A DNA stretch of 64,000 nucleotides, from positions 4,939,001-5,003,000 of the forward strand of contig NC_081811.1 of the NCBI RefSeq assembly GCF_030704535.1, in the 5' to 3' direction. The first letter of the stretch is position 1. Every line of letters starts with the position of its first letter. The notes below the pieces were generated by a model. It worked only from the letters and a program-made list of their open reading frames with translations, had not been told where the DNA came from and searched no databases. The stretch comes from Vitis vinifera. Lineage: Eukaryota > Streptophyta > Magnoliopsida > Vitales > Vitaceae. Below are positions 1 to 64,000 of the stretch, in pieces. A program made the position numbers and the translations under genes.

Positions 1-416
1 CATGTTTATTTCATTACTGGCCCATGCTATGAAATTCATTTCTTTCTCTTCTCATAACAGATTGAATGTGTGAGGTTTGGAGGTGAGAGAATAGATCTCC
101 CCACATTCAACATGATTCAAATATTAATTTGATTCATAAATCAATTGGACTCTGTAGTCCAATTCAAGTGGGGGTTCAAAAAAATGTGTATCTATAGCTA
201 ACCCACAAAAAGGTTGAGAAACTGTTGGGAAGAGCCTCCCCTAGGCTCTCTGATGGAAAAGCTTGGGCACTGGCTCAAGCCTGCAAGATGTTCAACAACC
301 ACATAATTTATGGAAGGAATGCCTGAGCATTCCTCCTTTATATACATAAGCATACCAAACAAAATCAATACAAGTCTCAACTTAAACAGACGCTCAATTT
401 CGAGAGCAACCTGGAA
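1..416. other. 3' flank of the membrane-protein gene
   Basis: Non-coding AT-rich sequence downstream of the stop of the minus-strand membrane-protein gene. It probably holds that gene's 3' UTR. I see no second gene or RNA in it. Confidence 0.5.
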
Positions 417-2810
417 CTAATGAACCCTGATGAACTCGTGGGGGAAGAATCTCGAAAAAATTGAAATTTTTGCTTTCATGATCAGTGCAAAGAGTCCATA
501 ACAGGGGATGTGAAGAACAGCCAAGCAGAAATACCTGCAGGATGGACACCGACTTCAGATATTGTGTATTCATGGGTTAAGGCAAAGAATAGGATGAAAT
601 GGCGTAGATGGTTTACCATAGAGGCGCCCATTGTGTTGAAAGCTCGAGGAAAGGGTATGGCCACCTGAGAGACACGATAAGTTCAGTCTTGAAGCAAAAG
701 TCTCAGAGCAGAGAGGATGATTAAGAACAATGCTTACCATGAAAACCCACAAGCGTGGATGACCCATTGGAAAATAACATAGATACAGCTCCAGAGCACA
801 AAGTACGACAACCGGAACCATGGGAATGGCTGGAAAACAAGATGGACAGTCGCTTAATTTTTATCAGTAGGTTATTAACTTCTTGATGATTCTATACTTA
901 CAAGGCTATTGAGGCTGGTATCAAGGAGGAGGAAGAACGCATTCATAGTATGCATGCATCCCATCAACTGCCAACCATAGATCAAACCAAAATCAGTGGA
1001 AAGAGGAGAGTGAAAAATTCAGTGCAGTTCATGTATAGTTAAAAGGGAAGGGATGCCATTCCCTTCATCTTTAGAAGAAAGGTTCCTCACCATGTTCAGT
1101 CCAAGGTGTGCATTTGACAGAAATGGGACTATTACACACCAAAATACAATGTCTGTTAGGATTACCGCGCCCGCACAAGTCTGTTGTTATTGCCCAAGAA
1201 GAAAAATTAGCTTCAACCCGCATAATGAAATTTCTTCATGAGATTTTGCAAGAAAACACTTTCTACAAACATTAGACAGAAAATTAAAGCTCTGATTTCT
1301 GTGCTGAATTCTTCTTAGGCTAGTTCATGAACTGACCTGATACGCGATTTGCATAAGATATCCCAACAATCCTGCTCTCCGCTGAATCGCCTCTTGGTCA
1401 TAGTGGCTTTGCAGCTTGATGGTGCCTCTGATTTCTTTTGCCCTGAATATCACAGCAGTTGATGACCTACTCTCTTCCAAATCCTCTGTAACCCCATTCT
1501 CAGAAGGTGGTTTCATGGAGTATACCCAGCATCCATAAGCAGACATGCAGCTCCCGAGCTACAAACAGAAACGATATATAGAGCTATATTTATACTTGTT
1601 ATCCAAGCCATATGACTGCATCTATGTAGTAACCAAGAAACGATTTTTGTTCTAAAGTAGAAGACATACCGCAAAGTATACTATGACTAATGAAAAAGTC
1701 CACCTGCAGATCAAATCATATCACAAGAGTACATCATCAGATTAAGAAACAAAACTCAGATAAAATCTCTAAGATTCTCAGCAATGTAGCAGCTGGGCAG
1801 TTGCATGCAGAATTTGAATGTGAAACTCAGCATTCAAGATTAGTTGAATTCAAACCATAGATGGTGGAAACGCTTCTCAAAATAAGTAGTTTGATATGAA
1901 GTCCTTTTTATCATCCACTCCTCACAATAAAAACAGTTGTCTTCTATACAAAATGTTCACTAATGATTCATTAGGAGAGAACAGGAGTGTTGTTGGGTTC
2001 TTTAGACTCGATTATCATTTGCTCTTAATTCTACAAAAAGTTGCATAATCTGTTGTTCCCATCTCATTTTTCCTATGACAATAGCAAGGGCTTCAAACAA
2101 CAGATGATTTTTATGCATTTTGTTATTCCTAACTGATATGCATTCTTCCACAACCCTTAGAAAAGTTCAATTTTCCCAAATTATATTAAAAATTTTCTTC
2201 GTCAATATGAGGGAAAATTATGCTAAAGAGTTCTGTAAATGAGTGAATTGGCATTCAATCAACTGAATCTTATCTCTTAAATCATGAGGGTTTCGGTTAA
2301 TGAAACATTTGACTAGTACAATCGTACCGATTGTAGTGAATTTTTCTATTATCTTCTATATCTAGAAAATTAGTACTCCAATGGGCACAAATATACAGGA
2401 ACAGAGCACAACATGAACAAGAACATCAAGAGAAATTGAACAAAATATAAATAAAAGAGAAGAGCTTACTCTGTGTAATAAACAAAGATTGTAGCATCCC
2501 ATTTGAGGACGTCCCAGGCCAAGAATCCGGCCATCACAAAAAAGGAAACCACTCTCAGAAGCAACAGCCAAACAGGGTGCACCCCTCTCCAACAACTGCT
2601 CCATAGCTGTGAAGAGCTCACATGGCCCAGCCTCGTGGTACCCACATACCCCTCACAGTCTGGCCTAGCAACCAACAAGCTCTCATACATGGTTCTATCT
2701 TCATATTTTCCGGAACCTTCCTTATTCCATATCACCCAGAGAGAGCCACAGAAGGCCGCAGCCACTATCCCAAAACAAATGAAGTCGTACCAGTACACCA
2801 CCATTGCCAT
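417..2810 (-). CDS. Multi-pass membrane protein of an uncharacterised plant family (8 exons)
   Basis: Exons, 5' to 3' on the minus strand: 2810-2470, 1703-1670, 1558-1337, 1180-1091, 967-902, 829-738, 664-617, 534-417. They sum to 1011 nt, 336 residues, with GT-AG borders and an open frame. I start at the ATG at 2810 in a good plant context (ACCATGGC); the open frame further upstream has only a GTG. About six hydrophobic segments are visible: near the start (WYDFICFGIVAAAF), VWLLLLRVVSFFVMAGF, WTFSLVIVYFA, TDIVFWCVIVPFL, FRLSYFVLWSCIYVIFQWV and YFCLAVLHIPCYGLFALI. The invariant-looking WxxHACGFSWWPYPFLEL stretch and the family layout recall plant transmembrane proteins of unknown function. 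It has no enzyme motif I can name, and the membrane is not known. Confidence is high in the gene model and low in any role. Confidence 0.85.
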
Positions 2811-5800
2811 GGTCGATGAACACACCACCTTGGCCCTTGCCCAGAAAAAGGAAGATCAAGGATCCAAAGGTGGAAGATTGGTAGTTCCAAAAATTGGTAT
2901 TTTGACGGAATAAACCCTGGAATATGGTGTGTTGTGGGAGGTTCAGCTGGAGGTCTGATCAGGTGGGACTGGTGGTTTTGACTGTCTGGTTTGGTGCTGC
3001 ATTCAAAAGTTGTTAAGGGAGTGAAGGCATGTTGACCCTTAGGAATTTGGCCGGTGACAGCTCTACAAAAGGATATTAAATTTTATGGCTGAACAAATTT
3101 TTCATCCTAAACTTCCATTTTCATAACCACTCATCCAATAATTTGGGTCAATTTTAATAATCTAATGTATTATTCAATCTTTTTTTTTTCTTTTCTTTTC
3201 TTCCTTTTTACCGGAGGCTAGTTTGAACCTAATAGCTTGTTTATTTTTGTATTTATAAATTAGTGAAGTGAGAAACAAAATAAGAAAATAATTGAATACT
3301 TATTATTTAATGATTTAAGTTGATTTTAAATTAAATTATACTTAAGTTCTTAATTTAAAATTTATTATTTAATTTTTGTTTTAAGTATTAAGATTATTTA
3401 ATAAAATTAACTTAAAATATATTTTAAATAATTAAATTGACATATTTATTCTCATAAATTATAACTAACGCAAAAAAGGTCAAATAACAGTAAAAATGGT
3501 GGAGTAGCAAAGAAGATCCTAGAAGTATTAGGAGAAACGAAGATAAAAATATAAAATAAAAATATGGATTTAAGAATAAGTTAATTGATTTTATTTATTA
3601 TTTATAATTAATTTTTTATTTTAAATCATACTATTAAATTATTTTATTAAATATACTTAATTTACTTAATAATTTAAATTAAGTTATTAAACTTATTTAT
3701 TAAACACCCGCTAAGTTTAGAGGATGTACTCGTAAATTGAATTAGAAAATATTCTACTTGATTTTGGGGTTATATGTATTTCATTATTGAAGCTACATGA
3801 TTGGCTTGATTTATTGTAGAAGTGTAAGAAGATATGTACTTTAGCTTATTTTAAGACAAAAGTCCACCATGAGATGTGAAGTGATTGCAATTAGTTAAAC
3901 AAAATTATTGCAACAAATATGGCAAAAGTTCATGCCACTAAAATACTTGATCGTGGGGTTGGGGACATACTATAAAGACAAAATTATATAAAAAAAATTC
4001 TTTTCTTTTTAATGGTAAATGGGTGCGAGTAAATTAATTTAATAATTTAAGGTGACTTAATAGTTTAATTTAAGTCATTCAATAAATTAAGTATATTTGA
4101 TAAAATAACTTAATGATATAACTTAAAATAAAAAATAATTTTAATAAATAAATAAAAATAATTAATTTATTCTTAAATATATATTTTCATTTTATCTTTT
4201 TATCCTCATTTGTCCTAATAACTTAATGATAAGACAAAAATTATTCAAAATTCATAAAAATATTTGAAAAAACTAAAAAATAAAAAAAATAAAAAATACA
4301 TATATTAAAGTTATTTTGTAAATTTAATTAACATAAGTATAGTTAAAGAGAAAAATATTAGTAAGTAAAGATACATTAGTCTTAATATATAATTTATCAT
4401 TTATCTTATCAAATTAATTTTAATTTATAAAATATTATAACTTCATTATTTGTTTTTATATTTTAGTATTTTTTTAATAAATTTATATTTTTAATATTTT
4501 AAAATAAAAATATTTAAAATTAGAAGGATAAATATAAAAAATTTAAAAGTAAAGTGATAGTAATTTTTTAAAATATGATTAATAAGATAAATGATGATAT
4601 ACTTAATATTAAAATTATAATTTATTTAATTTAAATGCATTTAATAATGTAAAATAAATAATAATGAATATGATTTTTTAATATTTATATTTTTATATTT
4701 AATTATTATATAAATGATATAAAAAGAATTGTTAAGAAATTTATAATATTGGTTTTTATATTTTTATTAATCAATTAAATAAAATTTAAAATAAAATAAT
4801 TGTTTTATTTTAACCATTCGTGTTGGCCCGTGCTTCCGAAATATCGGCGAAAAATCGTGTTGGCCCTCACCCATGACACACAAACTTAACCATTCAAGCA
4901 AGCTCAGTCTAAATTTGTTTTCTTTTTCATTGTCCTTTCCGTTGTTGAATTGTTGTTTTTTTGACTAAATAAAAAAAATCAAAATATATTCAATTTAATT
5001 ATATTAATTAATATCAACAGATTATTTTAAGTTAAATAAAAAAATCAAATATTTTGATTTTTTTCATTTAATCAAAAAACAAATACCCAAAAGTGTAACA
5101 TATATAGTAAAAGTTTTTCCATGAGCTACTATGATACAAGGTTTGCAAAAAACAGGCAAGTAGCAATAGAAATTATTATAAAATCATTGGTTTATAAAAA
5201 TATTAAAATAAAGGCATTTTAGTCATATCTTAAATGAATAGCAGTCGGTCCTTTATATGAAATAAAATATATTTTACTCTTTTTATATTCAAAAAGTAAC
5301 AAAAAAAAAACCATGTGTTTTTAAATATTTTGGTCATGATACACCTCATCTTAATTTTACCATAAAGTTGGCCCATAGTGTGATGTAAATATATTAATAA
5401 AAAATATATAATTATACAAATATACATAAAGCTTTAACATGAGTATTTCAATAATGCTTATATTTATAAATGAGATAATCATTCTATTATATTATATAAA
5501 ATATTATAAAAAATAGAAATTAATCTGAACCATTTTATACACATTTTTCTTATTTCTTATATGTATACTATTGAAAATCCTCTCATTCTATCAAATATCT
5601 CTAGTCCTTCCTCTTATCTCTATCTATAACCTATAATCTTCACAAACATATCTATCTCATAGCATTTTTTTATCATGACCTAAAATATTTATAGATATTT
5701 TACTACTCATTTTTTTATTTTATAAAAATATTTAATATTATAATAATATATTTATAAATATATATATATATATATCATACCCAATAGGGCATAGATAGAA

Positions 5801-6580
5801 TCTGAGACCCTTTCCTACAAGGACATGGGTGTAGTCAGTCTAACATTTATGGCAAGAGAGAGGGCAGAAATCTGGTGAGTTTTCATGCTCATCGTGGACA
5901 TACCCTTCCAAGTTTGCACATCTGCAGTCTCACAGTGCCTTGTCTTTAGACCGGCAAGTGGACGTTGATCCCAAGAATTTTGGTGTCCTCACCCCAAAAT
6001 TAAGCGATCACATGTGCCATTAACAATGCTAATCCTTTCATTTGTGGTTGCATTTAAGTATTTAATAAGATCCTCCACTCCGCCCACACTTGACAATCCC
6101 TGCATCAACAAATCTACCCAATACCTTGGCTGGCCAGAGTACAAAGATGACGTTTTACTCCTGCCCAAACACCAATATTCAATCACAACATGCCAAGTTA
6201 TGGAACACAAAGATTGAAGTTAGAGCTGGAAGTGATGATACTTCCACAATAGTTTACACATCAAACCATGAGCTGGAAAATGGGCACCAAAATAATCAAT
6301 TTCTCCTCATCTTTTGTTTTGAAGCCTCAATCGAAATGAGCATTTTTAAGGGTCATGACATTGGCAAACGAGACTTATGAACTGAAGAAGTGGAAATTAG
6401 AAAAGATCTCATTGCAGATTACAAGGAAATGGCACATGGGAACTGCTAACAAAGTTTGACTTGCCCTGCAAGTTGAGTTCAAATTTACAAAGAAGTTCAA
6501 AGAAAAAAAAAATTAAAATATTTGCCACTCATCCATAAAATATTGGCCCATTGACGAACTGTGATGAGGCAGTACTGCTC
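2811..6580. other. AT-rich intergenic spacer
   Basis: About 3.8 kb without a convincing gene. 2811-3060 should hold the promoter and 5' UTR of the membrane-protein gene. From 3180 to 5760 the sequence is extremely AT-rich and carries MITE-like repeats (see the entry at 3240). 5758-5776 is a short TA run. 5780-6500 is less AT-rich but shows only short, unsupported open frames. Confidence 0.6.
3240..3720. repeat. AT-rich MITE-like repeat, copy A
   Basis: This segment shares a layout with 10015-10460 and 50700-51170. One end carries 'tttaataaaattaacttaaa' followed by 'taaattgacatatttat'. The other end is an inverted series of 'aagttattaaattaagt' words finishing in 'attaaacaccc'. Related pieces lie at 4010-4200. 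The ends are complementary in outline (TGTTTGATAAAACTTAAT type). That suggests a non-autonomous TIR element with no coding capacity. Age and exact borders cannot be set by eye. Confidence 0.5.
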
Positions 6581-7474
6581 TTAGGAAGCCGAGAAGCTGT
6601 GATTAACCACTGTAAACCCTCCATCTATGGCCAAATTATGACCACTGATGTAAGCAGACTCATCAGAAGCAAGAAATACAGCAGCCTCTGCGATGTGCCT
6701 GGCCTTCAACACAATGCCTTTCAGGTTGGAGAGCGCTAGAATATTAGCTTCAACTTCACTTGGCTCCAGATTGTATGCTCTACAAGAAAGAGGTGTGGCA
6801 GTTCCAAATGGGGACACGCAGTTGACTCTAATCCCATACGCCCCCAGCTCGCTGCAGGCCGCTCGAACAAGGCCTATGAGAGCATGCTTTGAGGTGGTGT
6901 AAGCGTGCGGGCCGGCTCCCCCAAGTGCGGCTGCGACACTGGTAGTGCATATGATGGATCCTCGGATACTTCTAGCCACCATGGCTCGAGCCGCATGCTT
7001 GATTGTGGCAGCAACTCCGCGGACATTTGTAGCCATGGTGTTGTCAAAGCCCTGGAGGTCTAGTTCTAGAATTCCGGTTAAGGGGCCTATGATTCCGGCA
7101 TTGCTGAACAGAACATCCAGGCTTCCATATTTGTCCAAGGTGTATGCCACTGTCTCCTCCACCTGCTTCTCATCTCTTACATCGCAGTGTCGGTAACTAA
7201 CCTTCTCTGATCCTATCGAGGAAATAACCTGATGGCCTAATTCATCTTGAACATCAGCTACAACAACAAAAGCCCCATTCTCTGCAAATAATCTCACAGC
7301 CTCCTCACCAATCCCACTAGCTGCGCCAGTCACAAGTGCCACCTTACCCTCCAACCTATCAAACCATATTCATCCATAAAACATCTTTGTGAGCAAAAAG
7401 GGAAAGGAAAATACAGAGATGGAAATCAAGAATCAGACATTCAAGTAGAAGAAAACTCACCTTGGCCTAGACAT
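6581..7474 (-). CDS. Short-chain dehydrogenase/reductase (SDR110C-like), tandem copy 1
   Basis: Two exons: 7474-7461 (14 nt, encoding MSRPR up to the split codon) and 7355-6581. Together they give 262 residues. Classical SDR motifs in order: TGAASGIG cofactor loop at 14-21, Asp about 39 at the end of beta-2 (NAD rather than NADP preference), SNAG at 89-92, catalytic Ser about 144, and YTTSK with Tyr157 and Lys161. The C-terminal SGHNLAIDGG is typical of plant relatives of secoisolariciresinol, isopiperitenol and ABA2-type alcohol dehydrogenases, so a cytosolic NAD-dependent oxidation of a secondary alcohol in specialised metabolism is likely. The substrate cannot be read from sequence. The next gene upstream (8436-9526) is a tandem duplicate in the same orientation with the same intron position. 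Without the 14-nt exon the frame would begin at a TTG. Confidence 0.92.
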
Positions 7475-8435
7475 TGTTCTCTTGATGGGTGGCTCAAATC
7501 TTACAATTAGACTCTTGGATCTGGCAGTTTATATTAGGATTGTAGTTTGATAAATTATTAGGTTTGCAATGATGCTGAGCTCGAGAAAATAACAAGTGGA
7601 ACAAACTGTATTAGCTCATTAACAATTTATTAATCCCCTTTCCATCTCTTCAGTTATTGTAGCAATTGGTAATAAAGTAAGAGAGACTAAACACATTCAG
7701 TGCTCCCAGCCATTGCCTTGGTTCAAGTCAACTAATCATAAAAGGCTAAAAAATTAAAAGAAGCTTGCTCTGTTCCTCTGTTCCTCTGCTTCTCTGTTAT
7801 TGAACAACTTTTCTCAGCAAAAGTTTTATATAGTTCTCTGGATTCATTGGCTTATTATTAAAAGCTATTTATTTGTCTACTTTTTATTTCGAATGGATCC
7901 ATGATCACATGATCACTTTAGCATCATTGTCCCCTTGGTCTTGGCCATAGATCGGGTCTTCAGAAAAACAATTCCCTGAAGGGCTTTTTTCCGATCTTTT
8001 TCCTAGGCTACAATGATTGATTAGCACTAATAAGCATGGAAATCTTAAAACCTATGCACCTCCCCTTCCCTCCTTGTGTCACAACAATGCATAGGAAAAG
8101 TATAGTCACCGTCTTTTATGCATCATGTCTGGATCCAATGCTTGTGCAACTTCACTGCTGGGCTCACTCTTTCATGGATTAGTAGGCTTAATAGGCTGCG
8201 GTGCTCGAGTTAGTGACATCTCCTGTGTATCAACAGAGTATTAACCTCGGTTTCAGGTTGTGCCCTGTATTTAATTGTGAAAATGGTACCATATGCAATG
8301 CATCTTGACTTTTCAAAATTGAAAAATTAATGGCCCTGATTTAATTTGATAATCTCAGTGTCTGTAAGATGAATTGCACATGGATCAACAGCATAAAATC
8401 CATGGAGTTCAAATACAGAATTTGTGTTCAACATA
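7475..8435. other. Spacer between the two SDR genes
   Basis: Contains the promoter of SDR copy 1 (a TATA-like 'aatataaac' on the minus strand, about 55 bp before the ATG) and the 3' region of copy 2. A CT-rich stretch lies at 7765-7800. I see no gene or clear mobile element. Confidence 0.5.
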
Positions 8436-9526
8436 TTATTTCCTGAGTCTGGACCTAGTAGTACTTAGAACACTAACCCCTCCATCAACAGCTAAATTAT
8501 GTCCAGTTACATAAGCTGATTCATCTGAAGCAAGAAACAGAGCAGCCTCAGCTACATGTCGTGGCTTCAAAATAATTCCCTTCAACTGTGAGAATGAAGA
8601 AGCTGATGCTTCCACTATACTTGCGTCTACATTGTACATGCCGGTTGACATGCGCGTGGCAACTGCAAAAGGAGAAACACAATTGACCCTGATCCCATAC
8701 TGCCCTAGGTCATCAGCAGCTGATCGGACAAGGCCGAGCACAGCATGCTTGGATGCAGTATATGCCGGAGGCCCAGAGCCCCCCAGTGTTGAAGAGACAC
8801 TCCCTGTGCAAATGATGGAACCGCGTACTTGCTTTTCCACCATTGCTCGAGCCGCATGCTTGATGGTTGATGCGGGTCCTCGAAAATTTGTAGCTATGGT
8901 ATCGTCAAAGCCATCCATGTCCATTTCAAGGATAGAGCCAATGGGGCCTGTAATGGCTGCATTGCTGAACATGATGTCCAGGGTGCCATACTTCTGTATT
9001 GCGTAGGCCACAGTTTCTTCCACTTGCCTTTCATCTCTAACATTGCAATGGAAGTAACTGGATTTCTCTGGGCCAATTGAAGCAACAACCTGATGACCCA
9101 ACTCATCCTGAATGTCTGCAATCACCACAAAAGCTCCATTCTCAGCAAATAACTTTGCAGCGGCCTCACCAATTCCGCTGGCTGCCCCTGTGATTATTGC
9201 AACCTTACCCTCCAACCTGAAAACATAAACAACCAAAAGGTAGAATTAAGAAAATTATCAACAATATATGTATCCAACCACTTCCAATTATGTAGATGCC
9301 GTCCATTTTAAGCCTACATGAGACAGAGCTGGTCATTACAAATGGTATCATAACTATGCTCTCCATGCTTCTGCTATGCCACTCTAATACCATTTTTAAT
9401 GACCGGCTTCATCCCATATAAATATAGTCTACTCTCTGGAATCAAAGCAGAGAATATCTATACTATTAGAAACGGGTTGTTACAACATAGAACTTGAGAC
9501 AGAGATTGCTACCTCGGTTTAGCCAT
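8436..9526 (-). CDS. Short-chain dehydrogenase/reductase (SDR110C-like), tandem copy 2
   Basis: Two exons: 9526-9513 (14 nt, MAKPR plus split codon) and 9216-8436, for 264 residues. It has the TGAASGIG loop at 14-21, acidic Asp at the end of beta-2, catalytic Ser about 144 and YTASK with Tyr157/Lys161. The usual NAG structural motif reads SNAA (89-92), so the glycine is replaced by alanine, unlike copy 1 next door. The C-terminus has SGHN-like 'TGHNLAVDGG' and a basic end, RSRLRK. It is clearly a tandem duplicate of copy 1, with the same orientation, same intron phase and same 14-nt first exon. The two have diverged well beyond allelic difference. It is probably an NAD-dependent alcohol dehydrogenase of specialised metabolism; substrate unknown. 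A TATA-like element (minus-strand 'cttatatt') lies about 75 bp before the ATG. Confidence 0.92.
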
Positions 9527-10454
9527 TGATGGTTTGCAGGGAGTTTCTTCTTGAGGAATGGTCTGGTTCAATGTGCCTTTTACCTTTCATCTTGAGCTAA
9601 TATAAGCCTTGTGAGGCATCTCCTTGTTTTGGATGCATGCAAAAGAGTCGCCTTGGTGCAGGGGCATGTTTTTGGTTTATGTTTGTTGTCATTGAAGTAG
9701 TCGGCAAAATATACAAATTTATGTTTATGTCTTCCTCAGTTCAATCGACAAACAAGGCCTATTTTTCTTTTTCATCCTCGCTTTCTTATCGTTTAGCTGC
9801 CCCTGTAGTTTCCATATGGTTTGTATCAGTTTAGCCGGCCCAACTCTTATTCCCTTCTTTGATGGCCGTTTATAGAACTGAATAAAATTAAAAGAATGAA
9901 AATCAAAATCAAGAATTTAAATTTTATAAAATAATTATGTGAAAATAAACTAATATCTTAAATTTTGTAAATAATTGCATATTAAAAATAATTTAAAAAT
10001 TTTACTAAAATATGTGAGTGTTTGATAAAACTTAATATTTATTATTTAATCAATTAAATTAAATTTAAATTAAATTATCCTTAATTATTAACTTAGAACT
10101 TATTGCTTATTTTTTTACTTTAATTATTAAAGATTAATTGATAAAATTAACTTAAAATTTATTTTCAACTATCAAATTGACACATTTACCTTCATTAATT
10201 TTAACTAATATTTATCCTTATTGATTTTAACCTATATTTATTTTCTTTAATTTTAAATAATTAATTTATTTGTAAAATATCTATATTTAAAATATGGTAA
10301 GATAATCATAAAATATTTATCACAAAAAATGAGTAATGGATGTGAAATCATGATACAAAGTGTGAATAGGTAAAAATATTTAAGATTAAAAATAAGTTAA
10401 TTATTTTGACTTAATATTTAAAATTAAAAATAACTTTAAGTTGTAATATTAAGT
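9527..10454. other. Spacer upstream of SDR copy 2
   Basis: 9527-9840 should carry the promoter of SDR copy 2. From 9880 the sequence turns very AT-rich and merges into the MITE-like copy B. No gene is supported. Confidence 0.5.
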
Positions 10455-10460
10455 CTGTGA
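10015..10460. repeat. AT-rich MITE-like repeat, copy B
   Basis: It starts with 'gtgtttgataaaacttaata' and continues through 'aacttaaaatttattttcaa' and 'caaattgacacatttac'. It ends in 'taactttaagttgtaatatt'. The order of motifs matches copies A (3240-3720) and C (50700-51170). There is no coding capacity. Confidence 0.55.
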
Positions 10461-11440
10461 AACTAAGGTTTGGTTAATCTCGGTTTTGATGATAAAAAAA
10501 CAAAGTTTAGAACTAATGATTATATTTCAAGTACGATTAGGCAAAACGATTTCTAAAGTGGCAATCACAAAGACAAATCAAGCCAAAGAGAAATCATGAA
10601 GAAAAAGACCACCTCAAAGAGAAGTATTTTTCAAGACCCAAATTTCATAAGATCTCTTTGTAAGGTTGTTGGTACATTAGGATTTCCATGCATTACATTT
10701 TTTACTTATGCACCGAAATCATCCAAGAGTTATTTTGCTTTAAATATTTTTAAAATTGGATGATTTCATGTTTTCAACTAAAACCTTGTGTCAAATGTTT
10801 TTTCAAACTTGTTTAAAAGATTTTAAGTTGAAAAAGTTGGTTGTTGAACCATATGAAGAACCGATCGATCCCCAACTCAATTGGTCGAGGGTGCAAAAAA
10901 AATTTCTCTTTCTTCCAGAACGGTTGTTCAACCGGTCAAGGTTGAGGTCCGGTCGAGGTCCAACAATTACCTACCAAACATTAAATGCTAACGACTAGTC
11001 AACCTGTCGAACCCCCAATGGCTAGTTTGGTTTTTTTTCTTCTATAAAAAGACTTCTATCTTCATTGTTTCTAGAACTTAACCTTCTCAAACCTTTCTTG
11101 AATATATTTGAGCCTTGGAAGAGTGTTTTGAGTGCACCATTGTTCTAAAACTTGCATATATTTAATACATCATTCGATCCTAATTTTCTTATATCATTTG
11201 AGCTTAAAGTTTTTGTACTAGGATTTTTTGAGATCAATTGTTGTTCAAGAGTGGGGTATCGATCTCTTGAGAAGTATAAAGGGTGCTTGGAGCCAAAAGT
11301 CCAAGAGGGTGGATTGGAACCATAATTCAATTGTATTACTTGAAGGGTTGGTTTGGAAGTCTTGAATTTACAAAAAGAGACCATCACCATATTCGCCCCC
11401 CTCCCCCTCTTCTAGGATGATTACCATAGGTTGGATTAAC
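10455..11440 (+). mobile_element. Solo LTR, Ty1/copia-like (fossil)
   Basis: The left part has the 'ggttttgatgataa..aac' signature common at the 5' end of some plant copia LTRs. The right part ends in an 'ttcgccccc..ctcttctagg' run followed by 'ggttggattaacc', as in the 3' end of such LTRs. There is no internal region, primer site or second LTR beside it, so it reads as a degraded solo LTR about 1 kb long. Exact ends and target duplication are not clear to me. Confidence 0.5.
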
Positions 11441-11488
11441 CTAATTTTTCTACCAAAGTCATTTTATTAAATATGGTTTATTTATTTA

Positions 11489-11594
11489 GGTGGTATTTGT
11501 TTTTTTTTTTTTACTGAATTTAAAAATAAAACTTAAAACTAAATACTGTTAAGTATTAAGTTATTTGTTTTTGTAATATTTATATTAAATACTA

Positions 11595-11625
<31 letters not shown>

Positions 11626-12168
11626 CCTAATATGTTACTTTTTTTCAATCATTGAACCGAAAAAGTTATCGATTCACGGTTTATTGGTCGGACTGGCGGT
11701 CGAATTGCGGTCGAACCGGTGACATCATAAATATATATTTTATTAAAATTAATAAATTAATAAATTCTATCTATCAATAAGCTGGTAACCCAAGCCATTA
11801 TTTGATTTCAAGTTAGGGATTTACCCCAATTAATGATGTCCAGCAGCAAATAACAGAATAATCGAAATGAAAGAATGAAAAAAAGCTTGCCCAGCCGTGA
11901 GGGGGGGGGGGGGGGGGGGTTCACCAGTTGGACCACCAGTTCAAGCGATCCAACCTCGGTTCAATCCAAATCTAGTTCAATTGATCGGACCAGACCAGAA
12001 CCGTGACTGGCCGATGGTTGGATCGAAACTGTGACCGGCCGGTACGGTTTGATTTTTAAAACATTGCTTTTTTTCATTTAGCAAAAGTCAAAATATTTGA
12101 CTTTTTTTCTTTTTCTATTCAATAAAAAATTTATAGTAAGTCATAAAAAAAATATAAAACAAATAACC
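11489..12168. mobile_element. PIF/Harbinger-like MITE with a nested element
   Basis: The left end reads TTA|GGTGGTATTTG followed by T-rich sequence. The right end reads CAAATAACC|TAA. The ends are inverted repeats of each other and are flanked by TTA/TAA, the PIF/Harbinger target. A second element (11648-12066) sits inside it. A better preserved relative lies at 30539-30882. No transposase frame is present. Confidence 0.55.
11648..12066. mobile_element. Nested non-autonomous DNA element (hAT- or MULE-like)
   Basis: Flanked by identical 10-bp direct repeats CTTTTTTTCA (11638-11647 and 12067-12076) inside the Harbinger-like MITE. Its left arm is rich in GGTCGAACCGGTGACATCAT-type words and its right arm in the complementary GGTT/AACC words ('ggaccaccagttcaagcg', 'accggccggtacggtttg'). 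The right end is 'tttttaaaacattg'. A 19-nt G homopolymer (11901-11919) lies within. The same GGTCGAACCGGTGACATCA arm appears inverted at 15920-16020. The superfamily is uncertain: the 10-bp repeat is partly a T-run, so an 8-bp hAT duplication is possible. Confidence 0.5.
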
Positions 12169-13266
12169 TAAAGTCAAAAAATAAATCACTTTTAACAAAA
12201 AAACTAAAAAATCTGATTACTTAAATTAAGTTATTAAATTGATTTGTCATATATCTTTTTAGTCATTTCTCAATTTTCTCTAGACTTTTATTTGCTTATT
12301 AAATTGTTTTTCTAAATAAAAAATAAAATAATGTTAAACTTTTATATTTAACCACAAAAAAATAGTTATTGAATTTTATTTTTGAGAATGTTATATTAAA
12401 ATTATTTTTATAAAAAATAATATATATATTTTAATATTTTTAATTAAATAAAAATAATTCTCCTACGGCATTTAGTGAAAAATATGAGTCCTTTCAGTAG
12501 GAGTAAAAATTTGGTAAATAACAACTAACAAGGGAGAAACTACTAAAAAAGAGTTGAGAATTCAAAATTATTGTGAATTACAAAATTTAGGAGGGTGAGG
12601 GTGATGGGGAGGTGAGAGTGGCAAAGGCGTGTCCTAACAATCTGTTACACGTGGCAAGCTGAGACGTGCAGAATCGTAACGAAATTTGCATGGGGTACTG
12701 CAGCAGGTGGCCTGGGATTCTGCACCACCACAACGCTGAGCGCAATCCTATTCCGTACGGGGCTATGGCGTGAAATTAAACCTTCCAAGGCTACAGCTGG
12801 TAAACTTAGTTGCCAAAAGAAGTATGGATGAACAGGAACCATAACCAGACAGATTGAACTAAAATGGCCTGTTTGGCTTTCGAGAAAGCACGGGAAAATG
12901 AAAAAAAAAATAAGGAAAATAAATATAGGTGAGTAATCTGCATTCTGAAATTAACAGAAATAACTCTTCCATTTAAGAATCAAAGCAACATCGTCCAAGA
13001 ACCATGGAAAGAAACCCTAAATCTTCTGCAAAGAAACCCAAAATGATATTTCGCTGGCGCAGATTCCATTCAAAGTTTCTCACATAGAAAGCACCAGTGA
13101 ACCCTAATCTACCTTCTACTGTAAACGAACCCAAAAAAGAGTGGATCTCATTCTAATATTAGGAAGCATATTGTAAAACCCTACTCTACTAAAGATCATT
13201 CCAGACAACTAAAAGAACCAAAGACAAAGAAAACGGTAATCAAGAAATCTGCACCAGTTGGTCTCG
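12169..13266. other. Spacer downstream of the exonuclease-like gene
   Basis: AT-rich to 12480, then more balanced sequence. 13000-13266 is probably the 3' UTR of the minus-strand exonuclease-like gene. I see no further gene; the small open frame at 12645-12842 lacks any recognisable feature. Confidence 0.5.
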
Positions 13267-14043
13267 CTAGTTCTTCTTGTTCTTGTTCTTGTTATTCTTC
13301 TTCTTCTTCTTGGGAGCAGAATGATCCTTGATCATATCGTATAGCTGAGTCCCGATGAGAAAGCAAAGGTATGGATCGACAGTAGCATAGGCGGCCTTCT
13401 CGCAGGTGAGCACTCTGTCGTACCAGTCGTAATGACTGATCCTATCGTACCACTTCATATCCTTCTCTGGCCGAACCACATCCATGTGCTTCCCCAACAC
13501 CGCCTTCGCCAGCCGGTCTAGATCATAGCGACCAAGATCCAGATCCTCCCTTCGCAGCCCCTCAAAAGCCAAAGTCCCCAAATCCACTGTGTTCACCATC
13601 TTCAACCTTTGCTCCCGCAGCATCCTCTTCGCCAGCGTCTTCATACCAACACCAACAGCAACAACGTTTGGATCAGAGAAAAACTCCGTCACGCACCTCG
13701 GCGGGTCGTCGCCAGGCTCCGGCAACTGGTAGATGAGACATTGCGAGCCGATGCAGAGCTGAAGGATGCCATAGGGATCGTCACCGGGGTCGCTGCAGGC
13801 GACGTTTTTTAACCAATCGGCTTCAACCTCGGCACAGACGCCGACGACTATCTTCCCGTGGCTGTTCCGGCAGCTTTTCAAAACTTCTTTGAACCACTTG
13901 GCGGCGGTGAAATCACAGAACGTGGAAATGGTGAAGATGCGATGTGTGCGCTCGTTCTTGAGGTCCTCCACGAACACTTTGTAGGCGTGGTAAACATATC
14001 TCCTATCGTCTACGACGTCCTTCTTCGCTGTGATTCTCAGCAT
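13267..14043 (-). CDS. WRN-type 3'-5' exonuclease-like protein with degenerate active site
   Basis: Single exon, 258 residues. The first ATG in frame is at 14043; the frame extends further only through a TTG. The fold of plant Werner-like DEDDy exonucleases can be followed. VVGV at 66-69 ends the first strand, DPYGILQLCIGSQCLIYQLP at about 88-108 matches the second and third strands, and DLGTLAF at 154-160 and YATVDPY at 219-225 follow. The catalytic set is damaged. The ExoI DxE reads C70-A-E72, and the ExoII aspartate of GVGxxxD is Leu137 (GVGMKTLAKRM). Only the ExoIII Y-x3-D pair (Tyr219, Asp223) remains. Without two metal-binding acids it should not cleave 3' ends. It may instead bind nucleic acid or protein. 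The last 16 residues are almost all Lys and Asn, a possible nuclear or RNA-binding tail. Known of the family: plants carry many intronless, fast-evolving copies. Confidence 0.8.
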   Translation of the reverse strand: MLRITAKKDVVDDRRYVYHAYKVFVEDLKNERTHRIFTISTFCDFTAAKWFKEVLKSCRNSHGKIVVGVCAEVEADWLKNVACSDPGDDPYGILQLCIGSQCLIYQLPEPGDDPPRCVTEFFSDPNVVAVGVGMKTLAKRMLREQRLKMVNTVDLGTLAFEGLRREDLDLGRYDLDRLAKAVLGKHMDVVRPEKDMKWYDRISHYDWYDRVLTCEKAAYATVDPYLCFLIGTQLYDMIKDHSAPKKKKKNNKNKNKKN

Positions 14044-16344
14044 CGTTCCTTCACCAGAGACACAGAAACACAAACAACCGGAAAAGAGAGACGGTGAGAA
14101 AGGTAGGGTGAGGTGATCTCTTTTTCCTTACTTAGAGGCGAAGTTCAAAAATGAAATCATTTCATTTTAGTTTCACTGGCTTGGGTATTTATTATGTTGT
14201 AATTTCATTAAATACCAAACAGTTAATATGTGTTTGATAATTGAAATTCCAAGTAACTAATCTCATATTTTCATGTTGTGGAAAGTATTAATTTATTATT
14301 TTATTTTATCTTAAATTTACCATGTCTTCCATATACTCTTCTTTTTTTTCTTAGCTGGCATCATATTCCATTGAAGAAATAGACATGTAATGATTTAATA
14401 ATTTAATTTTTATGTTTTAAATAAGAAAAAAATTAAGGTAGTGTTTGGTTGAAAACAATTTTGAATTGTATCAATTTTTTAGAGGATTTTTGAATTAAAT
14501 TTGATGAAATAATCCTAAATTTGTAATAATAATCTCTTCGGTATTTGAACTTTGAAAAGCAAGATATAAATGTCTTTCAACATTTGGATTCTTTTTATAT
14601 AAGTTTTAGAAGAAAATATTACTTTTACTTGTGAAGATGAAGTGTACTTTTATCAAACATAGGTCATTTTGTAAGTTAAAATATATAGAGAATTAAAGTT
14701 GGTTTGGCGCTTGATTTAAAAATAATTTTATGTTTTTTAAAATAGAAAATTGTTTTGAAAACTTTCTAACACTATTTTGATTGCTACTATTTGAGAATAA
14801 TTTTTAAAAACAAAGATAAATAGATAACAATTTTAGAAAATAAGTAAAAATTATTTTCACATGTTTTTAAAAATAAAAAGAAAACATAAAACGATTTGAT
14901 TATGTTTTTTTAAACTTATTTTTATTTTTAAAAATCGATTCATTCAATTGTTGATTGATCGCGAATTACTCTAAATGAACGGTTCAAATTATCCCCTTAT
15001 TTTGTAAACATGAAAGGCGAGCCTTATTTTATTATGACAAAGTCCACACCCACTCCAACCATTTTGTGGGCTAAGGCTTGAGCCCAAGTGATGCATGTGC
15101 CCTCTGTGAGGATGGCTTTTATAGGCATCTTTTCATCCTTATTTCTCTCAGAATTCGATGTGGGATTGCTAACTAATATCAATGAAAAAAATATAACAAA
15201 TCTCCACTAAGAGGGCTTGAACCTTGGACCTCAAGTCTAGTTATCAACCTAGGACACCACTCAGCTATAAAACAAAGAAAATAAGTAAAAATTATTTTCA
15301 CCTATTTTTTAAAGTAAAAAGAAAACATAAACCGATTTGATTATGGGTGGGTATTGGATCGGTCATGAATCACCTAAACCAGTGATCGAATCGGTGACCC
15401 GGTTGAACCAGATAGTTCTAAACGAATCGAACGATTCAAGTTATCCCCTTATTTTGTAAACATGGAAGGGTTCCATTGGGTTTAAGTGTTTTTGGCTAAA
15501 GCCCATGCTGACCTGTCTTATTATGACAAAGCCCACACCCACCCCAAACATTTTGTGGGCTGAGTCTTGAGCTCAGGTGATGCATGTGTCCTCAGGTCCT
15601 GTTATCAACCTAGGACACCACTCTACTACATACATTTTGTCATCAAATATGCCAAACAAAATAATATATATTAAATTTTAAATTTTTTTATAATATTAAA
15701 TAAAAATAATATAATATTTTTAAAAATGATAAAATTAGTTTAAATTTTCATTTTCATTTTTAATATATTCATATTTTATTTAATAAATTTTAAAATATTA
15801 ATATGATTTAATTTGATAATATCAAAGATATAAAATAATATTAATGATTTTTAATTTATTCATATATATTTAAAAAAATTTATAATTATTTTTAATTTTA
15901 ATAATATATAAATTATATATTCATGATGTCACCGGTTCGACCGTGGTTCGACTACCGGTTCAATCAATGAACCGTGAATAGATAATTTTTTCAGTTCCAT
16001 GAGTTCAATTATGAAAATATTGTATTTTATAGTGAATTGGAAGCTTTTAAGAACTTGACACCTGGCCAAATATGTCTCTTCCTTATTTATAAACTACCAT
16101 CTAAGTCGTTATTTGTAAATGTTTACAATAATTCTCTAGAACATTCGACACAAGTTCAAGGACTTCAATCTAACAATGGAGATGTGCAAATGTCTAGGAA
16201 TCATTCTAGAAGCTAGTAAATGTATATAAGCTGCATAATGGGACAATTCAAAATTTCCAAGATTGCATTTTAATTTATTATATGAGTTGCACTTAGGCCC
16301 GCCTCCTACTGTCAGTCTACTTGACCTGTGCCACACATTTCATA
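14044..16344. other. Repeat-rich spacer
   Basis: 14044-14130 is the 5' region of the exonuclease-like gene. The rest is AT-rich and lacks genes. It holds the duplicated segment listed at 14838-15640 and, at 15920-16020, an inverted copy of the GGTCGAACCGGTGACATCA arm seen at 11660-11740. Confidence 0.55.
14838..15640 (+). repeat. Direct duplication of a about 360-440 bp segment
   Basis: Copy 1 (about 14838-15279) and copy 2 (about 15280-15640) share, in the same order, three blocks. The first is 'aaataagtaaaaattatttt' with 'aaaaagaaaacataaa.cgatttgattatg'. The second is 'atccccttattttgtaaaca' with 'ttattatgacaaag', 'ccacaccca' and 'cattttgtgggct'. The third is 'gttatcaacctaggacacca'. Copy 1 also has a 100-bp segment (15110-15230) that copy 2 lacks. 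Both look like pieces of one dispersed non-coding repeat, possibly a TIR element in tandem. Confidence 0.65.
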
Positions 16345-16500
16345 GGACTTTTCTTAATAGTGCAGTAATTTAAAAAAGTTATTCTTAAATTACTGTAGTG
16401 GAAGAAGTTATTACAAATATAGGGTAGTTTTTGCCACATAAGAGAGGAAAGAGGAGAGAGGGTGAGAGAGGAGATAGGAGAGAGGAGAGAGGGTGAACGG
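16345..16500 (+). repeat. Left terminal inverted repeat of the foldback element
   Basis: Begins GGACTTTTCT, then 'agtaatttaaaaaagttatt', 'gaagaagttattacaaatat', 'ggtagtttttgccacata' and a GA-rich tract. The right end, reverse-complemented, repeats the same blocks in order with few differences and one small gap. Confidence 0.85.
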
Positions 16501-17516
16501 TAAAATTTTTTAAAAAAGCGAACTCGTCTCTTGAAGAGACGAGTTCCATGAAAGATAATTATTCAAGGAAACTCGTCTCTTCAAGAGACGAGTTCCCATT
16601 AAAAAAAATATATATATATTTTTAAAAAATTCACAAATTAAAAAAAATAAAATAAAATTTGGAACTAAAGGGAACTCGTCTGAAGAGACGAGTTCCCATG
16701 GGAAAAAAAATCCCAAAAAAAAAAAAAAAATCCTAAAGGAACTCGTCTCTTGAAGAGACGAGTTCCCATGTAAAAAAAAAAATATTTTTTTAAATATATA
16801 TTAAAAAAAATAAAAATAAAAAAATAAAAAAAACAATTCCTCAAAATTCCTAAAGGGAACTCGTCTCTTATAAAAAAAAATAAAATAAAATTCAAGAGAC
16901 GAGTTCCCTTTACGAAAAAAATATTTTTTTAAAAAAATATATTTTTTATTTTAAAAAATCCCAAATTAAAAAAAAAAAAAAAAAAACAATTCCAAAGGGA
17001 ACTCGTCTCTTGAAGAGACGAGTTCCCATGTAAAATTTTTTTTTTTTAAATATATATTAAAAAAAAAAAAAAAAAACAATTCCTCAAAATTCCTAAAGGG
17101 AACTCGTCTCTTCAAGAGACGAGTTCCCATGTAAAAAATATATATATATATATATATATATAAAAAAATTTCAAGAGACGAGTTCAAAAAAAATATTTTT
17201 TATTTTAAAAAATACCAAATTAATAAAAAAAAAAAAAAAAAAAAAAAAAAAACACAATTCCAAAGGGAACTCGTCTCTTGAAGAGACGAGTTCCCATGTA
17301 AAAAAAAAATATTTTTTTAAATATATATTAAAAAAAAAAAAAAAAAACAATTCCTCAAAATTCCTAAAGGAAACTCGTCTCTTCAAAAGACGAGTTCCCA
17401 TGTAAAAAAAAATATATATATATAAACTCAATATATATATATATAAAATATTTTTCAAGAGACGAGTTCAAAAAAAATATTTTTTTAAAAAAATATATTT
17501 TTTATTTTAAAAAATC

Positions 17517-17549
<33 letters not shown>

Positions 17550-17957
17550 CACAATTCCAAAGGGAACGCGTCTCTTGAAGAGATGAGTTCCCATGTAAAA
17601 AAAAAAATTTTTTTTTAAATATATATATTAAAAAAAAAAAAAAAAAACAATTCCTCAAAATTCCTAAAGTGAAGAGACGAATTCCCTTTAGGAATTTTGA
17701 GGAATTGTTTTTTTTTTTTTTTTTTAATATATATATTTAAAAAAATATTTTTTTTTTTACATGGGAACTCGTCTCTTCAAGAGACGAGTTCCCTTTGAAA
17801 TTGTGTGTTTTTTTTTTTTTTTTTTTAATTTGGGATTTTTTAAAATATAAAATATATTTTTAAAAAAAAATATTTTTTTTACATGGGAATTCGTCTCTTG
17901 AAGAGACGAGTTCTGAATTTTGAGGAATTGTTTTTTTTTTTTTAATATATATATATT

Positions 17958-17959
<2 letters not shown>

Positions 17960-18015
<56 letters not shown>
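17960..18015. repeat. (TA)n microsatellite
   Basis: An almost uninterrupted run of about 28 TA units inside the foldback element. Likely length-variable. Confidence 0.9.
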
Positions 18016-18017
<2 letters not shown>

Positions 18018-18625
18018 TACATGGGAACTCGTCTCTTTGGAATTGTGTGTTTTTTTTTTTTTTTTTTTTTTAATTTGAGATTTTTTAAAATAAAAAATAT
18101 ATTTTTTTCCTAAAGGAACTCGTCTCTTCAAGAGACAAGTTCCCTTGAGTAAACTCTTTTTTACATGGAACTTGGGAACTCGTCTGTTGAAGAGACGAGT
18201 TCCTCTAGGAATTTTGAGGAATTGTTTTTTATTTTATTTTATTTTATATTTTAATATATATATTTTAAAAAAATATATTTTTTTTACATGAGAACTCGTC
18301 TCTTGAAGAGACGAGTTCCCTTTGGAATTGTGTGTAAGAGACGAGTTCCCTTTGGAATTGTGTGTGTGTGAGTGTTTTTTTTTTTTTTTTTTTTAAATAA
18401 AAAATATATTTTTTAAAAAAATTATTTTTTTTCCTAAAGGGAACTCTGATTTTATTTTTTATTTTTTTTTACATGGGAACTCGTCTCTTCAAGAGACGAG
18501 TTCCCTTTAGGAATTTTGAGGAATTGTTTTTTTTTTTTTTTAATATATATATTTAAAAAAAAGTATATTTTTTTTGCATGGGAACTCGTCTCTTGAAGAG
18601 ACGAGTTCGCTTTTTTTAAAAATTT

Positions 18626-18751
18626 TATTCCTTCACCCTCTCTCCTCTCTCCTCTCTCCTATGTGGCAAAAACTACCATATATTTGTAATAACTTCTTTC
18701 ACTACATTAATTTAAGAATAACTTTTTTAAATTACTACTTGAGAAAAGTCC
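18626..18751 (-). repeat. Right terminal inverted repeat of the foldback element
   Basis: Reverse complement of the left repeat: 'cttcaccctctctcctctct', 'tatgtggcaaaaactacc', 'atatttgtaataacttcttt', 'aataacttttttaaattact', ending 'agaaaagtcc'. Confidence 0.85.
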
Positions 18752-18761
18752 GGACACATCC

Positions 18762-18800
<39 letters not shown>

Positions 18801-19319
18801 GCCCGACGCCGAAGAAAGGAAGGACAAATGCAAATCAAAGAAAGTAAAAGGCTAAAAGCACAAGATAACAACGCAAAGTTTTTGCGTGACGGCCAAGAGT
18901 GACTTTTTCAAGGGCATTTTAGTATTTTACAATTAAGCTTGTCGGCCTACCACTCTCTTATTTTGTTCTCGCGATTCTCCGCTCCACTATTTGAGTCCGC
19001 AACCTTTGATTGACTTGGTTTCAGTTGTTCGAAAATGCCCCTACCGGTTTTGGCCCTTGGGCGTTCCTAAAATGATTGAAGCACTTCCTTTTGTTTCCAA
19101 GGAAGCTTTTTGGTTCAACTCGGATTCCCAAAGCCGATCTATTTCTATTTTCTATATATAATTCACCGGTTCCACGAACCCTAGAAATCATCGTGTAAGC
19201 GCACCACCAGGTGTCCTGGATTATATGTTTGTTTTAAAACCCTAGATCTTCATCTTCATCTTGTCTTTAATCTCTCTTCCTTTCGATCTCTCTCATACAT
19301 AGAGAAAGAGAAGAGAGCA
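18752..19319 (+). promoter_or_regulatory. Promoter and 5' UTR of the HEL2-type gene
   Basis: A TATA-like CTATATATAA lies at 19151-19161, and a telo-box AAACCCTA at 19237-19244, about 76 bp before the ATG. 'accctag' at about 19179 is a second weak copy. The telo-box is a known mark of plant genes for translation components, which fits a ribosome-associated ligase. A (TA)n run is at 18768-18792. The foldback element ends only about 570 bp upstream of the ATG. Confidence 0.55.
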
Positions 19320-22300
19320 ATGGACGATAGCTGTGCCGTTTGCGCCGAGACTCTCGAATGGGTTTCGTACGGACCATGTGGCCATCGCGATGTGTGCTCG
19401 ACTTGCGTGGCTCGTCTTCGCTTCATCTGCGACGATCGCCGTTGCTGCATCTGCAAAACCGAGTGCAACGTTGTCTTTGTCACGAAGGTTCCGGTCTTTC
19501 TTTTACCTTTTGACACTTGTTGAATCTGTAATTGTTTGATTCTTGATTGAGTATACCGTTTGGTTGCTGAGAAATTAGGGGAAATGAAGCTGTCGGGTTA
19601 ACTAGTCAATTATTTGGTTGAGTTGAGTTAAAATTATGGTTTTATTCTTTTTGTAAATGAATTAAAAACAGTAATTAATTGGAAAAATTTAGATTTCATT
19701 GTCATTTTTTTTCTCTTTCCCTCCGTTTTCTATGGGCAAAACAGGCTAAGGTTGATAAATAGAAAAAACTTGTGAGAGTAAGTTAAAGTTGCATTCCCTT
19801 GGGATAAAGTATTTGATAAATGGAACCTAGTTGCATTTAGTTTGTTAATTTGTATTCTGTTCAATTTGAGCAATACACATGGGTCTATTGGTGTTGCTAT
19901 TGTTTAAGGTTGAACTTCAAGACTTTAAGTTTACGATCCTTACTTTCTGCACTTTATCAAATTATATGAAGTTGGTTCTCACGAGTTCCGAGAGTTTTCT
20001 TTCCTGTTCTGCTTAGTTGAGTGTTTATGATTCTTTTAGGTATATTTGTTGGATTTGTGATTGTTGAATTCACACAAAATATTCAATTTAAATGTGATTT
20101 GATTTTTCAATAATAAGAACATAAATGGGGATACTTTGGCATTCAGTGTTGCTGATCTGAAATATGCAACTAGAAAGAGGGATTGGTAGATATGAATGTT
20201 TAGCATTCAGTTCTGATTTTTATTTTGATTTCTACAATTGTGCAGGCCTTAGGAGATTATACAAGAATGGTTAATGATTTTTCAATCCTGCCAACCGAAT
20301 CAAGGGAGGGTCAAGTGGGAATGTATTGGTATCATGAGGACACACAAGCATTTTTTGATGATGTGGACCACTACAAGATGATCAAGGCAATGTGCAGGCT
20401 TTCTTGCAGCGTATGTGACCAGATGGAGGAGCAATCAAATGATGGCTCAAAGAGAAGGCAAAAGTTTAGGAATATTGACCAGTTGAAGGGTCATTTATTC
20501 CATCGGCATAAATTGTTCATGTGCAGTTTGTGTTTGGAAGGAAGAAAAGTGAGTTCCATATCTGTGACATCTTATATGATATTTACCCTCTGTCTATCTG
20601 TGTATACACACAATTCAGATGTCATTCTTCTGTTGTCCTCCAAATTTGTTCTTATGAATTCGTCTTTAGCTGTGCTTTTCTTTAAAGTAGGCGTTTAATA
20701 TAGAATGCATTCTTTTTGAAAAAGAACACAAGTAACTCTAAATATTAATAAATTCCATGTTTGATTTGTGGATTCATTAGTCTCCTAGCAAAAAGGAAAT
20801 CTATCCTTGATCCAACAACCCTAAACCTTACTTTTCATATATAAATGCCTTCTGACCATGTCAAAATCTGTTTAATCTGCAGCTAAGCCCACTTAAGTAC
20901 CTTCATTGCTTCATGAAGCAAAAGTAAATAAGGATCAAATATCCTCAAAAGACAAAAGCAACAATAAAAGAAAGTACTGCAAGAACATCCAAACAGCCCA
21001 ACCACTAGCCACAAAGTCAATTATCCCCTTGACCACTGATATCTCTGAACTCTCTTATCAAGTCTGACCTTTTCCCTGTGATCAGTTCATTAGTGGCTCT
21101 TTTATCTTCTGGTAGACTTTCTTTCTAGTTAAACAGAAGTAATGCATTTTTTGGAATATAAAAAGAACAAATTGACATAGTGTTGGTGTCTATAATGTTT
21201 TCCTGAGTGTCACAAATGAAGTTTATTTGTCTCTTAGGTGGTTGGTATTGTTCAGCCAAAATACTATAGTGTTCTGCTTTATTTGCTTTATATGCCCCAC
21301 CATTGGATGAGAGCTGCATGTTTGTTATTCTATTGCATAAATGATTCTAATGTGCGATGAAATGAGGGATTGGTAGAAAGAGGAGAATAGTGAGGGGAAT
21401 GTAGCATACGATGAGATAGGTTCTATGGCTGAAATTAATGCTGGCTCTCTGGAAATCTGGTTTTGACATCTTTTTCACGGTTATAGATGACTCAGCTGGA
21501 ATGATTTGCTTTGGTGGTTTAAGTAGAATCAAGTCTTGCAGAAGCCACCCTACAGATCTGTCAGTAAGTTACAAGATGAAAGGGAAAATCACTGTGTGCT
21601 GTGGTGTGAAAAAAAACTTTTGGCAGAATGTTCTTCAAATGCACTTTCAGTTTCAATGCTATGGCATTATATCACTAGAATGGAACTGCAGAATGCAGAG
21701 TTCGCTAAACACGAACAATTCATTGGGGCTGACTTTGGGTCTGAATTGTTTTGATTCTAATAATTTGGTGCAGACATCCTGATATGATATGGAAGTTGGG
21801 ATGGGGCTCTGTTTGTTGCTGTAGGTTTTAATAATTTCTTCTTCCTTTTGTTTGTATGTTGATTTCACTAGCTTTGCATGAATTAGATATTTGTGCATGA
21901 TTAAAGCCTATTGACCTGTGGTTCTTTTTTCTTTTTTTGATCAGTCATCTCACTGGCTTTTCTTGGAATGTAACAGGTATTTATTTGTGAACAAAAGCTC
22001 TACAATAGAGCACAGTTGAATCAGCATATAAACACAGGTGACTCTGAGGTGGATGGAAATGAGGCTGAAAGAGGTGGCTTCATGGGGCATCCGATGTGTG
22101 ACTTCTGTAGAAGCCCATTTTATGGAGATAATGAGCTGTACTCGCATATGTCCACGGAACATTATACCTGTCATATATGCCAAAGGTATTACATGCCATC
22201 TGTCAATAATAGAATGATATACAATGATTTCAGTTCAAGGCATGTTTACCTTACATAGTTCTTTGGTGCTATTCAATGCAGGCAGAACCCTGGACAATTT

Positions 22301-24649
22301 GAATACTATAAAAATTATGATGACCTAGAGGTAAGTTACAATGACCACTCCTTTTCTTTAATGTTTCCAAGTTCAAATGTATATGTATAAAACTCTTTTG
22401 TTTGTTACAGATCCATTTCCGGAGAGACCATTTCTTATGTGAGGACGAAGCCTGCCTTGCAAAAAAGTTTGTCGTCTTTCAATCTGAAGCAGAAATGAAG
22501 GTGATTTCTTAGAGCATAGATGGCCGCCTTTCATTATATGCTTGAGCATTTATTTATTTGTTTTTGTTGATTTTCTTTGGAGGATTATTTTGAATCTTGC
22601 ACTGTTTGGGGATAAGTGTTGTGGAAGCTATGTTGCTTTAGATTGACTTTTCCTGCATCCTGAATTTCTTCTATTCATTGGGTGTTTTTCTTGTTATTCC
22701 AGAGGCATAATGCTATAGAACATGGAGGACGTATGTCTCGCTCTAAACGTAATGCTGCTCTTCAGGCATGTATTATTTTTCTAATTCTGAGATCATCTTT
22801 AGAGGATCCAATTTGTTATAAAAGATTTTTGTCCACATTATCCTGCCTCTTGATTTGCAATTCTAGATACTCGCTCTACGTTGTTCATTTCTCTTGCATT
22901 CAGATCTCATATGTTAATTCTCTCTTTCTCTCTCCAACTTCATGTTGGGGGATGTTGTAAACATAACAATCTGGTGCTCCCTCTTCTCCCTTTTTATTGC
23001 AGATACCAACAAGTTTTCGCTATCGAAGAAGTACTGAACAAGATCAACGCCGTGGAAGAGGAAGGACATTTAATCGTGATTCCTCTGCTGATCAACTCTC
23101 CTTGGCCATTCAAGCTAGTTTGGAGACAGCTAATGCAAATGACACATATCATGATCCACCCCCATCATCATCATCCAGCACTCAGGCAGTTTCTGATCAT
23201 TATGATAGCGATCCCATAATTCAGCCATTTGAATCGTTGGCTATGACAGATTCTGAATCTTCTTCGAGATATCGTCAAGCCTTGGGTCATAACCCAATGA
23301 ATGTACCTCTTGTGGAGTCTTTCTTTCCTCCTCTCGCCACGGCACCCAGCAGCAGTCTACCAAAACCCAAACTTGACTCAGAAGGTTTGCCGAAAAATAC
23401 CATGGCTGCACGTCTCCGCCGTCAAGGTAAGGCAAATGTTCTCCATTCAGGTCAGGGTTGGCCAGCCCCAAATCGTGGATCAGTCCCACTATCAAGTAGT
23501 TCAACTCAATCTAAGGTTGCAAATATTGCACCTGTGCCATCATCTAGTCTGGATCAGGTTAAGTCAGCAACTGGTAGTGGATCTGCTCCAAACAGCTATG
23601 CTAGTTTTGCTCAGGCTCGACCCACAACAGTGCATGGATTTGCATCATCTGGTTCTTCAAGTAACTCAGGCAGCATAAGTAGGATCAGCCACTCTGCATC
23701 AGCCCCAAATCTTGCTGATAGCAGATCTTTTGATCCTTCTATGTCTGATTTTCCTCCAGTTTCTGCGACACAAAAGCAAAAGTTGCCAACAATTACCCAG
23801 CCCGTGCTGAATGCAGAAGCTGTTCACACTGCAAACAAGTCTCTGGTGGAAAAGATCCGTGCTGCTCTTGAATTTGATGAAGACAAATACACCGCTTTTA
23901 AAGACATATCCGGGCAGTATCGGCAAGGTTCAATTGACACCGCAGTATATCTGGCTTATGTTCAGCAGTTTGGTTTGTCACATCTTGTTCTTGAATTGGC
24001 TAGACTCTGTCCTGATGCTCAGAAGCAGAAAGAACTTTTAGAGACCTATAATGCTAGTGTACGGAGCAGTGGTTTACAAGAAAATGGTTGGGGGCATAGC
24101 AATGTCCATTTTAAAGACAAAAAGATCTCCAAGAAAGGTAAAGGAAAACCTGTAGTTGTGGAGGACAGTAATGTGAAGGATACATTAGCAGATAACATCA
24201 TTAACACAGTTAGGAACCTTCGGTCCACCTTCAAGCCTTCAGAAGAAGAGGTGGAGGTGTTGTCAAAGGATGGGTACCGTGGTGCAAAAGGCAAATCAAA
24301 GGGAGTGATTGATGAGCAACAGTCAGATCTGAGTTCTGCTAGAGAACCCTTACCAAAGCTGAGTGCCCAAAATGAGGTGCCATCAGCGGGTGGTGGATCT
24401 AATCAAAATTTAGGGGCTGTGAGTGGAGGAAGTCAGCGACGAAAGAAAGCATCAAAATTCCTCAGAGCCCGTCTGGGTGATGGTTCAGTGGGTGCACTTC
24501 TGAACTCCCAAGATCCTGACCCAGATCCAGATCCAGTGGAGGAAACATTAGATGCAAACATGAATCCGGCTGAAGGCTTACCAGTTCATGGTGTTTGGCG
24601 GAATGGTGGTGGTCAGAGACTTTTTAGCAATGGCCAGAAGAGATTCTAA
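19320..24649 (+). CDS. E3 ubiquitin ligase of the HEL2/ZNF598 type (ribosome collision sensor)
   Basis: Seven coding exons: 19320-19487, 20246-20548, 21977-22185, 22282-22330, 22411-22500, 22703-22765, 23003-24649; 2529 nt, 842 residues. The N-terminal RING is C3HC4-like: Cys5, Cys8, Cys20, His22, Cys26, Cys29, Cys42, Cys45. A chain of Cys/His fingers follows (for example C110-x2-C113...H139...H144, CSLC at 149-152, and CDFC and CHIC in exon 3), up to about residue 280. Next comes a Ser-rich disordered region with a FFPPL motif and then a conserved C-terminal block (KIRAALEFDEDKYTAFKDIS). The protein ends in SNGQKRF. This order matches yeast Hel2 and human ZNF598, which ubiquitinate small-subunit proteins of collided ribosomes to start quality control. 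Role and cytosolic, polysome-bound location are inferred from the family. Intron 6 (22766-23002) begins with GC instead of GT. Intron 2 is 1.4 kb. Confidence 0.93.
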
Positions 24650-26036
24650 ACTACATTGGCATGAACTTTTCTGAAGTGCTGTCAATAGATGGATAAGTTT
24701 TGATTTTTGTTCTCCAATCATGTGTTTCAAAGTTGTTATCATGATGAGTTGGCTGATTTAAACCAGTATAGGCAAATGAATTCTGTGTAGCAGTGGAAGT
24801 TGATTGGGAATGATGCTGCATGAGTAGGTCATTTGTGTTTTGATGACTTTCAAGTGTTTGCATATAGAAATGACAACTTGAGGTCCAGGCATTGTTTGAT
24901 ACTTCTTTTTCCTAGTTCAGACCACTGTATTGCAGTTTGTTTGACCCCTTTATCTTCCTTTTTGTTTTGTGAAAAAAAGAATGGAAGTGTGAATATAGTT
25001 TTGGCGCATTTGTGAAGTTCAATGATTCTCTAATCATGTATTACCTATGAACCCTCGTATCTTTGTACTCCCTTTCATTATATATTTCCTATGTTCTCTG
25101 ACATCTTTTCACGTGCTAAATAGGTATTGTTGAAATGAATGGACAACTTCAATGGTTGTCTACCTCTCATGAACCCTTCTTTTAAATTTGCATCCCAGGG
25201 ACTTTGTGCTCTGCTTTTCAGTTGCATCTTTGAAGGTGTTGGAGTGTATGGTGGGGAGTTAAGATTATAGCAAGAATAAACATGTGGCCCACGATTCTCT
25301 ATGGTGATTGTTATGAGATTTTCAAAATCTGGGACCCTAAGAAATTCAGCAATGCATTCTACATAAGTTGCTCTGCTAGTACTAGAAGTAACAGTGGTAG
25401 TAGCTTGATCACATCAATGACAGGCGCTTTAGGTATGCTCGATTATGCAACCAACGTGCCTCTGCTAGGAGAAATGTCATTCTCTTCATCTGACATCCAT
25501 TCAACTTCCATTTTAGTGAAGGCAGTTTTTTTCCATCTTCGTTATGAAAGCAGATTTTATTTTATTTTTAAAACAATTGTAAGGTACTTTTATTTGTTTT
25601 TTATAGAGTGCTCTAATTAACAATTAAAAAGACTGGAAAAATAAATATACAATAATTTTATGGAGAAAACTGTATTTTATATTTGAGTTTCCAAATATAA
25701 TTTTGTTTCCCAAAAATAATTGCAAACTGTTTTTAAAAATTGTTTTTTTCAGAATGGTTTTCAATACATTACCAAAAATACCTATAGTTTGGGTTGCCAA
25801 AAGATGGGAAATTCTCACATTCAGTCTCTATAGAATAGAAGTGATAAGAAGCTAAACCCCTTTGATAAATAACATAGAAGTTCAGCAACAACAGTCACAA
25901 ATGTAACATTCGCATTTCCTTTACCTGGAATACAATGATATAACTTTAGGACTTTTCTCATATATAAAGATTGTATCCAACAATTATTTCACACAGAGGA
26001 GAAGCAGATTGAAGATTCTACAACAATGTACGGAGC
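24650..26036. other. Convergent 3' regions of HEL2-type and ATG8 genes
   Basis: 24650-25060 looks like the 3' UTR and downstream region of the HEL2-type gene. 25850-26036 is the 3' UTR of the minus-strand ATG8 gene. 25520-25800 is AT-rich, perhaps a worn MITE. No extra gene is supported. Confidence 0.5.
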
Positions 26037-29000
26037 TCAGTGTCCATGTATCTGGATATCAGCATATCCAAAAGTTTTCTCGCTGCTGTAAGACATGTAC
26101 AGGAACCCGTCCTCATCCTTGAAGGATTCATAGACAGTGTCCATCAAACTTGCTGCAAGTAGACATGTGTAAAAAATATCAGCAGATTATCAGGGCAAAA
26201 ACCTTCATGCAATGAATCCACAGAAGATATGAACCAAGTGATTTAATGGCATTTCTACCTGTTTGAGGTAAGGTATTCTCCACAAATACGAAAAGAGCTT
26301 TTCCAGGAGTCAGATGAAGCCTGATACTTAAGATGTGAATGAATTGCCCAACAGACATGTCCCGGGGAACCAGGAATCTAATAACAAAGGGAAAATGGCA
26401 AAATGTTAAGCCAAGTTACTTCAATATCCTTTAAAATAGCAGAAAAAGGCAACCCTAAACTGTAGGATAGGTAGTGGATTCTTTTACCTCAGTGTGACAA
26501 TTACAGAGGACTGAACTTTGAAGAGAGAGAGAGAGAGAGAGAGGAGGAAATCCCTGACTGCCCTTAAAATAAATACAAAACTAATTTAATAAAGTGGCAG
26601 GGATGAGAAACTGAAGTTCAATCAGCTTCTTGATATGCTTGGTTGTAAATAGCTAACTGGGAGAAAATGTGTACGGTGATATTCAAAGGGACTTCCTTTG
26701 AGCCCTGGGGAGGCTTGTACAAGAAGCTCCCATTTAGGTAGTTGGTCTGTTGTTCAATTGAACAAAAAGAATGGAGGTCTTGGCATCAGGAGTCTTCACA
26801 CTCTAAACAAGGCTCTCCTTGGTAAATGGAACCGGATATTTGCTTCAGAGAGAGGATCCCTTTGAAACAAAGTCAGAGCTAGAAAATTTGGGGCTAATGA
26901 AGGCGATGGTGTTTAAGGATGTGAAAGACATCTATGGGTTGGGATTGTGGAAGGTTATTAGAAATGAGTAAGAGATCTTTGGAAGTAGATCTCACTTCAT
27001 ACTGGATAACACAAGAAGAGTAAAAATTCAGAAAGATAAGTGGGGGGAAAGCTCTTTGGAAGGATCCTTTTGGTGTTATTCTCTATAACTATTGATAAAG
27101 ACACTTGAGTAGCAGAGATGAGGGAGCAAGTTGGAGAAGGGGGTCGGCGAAATCCCAATTTCAGAAATAGTTGCATGATTAGGAAGGAGTAGAGGCCTTT
27201 TTTAGAAGACTACAATCAACCAGGATTAGAAAGGATGAGGAGAATAGCTTGGGTTGGAAAGAAGCTAAGTGTGACAAACAAATCCTACTGCTCTTCTCTA
27301 CCATGGGGAAGAAGTGAGCCTTTCCTTGCAAGCATAGTATAGAAGGATTTTAACCATTGACCAACTAAGCAGGGGATGGATTTTGCTAGACTAATGTTAC
27401 ATGTGTAAAGGAGATGAGGAGTCAGTTGACCATATGCTCTTACACTACTCCAAAGTGAGAATTTTGTGGCAGCTAGTGTTTTCTCCTTTTGGAGTGATTT
27501 AGGTAATGCACTCTTTGGTAAGAGGAAATCTATTGGGTTGGCATGGTTCTTTTGTGGGAAGAAGCTGAAGAAAGATTGGAGGACTGCTCCTTTGCGTATT
27601 TTCTGGATGTTATGGATGGAAAGAAACAGGAGGTAATTCAAAGACGGTGAATAGTCGAACCAATCAATCAAATCTTCCTTTATGTTTATCTTTTTGAATT
27701 GGGTTAAGAGTATACATAGATGGCTATTCCCTAACCATGATAGGATTTACAGATTGGTTGAGCTCAAGGTAGGTAGAGGGAGTTTGTATTATGTGTTCTC
27801 TCTGCCTTTCTACTTGTCTGATGACGCTTCTTGTATACATTGTGTGCACTTAGGTGTGTCATTTTTCAGGCACCTTTGATTTATTCTCTCTTTTACCTAT
27901 AAAAGGAAAAGAAAAGAAAAGAAATGAGAATGTGCACGGACTTGAATTTTCTAATGAAGCCAGAATCAATGAAGCCCAACTCAGCTTCTTCATCTGCTTT
28001 GCCGAACATGAGGGAGTCATTGGAAATATGTCTAGGATTTTTGTGTTCTAAAAGTACTTGAAGTTGTGAAGGACAATCAACTTCATCATTTGCTTTACTT
28101 AACAAATGACAAATCTCATGGAAATACGCCTAGGATTTTCTATCCCAACAACATTAGAAGCCAGACCAATTGGAAAAGTCAGCAGCAAGAGCTCTAGACA
28201 ACATTATACATTTTATGGGTCCCTAGCTACAAGTGAAAGAAAATTTTCCTTTAGTTAAATGCAACACTTAGCAAAGTATGAATTCCACAATATTCTCATT
28301 AAGAAACACAAAGTTGGGAAGATTAAAAATAAAATGTAAAAAATGTAAAAAAAATAAAAAAAAATAAAAAAAAATAAATGTCATTGAAATGGCCTTCAGT
28401 AGAAATGGACCCATTGTCATCCACACAAACAGCCCCAAATAGATAGTACAAGAATATCAGTTCTGTGCTGGTAATTACAACTTATCCTCAGCTTCCATAG
28501 ATCAAGTTATGATTAAGAAAAAAAAAAATCAAACCCCTCCATTGAAATATAAACCAGTTGGACTTAGGTCTTTATTTGCAAAAAGGAAAAACAACATGAA
28601 ATGTAACTTAAGTAACCAAATACTTCTAACACTGCAACTGAGTCAAAGGATTACAGAAAAGACTAGTTCACAATCAGCAGTTTATTCCGATCAAACACAA
28701 AAGACTATAATTCATATGATAGAATTAAACAATCTGAACTCACTTTTTCTTTTCCATCTCGGGGAGGTCGGTTTTTGAATACCTTTCAGCAATCACCTAA
28801 ACAAAACAAAGTCAGAAATTTGAAACAAATAAATCGTATTATCTGGGTTGCGGCTGTGAGCAAAAACAGAATTGAAAAAACCAAAGAGTTGGGCAATTTG
28901 GATCGGGGGTTGGTGGGCTTACCGGGACTCGATCTGGGTATTTGGCGATGATGTCTCGGGATTCTTCCAATCGTTCCTCTGTCGAAGAAGAAAGATATGA

Positions 29001-29106
29001 TGTGGGGAGATGATCAAGGAATTTCAATACGGAAAAGAGCTAACCAAAGAAAAAACGTACCGTATGAGAACTCGTTCTTGAATGATGACATGCTCTTCTT
29101 CCCCAT
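26037..29106 (-). CDS. ATG8I: Autophagy ubiquitin-like protein ATG8, h/i type
   Basis: Five exons: 29106-29061, 28978-28923, 28796-28744, 26377-26259, 26152-26037; 390 nt, 129 residues. It shows the full ATG8 pattern: N-terminal helices ([20 protein letters not shown]), [52 protein letters not shown] and [17 protein letters not shown]. Gly120 is the lipid-conjugation site. ATG8 is joined to phosphatidylethanolamine on autophagosome membranes and binds cargo receptors. The SYSSEKTFG end, [10 protein letters not shown] and [11 protein letters not shown] mark it as the ATG8h/i clade. Unlike the Arabidopsis h/i proteins, which end at the glycine, this one carries nine more residues (YADIQIHGH), so ATG4 processing would be needed. 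Intron 3 is 2.4 kb and contains a LINE. The start codon lies only 102 bp from the tRNA-Phe gene, which is on the other strand. Confidence 0.93.
26522..26542. repeat. (GA)n microsatellite
   Basis: About ten GA units within the ATG8 gene's third intron. Confidence 0.85.
26676..27926 (+). mobile_element. 5'-truncated L1-type LINE in ATG8 intron 3
   Basis: Opposite in sense to the host gene. It carries the end of ORF2 in broken frames: the conserved [20 protein letters not shown] block near 26770, a [17 protein letters not shown] zinc-knuckle (zf-RVT) near 27400, and a [10 protein letters not shown] motif near 27610. The tail is A-rich (about 27900-27926). Imperfect repeats AATGTGTACGG (about 26666-26676) and AATGTGCACGG (about 27929-27939) look like a diverged target duplication. 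Stops and frame changes show it is long dead. Confidence 0.7.
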
Positions 29107-29208
29107 TGATGATGCGTTGGTCGAGATGTTAAGGAACAGAAAGTTTTTAAGGAGAAGACCAAACGCTAGCTCAGAAGTAATTTTTCTGTTTGATTCGGTT
29201 AAGGACAC

Positions 29209-29213
29209 GCGGG

Positions 29214-29256
<43 letters not shown>

Positions 29257-29281
29257 GCGTGTTCGATCCACGCTCACCGCA
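29209..29281 (+). tRNA. trnF-GAA: tRNA-Phe (GAA)
   Basis: A 73-nt cloverleaf. The acceptor strand is GCGGGGA/TCACCGC with one G-A mismatch, as in known plant cytosolic tRNA-Phe. The D arm is GCTC..GAGC, the anticodon stem TCAGA/TCTGA with loop CTGAAGA (anticodon GAA), the variable loop AGGTC and the T arm GCGTG TTCGATC CACGC. The discriminator base is A. No intron and no encoded CCA. Internal promoters: A box TAGCTCAGTTGG and B box GTTCGATCC. It lies in the 315-bp gap between the divergent ATG8 and WDR6-type start codons, on the WDR6 strand. Confidence 0.97.
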
Positions 29282-29285
29282 ATAC

Positions 29286-29291
29286 TTTTTT
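29286..29291 (+). terminator. RNA polymerase III terminator of tRNA-Phe
   Basis: Six T residues beginning five bases past the discriminator base, a standard Pol III stop. Confidence 0.85.
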
Positions 29292-29421
29292 GGGCCCAGG
29301 TCCAAGTTTAATTTTTTTGGTTGGGCTACTCCTCGTCCAGCCCATAAAGCCCTAAATACAGCGACTCAACAAAACACAAACGTTTCAGCAAAGCAAAACA
29401 CTGAAGTAGAACGGAGCAGCC
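29291..29421 (+). promoter_or_regulatory. Core promoter / 5' UTR of the WDR6-type gene
   Basis: Three site II motifs occur: TGGGCC at 29291, TGGGCT at 29322 and AGCCCA (reverse) at 29339. A telo-box-like AAAGCCCTAAA follows at about 29346. Site II plus telo-box is the known arrangement in plant promoters of ribosome and translation genes. There is no clear TATA box. The tRNA gene and its terminator touch the upstream edge, so Pol II and Pol III promoters are packed together. Confidence 0.6.
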
Positions 29422-32400
29422 ATGGAGAAGCAGAGTGAGTGGCGCCTCCACGGCGGCCACTACCTCGGAGAAATCTCAGCCCTCTGTTTAATCCACGCGC
29501 CACCTCTCCCTCACTTCTCTTCTCTCCCCTATCTCCTTGCTGGTACCGCTTTCTGTTCAGTTTCTTCACCCTATTTAAATTTATTCAATTAAGATATTGA
29601 ATTCTAAGGTATTTGAATTTCGATTTCTCAGGCACAGGATCGCAAGTTTTACTCTACGATTTGGAGTCCGTGAAAATACTGAGGTCCTTTCATGTGTTAG
29701 AAGGAATTAGAGTGCATGGAATTGCTTGCCGCTTGGTTGATTGTAAAGAAGGATCGGTATTGTCGGTTAAGATTGCTGTTTTCGGGGAAAGGAGAGTAAA
29801 GTTGTTTAATTTGCGGATTGAGATGGTTCCTGAATCCCAAGATGAGCCCCAAGTGTGTTTGGAGTTGACTCTGTTGCATTCGTTGCCGAAATTCAGTCAC
29901 TGGGTTTTAGATGTTTGCTTCTTCAAGGTAAAAATGGGACGTATTTATTGCTCCATTGGGTGTTTTTCTTGTAAGTTAGTCTGAGAATGCAATTGTTGAT
30001 GTGTAGGAGGACATTGCGACTTCTTCACATTGTCTTGTGGTGGGATGTAGCGATAATTCGGTCCATCTCTGGGATATGTTAACGTCCAGTTCGATTCTTG
30101 AAGTTAGGAATCCAGGTTTGTATTATGAGAGTATAAGTTTTGAACTATCCGGTTATCATTGGTCGTCGTTTGCTAGGGGATGGTCTGTTTGCAATTTCTA
30201 AAATTTGATGCACTAAATTTCAGGTTCTCAATACATTATATTTGCACTCCAATCACTAGATCGTAAAACGACCTAGTAGTTGGGATAAGAACTTTTATCT
30301 GTTGTGTTGTACTAGAACTTGTATTGTGGCAATTTTCATGGTTTGATGGTTTGATTCTTATTCAACTGCAGAGAGGTGCCTTCTTTATTCCATGCGGTTA
30401 TGGGGTGATGAACTTCAAAACCTCCTTGTTGCATCTGGTACTATCTATAATGAGGTGGCAAATCTTTCCTTATAATGAATTTTGATCCAACGAATGGTCT
30501 GTGTAGGGTTTTTAGTGATTACAATGACCATTATGTTAGGTGGTATTTTTTTTTTTTTTTAAAACTTAATGTTGAATGCAATTTGCTTTTAGACTTTAGA
30601 TGATTTATTTTTAACTTTTTTTTTTTCACTTATAACATATTTTTAAATTTATTTTATTGAATAGAAAAAGATAAAATATTTTTGTTGAATGCTAAAAATA
30701 ACATTTTTAAACAACTAAAACACATTCTCAATATGACATTCACCCTTTTAATACTTGATACTTTACAACAATAAAGTAATAAAATAACAAATGACTTAAT
30801 ACTTAATACTATTAAGTTGTATTTAGAGTTAAATTGAATTAAGTTCTATTTAGATTTAAGTAAAAAAAAAAAAAAACACTACCTTAACATTTTATAAACT
30901 TTGAGGACCTTGATTTCATCATTTTAATTGTTTTTTTTTTCTTTTCTATTTTAAAATTGGATCACCATTGAAGTTAATCTCAGTGATAATGATTAATGTT
31001 TGGACCCCATATTCCATGATTGTTCTTGGAATATCTGCATAGCAGTTTTGGGTTGATGCTATGTGCATTCCGATTTTTCAGTTGAAGAGGCTGATGCCAC
31101 CATCCCCTTATTCCAAATTAGCTTTCTACAATCTTCTCAAATTCGGAAGCTATCGAAATGTTAAATTTACATGGTTTCTTAAGGATAAATTGGTTTTGAA
31201 CAGATTATTGTTTGGAAAGCAGTTCCTCAGAACTGCACTCCAAGTTTGGGAAGTTCAGTGAAAGACCACATTAATTCGAGTAGTTCTTTCTGCAACGGCT
31301 TCAATCATTATAGTCAGCAATATCAAGCTCTTAATATATGTAGACTTGCTGGACATGAAGGTTCAATTTTTCGCCTAGCATGGTCCTCCAATGGATCCAA
31401 ACTGGTGTCTGTCTCTGATGATCGGAGGTGAATTAGTTTCTCAACCAGTTTCTTCCCTTTATATTACTGATTCCTTGGAGGTATGATTCTATGCAATGAG
31501 TTGGTTTTAATTGGTACAGTGCTCGTATCTGGCCAATTCATGCAGAAAGGGAAGTTTCTGATAACTCAGGAGAGATTGTTGACACAGGCTCTGCTGGTCC
31601 TGTGCTATTTGGTCACAATGCTAGGATTTGGGACTGCTGTATTTTAGATTCTGTAAGCTCATAAATTTTTTGTCTTTTACAGTTATTCTCTATTTTCTTA
31701 TATTAAATTGGAAAGTTACTTTAACAAGCAAAGAACATGGAATATTGTTGTCTGTCCAGAATACAGATAATATTTTTCTTTAAATGTGTTCATGATCCTT
31801 CCCACCCAAAAATAAGCTGTTTTCATGCTTGAGGAAAAATCTCAACTGCAAGGATTTCATTTTATTATATGCTCTTCATATTTTTTGTTATCTTTTCAGG
31901 ATTTTGTGATAGATTTATTTTTACATTCATGCTGATTGCTGAGGTTGGTTAGCATGTGTCTGTAGTGCTTCTTCATGCCTAAAAGCCTGACTTTGGTCTG
32001 GATTTTTCTCACATAAAAAGGGAAGGGGAAAAAAAACGAAAGGAAAAACCTGCTTTCACTGGTGGATCTAGTGATCACAAGCAAATAGCATGTCTGCAAA
32101 TGAAATCAAATAATCAAGAAAATGCATACCCCTTTCCTCTGTTATTAATTGTTAACTGGTAGAATTTTTATTTCCTTTTTAGTCTGAGGTTCCATTAATT
32201 AAAAACTCTTTGCTACCATTTGAGAAAGTGTTTTCTCATTGAAAAAGTCAAATTTTGACATTCAGTTGTTAGTGAGCAACATTTGGTTTAAGCTATAGGT
32301 GCAATATTGGTTTTGTACTGAGTCGTTGCTGCATAACTAACAACAAGGCCTCCTGTCATCCATAACTATTTATTGTATGTGGTGGCGCTACCATGTTAGA

Positions 32401-35400
32401 TGGCTTTGGTCGATTCTGGTAATGCTTGTCTTGTATTTTGGACTGGATGTCATAATATTAAAAATAGGTAATTAGGCCTTCTCTTTTGGTCTGGTATTTG
32501 TTCTCTTCACCATTTTACTTTACTACCTCATAGTTTGGGGGGAGAGGTACAGATCCATATGGCATTTTTATTATTTCATCATTTCCTCCAATTGCCAAAA
32601 TATGATCTCTGAACTGTTATATGAGGTTGATGTTCCATGTTTGCTCTTTCAAAATGGAGCTACTGTTGCTTTTTGAAACGACTGTGTTTGTTCTCAGTTA
32701 ATTGTAACTGCTGGCGAGGATTGTACATGTCGTGTGTGGGGAACAGATGGTAACCAGCTTAAGATGATCAAAGAGCACATGTAAGTTGCAAATTCAGTTT
32801 GTTAAGAATTGCAGGTTAATTTCTTGAGTGATGTTCCATAATTTCAACACCATCTATCAAACATATATGTAAATTGAATACATTCAACCTGATTCTGGTT
32901 ATTATGGATTAAGAGCTATGTATCCCAGATACTATTCTGGACACCATACCCTTGTGTTCTAGGACTCTTTTGGACATGCTGTAGCAACCTTGATTATATT
33001 TCTGCTAAAATATTATGTTTTGAGATTCAGAGTCATTTACAAATATATTTTTTTGATAACCAATGATTCAATATATTAATAGTGCCTAACAAAGAGGCAC
33101 ACAAAAGCATACACGGGGTATACAAAGGCGCCGATAGGCCACACAAAGCGAAGAGATACACAAAAACAACTCCCTCACACTACTTAGAGCCCAACCGATC
33201 AATAAAGTTTATCATGGACAATGAGCAATCCCTTATGTGCACTCTAACCCACTTGTAAATATATACATGCAATAATATTTAGGCCAATTACCTAACCGGT
33301 GTTTTTTGTGTGGGTGCGAAGAGGAAACGATCAATCATATCTTAATACATTGTACAGTAGAAAAAGGGTTGTGGAACATCATTCTTGCGTTGTGTGGTGT
33401 ACAGTGGGTCTTTCCAAATTCTGTAAAGGAGGTTCTTAGTAGTTGGAAAGGCTCTTTTGTGGGGAGAAAAAGGAATAAAGTGTGGAAATCCATTCCGTTA
33501 TTCATTTTTTGGACTATGTGGAAGGAGAGGAATAGGCTAGCTTTTAAGGGGAGAGTGTTGGCTTTTCAAAAGTTAAAAACTTCATTTGTATACAATATTT
33601 GGGGTTGGGCTAAAGTGTACATTGATATGGAGTCGAATTCCCTTATAGGTTTCTTGGAGTCGTTAGCCTCCAAATAGGGTTTGGGTTGTTTTGTTTTTTG
33701 TTTGAGGGGGTGGTAGCCTCGTATACTTCCTGTATGCTTTGAGGTTTCTTTGCCTATTTATATATATTGCTTGCTTATCAAAAAAACAAATATTTAGGCC
33801 AATTTTCTTGAAGAAGTTTTGAATCTGAATTATCCCTCCAAAATGCTTGTTTTGCATTTCCTCTTACTAGTATCTTATCCAGAGTATTCTTCATACTTCC
33901 TTGGCTGTATTAATCCTAATTTCTTGTACAGCATTTTTCACCGCATTTATGCATTTTGAAATACCTTGTCATTAGTGCTGAAATGGGTAATACTGGTCTT
34001 AGTGTCTTGTTAGATTAAATGCTGGTATCAAGTGAAACTAGTCTATGTCTAAGTAGTATCTTGGTACTCATAATGATTCAATACTCAAATTACATCTTTT
34101 TCTTATCATGCAGAGGAAGGGGTGTATGGCGATGTTTGTATGATCCAAAGTTTTCACTTCTTGTTACTGCTGGGTTTGACTCTGCTATCAAAGTGCATCA
34201 GCTACAAGCTTCTTTGCCTAAGGCCCCACAGGAACAGGTTGCGGAGGTAAAAGAGTTGATTGACAGAACGGAGATATTCACTGTTTGTATCCCAAATTCA
34301 TCAGAACATACTGGACTTATGGACAGGTTAAGGTCTCCCAAAAACAATATAACTATCATGTATACATATGGGGTAGACACACTTTCACCTGTTTGTTCAT
34401 CCCCTTGCTGAGAAAAGACATGCTTAGATGAGCCTGGATTTTTTTTTTCTTTCTTTTTTTCGAAATTAAGAAAAATAGTGGACGGCTCATGAAAATGTTA
34501 ATAGATTGATGAAGATCGAGCTGCATAATTTATTGGGACTTGGGATGTCACAATTATTGGACCAAACAAATTGTAGCTTATGAATCCCCTCTCAACTTAC
34601 ATGTGTTAGTTTAACCTTATTTCTAAATGTTGTTTTGTGTCTCTGATTTAATTGCTGTTGTTCTACTTGATTTTTTTTATCAACTGATGCATTGCCTTTT
34701 TTTTTTTTTCCCTGTTTGTTGCAGCAAAAGTGAATATGTGCGTTCCCTGCGTTTCACATGTGAAAATAGTCTCTATGTTTCCACAAACCGTGGTTATCTT
34801 TACCATGCTAAATTATTTGATACAGGAGATGTAAAATGGACTGAACTTATCCGTGTCAGTGAAGAGGTGCCAATTGTTTGTATGGACTTACTGTCTAGAA
34901 ATGGACCCAAGCTTTCCAGTGGTGTTGAGGATTGGATTGCTGTTGGAGATGGTAAAGGAAACATGACAGTCACTGGAATTGTTAGTGATCTTTGCCCTCC
35001 TAAAGTAGGCCTCACTTATACTTGGTCAGCTGGAATAGAGAGGCAGCTCTTAGGAACATTTTGGTGCAAGTCCTTGGGATATAGGTAGGGACAATTCTTC
35101 ACCTTTTGATATAATGTTTTTATTATGTCCCATGTATTCCAAATCTGGCCTGAATCGCTTAAATGAGTACTCGTTGAGTAATGGAATCTACAACCTATCA
35201 TTCTAGCTCAGTACCCATCTGCTATTTTAGGCTCAATTTTAAACTGAAGGTTATGGATCTTTAACCATATGAACTTCTTTGTGTCTGCTTTTTGCTGTCA
35301 CAAAAGATTGTTGAAAAGTCAAGTATTATGATCAGGGACAAAAATGTCGTGATATTACCGATATATCGTGTATCGAAAGGTTTTGACACGATAAATCATG

Positions 35401-38400
35401 ATGATATATCGGAGAGGAGAAATTTCGATAAATATTACCAAAAAATCGCCAATATATCGGCGATATATTGGTTGGAGGCGATAAATCGTTGATTATACAT
35501 ATACAGCAAAAAATCGCCTATATTTCTCCAATCTATCGCCGATTTTTCAGCGATATTTCTGCAAAAAAAAAAAAAATGCCCTCCCTCTACCTAGATTGCC
35601 TACCCCTTTGCCCAAGCTTCCCCTTCCCTAGTCAAATCCCCAGTCTCCTGCTCGGGCTCCAACCCCACTTTGCCCATATCCTCCTACAGCCTATGTCCAT
35701 TAGGGCAATTATGCCCTTTGTTAATTTGAACCAAATGTGTGTATATATATATATATATTAAAAGTCAGCACAAAACAATATTTTTGAAAACAAAGTAATT
35801 ATAATTATTTTATAATTATTACAAAAAAATATAAAAATTATCATCATAATTTTTTTCATAGTATTTTTTAATATCATTAATATATTAATTAAATATTAAA
35901 AAATTATACATGTATTATCGTTTATTTTATATCATTTAATATAATTAAATTAAATGGATCATAAATTTAATATTAAATATATTTTAAAATTAGATATATT
36001 ATAATTAAATATTATAATATTATTATGAAATAATATTTAATATAATTTAATAATAAATGTGCACTTATAAAATACATATTTTTTATTGATGCATATAATA
36101 TTATTATCAAATATAATAAATCATATTATACATATATTAAATTATTTAATAAAGTAACTTAAAAATATTTGTTATACTTCTAATCATATTTCTATGAGGT
36201 TTTTTTTTATATTTCCATGAATTTTGATCAATTTTAGGTTTATCGATATTTTTTTTTTTCAAAATATCTGCCGATATATTTTCGATATATCCATAAAATT
36301 GAAGTACCGATATATATGTGATTATTGATATTTTCATCTTTGATTATGATCATCCAATTGGTCTTTACTTATAAAAAAAATGATCATCCAACTACTCCAC
36401 ATGACCATGGAGATCATACTGAGGAACTCAATTGGTGGGTATGCTTACCACTCTCCAATGTTGTCAGCTGGGAGATATCAAGGTCTTCTTGCTTTATTTT
36501 TTTGATAGGCAAAGGCACAGAAAAAGTATATTAATAAAAACCAGGTGCCCAACGGCTAACCCAATGCATACAGGAAGTATACAACAGGCGCAAGGTCTTC
36601 TTGCTTTATTGTTAACATGTACTCATCAATCTCTGGTGTTTGAATCATGTAGGTACATTTTCACTGCTGATCCAAGAGGAAAGTTGAAGTTATGGAGGTT
36701 ATGTAATCCTTCACAATCAGCTTCTCAAAATTCTGCAATCAGTAACAATGTGTCTCTAATAGCAGAGTTCATATCCAGTTTTAATATACGGATAATGTGT
36801 TTGGATGCCTCATCTGAGGAAGAGGTATTTTCTTTTTATCATGTCTCTAACTTAATTAGAGTGAGGATCTTTCTCTTTATGGTATAAGACAAGGTTTTTG
36901 GATTGTATATCCTTACACAAGTAACATCTATTAGGAATCCTCCAACCTTTCCTTTTTAGCTGATCTAGAGTCAAAATCCTAGCTCAAGTTGTTTCCCAAG
37001 TAAAAAAGCTAATACTTAATGGTATCCAAGAATTCCATATTGTGCCATAAAGGAACAACTCCACTCTCCTATTTGCTAAAGAGGAACAGAAGAACTTAAT
37101 TGAAAAAGTACCATTCTTTGTAGGCAACCATACCATGACATCATCGGTCTCCAAAGAAATGGAGTGTGCAAACAACCTCCCAAAAAGGTTGTACCTTCTT
37201 TAGTTCCCAATCATGCAAATGCCTTGTAAACCTAGGACTCTGGCTACCATCAACCCAAAGGTCACTCACCTAAACATCTATTGAGGTAGCTATAGAATAG
37301 AACTCTGGAAACGAATCCCTCAAGGACACGTCCCCACCCCACTTGTCTTTCCAAACCTTGTTCCCAGACCCAACCTTGAAACCTGTATCGCCTTCCACAC
37401 CCCCATACCATGCCCTTCTCTCATTTCTTGAGTGCATCATCCCCCCCCCCGACCCATACTTGGGATTCCTTTTCACTTACAAATCTCCAAGACCATTTAC
37501 CCAAAAGAGTCTCATTTAAAATGGATAAATTTCTGATGCCCAAGCCCCCTTTCTGTTTCTCCAAGCAAACAATAGCCCAGTTCACCAAATATGGCTTTTG
37601 TTCCAAACCCCCCCCCCCCCCCCCTCCCCACAAAAAGTCTATTTTTCCAATCTAACAACTACCTTCTTTAGGATGACAAATAGAGACATGAAGTAAATCG
37701 ACAAACTACTAAAGTACTCTTCATCAGAGTAAGCCTTCCACCCTTTGATAGATATTGTCTCTTCCATAAAGCTAGCCTTTCCAAAATCTTTCTTCTATCC
37801 CTTCCTAAACTTCGGAGAACTTATAAGGGGCTCCCAACGGAAGCCTTAAATAGGAGGTCGGGAGGGCACTGACCTTGCAGCCTAAAACCCCAACAAGATC
37901 CTTTAAATTTGAGACCTCCCCAACAGGGATAAGCTCACTTTTCTCCAAGTTGATCTTTAGCCCTAACAAAACCTCAAACCACATAAAAACCCAACTCAGA
38001 TACTCAAGGTTCTCCTTACTAGCATCACAAAAAATGAGAGTATTGTCCACAAATAACAAATGGGAAACCTCCACCCCTTCTCCATCTCTTCCCCTTACTA
38101 TAAAGCCATAAAAAAAAAACCCTCCTTCCTTTGCCCTTACAAGAATGCTAGAGCGAGTATCCATTGCCAAGATAAACAAATAAGGGAACAAAGGTTCTTT
38201 TCCCATTTATTTCAGTCAATAAAGATCTGTGAGCTTGAATAAAAGAAAAAGGAAAACAAATATTTAGAGGATCACTGAGAGATAAAGGTCATTTTCTTTT
38301 AATTTTATGAGATTATGTTTGATTAATAATAAGCATACTACTGATTAGAAATTAGGAAATCTTGATCTTGTGAGGTCCAGAAGTGATTTAATGAATTTTC

Positions 38401-41400
38401 CAGGCTTACTGTTTTATTAAATGGAACCTGTATATCGGTGTTATATCTTACTGACTGTTTTATAAACCTTGTAGGCTTTTTTATTTTATTTTATTTATTT
38501 ATTCATTTACTAATTATTATTATTTTACTTGCTAAATTGTTATTGTTATTGTTTTGCAGGTGCTGATATGTGGAGATCTACGTGGTAATTTGATTTTATA
38601 CCCTTTATTGAGGAGTATATTGGTGGGTTCATCTTTTGGATCAGAAGTGAAGATTACTCCATTGACTTATTTCAAAGGAGCTCATGGGATATCAAGCGTG
38701 TCTGGCATTTCGATAGCAGGATTTGTTTCCAATCAAATTGAAATACAATCTGTATGTTCTGACTTCAAGCTTTTCTATTGGCAAAGAATATTGTTGCATG
38801 CCTTGCTTTCAAATATTCTCTGACAATGATTTTTTTTTTTTTTTGCATGTCTGTATCAGAGATAGAGACAGGGCATTTGATATTTATTTTGTTTCTTGTC
38901 AGACTGGTGGAGATGGGTGCATATGCTATTTGGAATATCGCAGAGATCGACAGAATTTGCAGTTTATAGGGATGAAACGGGTGAAAGAATTGAGTTTGGT
39001 CCAGTCCGTCTCTTCTGGTGCTGACTCTGTTGATGATTTGACAAGCAGCAAGTATGCAATTGGTTTTGCATCAACAGATTTCATAATATGGAACTTAATA
39101 ACTGAGACAAAGGTACTTCTCTCACTCTCTCACTTCCTTCCAGGCTGATTCCTATGTTGCAAGGCCTCTTCTAGTTGATACCTAAGAGTAACATTGAAGC
39201 AGGTTGTGCAAGTCCCATGTGGTGGATGGCGGCGTCCCCATTCTTATTATCTTGGTGATGTACCAGAGATGAGAAACTGCTTTGCATATGTTAAGGTCTA
39301 TTTTTCTACTCTTTTCACTTCCTAATTTTTTATTCTTCGAGGAATGTGGTAATCAAAGCACAAATACATGAGGATGATAATCAGCTTTGTTTAACATGAG
39401 ATGCACATGCAGAGTTTGGGACTGTCATCCAGTTAGGGAATCAGTGCAAGTAGTTGAGCTGACAAAGTGGTCTTGTAAACTTCATGTCTTATAGTTGGAC
39501 TGTTGATGAATAAGTTGTGAATTATCATATGCTTATTCTTAGTATCATGGAGTGAGGTTGAATATCTGCCAAGTGGCATATGCTTTGGAGTTTACCCAAA
39601 TGAGGTTGAGCAAGTTATAGTTATATTTTTATTCAAGATAGCATGCTATTAAACTATTCAGAAGCTTTACTACTATCTGTTATTGTGTTTCTTTTTCTTT
39701 TCTCCCATTAGTTATGTTTTATTTTATTTTTATTTTTATTTTTATTTATTTTGAAGCAATCCCTTCTAAATTTGAAAAGTGTATATTATTGTTTTAGGTG
39801 TATCAAAGACTAAATGGATGAACGTTGATCCATAAACTTGTAATGCCTCGAGTGGCTTTATGTTCAAAACTACTGATGTCCATCAAAATAGATGATTGAA
39901 ACACTCTCAACAGAGAGCTGTTTCGAGTTGCTAAGCCAAATTGTTGTACTTTTTATATGATAAAGGGACTGCTTCATTATGTTGTGATGTTCAATGCATC
40001 TTAGTTTACTGAGATTACAATTTTCAATTTTTCAGGATGAAATAATTTATATTCATAGATTCTGGATTCCAGAGAGTGAAAGGAAAATATTTCCTCAGAA
40101 TCTGCATATTCAATTTCATGGGAGAGAGATGCATTCCTTATGTTTTGTGTCTAGGGATTCACAAGTTGGGTTAAATGGAAAGCATGACCTCTCTTCTAGA
40201 TCTAGCTGGATTGCTACTGGGTGTGAAGATGGCACTGTGAGGTTGACAAGGTATAATTCATTATCATTTAGAAAACTGACCTGAAAATGAACAGAATTTT
40301 TATAACTTTAATTAATTGTTACAGTATTATTGGATTTGTTTCTGCTTGTATGTTTTGGGGTAGTGGGCAAGAGCACAAAGTTATCTGCACACATTTATAG
40401 TTAAGAGTATTAATGATCTGTCAGATATGCTGATGGGTATCCCAGCCTCCATACCTCATAAGCTACCCTCACCCTCCCCTCTCCCACCTCCGTTTCCTTA
40501 TTATCATATATTTTTGCAACTGATATGATGGTTGGATCTGTGAACTAATAGAGTGATGGACAAATTAGGTATTCTCCCGGTGTTGAGAATTGGTTTTCAT
40601 CACAATTGCTTGGAGAGCATGTTGGTGGATCAGCTGTGAGGTCAATATGCCCTGTATCAAAGATACACACAATTCCAGCAGATGCGACAAACATGCCAAA
40701 TGGGACACAGAGACAACATGCTACCTGGGACGGCAGAGAGAATCCATTCTTGCTAATTTCTGTTGGTGCAAAACGGGTCATAACTTCTTGGGTACTAAGA
40801 ACTAGTACGATAGACAACAAGGGAGAAGCGTCAGATGATGGAGTGCAGGATAAAACTGGGAAGGGCTTTCCATCAATGTCATTCCAGTGGCTTTCCACTG
40901 ACATGCCAACCAAGTATTCTGGTATTCGTAAGAAAACAGAAGACTTGGAGAACATAGTTGGAATTAAAAAAGCTTCGAGTGTGAATATTGATGCAGAGTC
41001 TAGATCACTCTTCCCAGAAAGAAAAGAGATGCAATTGAGAACTTGCATTGGGGACATGTATGAAAATGACTGGAGATACCTTGCTGTTACTGCTTTTCTT
41101 GTTAAAGATCCTGTTTCCAGGTGATATGAGATAATGATGATTTATTGTTCTAGTTTGGTTTTCAATTCAAATTTTTCTTTTCCATATTAATTTACCTTTT
41201 CCCTTTTACTTTGCCTCTGTTGCAGAATTACTGTCTGTTTTATTGTTGTTGGTTGTTCTGACGCCACACTTTCTCTGCGGGCTCTCATTTTACCCAGTCG
41301 ACTTTGGTATTATATCATGGCACCTTTCATTCAGTTTATTTAATGGTTTTGTTGTAAAATCCATAGTGCGTTCTAATAATTCCACATTCCCACTCTTTAT

Positions 41401-44400
41401 TGGCCACCTGGTGTCATCTTTCTTTTTTTCTTTTTCTTCTTTGTTTTTCCATTTTGTAAATGTTTATTTACTTCATTGTAGGTTTGATGTTGCTTTATTG
41501 GTTCCCCAGTCATCCCCAGTTTTGGCATTGCAACATGCTATCATCCCTTTATTTCAGCCTTCTGAAGGTCAGTGCATTGTCTGGACTATTAAATCTTAAT
41601 TTAGCAGAAATATTGTGGAAATCTTATGTCAAGCTTTCTGACCATAAATATAGTTCAAATATGATGCCCCCACCCAGCCGAACCCAAACCAAACCCCCAC
41701 CACCCCAATAACAATAATAACAATAACTAAACAATAATAAGAAGAAGAATAACAACAAACCAATAATAACAACAAAAACAAGAACAATAATAGTAATACT
41801 TAAATGCCAGCTCCATATTAGGGAACAGGTTGTTAGGTAACATCAAGTCAATAAAAGAGGTAGAAGATGGGGAGGTCTTTACTCTATTCCTAGCGGAATA
41901 GCGAACTTCGGGGCTCTAGAAGAGGTTAAGGCCTTACTCTATTCCTAGCAGAATAGTGGCCTTAATTTCTTTTTGGTATAATATTAATAATAAGTAAATA
42001 AATAAATAGAATTTATTGAAACAACAATTTGGCCCAGTTAACTAACATTATTCAATCGGTGTGATTGAGAGAATAACAATTAAATTATTAGCCAAAATAA
42101 TGTCTTCTCCTAATTAGTTGTAGGCACTATTTTGTGTTCCACACCACCCCCCTTCCTCTCCTCTCCCCCTACCCCAATAAAAATAGATTATATCTTTAAT
42201 AAAAACAACTAGTCTCTATGAACTTTGTTTGCAACATTTTCAGCATAGCTGTGATATCCCACATCAAATAGGGAAAAAAGTTCATAACATTATATATGTA
42301 TGAACTCTTTTTAACCTTGTAAACGTATTCTAAAGTCGTGAGGGCCCCTTTGAACCTAAAACAAACAATATTTACACAACTGGGAGTGGATCGTTATAAA
42401 TAGTATCAAAGTCAAGTTTCAATCCTGGGTAGAGGAAAAAGTTTTTAATGCTATATATATGTATGAACTCCTCTTAATCTTGTAGACACATTTTAAAGTT
42501 GTGAGGGTCCCTTTAGGCTTAACGCAGACAATATCTAGACAGTTGGAAGTTGGTTGTTACAATATTCCTCACAGTTTTAGTGTATTTAGTGTTCACAATT
42601 ATGAAAAGTGAATTTTTCGCCTCCTTATGAGGTGTGCCTCAGTGTTCACAAACTGTGCCTAAGCATTGAATTTTTAATCAGTGTTCTCATCAAGGGTATG
42701 ACTCATGAACTGAGGCACATAAAGTTACACCCCAATGCCATGACCCTTTCCACTATAGTTGCATTGCTAAAATTCACAACAGAAAATGCATTTGGCATGT
42801 GGAATCAAATGCATGTTTTTAAAATTACTTATTTTATAATGTCCTAATTTTGGCATCCTAATTCCTTATATTTTCTTCCCTGGAGTTGTTAATTCCTGTT
42901 TAATGGCTTGATTAACAGAGAAGATTCAGATTGGAAATGCATATATTGCAATCAGTGGATCTACTGATGGCAGTATTGCCTTTTGGGATCTGACTGAAAG
43001 TGTTGAAAACTTCATGCTGCGGGCATCAACTCTCCATACAGAAAACTCTATTGATTGTCAGAAACGACCACGCACTGGAAGAGGAAGCCAAGGTGGACGA
43101 TGGTGGAGATCATTAGGCACCACTCCTAAGAAAAAACCCAGCGGCGGCTCAGTTTCCATGAGAGTTGAAGAAGGAACTGGTGTTCTAAATTATGTTGCAT
43201 GTGGAACCTCTTCAAAACTTAATGATCCTGAAAACACTCCAACTGCTTGTTCTCAAGCGATGTTCACTGCTTCCCTTGAGTCAGAAGTGAATACAGATGA
43301 TTCCTCATCAGAAATATGTGAAATATCACCCTTACATGTTTTGAGTAGCATTCACCAATCCGGGGTCAACTGTCTCCACATTTCAGATATGAATCATTGT
43401 CAAAGTTTTAACAATGGTTTTCTGTATTATCTTTTAAGTGGGGGCGATGATCAAGCACTTCACTGTCTTGGATTTGATTTGACACTGCTACCAACAAGCT
43501 CAGAGTCTCAGATTAAGGCAGTAAATGTAGAAAATCCAACAACCAAATTTGAAGATATAAAGAACTTAAATCATTGTAAACAGAACAAGAATTACAGAAT
43601 CAGATTTTTATACCATGACAGGGTAGCCTCAGCTCACAATTCTGCTGTGAAAGGTAAATTTTTTAAACTTGGTTCTTTAATATTTTTGCTGAATTCCTTT
43701 GTTGTTGGACAAGCCCAAGTTGAGGTTGTGTCCTCATTGTGTTTGAATTCTTGCTCCCTTGATGTCCTCATCATGTTCAACAATTGTAAATGATCTATGT
43801 TTCCATCCCCCTTCTTAGTTTCTGATGATTGCCTAAACATCACACAAAGGATTGCTTCATATTATGAAGCCTAGTATATTTATAGGAACTAAAAAAACAA
43901 GGAAATTTCCCTCTTTTTTTTCTTTTTTTTTTTTAATATATTCATTAGTTAGCTGATAATTTCCTTTTTCGAGATGATTTTCCATAAAAGCATCTGTGAA
44001 TGATGATATTAATTTCAATTTTCATGTACTGAAGGTATTTGGACAGATGGGACGTGGGTGTTTTCTACTGGTCTTGATCAGCGTGTCAGATGCTGGTATC
44101 TTGGTGAGCATGGTAAATTAATTGAACAAGCTCATTTAGTAATTAGTGTGCCTGAGCCAGAGGCATTGGACGCTAGAGCCTGTGGCAGGTGAGTGAAGCA
44201 TCTGATGTTATTCTGACCTACTCCATACAGCACTTCCTTATGGAAGAATAACTTCGCATTGAAAAGTATAATTCTCTAAATTGTTATCTTTATTTTTATG
44301 GTGCTATTTATGTCTTTTCCAGGAACCATTATCAGATTGCAGTAGCTGGAAGAGGGATGCAAATGGTTGAGTTCTCTGTATCCCCTGACATGGATGGCAG

Positions 44401-44422
44401 AGGCGCAGATGGCTTCTGCTGA
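29422..44422 (+). CDS. WD40-repeat protein of the WDR6/Trm734 type (tRNA 2'-O-methylation partner)
   Basis: Twenty exons: 29422-29542, 29632-29927, 30007-30115, 30372-30454, 31204-31427, 31520-31652, 32698-32780, 34114-34326, 34725-35084, 36653-36824, 38560-38751, 38903-39112, 39203-39295, 40036-40250, 40569-41120, 41226-41306, 41482-41567, 42919-43653, 44035-44188, 44323-44422. They total 4212 nt, 1403 residues, open throughout. WD-type strand ends run along the protein: VHLWDML, IIVWKAV, ARIWPIH, CRVWGTD, LKLWRLC, FIIWNLI, IAFWDLT, VRCWYLG. The early block LAGHEGSIFRLAWSSNG with GHNARIWDC, AGEDCTCRVW and GRGVWRC is the hallmark of WDR6/Rtt10(Trm734). In yeast and human this protein partners the Trm7/FTSJ1 methylase to methylate wobble position 34 of tRNA-Phe. 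That role is inferred here. Introns 4, 7, 9, 10 and 17 carry six mobile elements, listed separately. Confidence 0.92.
30539..30882. mobile_element. PIF/Harbinger (Tourist-like) MITE in WDR6-type intron 4
   Basis: A 344-bp element with ends GGTGGTATTTTTT and its inverse AAAAACACTACC, flanked on both sides by the direct repeat TTA (30536-30538, 30883-30885). No coding capacity. It has the same family ends as the element at 11489-12168. Confidence 0.75.
33050..33255 (-). mobile_element. LINE 3' tail, 5'-truncated, in WDR6-type intron 7
   Basis: Read on the minus strand it ends in '..tattgaatcattggttatc' plus an A run, the typical 3' end of the L1 copies seen elsewhere in the window. It also has the 'gtatacc..gtgtatgcttttgt' block found near such ends. 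Only the tail was inserted or kept. Confidence 0.55.
33290..33788 (+). mobile_element. 5'-truncated L1-type LINE with 16-bp target duplication
   Basis: Perfect direct repeats AATATTTAGGCCAATT occur at 33274-33289 and 33789-33804. The insert begins inside the ORF2 zinc knuckle (CFLCGCEEETINHILIHC), continues through WTMWKERNRLAFKG in an open frame to 33677, and ends in 'gcttgcttatcaaaaaaac'. The intact frame, perfect duplication and short tail point to a fairly young insertion. It lies in WDR6-type intron 7, in the same sense as the gene. Confidence 0.9.
35335..36342. mobile_element. Non-autonomous Mutator-like element in WDR6-type intron 9
   Basis: A 1.0-kb element flanked by the perfect 10-bp repeat ATTATGATCA (35325-35334 and 36343-36352). 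The ends are loose inverted repeats rich in ATATCG words: left 'gacaaaaatgtcgtgatatt', right (reverse) 'gatgaaaatatcaataatca', then 'tatatatcggta'. 35570-35730 is an odd GC-richer, C-rich insert that may be captured DNA. There is no transposase frame. Confidence 0.8.
36499..36590 (-). mobile_element. Very short LINE 3' tail with 20-bp target duplication
   Basis: Perfect repeats CAAGGTCTTCTTGCTTTATT flank it (36479-36498 and 36591-36610). The 92-bp insert, read on the minus strand, ends '..tttgcctatca' plus an A run, the L1 3' end. It is an extreme 5' truncation in intron 9 of the WDR6-type gene, just upstream of exon 10. Confidence 0.88.
36893..38215 (-). mobile_element. L1-type LINE ORF2 fragment in WDR6-type intron 10
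   Basis: On the minus strand, in broken frames, one can follow reverse transcriptase and downstream blocks. These are 'GKEPLFPYLFILAMD', 'HLLFVDNTLIFCDA' (the FADD-like motif altered to FVDN), 'GLKINLEKSELIPVG', 'GGLGIRNLSILNETLLGKWS', a WKDKW stretch and a 'PLSISFFTWE' end. No tail or target duplication was found, and both ends are unclear. Two C homopolymer tracts (37441-37450, 37609-37624) fall inside. Confidence 0.75.
41650..41800. repeat. C/A-rich then (AAT/AAC)n low-complexity tract
   Basis: A 'cccccaccaccccaa' stretch runs into 100 bp of imperfect 'caataataacaa' repeats in WDR6-type intron 17. Probably a degenerate microsatellite. Confidence 0.75.
42250..42561 (+). mobile_element. TRIM-type mini LTR element (fossil) in WDR6-type intron 17
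   Basis: LTR 1, about 42250-42397, begins TGTGATATCCCACATC and ends near GTTATA. It is followed by a worn tRNA-Met-type primer site (about 42400-42413) and a short internal piece. LTR 2, about 42430-42561, repeats 'tatatatgtatgaactc', 'cttgtaga', 'ttttaaagt.gtgagg' and 'gacaatatctagac', and ends GTTACA. The whole unit is only about 310 bp. LTR divergence suggests an old insertion. Confidence 0.75.
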
Positions 44423-44879
44423 TTTTGTGTTTCAATCCATAAGCTTTCGAGGATGGGTATGTGGTATGTTATTGTGCATATTGTTTTCTAGATGTTATTC
44501 ATGAATGAATTAGGGGTTCCTGCTGGGTAAATCATGAAGTTGGCATCCTGAAGGCATCTATCTCCCTACCTTTGCAGGTGAAACCCATCATTTGAGGGGT
44601 TTAAACTTTGAAAGATCTGATTTAAAGAATCGACTGCTCAGGTGGCAAAACAATTCAATTATTACTTTTGGGAGGTTAAAAGATGCATATAGTACACTGT
44701 CTTAAGAAAGAACAATGGTAATAATTGGATTAAGATCATGGTCATCTGAGATTTTGATGTTGTTGGGCAAGAATTGAACAAGTAATTAAAGGCTGGGAAA
44801 GCCATGTATGCCTGCTGCTAGCTGGTCATCCTCAAAGCTGCATTGATCAATAAATAAAGAATTCCAAATTATGTTTGTG

Positions 44880-44918
<39 letters not shown>

Positions 44919-45447
44919 CAAGTTATGTTCTCTTTTTTCTTTCTGTACACTCAGCAAAATGCAGTTGATAATTTTTTATGCTGAATGTTAATTGGTTGAA
45001 AATTTCTTTTACTTTCAGAGTGCGCTGCCCTTTTAACTTGTCACCAATATCTGAAAAGACTGCCGTTTAGATCTGGGAAAGATGCTTCACTTAAGGAGTA
45101 TAAAGATGTCATATGACTCATATCTGCATCAACTGACCTTGCAGGTGCTCCTATCTCAACTTGCCCACAATTTTTTATTCATCACTGATGACCACACCAA
45201 TTTTCTTCTGAGGACTTTCAAAAGATTGAAGGTTATGTATTTTAGTAGCCATTGCTGAGTTCTGATCTGACTAGTGAAACTGTCCCATGCAGCTCGATCC
45301 AGATGATATGTATTTTCTCTTTTTCCTTTTTGTATAACAGATTAGATTTTGTTCAATTTGGACGCCCAATGATTTTAGTACTTCTAATCATGATGAATAC
45401 CACAGTACATGGCATAAATTTACAAGCTTAGGTTACATTTAGTGATC
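44423..45447. other. Convergent 3' regions of WDR6-type and LHCB1 genes
   Basis: 44423-45100 is probably the WDR6-type 3' UTR and flank, with a GA microsatellite at 44884-44914. 45240-45447 is the LHCB1 3' UTR on the minus strand. I see no other gene. Confidence 0.5.
44884..44914. repeat. (GA)n microsatellite
   Basis: About 15 uninterrupted GA units, preceded and followed by similar 'aattccaa(a/g)ttatgtt' words, suggesting a small local duplication around it. Confidence 0.9.
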
Positions 45448-46239
45448 TCACTTCCCAGGCACAAAGTTGGTGGCATAGGCCCAGGCGTTGTTGTTCACTG
45501 GGTCGGCTAGATGGTCAGCAAGGTTCTCCAAAGGTCCTTTGCCGGTTACAATAGCCTGCACAAAGAAACCAAACATGGAGAACATGGCAAGACGCCCGTT
45601 CTTGATTTCCTTCACCTTAAGCTCAGCAAATGCCTCAGGATCATCAGCAAGTCCCAATGGGTCAAAGCTCCCACCTGGGTACAGAGGGTCAATCACCTCA
45701 CCAAGAGGTCCTCCTCCAATGCGGTACCCCTCAACAGCACCCATGAGGATAACCTGGCAAGCCCATATGGCTAAGATGCTCTGAGCATGAACTAGACCCG
45801 GGTTCCCAAGGTAGTCGAGACCACCCTCGCTGAAAATCTGAGCACCAGCCTTGAACCACACTGCCTCACCAAACTTGACTCCATTTCTGGAGAGAAGCTC
45901 AGGGAAGACACATCCCAAAGCCCCAAGCATTGCCCACCTGCAGTGAATCACCTCGAGCTCTCGGTTCTTGGCAAAGGTTTCGGGATCTGCTGATAGTCCT
46001 GCAGTGTCCCACCCATAGTCACCAGGGAACTCACCGGTAAGGTAGGATGGAGGCTCACCAGAAAATGGTCCCAGGTACTTAACACGGTCAGGGCCATACC
46101 AGGGGCTTCCAGATGGCTTCGCAAATGACTTCCTCATTGAGATTCTACCATCGCCGCGAACCTTCGATGAGAACTCTGTGCCTGGGTTCAACGGAACCAC
46201 CTTGCCTACAAATGGAGATGAGAGAGCCATGGTGGCCAT
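45448..46239 (-). CDS. LHCB1: Light-harvesting chlorophyll a/b-binding protein, LHCB1 type
   Basis: Single exon, 263 residues; ATG at 46239, with a second in-frame ATG three codons on. It has a chloroplast transit peptide to about residue 35 and then the mature LHCII protein. Chlorophyll ligands are visible in helix B ([13 protein letters not shown], Glu96 and Arg101) and helix C ([11 protein letters not shown], Glu211 and Arg216). The WYGPDR trimer motif is at 47-52, and the end [14 protein letters not shown] is typical. LHCII trimers feed excitation energy to photosystem II in thylakoids. [12 protein letters not shown] and GSFDPLGLA favour LHCB1 over LHCB2 or LHCB3. The mature N-terminus reads [10 protein letters not shown], where Arabidopsis-type LHCB1 has RKTVAKPKG.., so the threonine phosphorylated during state transitions is a serine here. 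Helix B has Cys100 where Ser is usual. Confidence 0.96.
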
Positions 46240-46310
46240 GTGATATGCCTGGTGCTGGGTGCTGATGATCCTAGTGATTGATTTGTTGAGTTTGGGATTT
46301 CAAGAGTTTT

Positions 46311-46560
46311 CTTATATAAGGGTCTGGTGAGGTCCACAATCCTATCCCGTAGATCTTCACCCTTGTCCTCATTGGTCCATGAGGTGCTTGCATGGATTCA
46401 AAAATCCAACTCATCCTCCCGGCCAATCAATGAAGGTTATAATAGATTTTCTTCAAATTATTGTGAGATTATCCACAACCTAAAGTCAGTTACCTCTTGT
46501 GGGCTCCCATTGGAGTTCAGAATTTTATATCCTATGACCGGTTGCTATCTACTTCTTATC
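46311..46560 (-). promoter_or_regulatory. LHCB1 promoter
   Basis: On the minus strand a TATA box CTTATATAAG (46311-46320) lies about 72 bp before the ATG. Further up are GGATAGGATTGTGG (46334-46347), CCAATGAGGACAAGG (around 46361-46375) and an I-box GATAAG (46555-46560). This CCAAT plus GATA-type cluster with a proximal TATA matches known light-responsive CAB promoters. Confidence 0.7.
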
Positions 46561-49285
46561 AAGACCAGTTTTATCAGGTTATGATATTCTATCACCAGGC
46601 TAAAAATTTCACTTCCACATGAAAACGTTGGAAACTTCTATAGTATGATGTTGAAATGCAAAAGTTATAACTTAGATGAAAAAATTTTATGACCAAGGTA
46701 CAAGGTAGAGCAGAAGTTGGTGAGGCTGGCTTGATTGAGACCTGGCATTTGGGTGGGCTTGGACTTAATTGGGTTGAGGCAATTTTTACCCTATCATATA
46801 GAGTACTATAAGATTAAGCATAATTCTACGTGTCTACCAAAGATGGTAATCCAAAGGTTCCAAACAATTCATGGAGGTATAGGTTCCACCTAAGAAAAGG
46901 GAATCCCAAAATAGTATATGGCCGAGATATGGACACCACTCGAAAAAAGAGAATCTGGAAATAGTAAATAGCAAGTGAAGATGCAAACACGACTTGACAA
47001 GGGGAACCCAAGAATATCTTATAGTAAGCAGGGGTACAAGCACTACTTGAGAAAGGAAAGCATACGGCAAATCAAGATGCAAAAAGAAGCAAAGATAGTC
47101 CAAGCTAAAGAAAGTTATGTTAAACTCTAAATCTGAATTCAAGAGACCAACACCAACTCTAAAAAGGAGGTCGTACACAAGCATTGACTTGGTAATAATT
47201 CATAGAACTTAAACCTTTGAAAAAAAAAAACAAATAGTCTTTCATTTAAATTAAGAGAATGTATGTTCTGATAAAAAAAATATATACTTGTTACAATTAA
47301 TAAAAATAATAAATTTGATAATTGAAAAAATAATTATAACGTTTTATTAAGAAACAAATTAAAAACTTCCAATATATTCCAAATCTCTTTTAAGTATTAT
47401 TTTCAATTAAGGAATAATATTTCAAAAGAAAAAAAATTACCTAATAGGTTTCAAAAATCTCCTCAAATGGTAAATTTAATTAAGGAATAACATCTTTAAA
47501 GAAAAAAAAAACTATACAAATAAGGATCTTTGGATGCTCCCAAGACAAATCACAAGAAAATCTCAAGTTTCAGACTTTAAGCTATTCAAACTCTCAACCT
47601 TTCAAGCCAAGCCGAGATTCAAATCAAGTCAAGGTCTAAGTTATGAGAAGACTCAAAACTAGATTAAGTCAAAATTCAAATTAAGCTCAAACATTTCGAT
47701 ATCAAACTTCTACAAGGATTAAATTAACAACTATAAACATGATTTTTCTTAAAGAGAAATTTGTACACATATTTACCTAAAAATATATTTCCCAAAAATA
47801 ACATGTAATAGATCATACCAACAACATCCCTTGAAGAGATTAAAAATCAATCCACACTTCTAAGCACAAAAAATATACAAAGAAAAGAGAAGTCATCCTT
47901 CATTATCTCCCAACTCTTTTGTTAGAGATGTTTTTTCCCCCTTAATAATGTAACCCGAAATGCTACTTAAAGTTATCTTCAATAGATTGGCAGAATGGTT
48001 GTAGGATGAATGTGACAAACGATGGATGAATTAAAAATATCCCATACAAAACGTTTTGAATGTCCATTATCTTATAATAATATCATGATGTATATGATTT
48101 GAGTTGTTTTTTCCTTCTCAATATAACATCTATAGTAGTGTGAGTCACAACACTCCCCATGCCCATGTTGGCATGTTCCATGTTGATTAAATAAATATTT
48201 CATATATTATTCCTAATATATTACATGTTTAATAATTAGGTAATATTTAAGTTTATATTTTTTATATGATTATTATTTGTATCGGATTTAATTTACCTAT
48301 ATAGTAAAATATTTATATTTTGACATAATTCAAACATGACCCATCAACACAAATTATTATCATTAATTTTAATGTAACATTTATATTTTGATTATATAAG
48401 AAATATTTTAAAATATTTGAAGTAATAATATTTATTTATATATTTAAAATAACAAATAAGTTATATTTGGTTTTAAAAATCAATTACGCATCAATTTAAT
48501 CCTTAGATTTTTATTTATTTTTTAAGATATGACAATCACATCTACTATGTCTATTAATTTAATTCAAATGTCTTGAACGATAACCATACTCCACAATTGC
48601 CATGTTTTATTTTCCATGTTGGGTTTGTGTTCCGAGTCTGTCTACCAACCAATCCATCCATCTTGAGAAATGGAGTGTGTGAGAAGTCCACTAGGAGCAA
48701 GAACCAGACAGGGCACTGCACCAACCTTCTGGGAGTTCCCCAGAAAACACACATCCGTGACCTGTCATTGGGAAGTGGGAACCCCACCTATCAAATCCCA
48801 ACTGCCGCACTACTTCCCCTCAGTTGTTGCCACGTCCATTTGGGCTTAGCCTCAGCCTCTTAGCCTTCAACTCAGTGCCGCTGGTGGCTCGGTGTGTTCG
48901 GTCATCATTCACCAACCCCCAACTCCAACTCTACGAACCACGATTTTCTCAGACAGGAGTTGGTGAGGTGGAGGACTTTTCAGGTCAGTTAGGTATTAAG
49001 TTTTACCCTACGCTTCTAAGTCTTCTGGTTGTTTGACCAATTTTGGTTGGGAGTCGAAGTAAAGCTGCACTCTCTAAAAAAAATTCATTTTGATGAACTT
49101 AAAAATAATAATTATATAAATATGCACTTTAATAATAACTATTATAAATTTAGAAAGTTTTTGTGAGCTTTTTTCTTTCATGACTCATTATTATTATTTT
49201 TAAATATGCTAGTTATATATTTTATAAAATCTTCTTAATTTCATTTTTTTCATCGTCTAAGATCATATTTTATGAATTATTTTTG
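46561..49285. other. Intergenic spacer
   Basis: 2.7 kb upstream of LHCB1 with no supported gene. 46800-47200 is moderately complex but has no open frame with recognisable features. 47220-48560 is AT-rich. 48560-49040 is GC-richer and resembles an orphan promoter-like block rather than coding DNA. Confidence 0.5.
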
Positions 49286-49289
49286 TAGA

Positions 49290-49790
49290 ACCTCAGTCGC
49301 TATCAACTCTCCTAAAAGCAATTGTTGTTAGAAAAGGCGCATACCCTAATCTTATACTACATTCATCAAAGCGCCCACGGCGAACACAATAGGAGTTGAT
49401 GGACTCGACCAACCTTCCGATCTGCCAACAATCTCTCCAAACCCCCCCCCTCCAGCGACACCCCTGGGGTAGCATTCATCCAAGCGCCCACGGCGAACAC
49501 AAGGGGAGTTAATGGACTCGACCAACCCTCCGATCTACCAACAATCTCTCCCCTCCACCCCCAGCGACACCCTTGGGGTAGGAAAGACGCATACCCTAAC
49601 CTTATACTGTATTCATCCAAGCGCCCACGGCGAACACAAGAGGAGTTGATGGACGCGACCAACCCTCCGATCTGCTAACAATTTCCCCCCAAACGATACC
49701 CCTGAGGTTCGAACCCGTAATCTCGACTCTGATACCACTTATAGGATGTCAAGCACTACCAACTCTCCTAAAAGCAACGCTGAGGTCTTA
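49290..49790 (-). mobile_element. TRIM-like LTR element (fossil) with internal tandem repeats
   Basis: Both ends carry 'aactctcctaaaagcaa' blocks: left 'cgctatcaactctcctaaaa', right 'cactaccaactctcctaaaa'. On the minus strand the right copy is followed by TGGTATCAGAGTC (about 49727-49739), a tRNA-Met-type primer site. This orients the element. Between the ends lie three tandem units (next entry). No protein-coding internal region; about 0.5 kb in total. Confidence 0.6.
49361..49680. repeat. Three tandem units of about 105-140 bp
   Basis: Units begin at about 49361, 49474 and 49611 with 'attcatc.aagcgcccacgg' and share 'gagtt.atggac.cgaccaac' and 'ccgatct.c.aacaat'. Units 2 and 3 differ by a 'gcataccctaaccttatact' piece present before units 1 and 3. 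They form the interior of the TRIM-like element. Confidence 0.8.
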
Positions 49791-50699
49791 CAATTTTTTT
49801 TCAAAATACATACACTTTGAAAATAAAATGGTCAAACTTCTTAAAAATGTAATATTTTTTAAATAGTGTATGTTTATATCATTCTCCCGATACAATAAGT
49901 GAATAACACCAGGCATGATTGTACTAAAATTATTAACACCCTTCATGAAAACCATTTCATATTTTTAAAAATTAAAATTAAAATATTTTCTAACTTCAAA
50001 AAAATATTTAATAATTTTTTTATAGGAAGCTCTTTTTAAAAATTTGTTTTAATAACTTTTGTTTTTAAAATAAATTTAATTTATTTTTAGTCATTTTAAA
50101 ACTTTTTTTTTAAAATATTATCAAACAAATCCTGAATTTCTATTATAAAAGTCATGAAAAATTATTTAAAAAATTACTATTTTTAAATTCATGAACTATT
50201 GAATCTTCACCCATACAAGAAAAGAAATATGACACTTTCTTTGAACCTATTCTCCAAAATTTCTCTTTGATCGGAACTCATATCACTTGTCTCCATCTTT
50301 ATTATTTTTGGCACCACCTTTAGTGTTATTATTGCTTATTGATATCTTCATATCTTGAATGGTTGAGACCAACTTTGAAGTGGTGATGTTGCTTCAAAGA
50401 TAAGAGAACAAAAGGCTCATGTTGATAACTTCATTCTGCCGTGCTCAAGTGGCTTCATATTTTGTCATCTGAATAAAAAATAATTTTTGTAAAAATAAAT
50501 AAAAATGAAAAACTATTTAATTAAAATAAATTTCAAAATTTACTTCCTTAATAATTTTTTTTTCAACCATTTTGTTCAAACATTTTTCTTTTTTACTTAT
50601 TTTTAAGTTTTGACCAGGACAAAATATGAATTAGTGCTTATACTACATTATTTTAATTAAAAAAGATTATTAAATTAAGTTAACTTCTTTCCATTTGCT
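49791..50699. other. AT-rich spacer
   Basis: No gene or structured repeat seen; AT-rich sequence with homopolymer A and T runs. Confidence 0.5.
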
Positions 50700-51170
50700 G
50701 GATTTTGTAGATATTTAATAAAACTTAATACTTATAACTTAATAATTTAAATTGATCTTAAATTAAATTGTTTTTAAGTTATTAATTTAAAACTTATTAC
50801 TTATTTTTACTTTTAATTACGTTTGATAAAATTAATTTAAAATTTATTTTAAGTTATTAAATTGACATATTTATACTCATTAGTTATAATTAATATTTAT
50901 TATTAAAAATATTTAATTAATATTTATTTTCATAAAAGATGAGTAATGAATGTGAAGTTATAGTTGTAAAATATATTTTTATTATATTTTAATAAATAAG
51001 ATAATATATATATGTGTGTGTGTGATTAATAATAAGTTAATTATTTTGACTTAATACTTAAAGTCATTTTTAATTTTAAGTTATAATATTAAGATATTTT
51101 ACCAAATATACTCAATAACTTAAATTATTAAGTTATTAAATTACTTTTAAGTCATTAAGTTGATTTACCA
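50700..51170. repeat. AT-rich MITE-like repeat, copy C
   Basis: The left end is 'tttaataaaacttaatactt' and the right end 'ttaagttgatttaccaaaca'; these are rough inverted complements. The middle has 'gtttgataaaattaatttaa' and 'aagttattaaattgacatat', matching copies A (3240-3720) and B (10015-10460) in order. A TA/TG microsatellite (51002-51022) lies inside. Confidence 0.6.
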
Positions 51171-51256
51171 AACATCCTTCTTTAATTTAACTTTTACCTT
51201 TCTATATCCATGTGAAATGAAAATGTAAATGAAGTATAATCTATTAAAAATTATTT

Positions 51257-52185
51257 AGGGTTTAATACACTTTATCCTCTCAACCTATCTCATGTTTTGC
51301 ACATTGCCCCTTTAGGTTTAAATCGAACACATTGCACCTTAAGCTTCTTAAATTGCAGCATTTTGCCTTTTCACGGGGTTAGTTTAGGCCGTGATTGATC
51401 GATAAAGGGTAGATTTTTAAATTCCTAAATCCAATAAGTCTCTCACCCCTAACCCTGTTTGGCCGAGAAAATGTAAAAACAAAACAAATCAAAGTTTTTA
51501 AATTGTATATCCATCAATGTTACTACAATTAGTTAACATAGTTGAGTTGAGTAGAGATTTCAATTTCCTTACAAAAACCATATCAAAGAAAACCCACAAT
51601 AACTTAAAATTCCAATCTTTCCTCTTTTCCTTCACTTTCTTAACAACCAAACAACAAGAACATGTAAAGTCAAACCACCAAAATCCCACCTTTCACCAAG
51701 CATTGCACATACAAACAATTTCACCCAAATGTGCACCATTCAAAATCAATCCAGTAACCAAAAACCAAAAAAAAAAAAAATCATTCCAATAATCACACAA
51801 AAAATTGTCTATTTGCATACCCCCAAATTTCAAAACTCCAAGCTCCCTTAGCTCCTTCTTCAGAGGCGAAAGATCTATAATGCATAAGAAAAGAATCTAT
51901 GATTAGGGTTTGAAAATTGGAGTAAGAAGGAGGAGAAGATAGTAAGAAGACAAAGACAAAATGCTAAAATTGTTGACCACCTTTTGATTTGAGAATTTAC
52001 AAAATCTACCTTTCATTAGTTAGTCACATGCAACACGTGATATTTTCGTTTACTTAAACTAATACCGTCCAACAAAAAAAGTAAAGTATTGTAATTTAAA
52101 AAGTTTGAGGTGTAATGTGTTGGATATTAAACCTAAAAGGGTAATGCGCAAAATCGATTACTTAATATGGGTTTAATTTCCAAAT
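51257..52185. mobile_element. TIR element of about 930 bp
   Basis: Long imperfect inverted repeats. Left: 'ttttgcacattgcccctttag', 'gaacacattgcacctt' and 'cttaaattgcagcattttgc' (51295-51370). Right: the same blocks on the reverse strand at 52085-52165. Flanks 'aaattattt' and 'aaattaattt' could be a 9-10 bp duplication, as for Mutator-like elements. No transposase frame. The C/A-rich interior (51590-51800) resembles transcribed plant DNA and may be captured. Confidence 0.65.
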
Positions 52186-52628
52186 TAATTTTGACACTTT
52201 AAAAGCTAAAACGAAAACAATTTTGGGTAATTGTGCGTAAGTGGAGCCAAGATGACGTACCTCAGTCTCACAACTTCAAGCGAGCCAAGCCGACGCCATC
52301 AGCCATCAGCCATCAGCAATTAAGCCGATAACCGGCGAGAGTTGGTGAGTAACCGCCTATTGCCTGTAACATCTACTCCCGTAATAATTATTAAATTAAA
52401 ATCACGAAGAAGTCATGCAATTACAAGACCCTAAAAGTAAAACACACACCCGAACAAAGCGGTGTCGTTTTCACTTACCAACCTTCACCAATCCCAGATT
52501 ATGAATATCTGACATCCAACGGTAACAAACCCTCACGAAACTCATCACCAACCGTCGGATCAAGATTCCACGCAAAAACCCACAGAATCCCACTTCTCAG
52601 CCGGTACCCGGTCTCCAGATCCATTCAT

Positions 52629-54432
52629 CTATAAATAGTGGTGCAAAGTCCTGAGTAGTTGAACTCTCCATCCGTCAACAGAGCAAAGCTTGAGATCTGC
52701 TCTCGCACTACTTCTCTTTATCTCAGGTATTCTTTCTCTCCGCATCATCTTCTTCTTCTTGTTTTGGAGTTCGTTTGTGTGGTGATGCTGCAGAAAACAA
52801 TGTGTTTTTGTTTTCAAAAACGCTCTCGGAGTTGTTTTCTGTTGTGTGATCGACTAGATCTGGTTGTTGTCAGCATTTATTTGCTTCCTGTTTTGCGTTT
52901 CTGGAGTGATACTTCGTTTCTGAGTGAGTTTGATTGAAACAGTGGTAGATCTGGTTTATTTTCAGTAAGAGTTTTGAAATTTGGAGATCTGGAAGTTTGT
53001 GAGTTGTGATTTTGGATGTTTACACATTAATGCTGTTGAGTACCGTATAATAAATGAATTATCTTAATTTCTTGAAAGGATTGCGTAAAATGGGTTTCAT
53101 AGAGTGCTTTTGCAGAACTTGTAAGCAAGGACACTGAGATTTTGAGCTGACTGCAATGTCTAAGCAATTGTTAAGTGAGTTTTTGAGATGTAGTATTTGT
53201 CTGATATCTCACACATTTTCGGAGTGTTTTTCTGTGTAAAGCTGTTAATGTTTCTCCTTGTCTGTTTCGTTCTTCAACTTGATTTTGACGCCTTAGTCTC
53301 TCAGATCTGATGGTATTTTGGAATGTTGTGTTGGCTAGTTTACGGTAATTTAGAGAAATCTCTGTTCTCACAGGATGGACTTATAGAATGAACCGTATTG
53401 GGAAACAAATGGTAGGACGTGGTATAATGCCTGTAGGGAAGTCTTTTGTAAACAAAGAATGATTGGTTTTTTGGATTGATCGTCAAGAGCATGGATGGTA
53501 ATTTTTCGAAAAATCGGCCGATTTAATAGTCGTGTCTATTCACGAGGTTCCGGATGGTATGGCGTTGCCCTTCCAAAAGCTTATTTGGGGAATGCATTAT
53601 TTTTCATAATCTTAATAGTGCTCCATCTCTATAGCTATTCTCTTCTCTTCGAAGGATTTCTTTTAGTAGTGTCCATTTCTATTTTGCTTATACTTTAAGG
53701 TCAGGAATTGTTCGACAATTAATTCAGGGGTGGATATGCTGTTGTACCCCAGTTGTGGAGATTTCAACTGCCAGTACGAGAAGTAGTATAATGGGTGTGT
53801 AGTGTATTACTAATTACTGAAAAACGAAAATGCAGAAGGCTTTGCTTGGATCTCAGAAAAGATGTGGGTAAGGGAAGTTACTGCTAAATAAATTTTATGA
53901 GAGGAATTCTTCTTTTACCTAATTTTCATCATTTTCCGAGCATTTTTCACATTCTTTTCATAATCCAAATGTAGCATAAGAAAATCTCGCAGAAGTCTCC
54001 TAAATTTTGCCAAAAGAATAATATGTTTTTGTAGTTACAATAAATTTACTTGTTTTTCTCCAAGCTGATGGAGTTGACACTATGGTTTGTAACACGTTTT
54101 ACTGCGTTCCAGATTCCTTACAACTTTATGTCAAAACAGTAAAGAATCTGCCCTTTTTCCTCTTTAATTATTCTCCTGGGAGTAGACTTTTGTGGGTCTG
54201 ATTCTCTCTCCTGGTGAACTCTGACCCTCCATAGTAGTGAAATGATTCGACATACCATGTGTCAGTTAACCAATCATGAAGAACATACATGTTTTTTTAT
54301 TCTTTCTAGTATATTCTTATCAATAGGATTTGTTTATATTAACCTCAATAAAGCTTCTTGTCTAAGGAGTTATTGTTCATCAATTTATACTAAGGCATGC
54401 TGTTGTGCTTGTGGCCTGTGTAGCTTGAAAGA
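52629..54432 (+). promoter_or_regulatory. Core promoter, 5' UTR and 5' UTR intron of SAM synthetase
   Basis: A TATA box CTATAAATAG lies at 52629-52638, followed by a leader exon ending at 52726 (TTTATCTCAG|GTATTC). The intron, 52727-54423, is 1.7 kb and ends CCTGTGTAG|CTTGAAAGA; the ATG follows nine bases later. A first, non-coding exon with a leader intron is the usual build of plant SAM synthetase genes and often raises expression. The T-rich 5' part of the intron fits that. I see no independent gene in the intron. Confidence 0.75.
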
Positions 54433-55608
54433 ATGGAGACCTTCCTATTCACTTCTGAGTCTGTAAATGAGGGCCATCCCGACAAGTTGTGTGACCAGAT
54501 CTCTGATGCAGTGCTTGATGCTTGCCTTGCTCAGGACCCTGACAGCAAGGTTGCCTGTGAAACATGCACCAAGACCAACATGGTTATGGTGTTTGGAGAG
54601 ATTACCACCAAGGCCGATATAGACTATGAGAAGATTGTCCGTGACACATGCCGCACCATTGGATTTGTCTCTGATGATGTGGGTCTTGATGCTGATAACT
54701 GCAAAGTCCTGGTCAACATTGAGCAGCAGAGCCCTGATATTGCCCAGGGTGTTCACGGTCATCTTACCAAGCGCCCAGAGGAAATTGGTGCTGGTGACCA
54801 AGGCCACATGTTTGGTTATGCCACTGATGAGACCCCTGAACTTATGCCTCTGAGCCATGTTCTTGCTACCAAGCTTGGTGCCCGCCTCACTGAGGTTAGG
54901 AAGAATGGAACCTGTTCATGGCTGAGGCCCGATGGTAAGACTCAAGTCACTGTCGAGTACCACAATGAGAATGGTGCCATGGTTCCCCTCCGTGTGCACA
55001 CTGTTCTCATCTCCACCCAGCATGATGAGACTGTCACCAATGATGAGATTGCTGCTGATCTCAAAGAGCACGTCATCAAGCCTGTCATTCCTGAGAAGTA
55101 CCTTGATGAGAAGACCATCTTCCATCTCAACCCATCAGGCCGCTTTGTCATTGGTGGCCCTCACGGTGATGCTGGTCTCACTGGACGGAAAATCATCATT
55201 GACACTTACGGTGGCTGGGGAGCCCATGGTGGTGGTGCTTTCTCTGGCAAGGACCCTACCAAGGTGGACAGAAGTGGTGCCTACATTGTCAGGCAGGCTG
55301 CCAAGAGCATCGTAGCAAATGGGCTTGCTCGCAGATGCATTGTGCAGGTCTCTTATGCCATTGGTGTTCCTGAGCCCTTGTCTGTCTTTGTTGATTCCTA
55401 TGGAACTGGAAAGATTCCTGACAAGGAGATCCTCAAAATTGTGAAGGAGAACTTCGACTTCAGGCCAGGAATGATTGCAATTAACCTTGACCTCAAGAGG
55501 GGTGGCAATGGCAGGTTTTTGAAGACGGCTGCCTATGGGCATTTTGGAAGGGATGACCCAGACTTCACCTGGGAGGTTGTGAAGCCCCTCAAGTGGGAGA
55601 AGGCCTAA
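54433..55608 (+). CDS. SAMS: S-adenosylmethionine synthetase
   Basis: One intronless coding exon of 391 residues, full family length. The enzyme joins methionine and ATP to give S-adenosylmethionine, releasing phosphate and pyrophosphate. Seen directly: [20 protein letters not shown] at 6-25 with the metal/ATP-site His and Asp, [16 protein letters not shown] at 119-134 (methionine/ATP loop), [20 protein letters not shown] at 241-260, [16 protein letters not shown] at 266-281 (glycine-rich ATP motif) and the C-terminal DPDFTWE. It works in the cytosol, and partly in the nucleus, as a homodimer or tetramer. Its product serves methylation, ethylene and polyamine synthesis. Codon use is richer in C at third positions than its neighbours, as expected for a strongly expressed gene. 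Confidence 0.98.
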
Positions 55609-56334
55609 GCTTTTAAAGATTGATCAAACCCTGCCGTGCAATGTACTAGACTTGTTGGGAACAGATGAATAAGGAATCGCTCATGAGTCTCAAAGGTTCT
55701 CAGCTGAAAAGATTATCTCATAAGGTGTCCTTTTCTATTTGATGTGTTTCTTCCCTTTTTTTTTTTCTTTAATTTCTTTCTTGTTCTTTTCTAAATTTCA
55801 TTTTAATGGTATTTTGTTACCTTCAAATATGCCAAAAGAAATATGAGAATTTTCTCATAATTGATGGAATTGGATTGTACTAAGAAGTCTTTGATGAAGA
55901 AAATGTCAGCATGGCTGTGACACAATGTAGTAACATGGTGTTTCTTAGCAGTTTGAGTTCCTTACATCGTGTGTTTATGTAATGGGTGATTGTGGTAGAT
56001 GGTGTCTCAAATCATATATTGTTGACCTGGATCTCCAGGAGGCATGGGTTGATATCTAAGGCTCATTCCCTCGATATGATGAGATGAAATATCTTTTTTT
56101 GTGAACACTCGAAATGAAGTGATAATGTTGCTTCCTTAATAATGCTTTTATCGGGTAGCCTTTTGGAGGGGATATCAAAGCAGAGTTGCTGTTGTTTTGT
56201 TTTCACAGCCTCTTCATGCTCCTTGAGCTTACAAGGAGCATTGTACAAGATACAAGCAGGCTATGTTAACAACTCTGATTTATTTAATTGGCATGTCAGC
56301 ATGCATGTCTTCCCTTCGCCTGATTCCGGATCTC
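55609..56334. other. Convergent 3' regions of SAM synthetase and the X8 gene
   Basis: 55609-55860 is the likely SAM synthetase 3' UTR, with a T-rich run at 55758-55770. 56060-56334 is the 3' side of the minus-strand X8 gene. No further feature seen. Confidence 0.5.
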
Positions 56335-57967
56335 TCAAACTTGATAGATGCAGCTTCCAACCGCTGTCAAAAGACATGAAAAAGAATTTGAGATATGAAC
56401 TCAAAATGACTATTAGGGTTTTTAGGAAGAGACAAAATCTAACAAAATTCCCCGTTGTAACACTGTTTGAGCATTAGACACTTACATGGATCAACAAGAA
56501 CGATCATACCAGTGCCATTAAAATGGCAGTTCCAGGTGTGCTTTCCAGCAGCCTTGTAGTAGAGATTCATAGCCATTGAAGCATGTGAAACTGCATTATT
56601 TGGATTAAAGCATTTACCACCAGGTGCAATGGCAATGCAGTCAACTCCATTTTGCTTGCAGCTGTAATCAATGTTATCATAAAGCTTAAGATTATTGGTT
56701 GAAGGCTTGGCGATGCACCAAGATGGCTTATCTCCGTTTCGGACCTGCCAAAACATTTTACAGACTACAGAAAGGAAAACCATAACTGAAAAATAATTTC
56801 CTGTGACCATATGGTTAGATTTATGGACACTCAATACTTCTTTCTTAAGGTAGAAAATCATGGTCATTATCTCCTCTTTTCAAGGCTTGTTGATTCTTCA
56901 AAAACTACAGGGTTATAGTTACTCATTTAAAATGTAAGTGACAAAAGTTGATTGATGGCAGTCTCACATTCCTTCTTTATATGGATTGCTCTTGGGGAAG
57001 AGATATTACAAGGGAGCACTTGGGTTGCTTCAGTTCAGTGGCATCCACTTTTAGCTCATTTATTCTTTTTGCTTGGCATTTGGCATTAAAGCAGTTAAAA
57101 ACAGAGATCAGCAATGCATCCAATATTACCCTAATGGCTATATTGCAACTTATCTTCCCACAAACCAATCTATCAGAAGGCCATACTAGTGGCAGGAATT
57201 GAAGTAACACTGAACTTACCAGCTTTCCTTCATCACCACGCGTCCTTGACCCTGCATTGTTAAAGAACCCAAATTTAGAATTGTGAAATTTTAGGGTTCA
57301 CTGACTCAACCCTGACTCTGTTTATGTGGGTCATGATCCATACACATTAATGTGCAATTATTGAAACATGATCTTAATGTGAAGCCAATACTGTCCATAG
57401 ACCAAAAAAGAGGAAGATTAGGTACTCTACCTAATGAGCTAGAATAATGAGATATCTTTGATAGTACAAAAATGAATCAAAACATAGTTGTGAATGACAC
57501 TAGATGAGAAAGAGTGAAGAGAGCATCATTGGTGGACTGAGCCTAGAATCAATCATCCAACGGCTGCAAATTCACTAAAATTCCTCCTTTCTCTTGATCT
57601 AGTGCAGAGAAAATACAAAAGGTGAAGAACCCACCTCAGTGGGCCTAGTAAGAAGCAATGCAACGGAGATGAAGAACACACCCTCAAATAATGAACCTTG
57701 AAAAATATAATACTAAAATCTTACACAATGGTGATGGATCAAATACATGCCCATCTCTAGCATCCTGTTTGTAAATGTGGTGTGATTGAAAGCACAAGAT
57801 GTGAAGTCCACCAAACAACCCTCAAAGAGAGAAAAGTTGAAGGCCAAACACAACGAGTTAAAATGCTTAAAGGTGAGCAAAAACTCACCTGCACAAACAG
57901 AAAAACACAGTATAAAAGTGAAGGCCAGCTGAGGAAGGAATGCCAAAGGCCCTTTTGCCATCTCCAT
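56335..57967 (-). CDS. Secreted X8-domain (CBM43) protein
   Basis: Four exons: 57967-57889, 57251-57220, 56744-56486, 56363-56335; 399 nt, 132 residues. A signal peptide (LAFTFILCFSVCAG) is cut near residue 26. The X8 domain fills residues 45-130 with six cysteines at 47, 66, 73, 82, 110 and 128 and the family words SWCIAKP, NIDYSC, VDC..I.PGGKCF.PN, SHASMAMNLYY and WNCHFNGTG. The domain binds beta-1,3-glucan (callose). The protein ends right after it (SCIYQV), with no GPI-anchor tail and no glucanase domain. It resembles the free carbohydrate-binding modules such as olive pollen Ole e 10 rather than the membrane-anchored plasmodesmal callose-binding proteins. Location in the cell wall is inferred. 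An ATG two codons further in is an alternative start. Confidence 0.92.
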
Positions 57968-59059
57968 TGTCACAACGCAGCTACAAGATTATAATACAAG
58001 TAAGACTATTAAAGACAGTATTAAGGAGACAAGAACAGTGGACGATGTATGTATATTGAAATGAGGGATGCCTTTGGAGATGGGTGGATTGTGAAAAGAC
58101 AGTAACTTCCTTGTGAAAAAGGGGTTGCAAGAAAAGAGGTGAGGGTAAAATTGCACAAAATATAACAGTTGTTTGCCACTATGATTTACCAGGAAAAGGC
58201 CAAAAGATTGTCTGGGCAGTGATTTTCCGGAAAGAAATGCTAATTGGTTGGGTTTAAGGAATAGTTACAGAGACGGACAGCCATATAGAGAGAATAATAG
58301 GTCTGTTTCTGCAGCACACAGATTACTACAGTTTCTGCAACTTATCTGTGCACTGCATTAATGAGCTTAAGCAGTGTATGTTTGGATGGAAATGCAGATT
58401 TTACAGCTTTTTTCAATTACTCACTCAGTGGCTTAATGGGTTAGGTTGACTTGAAAATCCAATTCAAGCCCAGTTGTCTGTGTCAGAGAATTGGCCCAAA
58501 TCCAAGTGGGGAGAGGAATTTCATATCCTTGTTGACCCACATTACCACAAAGCCATTGTGGATGCCCTCCTAAAGCTCCCTGCTAACAAGAACCCATGGC
58601 TCAAATCCTGCGAAAATGATCCTAAAGAACATCAAATGATTTTTCATAGCCAGAACATTGCCTTAACCATCTATCCCATGCTGATATTTGTATTTTGTTA
58701 ATATTTTCAAGACTGCATTGGTATTTTTTGTACTTTTGTGTGACTTCCGTCTTTAGGGTAATATTTACTTTATCCCTGTGAATTTCTCATTTTAAATGTT
58801 TTTTATTTTAAAATTAAAATAAAATTATAAAGAACTGGCTATTTGAAATAATTATCTATAAAGTGTTTTTCTAAAAAGTACTACAAGTAATTTTTTAACT
58901 TTTAAATTTTGTCAGATATTTGAATTTTTTTAAAAGTGTTTTATACTAAAATTGTTTAAGCACTCCAAACAAAAACTAAGGCGCTGTGTAGGAAGTGTTT
59001 CGAAAAAACAGTTTTTGAAAATTGTTCTTTAATGTTTTATAGAACAAAATAAACGCTTC
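57968..59059. other. Intergenic spacer
   Basis: 57968-58350 should include the X8 gene's promoter. 58470-58700 is an open stretch without an ATG or known motif. 58780-59040 is AT-rich with a MITE-like 'ggaagtgtttcgaaaaaacag' end that abuts the ABC transporter relic. Confidence 0.45.
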
Positions 59060-60450
59060 TAAATTCTGACGGAAGTAAGTAGAAGAGAGAAGCAAGCTGG
59101 GATTATTCCAGAAGCAGACATAGACACTTTTATGAAGGTAAAGAATTTTATCTTGTATCATGTTCACTAGGTAGTGGCAGCTTGGTCTATTTTCCTTTCA
59201 GCTATCTCTGATGAAAACCTGCACTAACAGGCAATTTCAATCAATGGTTTAAAAAGGAGCCTTCAAACAGACTACATCTTGAAGATGATTCTCTTTACCA
59301 AATGCAAGGATCAGTTATGATGTTACTACCGTCCTTGCATTAATTGATAACAATTTTTCCACCATATTTTTGTAAATCAGATACTTGGGCTGGATGTTTG
59401 CGCTGAAAGGATTGTGGGAGATGTCGATGAAAAGAGGAATTTCAGGTGGTCATGGACAGGCATAGCTAGTACTGAATTAGCCAGGACATTTCAGGTGGCT
59501 CCTTAATTCTGTCATTTTACAAATCCCAGGACATTTTCTTGATAGAAAAAAGTAGCAAATTATATGAGATCTGTGGTTTCTGAAACATATGGAGCTAGCT
59601 TTGAGATAAAGTTTCCAATGCATTTGACATTTTCTTTGTTATAATGATTCCTCAATGTTTTCATCTGCCAGGAGAAATGATAGTTGGTCCAACAAAAGCT
59701 CTCTTTATGGATGAAATATCTACAGGCTTAGACAGCTCTACCACCTTTCAGATTGTTACTTGTCTACAGAAACTAACACATATTACAGAATCTTCTATTT
59801 TGGTATCACTTCTTCAACCAGCACCAGAGACCTTTGATCTCTTTGGTGACATTATTTTGATGGCAGAAGGAAAGATTGCATACCATGGGCCTCGTGATAA
59901 CGCACTGGAGTTCTTAGAACATTGTGGTTTTAGGTGCTCACCAAGAAAAGGCATTGCTGATTTCCTCCAAGAAGTACGTCCTTCCTATGTAATTTACTCA
60001 AACATGTTCAAAACAGTTGCTTTGAACTGATGCCATATCTATATTTATGAAGGTAGTTTCCAAAAAGGATCAAGCACAGTACTGGTACCCCAAAGATCAA
60101 CCTTTTAGTTATGTTTCTGTTGACAAGTTTGAAAGTATATTCAAGGAATTGGATTTCATGTGGGAAGGAAACAAGCTGAGGAGCTCTCTCTCTCTTTCAA
60201 TAAAGCTAGTCCTCAAGAAATGCTTTGTCATTCAGTATTTACTCCTTGAGAAAATGGGATCTATGTTGGAATTTTTATGCGTGGACTTACATAATCAATT
60301 TGATAATATTATAAATCAGTGTTAATTTATTTTTTGCATTGTAGTCCATAATGGGACTAGACACATGTTGTTTGATTTTTTATGGACTCACCCTAATTCA
60401 CTTGACTGATCCATTAAGTCAAGTCGTTCAAATAAAGTGTGTAATATGTA

Positions 60451-60459
<9 letters not shown>

Positions 60460-60499
<40 letters not shown>
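60460..60499. repeat. (TA)n-(GA)n microsatellite at an element border
   Basis: TA units run straight into about 15 GA units, ending exactly where the first LTR begins. Confidence 0.85.
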
Positions 60500-60507
<8 letters not shown>

Positions 60508-62184
60508 CATTTTGGAGAGCTATCCTCTTTTCTTCTCTTTGGAGAGCACTCCCGACAAACACACACACACACTTCACTTTGAACTGAATTTTGGGAGGCA
60601 AGGGAAGAGCTCATTGATCCCTCATTCTCGAACCATCACGCACCCGGAAAGCAGCTTATTGGATATCAGAGGAGAAGAAATGGCTTCCCATGGCATGAAC
60701 CAAGGTAACCGGATGAATTTTTGCTCTTAAATGCATGCTTAAATGTTACCATGTGATCCTATGCTATTTCAATTCTCTTCAAATGGTATCAGAGCAAGCA
60801 TGGTTGACATTTGAGCTGCAATTTTGGGTTAATTTTTTATTTCTCGTTTTCTGGTTATGGAAGACATTTTTTGGGGTTTTTTTTTCGTTTGGTGTTAATT
60901 CTTGGTTTTCAAGCCCGATTGAGGTTGGAGACTTGTAGAGAATATTGTTTGGAGCAAAACCCATCAATTTTTGTGATTTTTGGAGCTCATTTGATGATAT
61001 TTCAAAAATTAGGGCTTGTTTGGTTCTTGCTATTATGTGTTTTTTGTGCATTTTTTTGGGTTTGGATTGAAGGATTGATGTTTGAGGATGGAAATCTATG
61101 TATTTTTGTCGAAAAATGCACAAAATTTTGGGCGAATTTTTTTTTTTTTTTTTCTTCTCCAGAACCAGGCCGTGTTCAGTTGGAAGAGAATATGAACAGT
61201 ACCATGCTGACGTCATCATGACGTCATTAAAAAAAAACAAAATTTTCCCATAGAACAGTACCATACTAAAATTTTTTTTATGATGTCAGCATGGTACTGT
61301 TCATCTTCTCTTAGTTCTAGAGAAGAAAAAAAAAATTCGCCCAAAATTTTGCGCATTTTTCGAAAAAAATACATAGATTTCTATCCTCAAACATCAATCC
61401 TTCAATCCAAACTCAAAAAAATGCACAAAAACGCATAATAGCAAGAACCAAACGAACCCTAATTTTCGAAATATCATCAAATGAGCTCCAAAAATCACAA
61501 AAATTGATGGGTTTTGCTCCAAACAATATTCTCTACAAGTCTCCAACCTCAATCGGGCTTAAAAACCAAGAATTAACACCAAACGAAAAAAAAAAACCCC
61601 AAAAAATGTCTTCCATAACCAGAAAACGAGAAATAAAAAATTAACCCAAAATTGCAGCTCAAATGTCAACCATGCTTGCTCTGATACCAATTGAAGAGAA
61701 TTGAAATAGCATAGGATCACATGTTAACATTTAAGCATGCATTTAAGAGCAAAAATTCATCCGGTTACCTTGGTTCATGTCATGGGAAGCCATTTCTTCT
61801 CCTCTGATATCCAATAAGCTGCTTTCCAGGTGCATGATGGTCCGAGAATGAGGGATCAATGAGCTCTTCCCTTGCCTCCCAAAATTTAGTCCAAAGTGAA
61901 GTGTGTGTGTGTGTTTGCCGGGAGTGCTCTCCAAAGAGAAGAAAAGAGGATAGCTCTCCAAAATGTACACACACACTTCACTTTGGACTGAATTTTGGGA
62001 GGCAAGAGAAGAACTCATTGATCCCTCATTCTCAAACCATCACGCACCAGAAAGTAGCTTATTGGATATCAGAGGAGAAGAAATGGCTTCCCATGGCATG
62101 AACCAAGGTAACCGGATGAATTTTTGCTATTAAGTGCATGCTTAAATGTTAACATGTGATCCTATGCTATTTGAATTCTCTTCA
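60500..62184. mobile_element. Rearranged LTR element: three LTR copies and an inverted interior (fossil)
   Basis: LTR 1 (60500-60781, plus sense) is followed two bases on by TGGTATCAGAGC (60784-60795), the tRNA-Met primer site, and about 440 bp of internal leader. At about 61236 the sequence turns round: the same leader runs back in reverse to a reversed primer site (61678-61689) and LTR 2 (61692-61973, minus sense). A third, 5'-incomplete LTR (about 61970-62184, plus sense) joins LTR 2 at a CACACA tract. No gag or pol region is present, so it is a LARD/TRIM-style or deleted element. LTR copies remain very similar, so the event is fairly recent. It interrupts an exon of the ABC transporter relic. 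Confidence 0.8.
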
Positions 62185-64000
62185 ATCTATTCAAAGCTTG
62201 CTTGGCTCGAGAATGGCTTCTTATGAAGCAGAACTCATTCATCCATGTATTCAAATCAGGGCAGGTGATGGATGGTTGAGACAACTAGTTCATGGATTGT
62301 GTTATTATCCTGATTGCGTAAGAAATCAATAAATGTTTTTACACACATGGATGTTTCTCTCTTGCCTCTTGCAGCTTGTAGTCATTGCTCTAGTGACAAT
62401 GACAGTGTTTAAACGCACACAGATGACTGTTGATATGGTTCACTCAAATTACTACATGGGCTCACTGTTTTATTCTGCCATTAGACTTATGACCAACGGA
62501 TTAGCAGAGCTGCCATTGACTGGTTCCAGACTTCCAATCCTTTACAAGCAAAGAGATCTATACTTCTATCCAGCATGGAGTTATACTGTTCCAGCTGCAA
62601 TTCTAAAGATTCCATTTTCATTCCTAGATGCTGTTCTTTGGACAGCTCTCACCTATTATGCTATTAGTTACAGTCCTGAACCAGAAAGGTGACGTCTCCA
62701 GGTGAAACTATTGCAGTTACATGAAAGAAAATCGATTTTTTCCCTCTCTTAGTCCTACTGTTTATCTATGCTATCAGGTTTTTCCACCAACTCCTCATTC
62801 TTTTTCTTCTTCATCATGTATCAGTTTCGCAAGCCCATTTTATTGCTTCTGTTGTACGAGATCCATCTGCTGCAGTATCTTTCAATGTCTCTACTTTGCT
62901 AGTAATGTATCTATTTGGAGGTTTCATAATTTCGAACGTAAGGCCATTCCTCATTTCAATCAACACTTCCTAAAGATAAATAACTCCATTACTGCTCACC
63001 AGAAAAACTTTCTTCATTGCAGCCTCTTTACCTGCCTGGTTGGAGTGGGGATTTTGGATTTCTCCTCTAACATATACACAAATAGGTGCTTCACTAAATG
63101 AATTCCATGCTCCAAGGTGGGAAAAGGTGAATCCTAAACTGATTATTTTGTTGATTGAATGGTGGTACGAATTAAAAATATTCCTTTCCTTGCTGTCAGT
63201 GCCCAACAGTTGATTCTCCCTTGCAGGTTTCATCTTCAAATGCTACTATGGGGCAACAATTTCTAAGAAGCCATGGTCTAAATTTTAGTGACTACTTTTA
63301 ATGGATACCAGCAGGGGTACTACTCGGGTTTTGGATAGTTTTCAACATCGGGTTTACATTTGCTCTTAGGTTTGTCACTCCCATTAACATTGGAAAAACT
63401 GAAAAACAAAATCAATTAAAAAATTGATTCTTAAAGTACTAACCTTATCTTTTGGGAAATCAAACCTGTTCAGCTCCAGGGAGGTCTCAGACTACCATTT
63501 CTCACCAAAGGGTATCTAAGCTGAAAGGAGAAGATTCAACGAATATGACTCATGGACAAGAATTGCCTCATGTTGGTACTTCCAATGATGTTTCAGAAAG
63601 AAAAAAGAAGGGTGAGAGCTAATCATATGCAGTATGGACTGTTGATACTTGATGCATACTATTTGCTTACATGAATAACAAGTAGCATAGACCATTGCAT
63701 TGTCACCACAAAATGCATACAAAAACATAAAAAAATTAAAAAAAAACAAATTGGTCTTACGAATTTGAACTCTTTTTAGGTACTGAAATATTAGTACTGA
63801 CTTAATCATACAGGGATCGTTTTACCGTTTGAGCCCATAGCAATATCCTTTGAGAATGTGCAAGACTATGTTGACACTCCAAAGGTAGCCTCATTATCCA
63901 TTGAATCCGTATTTTCCTAGGCTGCTGGACAATTTTAAGTTGGTCGAATTTCTTCCATACATCTCCCAGAAACTGAGAGAGCAAGGTTTTGCACAAAAAA

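Follow-up and report, generated by a model that had tools for sequence, protein, structure and literature searches.

A palindrome-bearing foldback element near a ZNF598-like gene in grapevine belongs to a dispersed, probably Mutator-like family with large transposase-encoding members

The locus and its surroundings

The window, i.e. the whole stretch of 64,000 nucleotides of Vitis vinifera DNA that was analysed (C7:4939001-5003000), harbors a foldback element of 2,407 bp at positions 16345-18751, the inverted repeats of which span it from end to end. Outside the element lies a ZNF598/Hel2-like gene on the plus strand (19320-24649), with a PAH_ZNF598 domain in the ORF at 22997-24649 and, by eye, a possible first exon at 19320. 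The element is separated from the possible start codon of this gene by 568 bp, so effects on the ZNF598-like gene are conceivable. Copies of a dispersed inverted repeat (81%) are found beside the element at 15888-16002 and 11649-11765, in a region rich in ACCGGTTC-like words. Further away, two adjacent short-chain dehydrogenase ORFs on the minus strand (6581-9236) share 72% DNA identity, and a GC-rich tandem repeat with units of 113-137 bp occupies positions 49360-49713. A search of the element and its surroundings against Rfam returned 23 hits, every one below the gathering score. The palindrome and terminal repeat patterns of the element gave no match in viral and prokaryotic sequence collections, where little was expected.

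Structure of the element

The left terminal inverted repeat (TIR) has an outer domain at 16345-16465 (plus strand) that starts with GGACTTTTC, a terminus which recurs in 21 other complete copies, and that pairs with the outer domain of the right TIR at 18633-18751 (minus strand), ending in GAAAAGTCC. The two TIRs differ at 5 of 91 aligned bases. The left TIR also contains a GA-rich subterminal domain of AGAGAGG repeats with a period of 7 (16441-16492, plus strand), of which a shorter counterpart is present in the right TIR. Since the terminal domain that is free of array sequence reaches to 16520 on the left and to 18608 on the right, the terminal repeats of 125-155 bp proposed in a first-pass annotation of this DNA agree with the alignment. 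Long TIRs, here an outer domain of ca. 120 bp plus arrays, are as expected for Mutator-like elements (MULEs).

Between the terminal domains, the left array (16521-17677, plus strand) consists of head-to-tail A/T-rich monomers carrying a 25-bp palindrome with the typical polarity AAAGGG-palindrome-CCCATG, and the right array (17678-18607, minus strand) shows mostly the reverse (CATGGG-palindrome-CCCTTT). The flanks are atypical in some monomers, namely at the outer array ends and at 18117 and 18177. The arrays meet in a near-perfect, unstranded inverted repeat at 17524-17831 (arms of 150 nt, 95%, with 8 nt between) with its axis near 17678. The array is thus made of directly repeated, palindrome-bearing monomers inside each of two inverted repeats, mostly of one polarity per half. 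When the left half is aligned with the reverse complement of the right half, 912 columns are identical, 53 are mismatched and 477 contain gaps. The score is 656, whereas the direct orientation scores 252 and none of 20 shuffles exceeds 237. The two halves are indeed mirror images, as had been noticed earlier, with many insertions and deletions between them. TIRs with internal tandem repeats that cover most of the element and leave little or no loop are characteristic of foldback elements.

The palindrome arm AACTCGTCTCTT or its complement was found 42 times in the window with at most 2 mismatches (shuffle control: mean 4.6, maximum 12). Within 16521-18607 there are 38 arms, 31 exact and 7 with one mismatch, and the 4 matches elsewhere each have 2 mismatches. 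Two arms with a 1-base centre form 15 complete 25-bp palindromes, with perfect pairing (12 of 12 positions) in 10. The 8 leftover arms belong to a damaged palindrome (16683), to one opened by a 24-bp gap (16858/16894) and to five solo arms. The earlier figure of about 20 copies of the inverted unit was therefore a fair count, but only 15 palindromes are complete. The GC content is 41% in the arms as compared to 17% in the array spacers. Equally palindromic 25-mers (at most 1 unpaired position) are rare outside the element, with only six in the window, and just one of these six has a GC content of 30% or more, compared to 14 of 14 inside. A derivation of the arm from the TIR was considered and dropped: the best match has 3 mismatches, which was equalled by 426 of 2,000 permuted arms. 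The longest ORF of the element that starts with ATG encodes 76 amino acids of low complexity, or 124 if TTG starts are allowed.

A dispersed family with target-site duplications

The 495.6 Mb of the genome in 21 contigs were searched with a 34-base TIR motif (at most 3 mismatches) and with the palindrome (at most 1 mismatch). The element is multicopy, not single-copy: the TIR motif gave 261 matches (135 + 126) and the palindrome was found at 1,832 places, whereas the reversed patterns gave 0 in both cases. With two ends per element, the 261 matches would correspond to about 130 elements. The 40 TIR hits with the best scores, out of 388 candidates, correspond to 32 places other than the window element, and the copies fetched from these places, which are thus the best-scoring ones, all contain palindromes (32 of 32).

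Ends and duplications were counted in 22 complete elements, i.e. 21 of the 32 fetched copies and the window copy. Ten copies (L016, L018, L021, L024, L026, L027, L031, L032, L034 and L036) were left out, having one end outside the stretch, being truncated or not being among the positions listed, and L039 was left out as its left flank lies beyond the fetched stretch. The complete elements are 2,090 to 3,584 bp long (median 2,637 bp) and carry 5 to 24 palindromes each. These dispersed copies differ in array length, which is another foldback property. MITEs are short (below about 600 bp) high-copy elements, and the median length of the 22 elements places the family outside that class. Seven of the 22 have identical 92-bp TIR ends, because of which we consider movement probably recent.

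Exact target-site duplications flank 19 of the 22 elements, 10 bp in 17 cases and 9 bp in 2; as a control, left flanks were combined with the right flanks of other elements, and not one of these 462 mispaired sets showed a duplication. The first-pass annotation had anticipated duplications of 9-11 bp among the copies, and this holds for the family, which also conforms to MULEs (about 8-11 bp, typically 9), the window copy not exactly. The three elements that have no 9-10 bp duplication are L015, L030 (6 bp only) and the window copy. Near-identical ACACAT-CATA words had been reported to flank the latter; they are present but weak by themselves. The left flank word ACACATTTCATA (16333-16344, plus strand), at the position where duplications sit in other copies, and its partner GGACACATCCATA (18752-18764, plus strand), offset by ca. 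2 bases, are probably a decayed target-site duplication. An equally good ungapped match, which is not significant, occurred in 293 of at most 1,000 random flank pairs and an equally good gapped match, which is of modest significance, in 23 of at most 4,000, both totals being upper bounds as positions skipped near the element were not subtracted. A TA repeat, starting at 18762, flanks the window copy on a single side.

Large relatives encoding a transposase

Three convergent TIR pairs more than 10 kb apart, on contigs C9, C10 and C13, were found among 100 listed of the 261 motif matches. The C9 member is about 21 kb long, with its left TIR at 1843074 and its right TIR near 1864060, and includes an ORF of 856 amino acids with DBD_Tnp_Mut, MULE, SWIM and Transposase_mut domains. 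A MURA-type transposase, as in MULEs, is thus present in a larger family member with the same TIRs. The C9 member further contains minus-strand ORFs opposite to the transposase gene (L064:4595-7171), two of which carry the plant mobile domain PF10536, and the two gene groups are separated by a palindrome array. Its 76 palindromes are distributed over the left TIR (17), the region between the genes (9) and the right side (50); where polarity could be called, the palindromes of the left TIR agree with those between the genes, whereas those on the right have the opposite polarity. The right end lacks the last ca. 10 bases and no target duplication was found for this member. The pair on C13 spans 21.9 kb and contains 55 palindromes within the first 10 kb as well as a second copy of the transposase; its flanks share a 6-base match only, CTATAC. 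The C10 pair encloses a long open polyprotein frame (C10:8378000-8387500, L065), which by eye we take to be Ty3/gypsy-like and which seems to have inserted into a foldback element.

A genome search with the 856-residue protein gave at least 58 matches (53 of 1,191 candidates scored). Five of these have 98-100% identity, i.e. C9:1847661 (the query's own locus), C13:7421098, C7:150030, C9:1146425 and C3:204132. Two of the five copies have no internal stop and three have one. For all five loci a listed TIR motif is present at a distance of 2.9-8.9 kb, and by simple arithmetic (261 motifs in 495.6 Mb) the chance of a motif within 10 kb of a random place is ca. 1%. The remaining 53 of the 58 matches (at most 96% identity) have no listed TIR place within 12 kb, the list for this comparison comprising 100 of the 261 motif matches and 39 further places. 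A genome search with the Pfam MULE domain, in which 150 of 791 candidates were scored so that counts are lower bounds, led to eight MULE loci that were checked for the family TIR (L050-L053 as fetched stretches and L046-L049 as short cut-outs); the TIR is absent from these eight. Several loci of equal score form a separate MULE group with an open frame of 829 amino acids, one of them ca. 6 kb before the start of the window. L050 is the one locus of this group that was checked, and the family TIR is not present there.

Comparison with known elements

The family resembles MuDR-type MULEs in its long TIRs, its duplications of 9-10 bp and the MuDR DNA-binding/MULE/SWIM transposase of its large members. 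It differs in that most duplications are 10 bp, not the usual 9, that the TIRs consist largely of palindrome-bearing monomers and that the C9 member adds opposite-strand ORFs with a plant mobile domain.

Composite TIRs with tandem units mark foldback elements, most of which are said to be Mutator elements in the accessible part of one paper (PMC4079207). As far as the available portions of two papers describe them, Tetris of Drosophila, Tm1, FARE of Arabidopsis and Galileo likewise have a terminal domain followed by tandem monomers in each TIR (PMC3169594, PMC4079207). According to the same excerpts, the Mutator element Tm1 of the root-knot nematode is similar in further respects: it contains a GA-rich motif, encodes a MULE transposase and has duplications that are mostly 9 bp long (PMC3169594, PMC4079207). 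Compared with these four elements, to the extent that the excerpts cover them, the grapevine family stands out by the palindrome of 25-31 bp in most of its monomers. For palindromes within foldback or Mutator TIRs, the sections available in the mainly non-subscription literature searched yielded a single line, which mentions palindromes inside the long TIRs of Mcmar (PMC3169594). The TIR and spacer strings do not occur in the text of the literature searched, and a search of the same literature for arrays of palindromes in MULEs returned no paper.

Among plant elements, the multiple-TIR MULEs of tomato, Arabidopsis, rice and maize are similar in having amplified TIRs; there it is whole TIRs that are duplicated (PMC3310237), whereas short monomers are amplified here. 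MuTAnT elements of Medicago are foldback MULEs with hairpin-forming TIRs too, but they are mostly 200-300 bp long and target TA microsatellites (PMC4486113), and the flank pairs of our 22 elements are not TA repeats. For grapevine, 18 Mutavine MULE families are listed in the accessible part of a survey, including Mutavine-1 of 17.7 kb and Mutavine-18 of 16.2 kb with TIRs of 230-263 bp (PMC2528002). These are similar to the family in comprising large MuDR-like elements and differ, as far as this part of the survey goes, in duplications that are always 9 nt where found, a distinction drawn from the published description. The words foldback and palindrom are absent from the main text of the survey (PMC2528002). 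The family could be one of the 18 Mutavine families and may already be catalogued. What distinguishes it from the foldback elements in the literature covered is the palindrome in most monomers. The first-pass annotation was right both in its observation of the palindrome array and in assigning the element to a Mutator-type or foldback group with an amplified palindromic unit, as borne out by the multicopy family, the duplications of 9-10 bp and the MuDR-type relatives.

Proposed mode of mobilisation

Judged from the genome sequence, the element is very probably a non-autonomous foldback MULE that is moved in trans by the transposase of larger relatives. Like non-autonomous DNA transposons in general, the small elements lack the genes of the autonomous members and keep their ends. 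Each TIR comprises a terminal domain of ca. 120 bp, a GA-rich domain and then an array of A/T-rich monomers of roughly 100 bp. Most monomers hold a palindrome of 25-31 bp, the polarity being largely uniform within a TIR, and the two TIRs meet with almost no loop between them. The enzyme that recognises the ends and moves the small element is most likely a MuDR-type transposase of the members of ca. 21-22 kb, whose TIRs are the same, and insertion would leave a target duplication of 9-10 bp. This role of the large members is suggested by the shared ends and by the probably recent movement. Array length would shift by tandem duplication or deletion of monomers and higher-order blocks, growth by tandem duplication being deduced from the repeat structure. 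Against this reading, there is no clean duplication in the window copy, L015, L030 (6 bp) or the C9 member, and the C13 member has only 6 bases. As the family now has a probable enzyme, trans-mobilisation of foldback MULEs becomes directly testable.

Variation of the palindromes

The 609 palindromes in 37 stretches have a G or C at the centre in 600 cases (304 G, 296 C, 5 A and 4 T). Their arms carry 196 changes, or 1.3% per base, of which 90 are C-to-T or G-to-A; this would fit methylated cytosines. The relation of the centre to its flanks was studied in 597 palindromes (full flanks, tighter cut), of which 265 could be oriented.

In the unoriented set of 597, there are 148 monomers whose nearest neighbour is identical over the 60-base flanks. 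In these the centre nevertheless differs in 29 (20%), 23 being G-C swaps, at an arm divergence of 0.9% per base. Discordance climbs to about 40% as flanks diverge, so the linkage between centre and flanks is weak but not nil. In the oriented set of 265, centre discordance was 0.35 at identical 60-base flanks (59 monomers) and between 0.33 and 0.45 where the flanks were not identical. The same test applied to common variable sites of the flanks gave mostly 0 to 0.09, and 0.19 for one site. Similarly, a flank site could be predicted from the opposite flank with an error of 0.01 to 0.21 (11 sites), compared to 0.37 and 0.43 for the centre predicted from either flank. The left and right flanks remain linked across the palindrome.

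Inversion of a 25-bp palindrome leaves a G-C swap at the centre and unchanged arms, and flipping in place would explain this pattern simply. Such inversion of the 25-bp unit via a hairpin or cruciform is suggested by these comparisons and we consider it a real possibility, with a likelihood that falls somewhat short of even. Gene conversion over tracts shorter than a monomer could also produce the swaps, and the monomer-oriented centres (165 C to 94 G) depart from the 1:1 ratio expected for free flipping. The counts are to be read with the shared ancestry of the monomers in mind, by which they are not independent, and they rest on assembly bases with possible base errors. If flipping is true, the ca. 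1,800 copies would be a natural record of palindrome inversion in a plant genome, and a comparison of accessions could give the inversion rate. The centre base of near-identical palindromes may then report inversion, so that instability could be measured in a plant without engineering. Two other comparisons were abandoned: a spacer motif as yardstick of conservation, which mixes two monomer types (24-mer with 4.4% pairwise difference in the window and 22% mismatch in fetched stretches at a loose cut), and a comparison of centres between two 1,724-bp repeats of C9, which are out of register (64% ungapped identity).

As to a function, the palindromes might be kept as paired binding sites for the transposase or a host protein, with arrays that raise recognition of the ends. 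In the 22 elements the arms diverge from the majority at 1.5% of bases, compared to 3.3% for the outer TIR, and arrays also occur in the transposase-bearing C9 and C13 members. In the accessible parts of the respective papers, it is suggested that the duplication of TIRs improves their recognition by the transposase (PMC3310237), and the internal repeats of Galileo are said to hold extra binding sites (PMC4079207). However, part of the TIR value stems from a few columns that are split between subfamilies, and the arm rate is biased down by finding arms through similarity; homogenisation of the arrays would equally give a low arm divergence. Selection on arm pairing had at first been expected, but compensating double changes between paired arms are at chance in the 609 palindromes (2 seen, 1.1 expected), which gives no sign of such selection. 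On balance, a binding-site role seems rather unlikely from the sequences compared.

Predicted RNA fold

The minimum free energy calculated for an RNA of the full element is -1162 kcal/mol, as compared to -426 +/- 12 kcal/mol for 15 shuffles. In this fold none of the 15 palindromes is self-closed and duplex runs of 121 and 89 pairs are formed. If pairing is limited to a span of 60 nt, the energy is -570 kcal/mol and all 15 palindromes close with 9-11 pairs each. A transcript is therefore predicted to form a single long hairpin in preference to a series of small hairpins. Hairpins nested at two scales had been proposed for the element; both scales can fold, but they compete in the RNA (0 of 15 versus 15 of 15 palindromes closed).

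A long inverted repeat ca. 0.6 kb upstream of a gene is a plausible source of silencing. Read-through transcripts might form the 2.4-kb hairpin and be diced to siRNAs that silence the family, in line with the predicted energy and the long duplex runs. There is a precedent in maize Mu killer, which is a rearranged MuDR that contains an inverted duplication and for which action by hairpin RNA was proposed, although the new model in that paper, in the part that is accessible, invokes antisense RNAs incapable of forming large hairpins (PMC3440606). As the window element has no transposase ORF, its siRNAs could only act on TIR and array sequence, which also weighs against this scenario, and we consider it unlikely. 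Among the papers listed for the arm string, one has it in a table of plant small RNAs, in Brassica bra-miRn20 with a roughly complementary partner (PMC3936892); at 12-13 bases this was provisionally treated as a chance match.

Improbable readings (artefact, local expansion) and another inverted repeat

An assembly artefact is very improbable. Palindromic A/T-rich arrays are hard to assemble, and errors in array length or at single bases are conceivable; however, copies that have different flanks and exact duplications are spread over many contigs, and a copied read would not give TIRs that differ at 5 of 91 bases, as those of the window copy do. Least credible of all is a cruciform-driven, locus-specific palindrome or satellite expansion that is not a transposon: the array is satellite-like, of low complexity and mirror-symmetric and the duplication of the window copy is poor, but this reading was dropped once dispersed genome copies appeared and is refuted by the 261 TIR matches with their common termini, the exact 9-10 bp duplications in 19 of 22 elements and the transposase-bearing members.

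A second large inverted repeat is found at 60500-62186 of the window. Its arms (60500-61146 and 61326-61973) are 96.6% identical, with a small hairpin-like insert between them by eye, and a third, partial copy follows in direct orientation at 61967-62185. After one of these repeats stands TGGTATCAGAGC, which resembles an initiator-tRNA primer site, and the structure may be the remnant of an LTR retrotransposon arranged head to head.
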